NCBI GenBank assembly: GCA_009780995.1
Contig: WQYY01000003.1
Location: 1 to 34,945, forward strand
DNA from: Desulfuromonadales bacterium
Lineage (GTDB): Bacteria > Desulfobacterota > Desulfuromonadia > Geobacterales > DSM-12255
Direction of reading: 5' to 3'
Length of the DNA: 34,945 bases
Part shown: positions 1 to 34,945 of the stretch, piece by piece
How positions within the stretch are numbered: the stretch's first letter is position 1
Layout of the letters: each line of letters begins with the position of its first letter
Translations under genes and position numbers: made by a program
Notes under the pieces: generated by a model
The model's input: the letters and a program-made list of their open reading frames with translations, nothing else
Told to the model about the DNA's origin: nothing
Database searches by the model: none

Positions 1-627
1 CCCTGCCGTCATTGGGAAAATGGTCGATTTATAGAAACACCGCCCCTTTCAACAAAGCGTACATTTAACTTTCCTGAGGGGATAGGAGAGATGAACATAT
101 ACCGTCTCTATCACGAAGAGATGGAATCCCTTGTAAAAAATATTCCGACAATTAAGAAAGCGCAGTTCTGGATGACATTTTCAGACAACTACCTTAAACA
201 TTTGGAAGTCCTCCAAAATGTAGGAATGACAAGAATTGACGAAGTAGAGTACAACGGCCAGAAAATAGTACCTATTCAGTTTCTTAAAGCCCTCCTCCCT
301 GATCCAAGTTCCCTGGGCCCTCTTACAAAAGGGAGGACTTGTATCGGTGTAATAGCAAGAGGCCAGAAGAACGGAAAACCTCACCAAGTATATATCTATA
401 ACATCTGCGACCATGAAGCAGCATACAAAGAGGTAAAATCTCAGGCAATCAGCTACACTACAGGCGTACCTGCCGTTACAGGGGCTATAATGATGCTTAC
501 AGGTAAATGGTATAAACCAGGGGTATGGAACATGGAACAGTTCGACCCTGAACCGTTCCTTGAAGAGCTTGGGCCAATGGGACTGCCAACTGTTGTAGTG
601 GATGGCAGGGATTGGGAAAAGTTATAA
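1..627 (+). CDS. Carboxynorspermidine/saccharopine dehydrogenase family protein, C-terminal part (5' truncated by window edge)
   Basis: Frame is open from base 1 (PCRHWENGRFIETPPLSTKRTFNFPEGIGE-MNIYRLYHEE...); C-terminal motif TTGVPAVTGAIMMLTGKWYKPGVWNMEQFDPEPFLEELGPMGLPT resembles CANSDH/saccharopine dehydrogenase C-terminus. speA and nspC in the same window fit the pathway. Confidence 0.8.
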   Translation, partial: PCRHWENGRFIETPPLSTKRTFNFPEGIGEMNIYRLYHEEMESLVKNIPTIKKAQFWMTFSDNYLKHLEVLQNVGMTRIDEVEYNGQKIVPIQFLKALLPDPSSLGPLTKGRTCIGVIARGQKNGKPHQVYIYNICDHEAAYKEVKSQAISYTTGVPAVTGAIMMLTGKWYKPGVWNMEQFDPEPFLEELGPMGLPTVVVDGRDWEKL

Positions 628-645
628 AAACATACAGGAGACAAA

Positions 646-1404
646 ATGGCAAAAACAGCTTTAGTAACAGGCGCCAATAAAGGAATTGGCCTCGAAATCG
701 CCAGAGAATTGGGTAAAAAAGGATATAAAATTTTACTTGGCGCCAGGAGCGAAATCCGTGGAGAAGCTGCGGTAAATGAATTGATAAATGAAGGTATTTC
801 AGCGAGTTTTATTAAAATTGATCTGAATGACTTTAAAACGCTGAAAGCAGCTTCCGCTAAGATAGAAAACCTTGATATCCTGGTAAATAATGCCGGTATT
901 CCGGGTAACCTGAAAACCGAAAAGTCAGATCTGGATATGGGTAAGCCGGCTTTTGCCTATACAACAAACGAGTTGCGCGAAACAATGGAAGTAAACTTTT
1001 TCGGTACCCATGAGTTAATCAAGAACTTGCTCCCCAATCTGATAAGTGACGCGAAAATAGTCAACGTTACGGTTCCTGTTTCTGACAATAACTTTTGGCA
1101 CCCTTTAGCTTATAAAACCAGTAAAGCCGCGCAAAATGTTATGACTATGGTATTTGGCGGTGAATTCAGAAGAACCGGAAGTAATCGCCAGATTTTTGGC
1201 GTAATGCCAGGCGCTGTTGCAACCGATTTGAATGGTATGAGTGCCGGAGGTGCTGTAAAAACTGCATCTGAAGCCGCTAAATTAATAGTAGATTTTATTT
1301 TTGACATAAAGAATCACAATGGGCATATCTTAAATTGGGATGGACTTGAAATTCCAAGCTATGAACCGGAAGCTTTTAATACTTCAGGAACAAAAGCTAA
1401 ATGA
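646..1404 (+). CDS. SDR family NAD(P)-dependent oxidoreductase
   Basis: TGANKGIG cofactor motif, NNAG, YKTSK catalytic motif; RBS-like aggag upstream. Confidence 0.92.
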   Translation: MAKTALVTGANKGIGLEIARELGKKGYKILLGARSEIRGEAAVNELINEGISASFIKIDLNDFKTLKAASAKIENLDILVNNAGIPGNLKTEKSDLDMGKPAFAYTTNELRETMEVNFFGTHELIKNLLPNLISDAKIVNVTVPVSDNNFWHPLAYKTSKAAQNVMTMVFGGEFRRTGSNRQIFGVMPGAVATDLNGMSAGGAVKTASEAAKLIVDFIFDIKNHNGHILNWDGLEIPSYEPEAFNTSGTKAK

Positions 1405-1422
1405 GATGTCCGGGTTTTTAAA

Positions 1423-1758
1423 ATGAAAGAAAAAAGCATCAGCAACCAGACAATCCTTAACGCCGTAGCATTTACCATTCTCCTGATTGGCTTGGCAATT
1501 TCTGTTATTATATATCTTAAAGCGGGAAACACGCCTGACAGCCTCATACCGACTATAGACGAAACAAAAAAAGGCATACATGATATGGAAGAAATCGGCG
1601 GGACCTTGAATCTTCTCATGTACCAGTTCCTGGCGTGGTTTAAAAAGCTGTGGCAGGGGCAAAACCTGGCTTATACGGTGGCTTTCATAACAGTAGTAAT
1701 ATCCGCGATCATATTTTGGGTAGCATATCAGAGTGAAGATACTTCTCCTGATGATTAA
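1423..1758 (+). CDS. Small hypothetical membrane protein (two predicted TM segments)
   Basis: 111 aa ORF with N- and C-terminal hydrophobic segments; co-directional with the upstream SDR gene. Confidence 0.55.
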   Translation: MKEKSISNQTILNAVAFTILLIGLAISVIIYLKAGNTPDSLIPTIDETKKGIHDMEEIGGTLNLLMYQFLAWFKKLWQGQNLAYTVAFITVVISAIIFWVAYQSEDTSPDD

Positions 1759-1809
1759 CGATAAAAACCTGTGAGGTCAGATTACGACTGGTTTCACAGG
1801 CTTTCTTAC

Positions 1810-1866
1810 GTAGGGGCGGCATTCTGCCGCCCGTGTTATCGGGCGATTGGGGACAGTCGCCCCTAC
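1810..1866. repeat. GTAGGGGCG/CGCCCCTAC multi-hairpin repeat, copy A
   Basis: gtaggggcg...cgcccctac outer 9-bp stem enclosing gcggcattctgccgc, gcccgtgttatcgggc and gcgatt..agtcgc. Confidence 0.85.
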
Positions 1867-1925
1867 AAGTCTTACGTTATATTTTCATGCTTTTCGTGTC
1901 TTTCGTGGTCATTGTTTTGTTGTTG

Positions 1926-1949
1926 CGGGCGCACACTGTGCGCCCCTAC
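1926..1949. repeat. Half-unit of the GTAGGGGCG family (copy B)
   Basis: gggcgcaca-c-tgtgcgcccctac perfect 9-bp stem. Confidence 0.75.
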
Positions 1950-1961
1950 GGTATTACGTTT

Positions 1962-2042
1962 TATTTTCACATTTTTCGCGTGTTTCGCGGTTGAAGGTTT
2001 TAACTCCACACTCCACTCTTCACACTCCACACTCCACACTAT
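1962..2042. repeat. TTTCGCG-type degenerate tandem repeat followed by CACACTCCA tandem repeat
   Basis: ttttcacatttttcgcgtgtttcgcggttgaagg then aactccacactccactcttcacactccacactccacactat. Confidence 0.75.
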
Positions 2043-2043
2043 T

Positions 2044-2976
2044 TCAGTTTATCCACCCATACATTATCGACGCACAACTGGCTATTGAAACTACTATCCA
2101 TAACAATACCCCCTGAGCAAGGGGTTTTGCTCCTGTTTTTCTCAGAACTTCTCTTGTAAGGCCACTGCCTATAAGAAAGAGAGTAACCACAAGGCTCTGC
2201 TTCGCAATAGTGGTAATTATATGCCAAACCACCTTTAATTGCGGTAATAGAGTGCTTATAACAGCCGCAACTAAAAACCCGATTATAAACAAAGGAATTT
2301 TGACTTTACCATCGGATTTTGTAACCCATGAAGCTATAAGAGAACATGGCATAACCCATAACGCTCGTGTAAGCTTGACAGTGGTGCCTACCGCAAGTGC
2401 AACCGCGCCATATGTTGCCGCCGCTCCTACAACACTGCTTGTATCGTGAATGGCCAGAGCAGACCAGAGCCCGAACTGCCTCTGCTCCATGCCAAGCAGA
2501 TGACCTATTGGCGGGAACAGAATAAGCGCGATGGAATTAAGCGTAAAAATTGTTGCCAAGGCAATTCCTGTCTCTTCATGCTCAGCTTTTATTACAGGAG
2601 CCATGGCAGCTATGGCGCTCCCGCCGCATATTGCAGTACCGAAAGAAATAAGAGTTGAGGTCTTGGCAGGCGTTTTGAACATACGGCCGAGAAGATAACC
2701 AAGAATCATCGTTACGCTTATGCTTATAACAGTGTATAAAAGGGCGTCCTTACCTGTCTTAAGGACTTCAGAAAGATTCATTCCAAAGCCAAGGCCCACA
2801 ACAGAGAGTTGCAACAGCCGCCTGGTCCAGGTCGAAACAGTTTTTTCCCATGGATTTCCGGCAACTATACCAAAAGTCACGCCACCTGCCAGAGCTATCG
2901 GAGCGGTAATAACAGGGATGCAACTTCCAAGTATTAAAAGCCAGAAAATTATTCTGAGTTTTTTTTCTCTCTCCAT
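2044..2976 (-). CDS. YeiH family putative sulfate exporter / membrane protein
   Basis: 310 aa polytopic protein; GLGFGMNL, GTAICGGSAIAA, AIHDTSSVVGAAATYG motifs; divergent from a LysR regulator as in other YeiH loci. Confidence 0.85.
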   Translation of the reverse strand: MEREKKLRIIFWLLILGSCIPVITAPIALAGGVTFGIVAGNPWEKTVSTWTRRLLQLSVVGLGFGMNLSEVLKTGKDALLYTVISISVTMILGYLLGRMFKTPAKTSTLISFGTAICGGSAIAAMAPVIKAEHEETGIALATIFTLNSIALILFPPIGHLLGMEQRQFGLWSALAIHDTSSVVGAAATYGAVALAVGTTVKLTRALWVMPCSLIASWVTKSDGKVKIPLFIIGFLVAAVISTLLPQLKVVWHIITTIAKQSLVVTLFLIGSGLTREVLRKTGAKPLAQGVLLWIVVSIASCASIMYGWIN

Positions 2977-3073
2977 AAGAACCTCGCCTTAGAATCTATT
3001 TTTGTTGCCATATTACACAAAAAATATTATATAAAAAAGTGATTAATTTTTATTATTTCAATCAAAAAAAATT

Positions 3074-3952
3074 ATGATAACTCTAAGACAACTGAAAATA
3101 TTTGAAAAAGTTGCTTCAACAGGTCATGCAACAAAGGCTGCTGAAGAGCTTTTTTTGACTCAATCGGCAGTAAGTATGGCTATTGCAGAGCTTGAGCGTT
3201 TTGCAGAAGTTCCTCTGTTTCATAGACAGGGGAAAAAACTTATCCTTAATGACAGAGGCAAGATGATACTGGAAAGCGTCAGGGATATTCTGCAAAAAGC
3301 AGGCACAGTTGAGAGGCTTTTAAAAGAATCGGCTGATGAACCCTCAGGAACTCTTCATATCGGTGCAAGTACAACAATAGGAAATTATCTTCTTCCAACC
3401 ATTGTTGGCAGCTTTTCAAAACAGTATCCAAAGGGAAAGGCGGTGCTTCATGTAGGAAACAGCGAACAGGTAGAAGCTGCTGTGGAGAGCGGAGATTACG
3501 ATATAGGCCTTATTGAAGGGCCTTCACATCGTCCCGCGCTTCTTTCGCAAATATGGCAGGATGATGAGTTGGTCGTTATTGCCGGCAAAGAACATCCCTG
3601 GGCTTTGAAAGGGAGAGCAACGGCAAAAATGCTCTCAACCGCTTTATGGATAATGAGAGAGAAAGGCTCAGGCACAAGGGAGATCTTTGAGGGGGCTATG
3701 GCAAAGAAAAACATAGCTTTTCAGATCGCTATGGAGCTTGGACATACGGAAGCAATAAAAAAAGGGGTAGAAGCGGGCCTTGGGGTTTCATGCTTCTCCA
3801 GAATGGCGGTAACCCGCGAAATTAATGCAGGATGGCTTGTAGAAATAGCAACTTCCCTTGATTTAAAGAGAAAACTAATGATTGTAACAATGAAAAATTC
3901 TTTCCAGACAAAGCTTTTCAAGGCATTTTTAGATCTTCTGGAGAAAAGATGA
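3074..3952 (+). CDS. LysR family transcriptional regulator
   Basis: N-terminal winged HTH ITLRQLKIFEKVASTGHATKAAEELFLTQSAVSMAIAELE; substrate-binding domain. Confidence 0.92.
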   Translation: MITLRQLKIFEKVASTGHATKAAEELFLTQSAVSMAIAELERFAEVPLFHRQGKKLILNDRGKMILESVRDILQKAGTVERLLKESADEPSGTLHIGASTTIGNYLLPTIVGSFSKQYPKGKAVLHVGNSEQVEAAVESGDYDIGLIEGPSHRPALLSQIWQDDELVVIAGKEHPWALKGRATAKMLSTALWIMREKGSGTREIFEGAMAKKNIAFQIAMELGHTEAIKKGVEAGLGVSCFSRMAVTREINAGWLVEIATSLDLKRKLMIVTMKNSFQTKLFKAFLDLLEKR

Positions 3953-4083
3953 TTTTTCTCTTATGCAGAATTTAAGTTTATCTGTAATGAATCCTTTCTG
4001 TTGAATTTTTTTTGTAAAAAAGCGATACTGCGCAAAATTTGAGCTATGGATTTATACTTCCCCGGAAATAAAAGGAGAAAACT

Positions 4084-4674
4084 GTGACAAACTTTCTAAT
4101 TTTTGCGGTTGTTGCTGTAGTCATAATAATCTTCTATTTTATATTCCTGTACAATAAACTGGTACGCCTCAGAAACGAATACAAAAATGCCTATTCACAG
4201 ATAGATGTACAGCTTAAAAGACGTTATGACCTTATCCCCAACCTTGTTGAAACAGCCAAAGCTTATATAACACATGAACGGGAAACCCTTGAAGCTGTTA
4301 TAGCTGCCCGTAACCATGCTGTTTCCTCGGCATCAAAAGCAGCAGCAACGCCGGGAGATATCGGCGCCATGCAGGGATTAGCAGGGGCTGAAGGAGCACT
4401 TAACGGAGTATTGGGAAAGCTTTTTGCCCTTGTAGAATCGTATCCTGATCTTAAAGCAAATGAAAACATGAAGCAGTTAAGTGAAGAACTCACCTCAACG
4501 GAAAACCGAGTGGCCTTTGCCCGCCAGGCTTATAATGATGCCGCAACAGAATACAACACAGCTTGCGAAGTTTTCCCTGAAGCGATTATCGCTTCCTCAT
4601 GCGGATTCAGAAAAGCCGGACTTTTGGAAACAGAAAAAGCAGAAAAAGAAACGCCGAAAATATCCTTTTCATAA
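4084..4674 (+). CDS. LemA family protein
   Basis: N-terminal TM then YNKLVRLRNEYKNAYSQIDVQLKRRYDLIPNLVETAKAY, ENRVAFARQAYNDAATEYN. Confidence 0.92.
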   Translation: MTNFLIFAVVAVVIIIFYFIFLYNKLVRLRNEYKNAYSQIDVQLKRRYDLIPNLVETAKAYITHERETLEAVIAARNHAVSSASKAAATPGDIGAMQGLAGAEGALNGVLGKLFALVESYPDLKANENMKQLSEELTSTENRVAFARQAYNDAATEYNTACEVFPEAIIASSCGFRKAGLLETEKAEKETPKISFS

Positions 4675-4677
4675 ACC

Positions 4678-6627
4678 ATGAAAAATTTTTTTGAACAACA
4701 GCGAAAAATGCGCAGCCAGAGTATGCGGCTTATATTCCTGCTCTCCTTCGCTGTTATCTTCATTATCTTCTCAATTTATCTGCCTATAGCTACTATTCAC
4801 AGCCATATTATCATTAACGCAAACGAACCTGTAACAGAGCTACCCCCTTTCTGGAACTTAAACCTCTTTTTATGGATAGCCGCTATCATAATCTCCTTTA
4901 TCACAATAGTATCCCTCTGGAAAATCAGGGAGCTTAAAATGGGGATAGCTTCTATTGCCATATCACTAAACGCTAAACTGATACCACCGGAAACAGATGA
5001 TCCTGAAGAGAGGAAACTGAGAAATGTAGTGGAAGAAATGGCAATCGCATCAGGTATCTCCGTACCTGATATTTTTCTTCTGGAAGATGAAAGCGGAATA
5101 AATGCCTTTGTAGCGGGGTATAGCCCAAACGAAGCCATAATATGTGTAACCAGGGGCGCAATTCAGCTCCTTAACAGGGACGAGCTTCAAGGGGTAGTAG
5201 CCCATGAATTCAGCCATATTTTTAACGGCGATATGCTCCTTAATATAAAGCTGCTGGGGTGGCTAAACGGAATACTTGTCATCAGTAAAATGGGAGCTTT
5301 GCTGAGAGATAGGAGTTCCTACTCAGATGAAGATGATAGCTATTTTACCAGAAGAAGAGCTGATATTTTTGGTTACCTTATTGGCCTCTTCCTCTATATC
5401 GTAGGATATGTGGGATACTTTTTTGCCCAGATTATCAAAAGCGCTGTCTCAAGAAAAAGGGAATTTCTGGCTGACGCAGCCGCGATGCAGTTTACCAGAA
5501 ATCCCCATGCACTGGCGGAAGCGCTAAGAAAAATAGGGCTTCTTGAAGAACAGGGAGAAATCAAAAACCCCAGGGCAATTGAACTTAGTCATATGTTTTT
5601 TGTAAATGGAGTAAAAAAGAAATGGTACCATCTTTTTGATACTCACCCCCCGCTGATTGAGAGAATACAGGTCATCTACCCCAGATTTCAGTGGAATTTT
5701 CCGGAACATATCACCAAAGAAGAAGAGGAAAGCCTTTTAGGCTTTGCCCCTTCTGAATCCGGAGATTATTCTCAAAAAACAGCCCCTTTAACTCATGAAA
5801 CAGCAAAGCAATCCCTTCTGGAAACAGCAGGAATGCCTCTGCAGGAACATCTGGAACTAACACAAAACTTTATACAAAATCTTCCTAAAAGCTTAATTGA
5901 CGCCACTCATGATCTGAATATGGCTCAGGCGCTGATTTACGGCCTGATCCTCATACAGAACAAAAGCACAATAGACTCCCATAAACAGACAATTAAAGAG
6001 AAAGATGATGAAACTGTTCTTCAGAGGGTAGATAGCCTTTTACCCGATCTTGAAAATATAACACCTCGTGTTCGTATGCCTTTAATAGACTTATCTCTTC
6101 CCATACTCCGTACAATGGATATTCAGCAGTTTTCAAAATTTAAAGGGACTATTGAGGAGCTTATAAAAGAAGAGAGCACAAAGACTCTTTTTGACTTTGC
6201 CCTCAGTCTCTTTATCCAGAAGCACCTTGAGCCCAGGTTTTACCCGCCTGCAAAACGCCAAGCCCAAATCCAAAATATTAAAGATGTTCAGGATGATTGT
6301 TCTGCCGTATTAACAGCAGTTGCCAGAATCGGCGATAAAGATGAAAACAGAGCAAAGCTTGCCTTTGAAAGCGCTATTCCTCTATTAAAAGAGCCGACAG
6401 CAAAATTTCGTTTTCTGACAAAAGACGAGTTAAAGCAGTCTCCTTTAGGCAAAGGCCTTGCAACACTTGATAAGACAACCCTTGAAACAAAACATGATTT
6501 TCTCGCAGCAGCGCTTCAGTGCATCTCTTACGATAAACATATTACACCTGAAGAAATTGAGCTTTTTAGGGCGATAGCGGATGCGATAGAGTGCCCTATA
6601 CCGCCATGGCTTTACACCGCTTCCTAG
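4678..6627 (+). CDS. M48 family (HtpX-like) metalloprotease with long C-terminal extension
   Basis: HEFSH zinc motif in GVVAHEFSHIFNGDMLLN, SRKREFLADAAA, C-terminal ~300 aa extension; adjacent to lemA. Confidence 0.9.
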   Translation: MKNFFEQQRKMRSQSMRLIFLLSFAVIFIIFSIYLPIATIHSHIIINANEPVTELPPFWNLNLFLWIAAIIISFITIVSLWKIRELKMGIASIAISLNAKLIPPETDDPEERKLRNVVEEMAIASGISVPDIFLLEDESGINAFVAGYSPNEAIICVTRGAIQLLNRDELQGVVAHEFSHIFNGDMLLNIKLLGWLNGILVISKMGALLRDRSSYSDEDDSYFTRRRADIFGYLIGLFLYIVGYVGYFFAQIIKSAVSRKREFLADAAAMQFTRNPHALAEALRKIGLLEEQGEIKNPRAIELSHMFFVNGVKKKWYHLFDTHPPLIERIQVIYPRFQWNFPEHITKEEEESLLGFAPSESGDYSQKTAPLTHETAKQSLLETAGMPLQEHLELTQNFIQNLPKSLIDATHDLNMAQALIYGLILIQNKSTIDSHKQTIKEKDDETVLQRVDSLLPDLENITPRVRMPLIDLSLPILRTMDIQQFSKFKGTIEELIKEESTKTLFDFALSLFIQKHLEPRFYPPAKRQAQIQNIKDVQDDCSAVLTAVARIGDKDENRAKLAFESAIPLLKEPTAKFRFLTKDELKQSPLGKGLATLDKTTLETKHDFLAAALQCISYDKHITPEEIELFRAIADAIECPIPPWLYTAS

Positions 6628-6629
6628 AG

Positions 6630-7087
6630 TGACTTCGGCTTTTGGTCATATGCTGCGGCTGTAGGGGCGCGATTTATAGCACCCGATGGTATAACCGACT
6701 GATTGCATCTTTAGCCTGTCAGCTCAGGTTATACCTGAGCTAATCTATTTCCGACTGATCTATATTTTAGCCCGGCAGGGCTCAATTTTCATAACCGCAG
6801 GTCAACGACCTGCGGCTGAATAATGCAATCATACTCCTGCCTGAAAGGTAGTACCAGGTAGTTCTGCCTTCCAGGCAGATATGTTTTTTATCGTATCTCC
6901 GCAGGCCAACGGCCTGCGGTTATGAAGATCTGGCAACTTCGTTGCCCTTTCTCCAACGATGGCAATAATTCTTTTGCGCTTTTCGTGGCTTTCGCGGCTG
7001 TTGTTTGCTGTTGCGGGCGCACAATGTGCGCCCCTACGCTTCACACTCCAAACTCCACACTGACTTACAGCCAAAAGCCTGTGCCAT
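6630..7087. repeat. Composite intergenic hairpin block bounded by inward copies of the GGCTTTTGG/CCAAAAGCC motif
   Basis: Contains gtaggggcgcgatttatagcacccgat, agctcaggttatacctgagct, agcccggcagggct, ccgcaggtcaacgacctgcgg, ccgcaggccaacggcctgcgg, tttcgcgg tandem, gggcgcacaatgtgcgcccctac, cacactccaaactccacac. Confidence 0.75.
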
Positions 7088-8988
7088 CATGAAGTCAAAG
7101 CCTCCCACTCTTGATAAAACTCTGCTAGCCTACTACTAGCCTCCCTATGCTCGTCCCCTATTTTTTGCAGCAATACATAATCATTCGCAGTTTCAGGATC
7201 AGCAAGCCTCTCCTCAAGCTCTCTTATATCCTTTTCAGCAGCTTCAATACTCTTTTCAAGTTCTGCAACTTTTTTAAGACGGCTGCGTTCCTCCTTCTGC
7301 TGCCGTTTCTCCTCTTCCTTCTCCTTTAAACGCTCTTCTTTCGTAACAACTTGAGACTTTGCTGCTGTTTCAGTAACAACCGCTTCAGCTCCGTTTTTCT
7401 TAGCAAGGTAATATTCGTAGTCACCAATATAAGAGTTCAGGTTCCCCTTATCCACCTCCACAACCCTTGTTGCCAGGCCATCTATAAAATGTCTGTCATG
7501 GGATACAAATACTACCGTCCCTTGAAAGTCCCTGAGAGCGTCAAGAAGCATCTCTTTGCTGAAAAGATCAAGATGATTGGTAGGTTCGTCCATAAGGAGG
7601 AGATTAGATGGCCTTAAAAGCATCTTTGCAAGGGCAAGCCTGTTTCTCTCCCCTCCTGAAAGCACACTTACTTTCTTCTCAATATCATCTCCCGAAAAAA
7701 GAAAGGCCCCAAGCATATCCCGTAATTTTGGAACCATGTCGTATGGAGCCTCTGAATATAGCTCTTCATATACTGTTTTGCTACCATCCAGACTGTCCGA
7801 CTGATCCTGGGCAAAGTAATCTATAACAACATTATGCCCTGCTGTACGTTCCCCAGCTTGGAACTCTCCACCGGCAAGAAGCTTCATGAGCGTGGATTTA
7901 CCAGCTCCGTTATGTCCTACAAGGGCAATCCTCTCCCCCTTTTCAATAGTAAGACTGACTCTGTCCAGCACTTTCAGGCTGCCGTAACTTTTGGTAACTC
8001 CATTAAGCTCCATAGCAATTCTCCCGCTTTTAGGAGGCTCAGGAAATTTAAAATGTATCTTCCTTCGTTCAGGAGGAATAATAATCCTCTCTATCTTTTC
8101 AAGCTGCTTTATACGGGATTGAACCAAAGCAGCCTTATCCGCTTTATAACGGAAGCGATTGATAAAATCCTCAAGCTTTTCAACTTCCTCATCTTGCCTT
8201 TTCTTTGCTTCACGTATCGCGTCAACTCTGGCTTCTCTCTGCACCAGATAGTTGGTGTAATTGCAGTGATAATCTGTAATAGTATGGTTCCAGACCTCTG
8301 AAATCTTATGACAAACAGCATCAAGGAAGAAATGGTCATGAGATACAAGAATTACTGAAAATGGATAACTGCAAAGGTAGCTTTCAAGCCAGTTTCTGGC
8401 TTCTATATCAAGATGGTTTGTAGGCTCGTCCAGCAGGAGTAAGTTTGGTTTTTTAAGCAGAAGCTTTGCAAGGGCTATCCTCATTTGCCATCCGCCTGAA
8501 AAAGTACCGCAGTCCTTATCCCACTCTGAAGTGAGAAACCCAAGACCATTAAGGACTATAGCAACTTCAGACTCTTTGGAGTATCCACCCTTTATTCTGA
8601 ATTCTTCCTGAAGGCCTCCGTATTTCTCAAGCATACCTGTATAATCCGGAGAGTTATGCGAGACCTGTTCAAGTTCTTTTGTCAGGCTATCCAGTTCCTT
8701 TTCCATTTGTTGTAAATCTGCCAATGCACCCATAACTTCCTGAAACAAGGGCTTTCCCCTGGTAATTATTCCATCTTGGGGGAGATACCCCGCTGTAGCC
8801 CCCTTGGCAAACTGTGTCTCACCGGAAGAGGCCTCTACTTCACCCGCAATAATCCGCATTAAAGTGGTCTTACCCGCTCCGTTCTCTCCTACAAGCCCTA
8901 CTCTCTCACCTTTTTTAAGGTGCCATGAGATACTGGAAAACAGAGGTTTACCCACAAAATCTTTAGAAAAGTTTTTAAGATGTAACAT
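7087..8988 (-). CDS. ABC-F family ATP-binding protein
   Basis: Two Walker A (GENGAGKTT, GHNGAGKST) and two signature motifs (SGGWQMR, SGGERNR), no TM, C-terminal coiled coil. Confidence 0.93.
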   Translation of the reverse strand: MLHLKNFSKDFVGKPLFSSISWHLKKGERVGLVGENGAGKTTLMRIIAGEVEASSGETQFAKGATAGYLPQDGIITRGKPLFQEVMGALADLQQMEKELDSLTKELEQVSHNSPDYTGMLEKYGGLQEEFRIKGGYSKESEVAIVLNGLGFLTSEWDKDCGTFSGGWQMRIALAKLLLKKPNLLLLDEPTNHLDIEARNWLESYLCSYPFSVILVSHDHFFLDAVCHKISEVWNHTITDYHCNYTNYLVQREARVDAIREAKKRQDEEVEKLEDFINRFRYKADKAALVQSRIKQLEKIERIIIPPERRKIHFKFPEPPKSGRIAMELNGVTKSYGSLKVLDRVSLTIEKGERIALVGHNGAGKSTLMKLLAGGEFQAGERTAGHNVVIDYFAQDQSDSLDGSKTVYEELYSEAPYDMVPKLRDMLGAFLFSGDDIEKKVSVLSGGERNRLALAKMLLRPSNLLLMDEPTNHLDLFSKEMLLDALRDFQGTVVFVSHDRHFIDGLATRVVEVDKGNLNSYIGDYEYYLAKKNGAEAVVTETAAKSQVVTKEERLKEKEEEKRQQKEERSRLKKVAELEKSIEAAEKDIRELEERLADPETANDYVLLQKIGDEHREASSRLAEFYQEWEALTS

Positions 8989-9091
8989 CTTTTGATCCTG
9001 TATAAATTTTAGATGTTTCTATATAACAAATTTCCTTACCGTATAGAATTTTTTTAAAAGGAATCATGTGTGGACGAATGAAATGAAACGC

Positions 9092-9120
9092 GTAGGGGCG
9101 CGATTTATCGCGCCCGATGA
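9092..9120. repeat. GTAGGGGCG family repeat (copy E)
   Basis: gtaggggcgcgatttatcgcgcccgatga. Confidence 0.7.
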
Positions 9121-9396
9121 ACTTTCGAGCAATTTGTTTTTGCGGCTTCGGGATGCCTGGTTTTTTATTTAGACCACAGAGAAAACCTTTTATTTTTTAA
9201 CCGCAAGGTGCGCAAAGGTTTCGCAAAGAGCACGAAGTTACTGCGGCCTTTGAGCCGCAATCCCCTGCTCTTGGAAGATTGCGGGTCAAGCCCGCAATGA
9301 CGTCTTTTTTTGTGTCCTTTGCGTACCCCTTGCGTTCTTTGCGGTTTATGTTTTTGTTTCTCTTTAGCTGATCGACCAATTGTATTTTTTACCTGT

Positions 9397-9420
9397 TAGC
9401 TCAGGTAATACCTAAGCTTA
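9397..9420. repeat. TAGCTCAGGTAATACCTAAGCTTA palindromic repeat
   Basis: tagctcaggtaatacctaagctta; related copies at 6721-6741, 18326-18340 and 23726-23750. Confidence 0.65.
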
Positions 9421-9489
9421 CCTATTCTCGACCAATTTGTTTTCTGTCACTTACAAAGTAGGGGACACACACCGAATGTCCCGAAATAC

Positions 9490-9637
9490 TTTGCCCATAG
9501 GGCATTCATATCAATAGAAAATAACATACACGATACCAGTAGTCCGTAGGACTTTAACAAAATCAAAACGTTGAAGTCCTACGGACTACATGAGTATGGT
9601 ACGATTTCCCTATTGATATGAATGCCCTACGGGCAAA
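9490..9637. repeat. Nested palindromic element with CATATCAATAG arms
   Basis: tttgcccatagggcattcatatcaatag ... ctattgatatgaatgccctacgggcaaa outer arms; gtagtccgtaggactttaac ... gttgaagtcctacggactac inner arms. Confidence 0.85.
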
Positions 9638-9688
9638 TCAAAAACCATCTTCACTATCCACGCTGGATTATGACCAAAAGCCGAAGTC

Positions 9689-9720
9689 AAAAAAGGCCCC
9701 GTCGGAGAACCGGCGGGGCT
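9689..9720 (-). terminator. Rho-independent terminator of the metallophosphoesterase gene
   Basis: On the minus strand agccccgccgg-ttct-ccgacggggcc followed by TTTTTT. Confidence 0.8.
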
Positions 9721-9757
9721 GAAGATAGTCAGATATGAGACTGGTTTCAAACCGTCA

Positions 9758-11092
9758 TTAATTTGCCCGTGGAGCAAGGGAAATAGTTCTGGAAACACCC
9801 CATGTTTTCGTATCCCAGAGATATTCCCGTACAGTCATATGTTTCGCACCGGCATCTATAGAGATTACCTGAAAAGAAAGCTTAGTTGGGTCAGGTGTAC
9901 TGGTACCAAGACCGGAAATATCCCCTTTCATAGGAGAGTCTACGCGGAACGTCGGGAGGCTGATGTCATTGTCCGGACCGGTAAAATCATAGAACTGGTT
10001 ATAATTGTCATGGCCGTTGAACCATGCCACGATGTTCTTGTGAGTCTTGAGCCAGGCGACCAATGCCCGCTGGTTGCCTAAAACCTGATATTCTACGCTA
10101 TTAGTGGGAGGATCAGAATACGGAGTAACTGAAGTAGGGGCTGGAGAAGTTGGCGGAATAAAGACATCGGAGATTACAGCTTCGAACATGTTAGTTGAGT
10201 TGATTGACATTGTACCGACCGGAAATGCAGCAGCCGGTGGGGTGTACGGGTTGGTGAGGATCTTGGCTTCAGCTTCCGGCGGAGCGTGGGTGAACAGGAC
10301 TACCGGCGTAGTTGGAGAAACCTTGGCCAGGTCAGCGTCAATTAAATTGCGGTTAATAGCATCAGGCCACATGCCAACGAAGAGGAAATGCACACCATTG
10401 ACGTCACGTGATGTCACGGTGCGATTTGCCGGAGTAGTGTAGCTAGCGCCGCCTGTCGTCATCCCTGCCGTATAATTGGCGGTATCGGCAAACTGTATCG
10501 GAGCGGAGGATCCAATAAAGGAAGCACTTGTCATTGATGTAGCAGGATTCATCATCAGGTTGTAGATGTTAGCATACGCAGTGGCGTCAAGTACGCTACC
10601 GGCCTTATAGTAACCGATGGAATCAGAAATTTCATGGTTACCTGGTGCCAAGTACAAGGGAGCCTGCTTACCGGAACGGTCAGTAACATCGAGCCGGGTG
10701 AAGTAGTCGGCCTGGAACTGAGCCCATATAGCCGCAGCAGGAGCGTTTTTATATGGGTATACTGCTCCTTCAGAACGGTTAATCGTATCGCCGGTGTGTG
10801 CAACGAAATCTACCTCTACAATAGACTGGCCGGCATTGACACCGTCGTCATTGGGGAGCTTAACGCCCTGTTGCTGCAAGCGGTCCATCTCGTCTATCAT
10901 GGCTTCGTTAACCTGCTGGGCGCTGCTCATCCCCGAAAACGCAACCCTCTTGAGACCGTAATGGGTATCAGACGTATAAAAGATTGTGGTAGTCTTGGCC
11001 GGAGATCCCGAATCGGAGCCACCGCATCCGGACAGGAGCAACGCCGTTACCAGCGCAACCAATGTAACTTTGAGACAAGAAACTAAACGCAT
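9758..11092 (-). CDS. Metallophosphoesterase, secreted lipoprotein
   Basis: Lipobox LLLSGCGGS; metallophosphoesterase-like motifs TSDTHYG, HTGDTIN, PGNHE, FTHAPPE, NGHDN. Confidence 0.85.
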   Translation of the reverse strand: MRLVSCLKVTLVALVTALLLSGCGGSDSGSPAKTTTIFYTSDTHYGLKRVAFSGMSSAQQVNEAMIDEMDRLQQQGVKLPNDDGVNAGQSIVEVDFVAHTGDTINRSEGAVYPYKNAPAAAIWAQFQADYFTRLDVTDRSGKQAPLYLAPGNHEISDSIGYYKAGSVLDATAYANIYNLMMNPATSMTSASFIGSSAPIQFADTANYTAGMTTGGASYTTPANRTVTSRDVNGVHFLFVGMWPDAINRNLIDADLAKVSPTTPVVLFTHAPPEAEAKILTNPYTPPAAAFPVGTMSINSTNMFEAVISDVFIPPTSPAPTSVTPYSDPPTNSVEYQVLGNQRALVAWLKTHKNIVAWFNGHDNYNQFYDFTGPDNDISLPTFRVDSPMKGDISGLGTSTPDPTKLSFQVISIDAGAKHMTVREYLWDTKTWGVSRTISLAPRAN

Positions 11093-11361
11093 TTTGCTTC
11101 CTCCTATTAAGTAATGTAAACAATTTATTTAATGAGTAGCATGCAATTGTTGCGGCACAACCTCTATTGGGCAACGATATGATTACAAAACAAAAAAAGA
11201 AGTCAGCAATCATAACGCCTGTAAACTCAGGCTATTCCTGGCTTCACAGATTTTCACGCCCTTAAACATTTACATTACCTAACCATAAATGATATAAAGT
11301 GAAAGTTTTACAATAATTTTATAGGGTTTCACAAACCTAATAACAGAGGATTTTGAGTTAT

Positions 11362-13641
11362 ATGCCAAAAAAAATGCTAATCAACGCCCTCCACCCCGAA
11401 GAATCAAGAGTTGCCATAGTTGACGAAAACGGGCGGTTGGTAGACCTTGATGTAGAAATCACCGATAAAAAACAGATCCGGGGTAACATATATAAAGGAA
11501 CTGTTATCCGTGTAGAGCCTTCTCTTCAGGCAGCTTTCGTTGATATCGGATTAAAAAAACCTGCCTTTTTGCAGATGGGAGAACTGCACCCTGATTTCTG
11601 GCAGTGGAGAGAAGATATTCCTGAAGACCAGAGGAAAAAACGCCCAAGAATTCAGGAAGTGTTAAAAAGAGGCCAGGAGCTTCTGGTACAGGTGGAAAAG
11701 GACGAGCGGGATTTAAAAGGCGCCGCAGTTACCACATATCTCTCCCTTCCGGGACGCTACATGGTTATTATGCCTGGGAACGGAACAACATCGGGTATAT
11801 CAAGAAAAGTTGAAGGCGAAACGGAACGTAAAAAACTTAAAGATATGGCGAAGGAACTGGATATACCTGAAAATATAGGCTACATCATTCGCACAGAGGC
11901 GGTAGGGCAAAACGTTGGAGAAATTCAGAAAGACCTGGATAATCTGGTTAATCGTTATAACAGTATTCGCGATGAGTGGGAAAAGAGCGGCTCTCCTAAA
12001 CTTATATATCAGGAACACCCTGTTGTTATAAGGACAATAAGGGATTATTTCAACGCTGACATTAATGAAGTTTTGGTCGACAGCAAAGAGGTCTTCAAAG
12101 AGACAAAAGAGTTTTTTAAAGAGATAATGCCTAAATTTGTACGGCGTCTTAAACTCCACCAGGAAAAACGCCCTATTTTCTCAAAATTTCAAATTGAAGA
12201 GCAGATTGACCAGATTTATGAAAAGAGAGTACCCCTTAAATCCGGCGGCTCACTGATTATTGAACCAACAGAAGCCCTTGTCTCCATTGATGTAAACTCA
12301 GGAAAATCCATAGCTGAAAAGAGAGTAGAAGATACCGCCTTTCATACAAATATGGAAGCGGCAGAAGAGGCAGCCAGACAACTGCGTCTCAGAGACCTTG
12401 GCGGGCTTATTGTGCTGGATTTCATAGATATGCAGGAGATGAAGCATATAAAAGAAGTTGAAGGAAAACTAAAGGAAGCTTTAAAAGGTGATAAAGCCAG
12501 GGTAACCGTGGGGCGTATATCACAATTCGGCATGTTGGAGATGTCCAGGCAGAGAATAAAACAGACTCTTGAGCAGGGAAGTATTCTTGACTGCCCCCAT
12601 TGCAACGGACGAGGAAAAGTCAAAGGAGTGGAGAGCATGGCTCTCTCTTTCCTGAGAAAGGTGCATGCCTCAGCAGCAAAAGGTAACGCTACCGAAGTTC
12701 GTGGCGGTCTCCCTCTTGAAGTCGCATATTATCTGTTAAACCGGAAAAAGAGAGAGCTTGCCCAAATAGAAAATGATTACGACATCTCAATTACAATAAA
12801 AGGGAAACCTTCTTTCCTTATGAACCAGCTTGAGCTGGAAGTTATCAAAAAAGAGAAACCTAAAGAACAAAAAGAAGAAGATAAGCCTTCTGAGCAGAAA
12901 GCCGAAGCAGATGTTAAGCCTGAAACCGCTGTTGAAGAGGCTAAACAGGAGCAGCCTTCCAAGAAAAAAACAAAAGGTAAAAAGTCCAAGCCGGAAGTTG
13001 CTACAACCGGTTTGAAAGCAGAAGGAGAAGAAAAGCCTCTGAGCACAGTATCGGAAACCCCTGCAGAAGATGAGCTCCCTGTAGAAAAAGGGGAAGAAAC
13101 TCCGGAAGCACCGAAGAAGAAAAGGAGACGCAGGCGTCATAAAAAGCCCAACGCCGGACTCAATACGCCGGAAGTAGCTACAACAACGGAAGAAAGCAGT
13201 GAAAGTCTTCCAAATACAGAACCGGCAAGTCAGCCTGTTGAATCAGAGGAAAAAACGGAACAGAAAGAAGATCCGGCTAAAAAGAAAAAATACCGTAACA
13301 GAAAACATTTTTCTAAAAAGTCTGATAAAGAGGCTGTTCAGGAAGCAGCGACCGTTGCCAATGAAACAGAAACTGGTTCAGATCCTGTAACAGCTGAAAC
13401 GGAAACAAAAACAGGAAAAAAACGGCCTGCTACAAGAAATAAGAAAATTTCCGCTTCTCAAAAGCCGGAGGAAAAAACGGAAAAGAAAGATTCTGAAAGC
13501 GTCAAACCAAAAAAGGCAAAAAAGAACGTCAACTCTGAGGAGACTGCTGAATTGGCTAATTTAACAGATTCCGATGAAACGACAAGGAAGAAAAGGCCGC
13601 AAAACCGGAGCAAAAAACCGTCAGCGAAAAAGGAAGAGTAA
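11362..13641 (+). CDS. Ribonuclease E/G family protein (listed ORF starts at an upstream TTG, 11353)
   Basis: S1-like N-terminus GNIYKGTVIRVEPSLQAAFVDIG, IDVNSG, GGLIVLDFIDM, CPHCNGRGKV; low-complexity K/E-rich C-terminus; agagga RBS before the ATG at 11362. Confidence 0.9.
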   Translation: MPKKMLINALHPEESRVAIVDENGRLVDLDVEITDKKQIRGNIYKGTVIRVEPSLQAAFVDIGLKKPAFLQMGELHPDFWQWREDIPEDQRKKRPRIQEVLKRGQELLVQVEKDERDLKGAAVTTYLSLPGRYMVIMPGNGTTSGISRKVEGETERKKLKDMAKELDIPENIGYIIRTEAVGQNVGEIQKDLDNLVNRYNSIRDEWEKSGSPKLIYQEHPVVIRTIRDYFNADINEVLVDSKEVFKETKEFFKEIMPKFVRRLKLHQEKRPIFSKFQIEEQIDQIYEKRVPLKSGGSLIIEPTEALVSIDVNSGKSIAEKRVEDTAFHTNMEAAEEAARQLRLRDLGGLIVLDFIDMQEMKHIKEVEGKLKEALKGDKARVTVGRISQFGMLEMSRQRIKQTLEQGSILDCPHCNGRGKVKGVESMALSFLRKVHASAAKGNATEVRGGLPLEVAYYLLNRKKRELAQIENDYDISITIKGKPSFLMNQLELEVIKKEKPKEQKEEDKPSEQKAEADVKPETAVEEAKQEQPSKKKTKGKKSKPEVATTGLKAEGEEKPLSTVSETPAEDELPVEKGEETPEAPKKKRRRRRHKKPNAGLNTPEVATTTEESSESLPNTEPASQPVESEEKTEQKEDPAKKKKYRNRKHFSKKSDKEAVQEAATVANETETGSDPVTAETETKTGKKRPATRNKKISASQKPEEKTEKKDSESVKPKKAKKNVNSEETAELANLTDSDETTRKKRPQNRSKKPSAKKEE

Positions 13642-13751
13642 TTCTTTAATAGCTTCATCACTCAGAATTAATTCAGGGGGGCTTGAAGCCCTGAACAATT
13701 TTGCATTTCCCGTAGACGAGTTGAAGAGGAAGACAGCGGAAAATTAAGGCA

Positions 13752-15122
13752 ATGAGAAGCGAAAGAAAAAATTCCCCTCCTGTGGAGGGGTGCCCGAAGG
13801 GCGGGGTGGTTGCTCCTGTAGAGGAGGCGTCCGACTTGCCCACTAGCAGGCAAGAGAATGGGGTAGCTAAATCCTCTAAAAGAACCCTTAAAAATTATAA
13901 TTCCCTGCCCTATAACCCCAAGCTAAAAGAACGCGCAAAAGAACTTCGCAAGGCTGGAAACCTTTCCGAAGTACTGCTATGGCAACAATTAAAGAATGGA
14001 CAATTTAAAGGTTTTGATTTTGACAGGCAAAAAATCATAGGGAATTACATTGTAGACTTTTATTGTACCAATAACAATGTAGTGATAGAGATAGACGGCG
14101 TTTCACATGACTATAAAGTTGCATATGATATGGAGCGTGATGCTTTTCTGTCAGGCCTTGGTTTAACTGTTATTCATATAGACGATGCGTCGGTTAAACA
14201 GAATTTAGCCGGAGTTATGGCTATGCTTAGTAACCACCCCGCCCTTCGGGCACCCCTCCACAGGAGGGGAATTTCCCAAAGAAAGCCTGTATGGCTCAGG
14301 AAAAAGATTAACCTGGCTGAAAACAGGGAGATGGAAGACCTTCTGAAAGGACTTAATCTCAATACAGTCTGCCAGCAAGCTTCCTGCCCTAATATATCCG
14401 AATGTTTCAGCAAAAAGCAGGCTACTTTTTTAATTATGGGTAAAGAGTGCACCCGTAAATGTACTTTTTGCAATATATCACAGGAAATGCCCAGCCCACT
14501 GGACAGCGGCGAGCCAAAAAGAGTGGCAGAAGCCGTTATAAAGCTAAACCTATCGCACGTTGTAATTACAAGCCCCACAAGAGATGATTTAACTGACGGA
14601 GGGGCCGCCCACTTCGCCATAACTGTAGATGCCATAAGAAGTGACTCAATTAATACAAAAATCGAACTCCTTATTCCGGATTTTGGCGGAAATATTGACT
14701 CCCTTAAAACCGTTCTTTCAAGTCAGCCGGATATAATTGCCCATAATATTGAGACAGTGCCAAGACTTTATAAAATACGTAACGGAGCGGATTACAAGCG
14801 CTCCTTAGACATTTTACGCCGCTCAAAAACTATGGCACCAGAAATACCGTGTAAATCAGGTATAATGCTGGGACTTGGGGAAAAAGAAGATGAAATAATT
14901 GATACTATAAGAGATATAGCCGAAACAGGCTGCGATTATCTGAGTATAGGCCAGTACCTCCCGCCAAGCAAAGCGCATACCCCTGTTATGGAATTTATAA
15001 CGCCAGCGAAATTTGCGGAATTTAAAGGAAAAGCTATGACACTTGGTTTTGAACATGTAGAAAGCGCCCCTTATGTAAGAAGCTCATATCATGCCAAACA
15101 GTACGGAAAAGCGGATAACTAA
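13752..15122 (+). CDS. lipA: Lipoyl synthase with an in-frame N-terminal DUF559 nuclease-domain insertion
   Basis: LipA motifs TVCQQASCPNISECF (CX4CX5C), CTRKCTFC radical SAM, C-terminal RSSYHA; residues about 50-160 are DUF559 (LPYNPKLKERAKELRKAGNLSEVLLWQQLKN...DFDRQKIIGNYIVDFYCTNNNVVIEIDG). Confidence 0.88.
   Translation: MRSERKNSPPVEGCPKGGVVAPVEEASDLPTSRQENGVAKSSKRTLKNYNSLPYNPKLKERAKELRKAGNLSEVLLWQQLKNGQFKGFDFDRQKIIGNYIVDFYCTNNNVVIEIDGVSHDYKVAYDMERDAFLSGLGLTVIHIDDASVKQNLAGVMAMLSNHPALRAPLHRRGISQRKPVWLRKKINLAENREMEDLLKGLNLNTVCQQASCPNISECFSKKQATFLIMGKECTRKCTFCNISQEMPSPLDSGEPKRVAEAVIKLNLSHVVITSPTRDDLTDGGAAHFAITVDAIRSDSINTKIELLIPDFGGNIDSLKTVLSSQPDIIAHNIETVPRLYKIRNGADYKRSLDILRRSKTMAPEIPCKSGIMLGLGEKEDEIIDTIRDIAETGCDYLSIGQYLPPSKAHTPVMEFITPAKFAEFKGKAMTLGFEHVESAPYVRSSYHAKQYGKADN
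13769..13811 (+). repeat. Left 43-bp terminal inverted repeat
   Basis: aaattcccctcctgtggaggggtgcccgaagggcggggtggtt. Confidence 0.9.
14232..14274 (-). repeat. Right 43-bp terminal inverted repeat
   Basis: aaccaccccgcccttcgggcacccctccacaggaggggaattt is the exact reverse complement of 13769-13811. Confidence 0.9.
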
Positions 15123-15226
15123 CCTTTAAATAACAACTTTATGTTGACATAAAGCTATTTTTACAATAAATTTCGTAATTATTTCGTATACATCACTTTT
15201 CAGGCTCTTAGAGGAGAATTCGATCT

Positions 15227-15679
15227 ATGAAGTTTGTCACTCTTGAAGAAGTCATAAAATTTGCCGTAGAGCGTGAAGACGACGCGTATAAGCTTTATAA
15301 ACATGCTGCAGAAATTACCACCAGTATATCCGCCAGAAAAATGTTTGAAGAGCTTGCAACAGAAGAAGCAGGCCATAAGGTCGTTTTCAGTAAATTTAAC
15401 GCGGAAAAGGCAGCAGAATATAAAAAAATTCAATTAACTGATATGAAAATAAGCCAGTACCTTGTTAATGTACCATTCAAACCTAATATGACATATCAGG
15501 AGATCCTTATATTCGCCATGAAAGCCGAAGAAGCAGCATACAAACTGTACGAAGCGGCAGCGGCAGAAGTAGAGGATCCGAAACTCAAAAATGTACTCCT
15601 TGTATTCGCAGATGTTGAAAAAGCTCACAAACTCAAAATTGAAAATTTGTATGATGAGCATGTTCTGACAGAAGGCTAA
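15227..15679 (+). CDS. Rubrerythrin/ferritin-like domain protein
   Basis: Two E..Y/EEAGH-like helices: AVEREDDAYKLYKHAAE, ELATEEAGHKVVF, AMKAEEAAYKLYEAAAAE, ADVEKAHKLKIE. Confidence 0.85.
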   Translation: MKFVTLEEVIKFAVEREDDAYKLYKHAAEITTSISARKMFEELATEEAGHKVVFSKFNAEKAAEYKKIQLTDMKISQYLVNVPFKPNMTYQEILIFAMKAEEAAYKLYEAAAAEVEDPKLKNVLLVFADVEKAHKLKIENLYDEHVLTEG

Positions 15680-15698
15680 AATTTCGGCTTATATTTAA

Positions 15699-15734
15699 TA
15701 AAAAAGCGGTTGCTTAAAGGCTACCGCTTTTTTT
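15699..15734 (+). terminator. Rho-independent terminator
   Basis: aaaaaagcggt-tgcttaaaggct-accgctttttttt. Confidence 0.8.
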
Positions 15735-15793
15735 GTAGCTTACGACATAAACTATATAAACCTGCTTCAATCCGTATCATGGAGTTCCATACT

Positions 15794-17005
15794 ATGAACA
15801 GTTACAGAATTGTATTAGCTGGCAAACTCAGCGAAGGTACTGACGCGGAAACAGCTATAATTCAATTTATGAAGCTCACTCGTATTGACCGTACAAAGGC
15901 GGAGAAGCTGCTTACTTCAGGCAACTCCATAGTAATAAAGAAAAACATAGATAAAGAAACAGGAGAGAAAATTATAAACGCCCTGACAAAGATCGGGGTA
16001 GACGCTATACTGATTGATGAGCCTTCGCCAAAATTTGAAGCCGCTCTGCCTATTGATAACTTTGAGAACGAACCTTCGGTGCAGACTCCACCCACCGTCG
16101 GTAATCTAACCAACGCAGAGAATACCCGTGTACCATTCCGCCCGCCGGCATACATTCCTTCCAGTAGCAATCTCACTTCAAAATCGGGCTCAGGATCTTC
16201 CGCAGAATTCAGAATTGTTCCTGCCGGTAATGCCATACGATGGTTTGAGGCGGCATTTAAAATGTTTTTTGAAGAGCCATGGCGTTGGCCGCTTATGTTT
16301 ATTATAGTAACGGCAATATATCTTGTAATTGGCTTTGTTTTTGGCTCTATACCCGGGCCAGGGGCACTCTTTGGCACACTCTTTTCTTATGCAATAGGGC
16401 AAACCTCACTTGGCGCAATTATGATTGCCGCTTCAACTCAGCAAGATAGTCTTAAAATAGGAAATCTTCTTCTCGTATTTCAGCGAAAATGGCGGGAATT
16501 ATGGCGAGTAGGCGCTTTCCAATGTATTATCAGTCTCATTGTAGCTACAGTAATGGTGATTCTTTTCTTTATACTTGCTCCCAAATTCGATCCCCATAAT
16601 CATAAAGAAGTAGTAGCTGCCATACTTGCTGTTTTATTGGCAAATCCTGTTATAGTTATAATTTTTCTTTTAACTGCATTCATTATAAAGATTCTTTGCT
16701 TAATGGCATTCTACTTTGCTCCCGCTCTTATTACTCTTAGAAACCGCGACGCGTTAGAGAGCGTGCGTATAAGTTTTAAAGCTGTTCTTAGGAACTGGGC
16801 GGCATTTGTCATCGCCGGAATTATAATAACACTCTTTCTTATAGCAATATTTGGCATTATAGTAGGTATTACAATCGCGACACATGGGTCTTCTACACTG
16901 TTACCAATCTTATATCTCGCATTAATACTGCTAATACTGCCATTATCTATTGTAATATCACCAGTTATATATACCAGTTTTGAGGATATATTTTATATTG
17001 AGTAA
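15794..17005 (+). CDS. BPSS1780-like membrane protein with N-terminal ~75-aa domain (paralog 1)
   Basis: RIVPAGNAIRWFEAAFKMFFEEPWRWP, YFAPALITLRNRDALESVRISFKAVLRNW, YTSFEDIFYIE; start reassigned from 15710, which lies inside the terminator. Confidence 0.7.
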   Translation: MNSYRIVLAGKLSEGTDAETAIIQFMKLTRIDRTKAEKLLTSGNSIVIKKNIDKETGEKIINALTKIGVDAILIDEPSPKFEAALPIDNFENEPSVQTPPTVGNLTNAENTRVPFRPPAYIPSSSNLTSKSGSGSSAEFRIVPAGNAIRWFEAAFKMFFEEPWRWPLMFIIVTAIYLVIGFVFGSIPGPGALFGTLFSYAIGQTSLGAIMIAASTQQDSLKIGNLLLVFQRKWRELWRVGAFQCIISLIVATVMVILFFILAPKFDPHNHKEVVAAILAVLLANPVIVIIFLLTAFIIKILCLMAFYFAPALITLRNRDALESVRISFKAVLRNWAAFVIAGIIITLFLIAIFGIIVGITIATHGSSTLLPILYLALILLILPLSIVISPVIYTSFEDIFYIE

Positions 17006-17029
17006 AAAGCATACTAGGGAGTACATACT

Positions 17030-18259
17030 ATGAACAGCTACAGAGTTGTATTAGCCGGAAAACTCGTGGAAGGCAGTGGCGCAGAAACAGCTATTACACA
17101 ATTTATGCAGCTTACGAATACCAACCGGCCGGAAGCGGAAAATCTGCTTACTTCAGGAAAGCCCACAGTAATAAAGAAAAACATAGATAAGGAAACAGGA
17201 GAGAGGTATATAAACACCCTGACAAATATCGGGATAGTAGTTGAGCTGATTGACGAACCGGAATCTGAGGGTACTTTACCTATTGATAATTCCGGAAATC
17301 AACCTCCGGCATACACTCCTCCCACAGGCAATCTTACTCAAAAACCAGTTTTGGAGCCTCTCCCTGCGGAGTTCAGAGTTGTTCCTGCCGGTAATGCCAT
17401 GCAGTGGCTGCGGTCAGCATATAAAATGTTTTCTGAAGAGCCATGGCGCTGGCCGTTTATTTATATTATATATATGGCAATAATATTGGTACTTGCTCTT
17501 GTCCCGTTTTTAGGCTCTCTGGTAGTACAACTAAGCGGACCAATCTTTATTGGCGCGATTATGATTGCCGCTTCAACTCAGAAAGATGGCCTTAAAGTGG
17601 GAAACCTCTTCCTTGTATTTCAGCAAAGATGGCAGGAATTGATACTGTTAGCAATTTTTGGAATTGTTGCCACTTTAATTACACTTATACCAATGATAAT
17701 TCCATTCGGCATGATGTTTACCAAATTAATCGCTATTGGAAACAGTTTTAACCCCAATAATCAAAAAGAAGTAGCAGATGCTATGCTTGGTATTATATTG
17801 GCAAACCCTGTTACAGTTGTAATCTCTTTTTTAATTTATTTCATCATACTGGCTCTTTGGCTAATGGCATATTACTTTGCTCCAGCTCTTATCACGCTCA
17901 GAAACCGTGGTGCGTGGGAGAGTATATGTATGAGTTTTAAAGCAACCCTTAAGAACTGGAAACCATTCCTTGTCGCTGGAATTGTAATCCCACTCCTTTT
18001 GATAGTAGCAATTGTGATTATAAGTGCCATTATTACAGGTATTATAGTGGGTATTGCCTTTGCAACAAAGGCAACACATAGTGATGGGAGCACAGTTATC
18101 GTATTATCTACTATACTTGGAATAATTTTATGTTTCGTATTAATGATACCATTAATGAGTATACTAACCCTGTTTCAATACACCAGTTTTGAGGATATTT
18201 TTTATATTGAAGAAAAAGAGGAAGTGGCAGCGGAGAACGACACGCCAATTATTGCCTAA
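17030..18259 (+). CDS. BPSS1780-like membrane protein with N-terminal ~75-aa domain (paralog 2)
   Basis: Tandem paralog of 15794-17005 along its full length; same NSYRVVLAGKL N-terminus and YTSFEDIFYIE C-terminus. Confidence 0.7.
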   Translation: MNSYRVVLAGKLVEGSGAETAITQFMQLTNTNRPEAENLLTSGKPTVIKKNIDKETGERYINTLTNIGIVVELIDEPESEGTLPIDNSGNQPPAYTPPTGNLTQKPVLEPLPAEFRVVPAGNAMQWLRSAYKMFSEEPWRWPFIYIIYMAIILVLALVPFLGSLVVQLSGPIFIGAIMIAASTQKDGLKVGNLFLVFQQRWQELILLAIFGIVATLITLIPMIIPFGMMFTKLIAIGNSFNPNNQKEVADAMLGIILANPVTVVISFLIYFIILALWLMAYYFAPALITLRNRGAWESICMSFKATLKNWKPFLVAGIVIPLLLIVAIVIISAIITGIIVGIAFATKATHSDGSTVIVLSTILGIILCFVLMIPLMSILTLFQYTSFEDIFYIEEKEEVAAENDTPIIA

Positions 18260-18288
18260 TCCTACGAGTAATCGGAGAATTAGGCAAT
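18251..18288. repeat. ATTGCCTAAT / ATTAGGCAAT inverted repeat 1 (18-nt loop)
   Basis: Perfect 10-bp arms 18251-18260 and 18279-18288, overlapping the stop codon of the upstream CDS. Confidence 0.8.
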
Positions 18289-18385
18289 ACAAATATTATT
18301 GTAATATATGATTCTAATTCTCTATTAGCTCAGGTATTACTGCATCTAGTAGAAATTATACCATGGGGAAAGCTGTTAAGATATA

Positions 18386-18423
18386 ATTGCCTAATTGTAT
18401 AAGCAGCAAGAGGATTAGGCAAT
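18386..18423. repeat. ATTGCCTAAT / ATTAGGCAAT inverted repeat 2 (18-nt loop)
   Basis: Same 10-bp arms and same loop length with a different loop sequence. Confidence 0.8.
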
Positions 18424-18444
18424 AAATTTGCGGTTGCATTTTAT

Positions 18445-18497
18445 GTAGGGGCGCACAGTGTGCGCCAGATTATTGGGCGGTCAATAACCGCCCCTAC
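18445..18497. repeat. GTAGGGGCG family multi-hairpin (copy F)
   Basis: gtaggggcgcacagtgtgcgccagattattgggcggtcaataaccgcccctac. Confidence 0.8.
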
Positions 18498-18564
18498 CGG
18501 CATCGACGACTTTAATACGCAGGCGACACCTCATATGACCAAAAGCCGAAGTCATATAAAATCT

Positions 18565-20472
18565 CTACTCCTCTAGATACGTATACCCAAGCAGCGTCTT
18601 ATCCAACAACTCAATAAAATGACTACTCTCTTCTATTGAAACTTTCTTTTTAGCAACACCCTTTTCAAGGTGCTCCCTTACGCGCTTAAGTATTTCAGGC
18701 CCTTTATACTGTACATATTTGAGAGTTTCCCAGCAGGCGTCACCCTTTATTACCGTATCTATCATATATCCTGTCTTTTTGTTAAAGGTTATATGCACAG
18801 CGTTTGTGTCTCCGAAAAGGTTATGCAAGTCTCCCAGAATCTCCTGGTACGCACCGATAAGGAAGAAACCAATATAGTAATCCTCACCTTTTTTCAGCTT
18901 GTGCAGAGGGAGGAATTTGGCTCTTCCGTTTTCTCCCACAAAGCTTGTTATTTCTCCGTCTGAGTCGCAGGTTATATCAGCCACTGACGCTATTACATCA
19001 GGCTTTTGGTTAAGCCTCTGAATCGGCATTATCGGAAAAAGCTGGTCAATAGCCCATGAGTCGGGAATAGACTGAAACAGGGAGAAATTCGCGAAATATG
19101 TCTGTCTAAGGGCCAGCTGAAAGTTTTGAAGCTCCTCAGGTATAGGCTTTATCTTTTCAACTATGCTGTTTATCTTTTGTATTATCTTGCCATAAAGCCA
19201 TTCCGCCATTGCCCGGTCTCTTAAATTAAGATACCCGAGGTTAAACAGGCTCACAGCTTCCTGAATAAGCTGCATGGTATCATGATAATCTTCCCTTAAA
19301 CTGTACCTGTCTATGCTTTTATGTATATCCACCAGTTTTTTTACTGTCGGAGCCAGATTTTCAGAGGCTTCAATATCCTCTTCAAAGTCCGGAGCAAGGC
19401 GCTGAGTCTTGGTGTCAAGTATATTGGTTACTAAAACAGAGTAGTGGGCAACTGTTGCCCGTCCTGATTCTGAAATTATATTGGGGCACTCTACTCCGGC
19501 ATTATCGCATATATTTTTAATCTGATAGATTACGTCATTGGCATACTCTTCTATCGAGTAGTTAACACTGGAAAAATAGCTGGATTTTGAACCGTCATAA
19601 TCAACGCCAAGTCCACCGCCTATATCAACATTTTCTATATTTACCCCTGTTTTTCTGAGCTCTGCGTATATACGTGCCCCTTCAATAAGAGCGGTTTTAA
19701 TCTTATCTATCTTGGTAATCTGGCTCCCTATATGAAAATGCAGTAGCTTAACCTGATCAAGTAGTTCATTCTCCTCCAAGAGGTCTATGGCTGTTATGAT
19801 TTCAGCCATCTTTAAACCGAATTTTGCGTCCTCACCGCCGGATGTTGCCCATTTCCCTGTACCTTTTGATGATAGCCTTACCCTTATCCCCAATTTGGGA
19901 CGTATGCCTGTCTTTTTTACAAGCTCTATTATCTTCTCCAGCTCAAAGAGCTTCTCTACCACAATTGTTATGTCATAGCCGATTTTCGTGGCATAGAGAA
20001 CTGTCTCAATATACTGGGTGTCTTTGTAACCATTGCAGATAATAGGAAGGTTATTCCCGCTGGATATACCTATTCCCGCCACAAGCTCAGGCTTTGAACC
20101 GACCTCAAGACCAAGGTTGTAACGCTTACCGTATGTGGCAATAGCCTCAACCACCTGCCTTTGCTGGTTTACTTTTATAGGGAAAAAAGTCTGATATGTG
20201 GCGGGGTAGTCATTCTCTGTTATAGCGCCTTTAAATGCTCTATTAATGCTGGCAATACGGCCCTGTAACACGTCCATGAATCTTAGAAGTATTGGCGGTT
20301 TTATCTTCCTTTTGATAAGGTCATCTATTAGCACCCGTAAATCTATAGAGCTCTTAGAGGTCGCGGACGGGTGTACACATGCATTACCCTTCTTATTTAT
20401 CGTAAAGAGGTCAGCACCCCAGTTATCTATGTTGTATATTCTCGCAGAGTCAGCAATGTTCCATCTTTCCAT
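18565..20472 (-). CDS. speA: Biosynthetic arginine decarboxylase
   Basis: 635 aa; FPIKVNQQRQVVEAIATYGKRYNLGLEVGSKPEL PLP motif, HFHIGSQ, GGGLGVDYDGS, ESGRATVAHYSVLVTN. Confidence 0.95.
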   Translation of the reverse strand: MERWNIADSARIYNIDNWGADLFTINKKGNACVHPSATSKSSIDLRVLIDDLIKRKIKPPILLRFMDVLQGRIASINRAFKGAITENDYPATYQTFFPIKVNQQRQVVEAIATYGKRYNLGLEVGSKPELVAGIGISSGNNLPIICNGYKDTQYIETVLYATKIGYDITIVVEKLFELEKIIELVKKTGIRPKLGIRVRLSSKGTGKWATSGGEDAKFGLKMAEIITAIDLLEENELLDQVKLLHFHIGSQITKIDKIKTALIEGARIYAELRKTGVNIENVDIGGGLGVDYDGSKSSYFSSVNYSIEEYANDVIYQIKNICDNAGVECPNIISESGRATVAHYSVLVTNILDTKTQRLAPDFEEDIEASENLAPTVKKLVDIHKSIDRYSLREDYHDTMQLIQEAVSLFNLGYLNLRDRAMAEWLYGKIIQKINSIVEKIKPIPEELQNFQLALRQTYFANFSLFQSIPDSWAIDQLFPIMPIQRLNQKPDVIASVADITCDSDGEITSFVGENGRAKFLPLHKLKKGEDYYIGFFLIGAYQEILGDLHNLFGDTNAVHITFNKKTGYMIDTVIKGDACWETLKYVQYKGPEILKRVREHLEKGVAKKKVSIEESSHFIELLDKTLLGYTYLEE

Positions 20473-20567
20473 AAGTAGTTAACCTTTCATAATATTATGT
20501 GGCACAGGCTTTTGGCCATATACAGCAACTGTATGGGCGCACAGTGAGCGCCCGTGTGTTGGTCTTT

Positions 20568-20610
20568 AACCACCCTGCCCTACGGGCACCCCTCGCAAGT
20601 CGGGGAATTT
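20568..20610 (-). repeat. Solo relative of the DUF559-element 43-bp terminal repeat
   Basis: aaccaccctgccctacgggcacccctcgcaagtcggggaattt versus aaccaccccgcccttcgggcacccctccacaggaggggaattt at 14232-14274; same length. Confidence 0.75.
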
Positions 20611-20638
20611 ACCCTTGCCTTTGCTGTGTCATGTTTGC

Positions 20639-20696
20639 GTAGGGGCGGCAACCTGCCGCCCGTGTTGTTTATCGGGCGCACACTGTGCGCCCCTAC
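20639..20696. repeat. GTAGGGGCG family multi-hairpin (copy H)
   Basis: gtaggggcggcaacctgccgcccgtgttgtttatcgggcgcacactgtgcgcccctac; followed by ttttcgcgcttttcgcgtgtttcgcggtt. Confidence 0.85.
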
Positions 20697-20745
20697 ATGT
20701 TTTGTTTTTCATTTTCGCGCTTTTCGCGTGTTTCGCGGTTAAATA

Positions 20746-21894
20746 TCAAGAAAGTTTGTTCCGAAAATCCATATAATTAAACTTTTTAACCACTTTAAGT
20801 TCTCCGCTCTCAGGTTCAAAAGTGCAAATTGCCGGATGCTCTATACCATTAAAAGTAGTTGTTTTTACCATGGTATAATGGGACATGTCCAGAAAAGCGA
20901 GACGCTTCCCGGGATAAAGAGGCGTTTCAAAAGACCAGTCCCCTATTATATCTCCCGCAAGACAAGAAGGGCCTCCAAGGCGATAGGTGTAAGGTTTCTT
21001 TCCAGGATCATACCCGTCCTTAATCCCCGGTCTGTAAGGCATCTCCAGAATATCCGGCATATGGCACGTTGCTGAAACGTCCAAAATAGCAATATCCATC
21101 TGGTTATGGACTATATCCAAAACTTCGCCCACTAAAATACCTGTATTGATCACAAAGGCTTCTCCCGGCTCCAGATAGAGTTGAACATTATATTTTCCCT
21201 GAAAATATTTTATCAACTCCACCAAACCGTCAATATCATAACCATCTCTGGTAATATGATGCCCACCCCCGAAGTTAAGCCACTTCATCTGGTGCAAATA
21301 TTTGCCAAACTTCTCTTCAAATACTTTTGCCGTTCTTTCCAAAGGCTCAAACAGTTGTTCGCACAGAGTATGAAAATGAAGCCCTTCAACACCATCAAGA
21401 GAGTGCCCTTCAAATTCCGACAGAGTGATACCTAATCTCGATTTAGGAGCAGAAGGGTCATACATAGGGGTATCCCCTTCTGAATGCTCAGGATTCACCC
21501 TCAACCCTATGGATACTTTTTCTTTTTCCCAAAGATGCCTGAACCTCTCTAATTGGTTAAATGAATTAAAAACAAGATGATCGGAAATTTTAAGAAGCTC
21601 TCTAACATCGCTCTCTTTAAAGGCCGCGGCAAATGAATGTACTTCTTTTCCAAACTCTTCTCTCCCAAGCCTGGCTTCCCACGGAGATGAAGCGCATACG
21701 CCATAAAACCTTTCACTTATTAACGGGAAAACGCTCCACATGGAAAAAGCTTTAAGAGCCATGAGGATTTTTGCCCCGCTCCGCTTCTGCACCTGATCCA
21801 GAATAGCCAGGTTGTGCCTGATTCTTCCAAGATCCACAACATAGGCGGGAGATGGCGCAAGCTCAAGAATCTTGTCTATATCAATACCTGTCAA
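20746..21894 (-). CDS. nspC: Carboxynorspermidine decarboxylase
   Basis: 382 aa; SPAYVVDLGRIRHNLAIL, ALKAFSMW PLP lysine region, CASSPWEARLG, NPEHSEGDTPMYDPSAPKSRLG, LEPGEAF. Confidence 0.93.
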   Translation of the reverse strand: MTGIDIDKILELAPSPAYVVDLGRIRHNLAILDQVQKRSGAKILMALKAFSMWSVFPLISERFYGVCASSPWEARLGREEFGKEVHSFAAAFKESDVRELLKISDHLVFNSFNQLERFRHLWEKEKVSIGLRVNPEHSEGDTPMYDPSAPKSRLGITLSEFEGHSLDGVEGLHFHTLCEQLFEPLERTAKVFEEKFGKYLHQMKWLNFGGGHHITRDGYDIDGLVELIKYFQGKYNVQLYLEPGEAFVINTGILVGEVLDIVHNQMDIAILDVSATCHMPDILEMPYRPGIKDGYDPGKKPYTYRLGGPSCLAGDIIGDWSFETPLYPGKRLAFLDMSHYTMVKTTTFNGIEHPAICTFEPESGELKVVKKFNYMDFRNKLS

Positions 21895-22064
21895 ACCAGA
21901 GCACCTCGTAAAAAGCTTTAATTTTATCTTTTCAGAGTTTGTAACAATCTCATGTATCTATATAAAATTTCAAGCATTTAAATAAAAAATTTATTTAGCA
22001 GGTTTTCTGTCTTATAATAAATAAAAAAATCGCCAGAAATTCCCCTTATTTTAAAAGGTAAAAA

Positions 22065-22742
22065 ATGAATAAAAAAGCTGTAATCCTGTATAGCAGCGGC
22101 CTTGATTCCACAACATGCCTGGCAATCGCCAAATCAGAGGGATTCGATCCATACGCGATAAGCTTCTCCTACGGCCAACGGCACTCTGTTGAACTGGAGC
22201 TTGCAAAAAAACAGGCGCCAATTATAGGGGCAATAGATCACCTTATAGTAGACTTTGACTATAGCAAAGTCGGCGGAAGCGCCCTTACAACAGACGCGCC
22301 TGTTCCAAAAGATGGAGTTAAAGATGAAATACCAGTAACCTATGTACCTGCAAGAAACACAATATTCCTCTCTTTCGCCCTGGGCTGGGCGGAGGTTCTT
22401 GGGGCTTTTGACATATTTATAGGGGTAAACGCACTGGATTATTCAGGCTATCCTGACTGCCGCCCTGAATATATAGCTGCTTTTGAGACCCTGGCAAACC
22501 TTGCTACAAAAGCAGGAGTAGAAAAAACCGGAAAATTCAACATACGCGCACCTCTCTTGAATATGACAAAAGCGGAAATCATAAAAAAAGGGCTCTCTCT
22601 CGGAGTGGACTATAGCCTGACCCACTCCTGTTATGACCCTACGCCTGAAGGAATAGCCTGTGGAAAGTGCGATTCATGCAGGTTAAGGCTTAAAGGATTT
22701 GCAGAAGCTGGGCTTAAAGACCCTTTGCAGTATATGGAGTGA
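22065..22742 (+). CDS. queC: 7-cyano-7-deazaguanine synthase
   Basis: [23 protein letters not shown]-loop; [40 protein letters not shown] zinc site. Confidence 0.95.
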
Positions 22743-22749
22743 AATAATA

Positions 22750-23517
22750 ATGATTGATGTTCAAAAAACCCATGACCCACGGAATATCCCCATAAACAAA
22801 GTAGGTGTAAAGGATATATCGTATCCTATAGTAGTAATGGACAGGAAAAACAAGTTCCAGCACACCGTAGCCAGGATCAATATGTATGTTGACCTGCCTC
22901 ACCACTTTAAAGGGACACATATGAGCCGCTTTGTGGAGATTCTCCATAAATACAGAGATGAAATAGCTCTTGATAAACTTGAGATAATCCTGCAGGAGAT
23001 GAAAGAACGTTTAGGAGCTTCAACAGCCCATCTGGAGATTGAATTCCCATACTTTATAGAAAAAAAAGCTCCCGTCTCGGGGGCAGACAGCCTTATGGAG
23101 TATACCTGCGCATTTAACGCAAGCCTTGGGGAAAAACTGGACTTCGTACTGGGGATAAAAATTCCTGTAACATCTCTATGCCCATGCAGCAAGGAGCTTT
23201 CTCAATACGGCGCTCATAACCAGCGGTCAATAATCTCAGTCCATGTGAGGTACAGCGATTTTATATGGATTGAAGATCTTGTGCAGCTTGTGGAAGAGTG
23301 TGGCTCAAGCCCTCTTTACTCAGTTCTTAAACGGGTTGATGAAAAGTATGTTACGGAAAAAGCCTATGAAAATCCGAAATTTGTGGAAGATATAGTAAGG
23401 GAAGTAACGCTGAAGCTTACTGATTTGAAGAATGTAGAGTGGTTCAGCGTAGAGGCGGAGAATTTTGAATCAATACATAAGCATTCGGCATATGCTTGTA
23501 TAGAGAAGAGTCTGTAG
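22750..23517 (+). CDS. folE2: GTP cyclohydrolase I, FolE2 type
   Basis: DVQKTHDPRNIPINKVGVKDISYPIVV, TSLCPCSKELSQYGAHNQRS; start reassigned from 22699 to the ATG at 22750. Confidence 0.92.
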   Translation: MIDVQKTHDPRNIPINKVGVKDISYPIVVMDRKNKFQHTVARINMYVDLPHHFKGTHMSRFVEILHKYRDEIALDKLEIILQEMKERLGASTAHLEIEFPYFIEKKAPVSGADSLMEYTCAFNASLGEKLDFVLGIKIPVTSLCPCSKELSQYGAHNQRSIISVHVRYSDFIWIEDLVQLVEECGSSPLYSVLKRVDEKYVTEKAYENPKFVEDIVREVTLKLTDLKNVEWFSVEAENFESIHKHSAYACIEKSL

Positions 23518-23542
23518 GGAGAGGTTTGAAACCCGCTCCTAC
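23514..23542. repeat. GTAGGAGCGGGTTT-type palindrome overlapping the folE2 stop codon
   Basis: gtagggagaggtttgaaacccgctcctac; the stop TAG (23515-23517) lies inside the repeat. Confidence 0.65.
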
Positions 23543-23571
23543 AACAGTACGCCAGGTATGCGCCATTAACA

Positions 23572-23710
23572 TTGCCCTTAGGGCATTCATATCAATAGAA
23601 AAACCGTACATAACAAACAGATAGCCCATAGGGCTTTAACGGTTAATGTCCTACGGACAAAAAACCAATATTTTTCTTATTCTATTGATATATAACGCCT
23701 ATGGCGTATA
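23572..23710. repeat. Second, diverged CATATCAATAG nested palindrome
   Basis: gcccttagggcattcatatcaatagaaa ... agcccatagggctttaac ... tgtcctacggac ... ttctattgatatataacgcctatggcg. Confidence 0.7.
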
Positions 23711-23725
23711 TCACCTAAAACTCTG

Positions 23726-23750
23726 TGAGCTCAGACTATACCTGAGCTCA
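23726..23750. repeat. TGAGCTCAG-N-CTGAGCTCA palindrome
   Basis: tgagctcagactatacctgagctca. Confidence 0.7.
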
Positions 23751-23774
23751 TAGGGTTTTACCCTTCTGTTTTCT

Positions 23775-25148
23775 CTACTCCGCTGTTATTTTGCGGATAC
23801 GGTTGTTACCTTTGTCTGCCACATATACGTTACCCGCAGCGTCAACTGCTACACCAAAGGGGTTGTTGAACTGTGCCGTCAAGGGTGTGCCGTCGGCAAA
23901 GCCTGCCGAACCGCTTCCAGCAAGGGTACTCACCACGCCTTTTGGGGTGATTTTGCGGATACAGTTGTTAAACTCGTCTGCCACATATACGTTGCCAGCA
24001 GCATCAACTGCCACGCCTGAGGGAAGGTTGAACTGCGCTGTCGCGTCCGCGCCGTCGGCAAAACCTGTCAAACCGCTGCCTGCAAGGGTACTCACCACAC
24101 CTGTGGAGGTGATTTTGCGGATACGATTGTTATATAAATCAGCCACATATACGTTGCCAGCAGCGTCAACTGCTACGCCCGTGGGGACATTGAACTGCGC
24201 CGTTGCTTCCGCGCCATCGGCAAAACCTTCCGTGCCACTGCCTGCAAAAGTACTTACCACGCCTGCAGGTGTAATCTTGCGTATACGATGGTTAAGCGCG
24301 TCTGCCACATATACGTTGCCAGCAGCATCAACTGCTACACCGTAGGGATTGTCGAACTGTGCTGCTGCACCTATACCGTCGGCAAAGCCTCCCACCATAC
24401 CGCCTCCTGCAAGGGTACTCACCACCCCTGAAGGAGTGATTTTGAGGATACGATTGTTATCTTGGTCTGTCGCATATACGTTGCCCGCAGCGTCAACTGC
24501 TACACCAAAGGCCTCATCGAATTGCTCCGCTACGTCAGTTCCGTCGGCAATAGGTGCCGTATAGCTTTCTGCAAAGGTACTCACCACACCTGTGGGAGTG
24601 ATTTTACGGATAACATTGTTACCGTAGATCATACCGCCAAAGGCGTTAACCCCTATTAAGTAATCCGTCACATATACGTTGCCCGCAGCATCAACTGCTA
24701 CGCTTATAGGAGCATCGAACTGCGCCGTCGTGCCTATACCGTCGGCAAAACCTACCATACCACTTCCTGCAAGAGTAGTTACACTGTAAGTAAGCAGATA
24801 GGTAAAGTCGACAGCAGAAGTTACCGTTTTCCCTGCCACGGTTACATTCAGCTTCCCGCTGCAAAGCGTGTTTTTAGGGACGGTTACCTTAAGCTCTGTA
24901 GGCGTAGCCGAAGTAACTACGGCGGCCACGCCATTGAAGGTAACGCTGTTTTCGGCAGAAACGCTGCTGAAGTTTTGACCTGTAATGATAATCGTTTCGC
25001 CATAGGCAGCCGAAGTGGGAGCGAAAGAAGTGATCTCTACCTGTTGTGCTATCGGTTTGCTGTTTTTTTCTGATGTCCCACCCCCACCGCCACAACTGAA
25101 CAGAAACGCTGTCATACACGCAACTGCCGATAGTTTCCAAATTTTCAT
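23775..25148 (-). CDS. IPT/TIG + NHL-repeat secreted lipoprotein
   Basis: Lipobox LFSCGGGGG; IPT-like ITSFAPTSAAYGETIIITGQNFS; repeated GVAVDAAGNVYVADxxNNRIRKITxxGVVSTLAGSG; start reassigned to 25148 after the AGGAGG-like RBS. Confidence 0.85.
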   Translation of the reverse strand: MKIWKLSAVACMTAFLFSCGGGGGTSEKNSKPIAQQVEITSFAPTSAAYGETIIITGQNFSSVSAENSVTFNGVAAVVTSATPTELKVTVPKNTLCSGKLNVTVAGKTVTSAVDFTYLLTYSVTTLAGSGMVGFADGIGTTAQFDAPISVAVDAAGNVYVTDYLIGVNAFGGMIYGNNVIRKITPTGVVSTFAESYTAPIADGTDVAEQFDEAFGVAVDAAGNVYATDQDNNRILKITPSGVVSTLAGGGMVGGFADGIGAAAQFDNPYGVAVDAAGNVYVADALNHRIRKITPAGVVSTFAGSGTEGFADGAEATAQFNVPTGVAVDAAGNVYVADLYNNRIRKITSTGVVSTLAGSGLTGFADGADATAQFNLPSGVAVDAAGNVYVADEFNNCIRKITPKGVVSTLAGSGSAGFADGTPLTAQFNNPFGVAVDAAGNVYVADKGNNRIRKITAE

Positions 25149-25403
25149 TCTTCCTCCCTTTTCTGAATTGACCCATTCCAAATTGTTTTGAATATTCGTT
25201 AAGCATCTTTACCACAAAGTTCACAAAGTATTTTCACAAAGGACACTATTCTTGGTTTCTCACAGAGACACAGAGTTCACAGAGAAAACCTTTTTATTTT
25301 TTTGTGTTCTTTGCGAATCCTTTGTGTTCATTGTGGTTTATGCTTTTTTCGCACCTTTCGCGTGTTTCGCGGTTCAAATAAAAAAAGCCGAAGTCATATA
25401 AAA

Positions 25404-26615
25404 CTAACTCATGGCTTCTACTTTATACCCCGCAACTTCTCTCAGATGCTCTATTATCTCTTTTATATGCTCATACCCTCTTGTCTCAAGCTCAATATTC
25501 ACCTCTGTTTTCCCTATAGGAAGGGATTTAGCTCTTCTATCGTGGGTGATTATTGAAATATTCGCCTTTACGGTAGCAATCTCAGCAGAGAGCCGTGCAA
25601 GAGCGCCCGGTACATCGTCCAGCTCTATTCTCAATTTAAGATAACGGCCTGCAGCAAGAAGTCCCCGCTCTACCACAACAGAGATAGTCTTAACATCTAT
25701 GTTCCCGCCGGAAAGGAGACAAACCGTTTTCCCTGAAAGCCCTTCGATACTCCCTGAAAGCAGCGCCGCCAACGGAACCGCCCCTGCCCCCTCTACAAGA
25801 AGTTTGTTCCGCTCCAGAAGCGCGACAATGGCAAGGGCAATATCCTCTTCCTGTACAAGGACTATATCGTCCACAAGTTCTTTTACTATCGGGAATGTAT
25901 TCTCCCCAACTTTTTTCACTGCTATGCCATCTGCCAATGTCACAGATATGGGCACTTCGGTAACACTGCCGGATTCTACCGCATGATACATGGAAGGGGC
26001 AACGGCAGTCTCTACCCCAATAACACGGACGTTGGGGTTTATCCCTTTCACAGCAGCGGCAATGCCCGCAATAAGGCCGCCGCCGCCCACAGGGACAAGA
26101 ATGTTTGAAACATCAGGCATATCTTCCAGGATCTCAAGCCCTATAGTCCCTTGCCCGGCCATTACAAGAGGATCATCAAAAGGGTGGACATAAAGAGCTC
26201 CGCTCTTTTCCGATGCCATAATAGAGGCTGTATAGGCTTCGTCAAAGTTCTTGCCTTCTAGAACGACCTCTGCGCCGTAATCTTTCGTAGAGAATACTTT
26301 TTGCGGCGGCGTAGTTTCAGGCATATAAACAGTAGATTTTACTCCTAGAAGATCGGCAGAAAAAGCCACACCCTGAGCATGATTACCTGCAGAAGCAGTA
26401 ATAACGCCATTTTTTAGAAGCTCCTTTGGCTGACAAGTCATAAAATTCATTGCACCACGAATTTTAAACGCACCTGTACGCTGAAGATTCTCGCATTTAA
26501 AGTAAATCGGAAGCCCAAGCTGTTCGCTAAAACGTTGGGCTTTTATTATCTCTGTCCGTCTTACCCGTTTTTCAAGGCGGTCTTTAGCTTCTGTTATAAG
26601 GTTAAAATCAAGCAC
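25404..26615 (-). CDS. ilvA: Threonine ammonia-lyase (TdcB/IlvA type, C-terminal ACT domain)
   Basis: KCENLQRTGAFKIRGA PLP lysine motif, SAGNHAQGVA, GGGGLIAG; C-terminal ACT-like domain. Confidence 0.9.
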   Translation of the reverse strand: MLDFNLITEAKDRLEKRVRRTEIIKAQRFSEQLGLPIYFKCENLQRTGAFKIRGAMNFMTCQPKELLKNGVITASAGNHAQGVAFSADLLGVKSTVYMPETTPPQKVFSTKDYGAEVVLEGKNFDEAYTASIMASEKSGALYVHPFDDPLVMAGQGTIGLEILEDMPDVSNILVPVGGGGLIAGIAAAVKGINPNVRVIGVETAVAPSMYHAVESGSVTEVPISVTLADGIAVKKVGENTFPIVKELVDDIVLVQEEDIALAIVALLERNKLLVEGAGAVPLAALLSGSIEGLSGKTVCLLSGGNIDVKTISVVVERGLLAAGRYLKLRIELDDVPGALARLSAEIATVKANISIITHDRRAKSLPIGKTEVNIELETRGYEHIKEIIEHLREVAGYKVEAMS

Positions 26616-26761
26616 AATAAGTCCCGTTCTCCTTTAGTTTAGGCAGATAAGAGTATAAACTGCACAGGCAATTCAAAACAAGTACAAAATAGTGTGAAGG
26701 GTGAAGATGTAGAGGAGGCACACCGGGCATCTCGTTACAGTGATTCAAAATACGGGGTTGC

Positions 26762-26819
26762 GTAGGGGCAGCATCTTGCCGCCCGTATTGTCTGGCGGGC
26801 GACTACAAGTCGCCCCTAC
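26762..26819. repeat. GTAGGGGCG family multi-hairpin (copy I)
   Basis: gtaggggcagcatcttgccgcccgtattgtctggcgggcgactacaagtcgcccctac; followed by tttttcgtgcttttcatgtttttcgcggttgaag. Confidence 0.85.
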
Positions 26820-26934
26820 ACGTTCTACGTTTATTTTTCGTGCTTTTCATGTTTTTCGCGGTTGAAGAATTTCCTCAAAAGCAGAAGCCGTGTATAATCT
26901 TGCTTTTTTTAAGGCAGATTGCTATTCTTCATAA

Positions 26935-27906
<972 letters not shown>

Positions 27907-27921
27907 TTTCCTGAGGTTTCT

Positions 27922-29454
27922 ATGCTTTCAAAAGTCCTTAGCGCTGCGCTTCTTGGGATAGATGCCGTAATAGTAGAAGTTGAAATTGATATTGCAATGG
28001 GGCTTCCGCAGTTTTCAACTGTAGGGCTCCCTGACGGCGCGGTAAAAGAAAGCAAAGACCGTGTAAAAGCCGCATTAAAGAATTCAGGATACAATTTCCC
28101 ACCTACAAGGATAACCGCAAACCTTGCTCCAGCTGATCTTAAAAAAGAAGGCGCTGCCTTTGATCTCCCAATTGCCATAGGAATATTGGCAGCAACCGGA
28201 GTTGTTAAAAAAGATAAACTTGCGGATTATATTATCCTGGGTGAGCTATCCCTTGACGGCTCTGTAAAACCGGTAAAAGGTTGCCTTCCCGTATCTGTAA
28301 TGGGAGCTTCCAAAAGATTTAAAGGGATTATTATCCCTGAAGGTAACGTAAACGAGGGCGCTATTGTTGAAAAAATTGATATAATCGCTGTAAAAGAGCT
28401 TTCAGAAGTTGTTGCCTTTTTAAACGGAGCAAAAGAGATTACGCCGCATAAAATAGACCTTCATAGGCTATTTCAGCAAGACAGCGAATATAATGAAGAT
28501 TTCTCCGAAGTAAGGGGACAGGAACACGCAAAACGGGCGCTGGAAGTAGCGGCGGCAGGAGCCCACAATATCCTTATGATAGGCCCTCCTGGATCAGGAA
28601 AGACAATGCTGGCCAAACGCCTTCCGACAATACTCCCTCAAATGTCCTTTAACGAAGCCATTGAAACCACAAAAATATACAGCATAATGGGGCTCATTGA
28701 CCCAAGCAGGCCTCTTATTGACACAAGACCTTTCAGATCCCCGCATCATACTATCTCAGATGTTGGGCTTATTGGCGGCGGCAACTCCCCGAAACCGGGG
28801 GAAGTCTCTTTGGCACATCACGGAGTTCTGTTTCTTGACGAGCTTCCTGAATTTAAAAAGCATGTTCTTGAAGTTTTGCGCCAACCGCTGGAAGATGGTA
28901 AAGTTACCATATCAAGAGCATTAGCCTCCATAACCTATCCTGCCCGTATAATGCTGGTCTCCGCTCTCAACCCATGCCCCTGTGGTTACCTGAATGATCC
29001 GGGGCACACATGCAGTTGTTCTCCAAGAGATATTCACCGGTACCGGTCAAGAATGTCAGGACCTCTTCTGGACAGAATTGATATACATATAGAAGTCCCC
29101 GCCGTAAGTTACAAAGAGCTGTCCGACAGGAGTGAAAGCGAAAGCTCAGCATCAATAGCAAATCGGGTAGAAAGCTCCAGAGAATTTCAAAGAGAACGGT
29201 TTAAAGGAACAAAAATACATTGCAACTCTCAGATGACCCCGAGATTCATAAGAAAATATTGTGAGCTTGACGCAAAGGGTAACAGACTACTAGAGCTTGT
29301 TACAGAAAAACTCGGCATCTCTGCCAGGTCATATAATCGTATTCTTAAAGTAGCAAGAACAATAGCAGACCTTGACCACACAGAAAATATAATGGAACAA
29401 CATATTGCCGAAGCCATACAGTATAGAAGTCTGGATCGGCGGAAAACTCTTTAA
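27922..29454 (+). CDS. comM: YifB/ComM family Mg-chelatase-like AAA+ ATPase
   Basis: [53 protein letters not shown]. Confidence 0.93.
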
Positions 29455-29600
29455 AGCTTTTACGGCTTCCGCTTTTTGTACACAACTGTGTTGGTTGCGT
29501 CGCAGGTCGCTCAACGTAGTTATACGCTACGCCTCGCAATCCGCTCCTTGCCGGCCTTGTTGGAGCACAAAAATCGAAAGCCTTTATTTGAATTAGGATT
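29455..29600. repeat. GC-rich structured intergenic element directly after comM
   Basis: cgtag-ttatacg-ctacg hairpin (29515-29531) inside ttggttgcgtcgcaggtcgctcaacgtagttatacgctacgcctcgcaatccgctccttgccggccttgttggagc. Confidence 0.5.
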
Positions 29601-29807
29601 TTGACCATATATTAAATAATGTGGAGTGCGGAGTTAAACTACACACTTCATACTGGATACAGCCAAAATCCTGTGTCATTCTATTTTTGTAAACTTTTTT
29701 AAAATGACTTGTTATCATTTTCAAATTGCTTTATTTTAATTTTTGTAACCATTGTCTCCTTTATTCGTCTTGCAGATATAGATTCGAAATTTAAAGGAGG
29801 AAGTACA

Positions 29808-30323
29808 ATGAACGCAGGATTAAGAAAATTTGCAATAATAACAGCAACAGTAATGGCACTTGGCGGAACAGCGGCGGTTTCTCAGGCAGCAGGATGCCCT
29901 GGTGGCCCAGGTGGCTGCCCCGCTGGCCAGCATGGTAAGTTTTTTGACAAAATGGCAACTAGACTGAACCTGACAGATGCTCAGAAACAACAGGCAAAAG
30001 ATATTTTCACAAAGAGCAGAGAAGCAGCAAAACCTCTTATGCAACAACTTCGCGAAGAGAGCGGTAAAATGCGCGATCTTATGAAAGCCGATACACTTGA
30101 TGAAGCTGCTATAAAGGCACAGGCAGCAAAATTGGCGCCAATTAAGGCTGACCTTGGTATATTAAGAGTAAAAGCCGAGAGGGAATTCAGACAAATATTA
30201 ACTCCGGAGCAGCAGCAACAACTGAAAGCTATGAGAGAACAACGCGCAAACCGCTTTAAAGGACATAAAAGACAAGGCGCAGCACCGATGAACAATGCAC
30301 AAACGAATCAAAATCCTCAATAA
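29808..30323 (+). CDS. Spy/CpxP (LTXXQ) family periplasmic protein
   Basis: Signal peptide; LNLTDAQKQQAKDIFTKSRE and ILTPEQQQQLKAM; start reassigned to 29808 after aaaggagg RBS. Confidence 0.85.
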   Translation: MNAGLRKFAIITATVMALGGTAAVSQAAGCPGGPGGCPAGQHGKFFDKMATRLNLTDAQKQQAKDIFTKSREAAKPLMQQLREESGKMRDLMKADTLDEAAIKAQAAKLAPIKADLGILRVKAEREFRQILTPEQQQQLKAMREQRANRFKGHKRQGAAPMNNAQTNQNPQ

Positions 30324-30342
30324 AATGTAAGCAAAGGATTTT

Positions 30343-30906
30343 ATGGCTGTAGAGCAGGAACATACAGATGAAAGCCTCATTAAAGCAGTAATTGAAGGAG
30401 ATAATGAGGCTTTCTCCTTTCTTGTAATTCGTTACAAGAAAAAGATATTCGGTATGGCTTACCGCTTTACGCAGGATTACGACGAGCTGGACGATATATG
30501 CCAGGATGTGTTTATAAAGGTATTTGACAACCTTAAAAAATTCAGAGGTGACGCGCCTTTTGAACATTGGATAACAAAGATTGCAATACATACCTGTTAT
30601 GACGCACTCAAAAAGAAGCAACGGCATACAAATCGTATGATGGATATAGAAGATCTTCCTATAAGGGATACTTCAATTGAAGCGAAACAAAGTGCGGAAG
30701 AAGCCACTGATTTCCTTATGTGGGCAATGTCCCATCTTAAGGCAGAAGAAAGAATGATTATAACCCTGTTGGAACTTGAAGAAAAAAGTGTAAAAGAGAC
30801 TGCTGCCTTAACAGGCTGGAGCGAATCAAATGTGAAAGTCCGGGCACACAGAGCAAGGCTCGCATTAAAAAAAGTCCTGGAGGCTAACAATGAAAGATCT
30901 TTATGA
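30343..30906 (+). CDS. RNA polymerase ECF sigma factor (RpoE-like)
   Basis: Region 2 YRFTQDYDELDDICQDVFIKVFDNLKKFRGDAPFEHWITKIA; region 4 LEEKSVKETAALTGWSESNVKVRAHRARLALKK. Confidence 0.92.
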   Translation: MAVEQEHTDESLIKAVIEGDNEAFSFLVIRYKKKIFGMAYRFTQDYDELDDICQDVFIKVFDNLKKFRGDAPFEHWITKIAIHTCYDALKKKQRHTNRMMDIEDLPIRDTSIEAKQSAEEATDFLMWAMSHLKAEERMIITLLELEEKSVKETAALTGWSESNVKVRAHRARLALKKVLEANNERSL

Positions 30907-31195
30907 TGATAAACTAAATGAACTGTTTAAAACCGCAAGGGAGATAAAACCTGATCTTGATAAGGCTCAAATGCATTTTGAGACAAGGGTTATGGCAAGA
31001 ATAAAAGAGCTTAAAAATGCAAAACCATGGTATCTTTTTATATGGCGGAGCGTACCTCTTTTTGCAATTATTGCCATAATCAGTACAATAATCAGCTTTA
31101 CTTTCGCCCCTGCTACTTCTGCTGATCCACTTGCCCCTTTGATGCATCAGGATGACCAGGTAAATGCTAATTATCTGTTTGGAGAGCAACAATGA
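30890..31195 (+). CDS. Small single-TM protein, candidate anti-sigma factor
   Basis: 101 aa, one TM, translationally overlaps the sigma gene. Confidence 0.6.
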   Translation: MKDLYDDKLNELFKTAREIKPDLDKAQMHFETRVMARIKELKNAKPWYLFIWRSVPLFAIIAIISTIISFTFAPATSADPLAPLMHQDDQVNANYLFGEQQ

Positions 31196-31581
31196 AAAAT
31201 TTTAAGGCTGTTATAGGCCTGATTATTGTTTTTATATTGGGAGGAATCTCAGGTAGTTTTATAACTTATAAAATAAACTGCCCAAAACCAGAGTTAAAAG
31301 GGAGTCCAAAGATTAAGGAAGAAGCTGTTGTTACCAAACTCTCTGAAAAACTCAATCTCAATAATCAACAGAGAGATCAGGTAAAAGGGATAGTTCACGA
31401 AAACTTTTCTACAATGCAGTATATAAAGAGTCAAACAAAACCTCAGATAAAAGCAGTTATTAAACAAGGACAAGGTAGAATTTTTTCGGTTTTAACCCCT
31501 GAACAGCAGAAAGAGTTTCAGAAAATAATAGATGAGTATAAGCAAAAACATGAGCAGAAGCAAAACAACGCAGGCAAGTAG
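31192..31581 (+). CDS. Membrane-anchored Spy/ZraP/CnrX-like protein
   Basis: N-terminal TM; LSEKLNLNNQQRDQVKGIVHENF and LTPEQQKEFQKIIDEYKQK; 4-nt overlap with the preceding ORF. Confidence 0.7.
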   Translation: MKNFKAVIGLIIVFILGGISGSFITYKINCPKPELKGSPKIKEEAVVTKLSEKLNLNNQQRDQVKGIVHENFSTMQYIKSQTKPQIKAVIKQGQGRIFSVLTPEQQKEFQKIIDEYKQKHEQKQNNAGK

Positions 31582-31600
31582 CTAATAATTTATATATGAT

Positions 31601-32899
31601 TTAGTCAGAATCGCTTTTGGAAGTTTCAATGCCTGAAGGTGTTTCTGTTATTAATCCTAACTTAATATAAATAGGCTTTACACTCTCACGAAGGTATGGA
31701 AGCTGCCTGGCAAAAAAGACAGCAACGACAAGACAGGCAGCTGCCCCAAGCAGTACCGTGTATTGGATACCCAGCATTTTAGCCAAAAATCCCGCCGCAA
31801 GATTTCCAAAAGGTGTCATTCCCATAAAAGACATTGCAAAGAGACTCATTACCCTCCCACGTTTATCTTCTTCAACAATTGTCTGGATGAGAGTATTACT
31901 TGACGCTACAGTGGTCATTGCTCCAAACCCTGCAAAAGCAAGGGCGCCCAGAGAAAGATAATAATTTTTTGAAACGGCAAACAGAGCTATAGAAAGCCCA
32001 AAAACAGCTACGCCCTTCATAATACCCTTACCAAGCCCGATCACATTTTTACGGGAAGCAAGAAAAAGAGTACCTAAAAGAGATCCGAAACCTGCTGAAG
32101 CCATAAGAGTCCCATATGTATGGGCATTACCATGCAGAACTGTTTTTGCGAAAGCTGGTATAAGAGTCACATATGGCATACCCATTAAACTCTGAACAGC
32201 AACAATAAATAAAATATATTTAATTGGCTTAAAACTGAAAGCGTAACTAATCCCTTCTGCTAATTCCTCAAACAGCTTGCTTTCAGATCTGATTTTCTCT
32301 TTTGGTTTAATATGCATTGCAAGGAGAGCAATAATAACTCCAAGATAACTCATACTGTTAATAACAAAACATACCCCTTCTCCCACAGAAGCTATCAGAA
32401 TCCCGGCAATAGCCGGCCCTATAAGACGCCCTGCCTGCACAAGAGAAGAGTTAATGGCAATGGCATTACCGAGGTCTTCACGATGCTCTACCATTTCTAT
32501 AACAAATGATTGTCTCAAAGGGTTGTCAAAAGCGTTTATAAACCCTGTCATAAGGCTTAAAATAATAATATGCCATACATGTATTATGCCGAGAAAATAT
32601 ATTACAGCAAGAATGGCAGCCTGCAACATGGCAAATGACTGGGTTATTACAATGGCACGCCTTCTGTTCCACCTGTCTGCAAAAACACCGGCAAAAGACG
32701 CAAATAAAAAGGTCGGGATCTGGCTTGCAAAGCCAGTAACTCCCAACCAAAGAGGTGAACCGGTTAAGCGGTAGACAAGCCAACTCATAGCTACCTGTTG
32801 CATCCATGTGCCTAACAGAGAAATCCCCTGGCCTGTTGCAAATAACCTGTAATTACGTGAACGGAGAGCCCGCAGCAAGTTTCCTAAATCTTTAGGCAT
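31601..32899 (-). CDS. MFS transporter (EntS-like)
   Basis: LRSRNYRLFATGQGISLLGTWMQQVAMSWLVYRLTGSPLWLGV, FADRWNRRR; about 12 hydrophobic segments. Confidence 0.9.
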   Translation of the reverse strand: MPKDLGNLLRALRSRNYRLFATGQGISLLGTWMQQVAMSWLVYRLTGSPLWLGVTGFASQIPTFLFASFAGVFADRWNRRRAIVITQSFAMLQAAILAVIYFLGIIHVWHIIILSLMTGFINAFDNPLRQSFVIEMVEHREDLGNAIAINSSLVQAGRLIGPAIAGILIASVGEGVCFVINSMSYLGVIIALLAMHIKPKEKIRSESKLFEELAEGISYAFSFKPIKYILFIVAVQSLMGMPYVTLIPAFAKTVLHGNAHTYGTLMASAGFGSLLGTLFLASRKNVIGLGKGIMKGVAVFGLSIALFAVSKNYYLSLGALAFAGFGAMTTVASSNTLIQTIVEEDKRGRVMSLFAMSFMGMTPFGNLAAGFLAKMLGIQYTVLLGAAACLVVAVFFARQLPYLRESVKPIYIKLGLITETPSGIETSKSDSD

Positions 32900-32902
32900 T
32901 TC

Positions 32903-33778
32903 TTATTTTCTTTTTAAAGGTTTCACGATAACTGTACAGGTCATTCCGGCAGCTATATGAACGTTATCAGGGATATCTTTTATCTTTATTCTTACAGGAA
33001 CTCTCTGGGCAAGACGTACCCATGTAAAAGTAGGGTTAACATCGGAAAGAAGCTGACTCCCGGTTGCATTCTCACGGTCTGAAATTCCATGGGCAATGCT
33101 CTGAATTTCACCATTAAGGCGGGTCTGACCATTCATAAGGCGAATTTCAACCGGATCCCCCACTTTTATCAGATGCAGCTTGGTTTCTTCAAAATAACCA
33201 TTAACCCAAAATGAATTCTTATCTATAACAGCCAGTAAGGCGGCTCCTACGTTTACATAATTCCCGGTATAGACATTAAGGTTTGTTATATACCCGTCTA
33301 CGGGAGCACGCACATTAGTCCTTTCAAGGTTAAGCTTGGCTATTGCCACCTCTGCTTCTGCTTCCCTATAGGCAGCCTCTGCCAAATTACTCTGAAAAAC
33401 AGCTCTTTCACGGTTTTCTACAGAAACAATCCCCTCTTCAAGATTTTCCCGTCGTTCGGCCTCCCTGCCACTCATCTGCACGTCTACTTTTCTAGTTGCA
33501 AGCCTAGCCTCTGCATTGGCCAAAGCGAGCTGATACTCTTTCGGATCTATAGAAAAAAGAATATCCCCCTTATGTACCAGCTGATCATCTCTAACAGCCA
33601 CACTAACAACTCTGCCAGACACATAAGAAGCAATTTTGATTACATCGGCTCTTACTTTTCCATCCCTGGTCCAGGGGGAATTCATATACCGATTCCACAA
33701 AAGGATACTTAAAATAACCGCTATTAATACAACAACAAATGTAATTCCGAAACGCACAAATTTTCTCAGCTTCATCAT
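32903..33778 (-). CDS. HlyD family efflux periplasmic adaptor (AaeA/EmrA-like)
   Basis: N-terminal TM, SYVSGRVVSVAVRDDQLVHKGDILFSIDPKEYQLALANAEA, TNVRAPVDGYITNLNVYTGNYV. Confidence 0.92.
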   Translation of the reverse strand: MMKLRKFVRFGITFVVVLIAVILSILLWNRYMNSPWTRDGKVRADVIKIASYVSGRVVSVAVRDDQLVHKGDILFSIDPKEYQLALANAEARLATRKVDVQMSGREAERRENLEEGIVSVENRERAVFQSNLAEAAYREAEAEVAIAKLNLERTNVRAPVDGYITNLNVYTGNYVNVGAALLAVIDKNSFWVNGYFEETKLHLIKVGDPVEIRLMNGQTRLNGEIQSIAHGISDRENATGSQLLSDVNPTFTWVRLAQRVPVRIKIKDIPDNVHIAAGMTCTVIVKPLKRK

Positions 33779-33802
33779 CTAACCTCTTACAAACAAAGAA
33801 AG

Positions 33803-34003
33803 CTATCTGTAAATCATTAATCCAACAGCAGCAAAAATAGATACAAAAATTGACAGCCTGAACAGCGGTGGATGCCACACATAACGATATATCCCTATTT
33901 TACCCATTATCCTGTCCAGGATAATTTGTAAAACTATACTTATAAGAAACACCGGTAAGAGCCCCGGCATAAGAGTCCCTAAAAACTCAACTTCACGAGA
34001 CAT
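33803..34003 (-). CDS. DUF1656 (AaeX-like) small membrane protein
   Basis: 66 aa from the internal Met; SREVEFLGTLMPGLLP...YRYVWHPPLFRLSIFV. Confidence 0.8.
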   Translation of the reverse strand: MSREVEFLGTLMPGLLPVFLISIVLQIILDRIMGKIGIYRYVWHPPLFRLSIFVSIFAAVGLMIYR

Positions 34004-34945
34004 TAAAAATTGCCTCCCCCTGTTTACCGGCCATTTTGCTCTCCGGATTAAGAACTGATTCTTCATCCAACAGAGATGTTCTTATGATATATAACTCCCT
34101 TGATATACGTCTGTATCTTTCAACCATTGATTCACTGAATGTTTCATTTGCTAACAAATAATTTATAATGCTGACCGTATTCTCAACAGAAGCTAACGCG
34201 TTATTCATATTAAGTTCTGTTGGCTTTTTAAAGTAACGTGCCACTAAATTGATACTACTCTCTATTTCGCCGGTAATCATCTTATAATTCAATCCAACTG
34301 ATTCCTGACGAAGGAGAATCACAGCTTTTCCTACTTCAAGAACAGATAGCATTAATGATAGTTCTCTACCCTTATCCGCTTCCTGTGTGGATACAAGTGT
34401 ATGAAACAACTCCCTGGTACTGCTCTCAAAACCATAAGGCAAGCCGGTAAGCGGCGCAGAACTGACTAACTCTATCTGGGAGCGTAACCGTTTTGACATA
34501 CGCTCCTTCTGCCAATGGCTTGTCTTCGGAATAAGGGCACCAAACATAACGGCAGAGAATGCCACACCTGCAACCTGAGCCATACCATTGTTAATTGTTG
34601 CAACAGGATTAAAGTTCATAACATTCAACGGAGCAAGGGTTGTAGAGAAAAAGAGACGTATCCCGGAACCAAATGCAGCATATTTTTTAATTGTGCATAT
34701 ATATGAGCCAACAAACATAACCGGAGCAACAGCCATACAGAGGAGCCAGAAACCATCTATAGACGGTAAAATAAAAAATTTCACAAACAACGCAACAACA
34801 AATCCTACGGAAAATCCATAAGTCATAAAGCGCGCTGCCCTGGACGGGTTAGGATATGTTGCGTACAGAGCGCTGAATATGCCTGCTTCAAGCACTGCAT
34901 ACAAACCGCTGGGCCATGCTGAAAATATCCAGAAGCATCCAAGGA
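33993..34945 (-). CDS. FUSC family (AaeB-like) exporter, C-terminal part (5' end beyond window)
   Basis: Frame open to the window edge (LGCFWIFSAWPSGLYAVLEAGIFSALYATYPNPSRAARFM); adjacent DUF1656 and HlyD genes. Confidence 0.85.
   Translation of the reverse strand, partial: LGCFWIFSAWPSGLYAVLEAGIFSALYATYPNPSRAARFMTYGFSVGFVVALFVKFFILPSIDGFWLLCMAVAPVMFVGSYICTIKKYAAFGSGIRLFFSTTLAPLNVMNFNPVATINNGMAQVAGVAFSAVMFGALIPKTSHWQKERMSKRLRSQIELVSSAPLTGLPYGFESSTRELFHTLVSTQEADKGRELSLMLSVLEVGKAVILLRQESVGLNYKMITGEIESSINLVARYFKKPTELNMNNALASVENTVSIINYLLANETFSESMVERYRRISRELYIIRTSLLDEESVLNPESKMAGKQGEAIFNVS

Follow-up and report, generated by a model that had tools for sequence, protein, structure and literature searches.

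GTAG-headed REPs are known as a superfamily (Di Nocera et al., 2013, PMC3733652), and the hairpins analysed here resemble these elements and REPINs (Bertels & Rainey, 2011, PMC3116915) in their terminal GTAG and short palindrome, and also in their inverted dimers, intergenic placement and high copy number. They differ from the described GTAG REPs in that many discrete inner-stem classes occur on one nearly constant outer stem within one genome, and the string GTAGGGG is absent from the main text of that report (PMC3733652). The TnpAREP/TnpAY1 subclass 2.4, which corresponds to Bertels group 4, is known to hold REPs in frame within the tnpAREP gene, generally inserted between HuH and Y, and to have REPs of two types, of which the double-foot REP (GTAG...CTAC on one hairpin) is one (Quentin et al., 2018, PMC6006769). 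The RAYTs of the present study share with this subclass the NH[IFV]H HUH, WQ and YIxNNP motifs, the in-frame REP insertions and the spread across various phyla, and an assignment to the subclass 2.4 kind of TnpAREP is the best explanation of their sequences. They differ from it in a second conserved insertion site before HuH, so that a pair of REPs brackets HuH, and in the matched stem class of this pair and a covarying, putative recognition helix. Escherichia coli TnpAREP (4er8) has the same fold and motifs, and K82 on its helix alpha3 contacts REP base C27 in the crystal; in the E. coli REP a bulge is required and the upper stem is non-specific (PMC8266576), whereas the stems here are perfect and the inner stem is apparently a tag. 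By analogy with IS200/IS605 elements (IS608, ISDra2), the RAYTs would likewise be transposases of the Y1 HUH kind with single-stranded hairpin substrates, though they are nearer to TnpAREP in sequence and fold, and no IS-like ends were identified around the RAYT genes. In the literature searched (open-access main texts), no account was found of a bracketing REP pair with matched class or of a helix–stem code.

The window, i.e. the whole stretch of 34,945 nucleotides that was analysed, held copies at all nine places named in the sequence-only reading (1810, 1926, 6661, 7015, 9092, 18445, 20531, 20639 and 26762), with 11 intact or near-intact REP units and decayed copies at 6661 and 20531. The plan of a unit is an unpaired GTAG followed by one hairpin of 19–22 nt, GGGCG-X1X2X3-loop-X3'X2'X1'-CGCCC, and units are mostly 23 nt long, the rest 24–26 nt. 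The REPIN, or inverted pair of REP units, at 1810–1866 folds as two hairpins (z −5.1) and consists of a 23-nt unit of the GCA class on the plus strand (1810–1832) and a 26-nt unit on the minus strand (1841–1866), with the 8-nt linker GTGTTATC between 1832 and 1841. Pattern matches, pairing and folding delimited three further REPINs, at 18445–18497 (CAC unit, 18445–18467, plus; GTT unit, 18475–18497, minus), 20639–20696 (GCA unit, 20639–20661, plus; CAC unit, 20674–20696, minus) and 26762–26819 (GCA unit with one stem mismatch, 26762–26784, plus; ACT unit, 26797–26819, minus), and a decayed REPIN, GTATGGGCGCACAGTGAGCGCCC ... ACCACCCTGCCCTAC, was recognized by sequence at 20531–20583. Lone units of the CAC class lie on the minus strand at 1927–1949 (GTAGGGGCGCACAGTGTGCGCCC; pattern match and fold) and 7015–7037 (GTAGGGGCGCACATTGTGCGCCC; pattern match). 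On the plus strand are a decayed unit of the CGA class at 6661–6684 (GTAGGGGCGCGATTTATAGCACCC; sequence) and a lone 24-nt unit of the CGA class at 9092–9115 (GTAGGGGCGCGATTTATCGCGCCC; pattern match and fold), which shares its class with the REPs inside and surrounding the C43 RAYT.

In DNA folding, the REPINs at 1810, 18445 and 20639 formed two independent hairpins with GTAG unpaired; the first hairpin of the 18445 copy was shorter by one pair, with A as the final base, and an end-to-end fold was also possible for the 26762 copy. The conserved outer stem that the sequence-only reading had described is thus to be replaced by the base of each separate hairpin together with an unpaired GTAG, since GTAG/CTAC is no outer stem, and the complementarity of GTAGGGGCG and CGCCCCTAC follows from the inverted arrangement of the units in a copy. 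Each full copy comprises two inverted units, not up to three inner hairpins as had been proposed. The suggestion that half-copies are modular units held, single REP units occurring alone as well as in inverted pairs, and a folded single strand is the likely working form of the hairpins.

The pattern matched 142 times on the forward and 203 times on the reverse strand of the 1.72 Mb assembly, with some pairs read more than once in overlapping matches, and the reversed-pattern control matched 0 times. Far from a handful of palindromes, 338 GTAG-headed hairpins were found in 1.245 Mb, compared to 13–29 for unrelated control tetranucleotide heads; the 266 hairpins with a TAGG head are GTAG-headed units one base out of register. 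CTAC-headed hairpins numbered 24 in the same 1.245 Mb, showing no excess; the dispersed units are apparently not of the double-foot type, and the canonical REP type of subclass 2.4 fits. Inverted unit pairs not more than 320 nt apart numbered 98. Only 39 of 324 units (12%) lay within open reading frames of at least 150 aa, which make up 79% of the sequence, and the units were mainly extragenic, often 3' of genes or between convergent genes. The hairpins are GTAG-type REPs, present alone or as inverted pairs (REPINs). Deliberate mixing of classes in short-spacer pairs was considered and rejected (3 of 61 pairs homotypic versus 6.8 by pooled shuffle, P 0.067), close homotypic pairs in other genomes also contradicting such a rule, and a reading-phase constraint on unit length was ruled out by the 24-nt units in the C43 RAYT.

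The window holds other repeats as well. The repeat GACTTCGGCTTTTGGTCATATG occurs at window positions 6636, 9666, 18531 and 20506, often adjoining REPs; its core was found in 102 copies in 1.245 Mb (up to 2 mismatches), 65 of which had a REP unit no more than 300 nt away versus about 10% expected, and it may be the outer part of a composite element. Other palindromes (AGCTCAGGTTATACCTGAGCT, CCGCAGGTCAACGACCTGCGG) lie in window positions 6715–6925 and 9398–9640, and nested inverted repeats surround AGTCCGTAGGACTT at about 9538–9593. Relatives of the same order (G004, G008, G015, G022, G035 and others) carry 26-nt GTAG hairpins (GTAGGGGCGGCCCCATGTGGCCGCCC) with a differently built tip, the pattern search in these relatives being blind to 23-nt units.

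When only the outer stem was demanded, the three inner pairs were Watson–Crick in 135, 134 and 139 of 140 23-nt units. Among 34 distinct units, 47 cells were changed on both sides, compared to 16.5 ± 3.4 after shuffling (0/500), and the covariation score was 0.418 versus 0.107 ± 0.020; the covariation was lost when the partner position was slid. All three inner pairs covaried and the outer GGGCG was almost invariant, so the paired-arm variation among copies noticed earlier is real. The copies formed discrete stem classes with few intermediates, the same classes recurred in unrelated phyla, and particular classes were carried inside RAYT genes; the covariation therefore mostly represents divergence between RAYT-linked REP lineages. 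The covarying stems and the folded strand agree with the earlier idea of selection on, or propagation through, a folded form, but the variation is not mainly compensatory drift within the genome.

A search for a cognate REP-associated, IS200-like transposase, which the sequence-only reading had recommended, was successful in this genome: Y1 transposases were present, and a protein search added further copies and fragments. The nearest PDB sequence to the RAYT was 4er8 (E 2.9e-12), which was also the top fold match (E 5.9e-8; AlphaFold model pLDDT 82), and the best NCBIfam match was REP_Tyr_transpos, at 56.5 and 64.2 bits, below the cut-off of 80. The C1 RAYT has the motifs PNHVH, IWQ and YIENNP, and the C71 RAYT has YIDENP, a variant of YIxNNP. 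The RAYTs of this genome carry REPs of the CAC (C1 and C49), AAC (C71), GCA (C40) and 24-nt CGA (C43) classes; none was found for the ATC, ACT, 26-nt ACC and 24-nt GAT classes in the own-genome stretches examined. Few relatives occurred in phages, plasmids and IMG/VR, and in a sampled search at strict E-values RAYTs were present in 10 of 399 genomes of one phylum and 5 of 399 of another, suggesting a sporadic distribution. Next to a REP of class GGCCATTGGCCGTCC, a class with 22 copies in the stretches read, lies a short Y1 transposase that is of a different type (L001, G000:C97, 464–1087).

The C1 RAYT contains an in-frame inverted REP pair around HUH, read as VGAHSVRP ... PNHVH ... GRTLCAPT (L003 and L004 readings). 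Among 79 RAYT genes from named genomes (Bacillota, Burkholderiales, Synergistaceae, Dehalococcoidales, Spirochaetes, a deltaproteobacterium and others), most held REP1 and REP2 at two conserved sites and a few were without one or both; REP1 usually started about 102–150 nt upstream of HUH, REP2 usually ended about 56–86 nt past the HUH start, and the internal REPs kept the RAYT reading frame. In 52 of 65 genes REP1 and REP2 belonged to one class, where 6.3 would be expected and none of 20,000 shuffles gave more than 17; in a further set of 32 genes the two agreed in 26. That both internal REPs are of one stem class is apparently new, as is the tendency of a genome's dispersed REPs toward the class of its RAYT. 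Counts of dispersed units were made for four classes across 36 genomes, and after subtraction of internal copies RAYT-matched genome–class cells held a mean of 17.3 units and unmatched cells 2.2 (0/20,000 label shuffles), 88 of 118 unmatched cells being zero. The one-sided p values for individual classes were 0.025 (CAC), 0.071 (AAC), 1.8e-6 (GCA) and 0.001 (ACC); the CAC and AAC counts alone separated matched from unmatched genomes weakly, and one GAT-class genome with 85 CAC units was a counter-example. In some RAYTs (L057, L063 and L077) REP1 is read in another frame, as RGAQCAPD instead of VGAHSVRP, and tandem REP-like peptides occur in L062, L070 and L082. The internal site seems to take up REPs repeatedly.

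Mutual information with the stem was calculated, and the helix numbered, on RAYT protein columns from which the REP codons had been removed. For X1 it peaked at positions 99, 95 and 102 (z 14.9, 13.6 and 11.1), the next column having z 4.6 and the median being 0.66, and position 103 also stood out for X3 (z 11.6). X1=G went with Arg99 (23/34), X1=A with Gly99 (24/32) and X1=C with Glu99 (9/13), and the association of X1 with residue 99 persisted among 69 sequences under 70% identity. The residues at 95, 99, 102 and 103 gave class signatures: GRSK for GAT (11/13), KGTK for AAC (7/8), KETK for CAC (6/10) and QG[TS]K for ACC (9/13). In the AlphaFold model these four positions lie within one helix, after REP2, and position 99 aligns with E. 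coli K82 (HMMER alignment to 4er8). Between nearest pairs, position 99 differed in 0.79 when X1 was different and in 0.07 when the class was the same, and position 95 in 0.93 and 0.07, respectively, though a difference in X1 also goes with a greater distance between the members of a pair and this comparison alone is not decisive. In a hold-out set, Arg99 went with X1=G in 17:1, compared to 19:17 for other residues (Fisher p 0.0017). The full four-residue class rule, derived from 23-nt classes, was set aside: it held for 4 of 21 cases in the first hold-out, as the REPs of most RAYTs there were 26 nt long and belonged to other classes. Covariation between helix and stem at 95/99/102/103, far above all other columns, is apparently new and suggests a readable matching code between the RAYT helix and the inner stem of the hairpin.

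Considering these results, we regard as probable a model of RAYT-dependent REPs and REPINs in which the helix after REP2 reads the inner stem as a specificity tag. REPs and REPINs would be non-autonomous elements, whose single-stranded GTAG-plus-hairpin substrates would be processed by RAYTs of the same genome. The RAYT genes carry two inverted in-frame copies of their own REP, flanking the catalytic HUH motif; GTAG and the outer stem are the part common to all units, and the three inner base pairs would be the tag, read by helix residues 95, 99, 102 and 103. A RAYT would thereby be matched to its internal REPs and to dispersed REPs with the same tag, and new tags may arise at least partly through replacement of the REP1–HUH–REP2–helix block. 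We infer from the data that helix and inner stem are in direct contact and that mobility continues today, and likewise in what order these events took place.

The closest competitor is an ordinary REP/REPIN system in which the RAYT reads GTAG and the hairpin shape, and the classes match through descent, transfer and gene conversion. The almost constant GTAG and outer stem, the non-specific upper stem in E. coli (PMC8266576) and the C1/C49 tract that is identical over REP2 and the helix, suggesting conversion, all accord with it, but we consider it unlikely, as strong covariation is confined to 95, 99, 102 and 103 on one helix face and does not extend to 96, 98 and 100. Moreover, the helix is predicted by the distal REP1 (z 18) at least as well as by the adjacent REP2 (z 14–16), indicating that mere linkage is insufficient, and the stem class changes 47 times on the 81 tips of the RAYT tree, making descent alone a weak explanation; this protein tree is poorly resolved, with 10 of 80 inner branches starred and too few supported pairs for a formal phylogenetic test. 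That the hairpins are terminators or mRNA-stabilizing 3' hairpins under host selection, unrelated to transposition, would suit their often lying at the 3' ends of genes or between two convergent ones, yet appears very improbable: the window contains no Rfam family, a terminator would not need the conserved unpaired GTAG, and the exact classes recur within RAYT genes and in unrelated phyla. Still less credible are cruciform palindromes perfected by template switching in replication without protein recognition, which would account for the very few unpaired inner cells but leave GTAG, the outer GGGCG, the placement inside RAYTs and the helix covariation unexplained.

With regard to the replacement of the block under the tag-reading model, the C40 and C1 RAYT genes have 82% and 87% DNA identity in their outer parts, and the middle part, which starts with REP1 and extends some 50 nt beyond REP2, is replaced; the class (GCA for CAC) and the helix change together with it, and the C40 RAYT retains a decayed CAC REP before its new REP1. 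Both REPs and the helix of this RAYT have been replaced together, which is apparently new. Across REP2 and the helix the C49 and C1 RAYTs share a tract of 100% identity, compared to about 82% elsewhere. Outside any RAYT gene, C2:23168–23347 is a copy of the C71 REP1–HUH–REP2 segment (88%), starting within a few bases of GTAG and ending at CTAC with unrelated flanks, and its frame break makes it read as a moved, non-coding copy; the movement would have been from the C71 RAYT segment. In the 69-bp GCA REPINs the spacers resemble TTTCATTGATTACAATCGC and have TCATTGATTAC in common with the codons that immediately precede REP2 of the C49 RAYT, a short stretch which suggests that these REPINs may be deletion derivatives. 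A general origin of REPINs from RAYT segments was dropped, the C2 copy alone being clean: the C8/C68 copies also share the right flank, the C43-derived match was weak, and tblastn yielded no match for the non-RAYT pairs that were retrieved from other genomes. It is conceivable, though we hold this tentatively and with somewhat more doubt than belief, that the RAYT gene holds a self-referential cassette of its own hairpins and the reading helix, which would be exchanged as a block and create REP families, and that some REPINs would be excised copies of the stretch between the two internal REPs.

REPs and RAYTs are widespread. The helix–stem code may make directly testable both how the match between a transposase and its REPs is maintained and how new REP families start, and for the 23-nt classes at least it would predict REP preference from the sequence of a RAYT.
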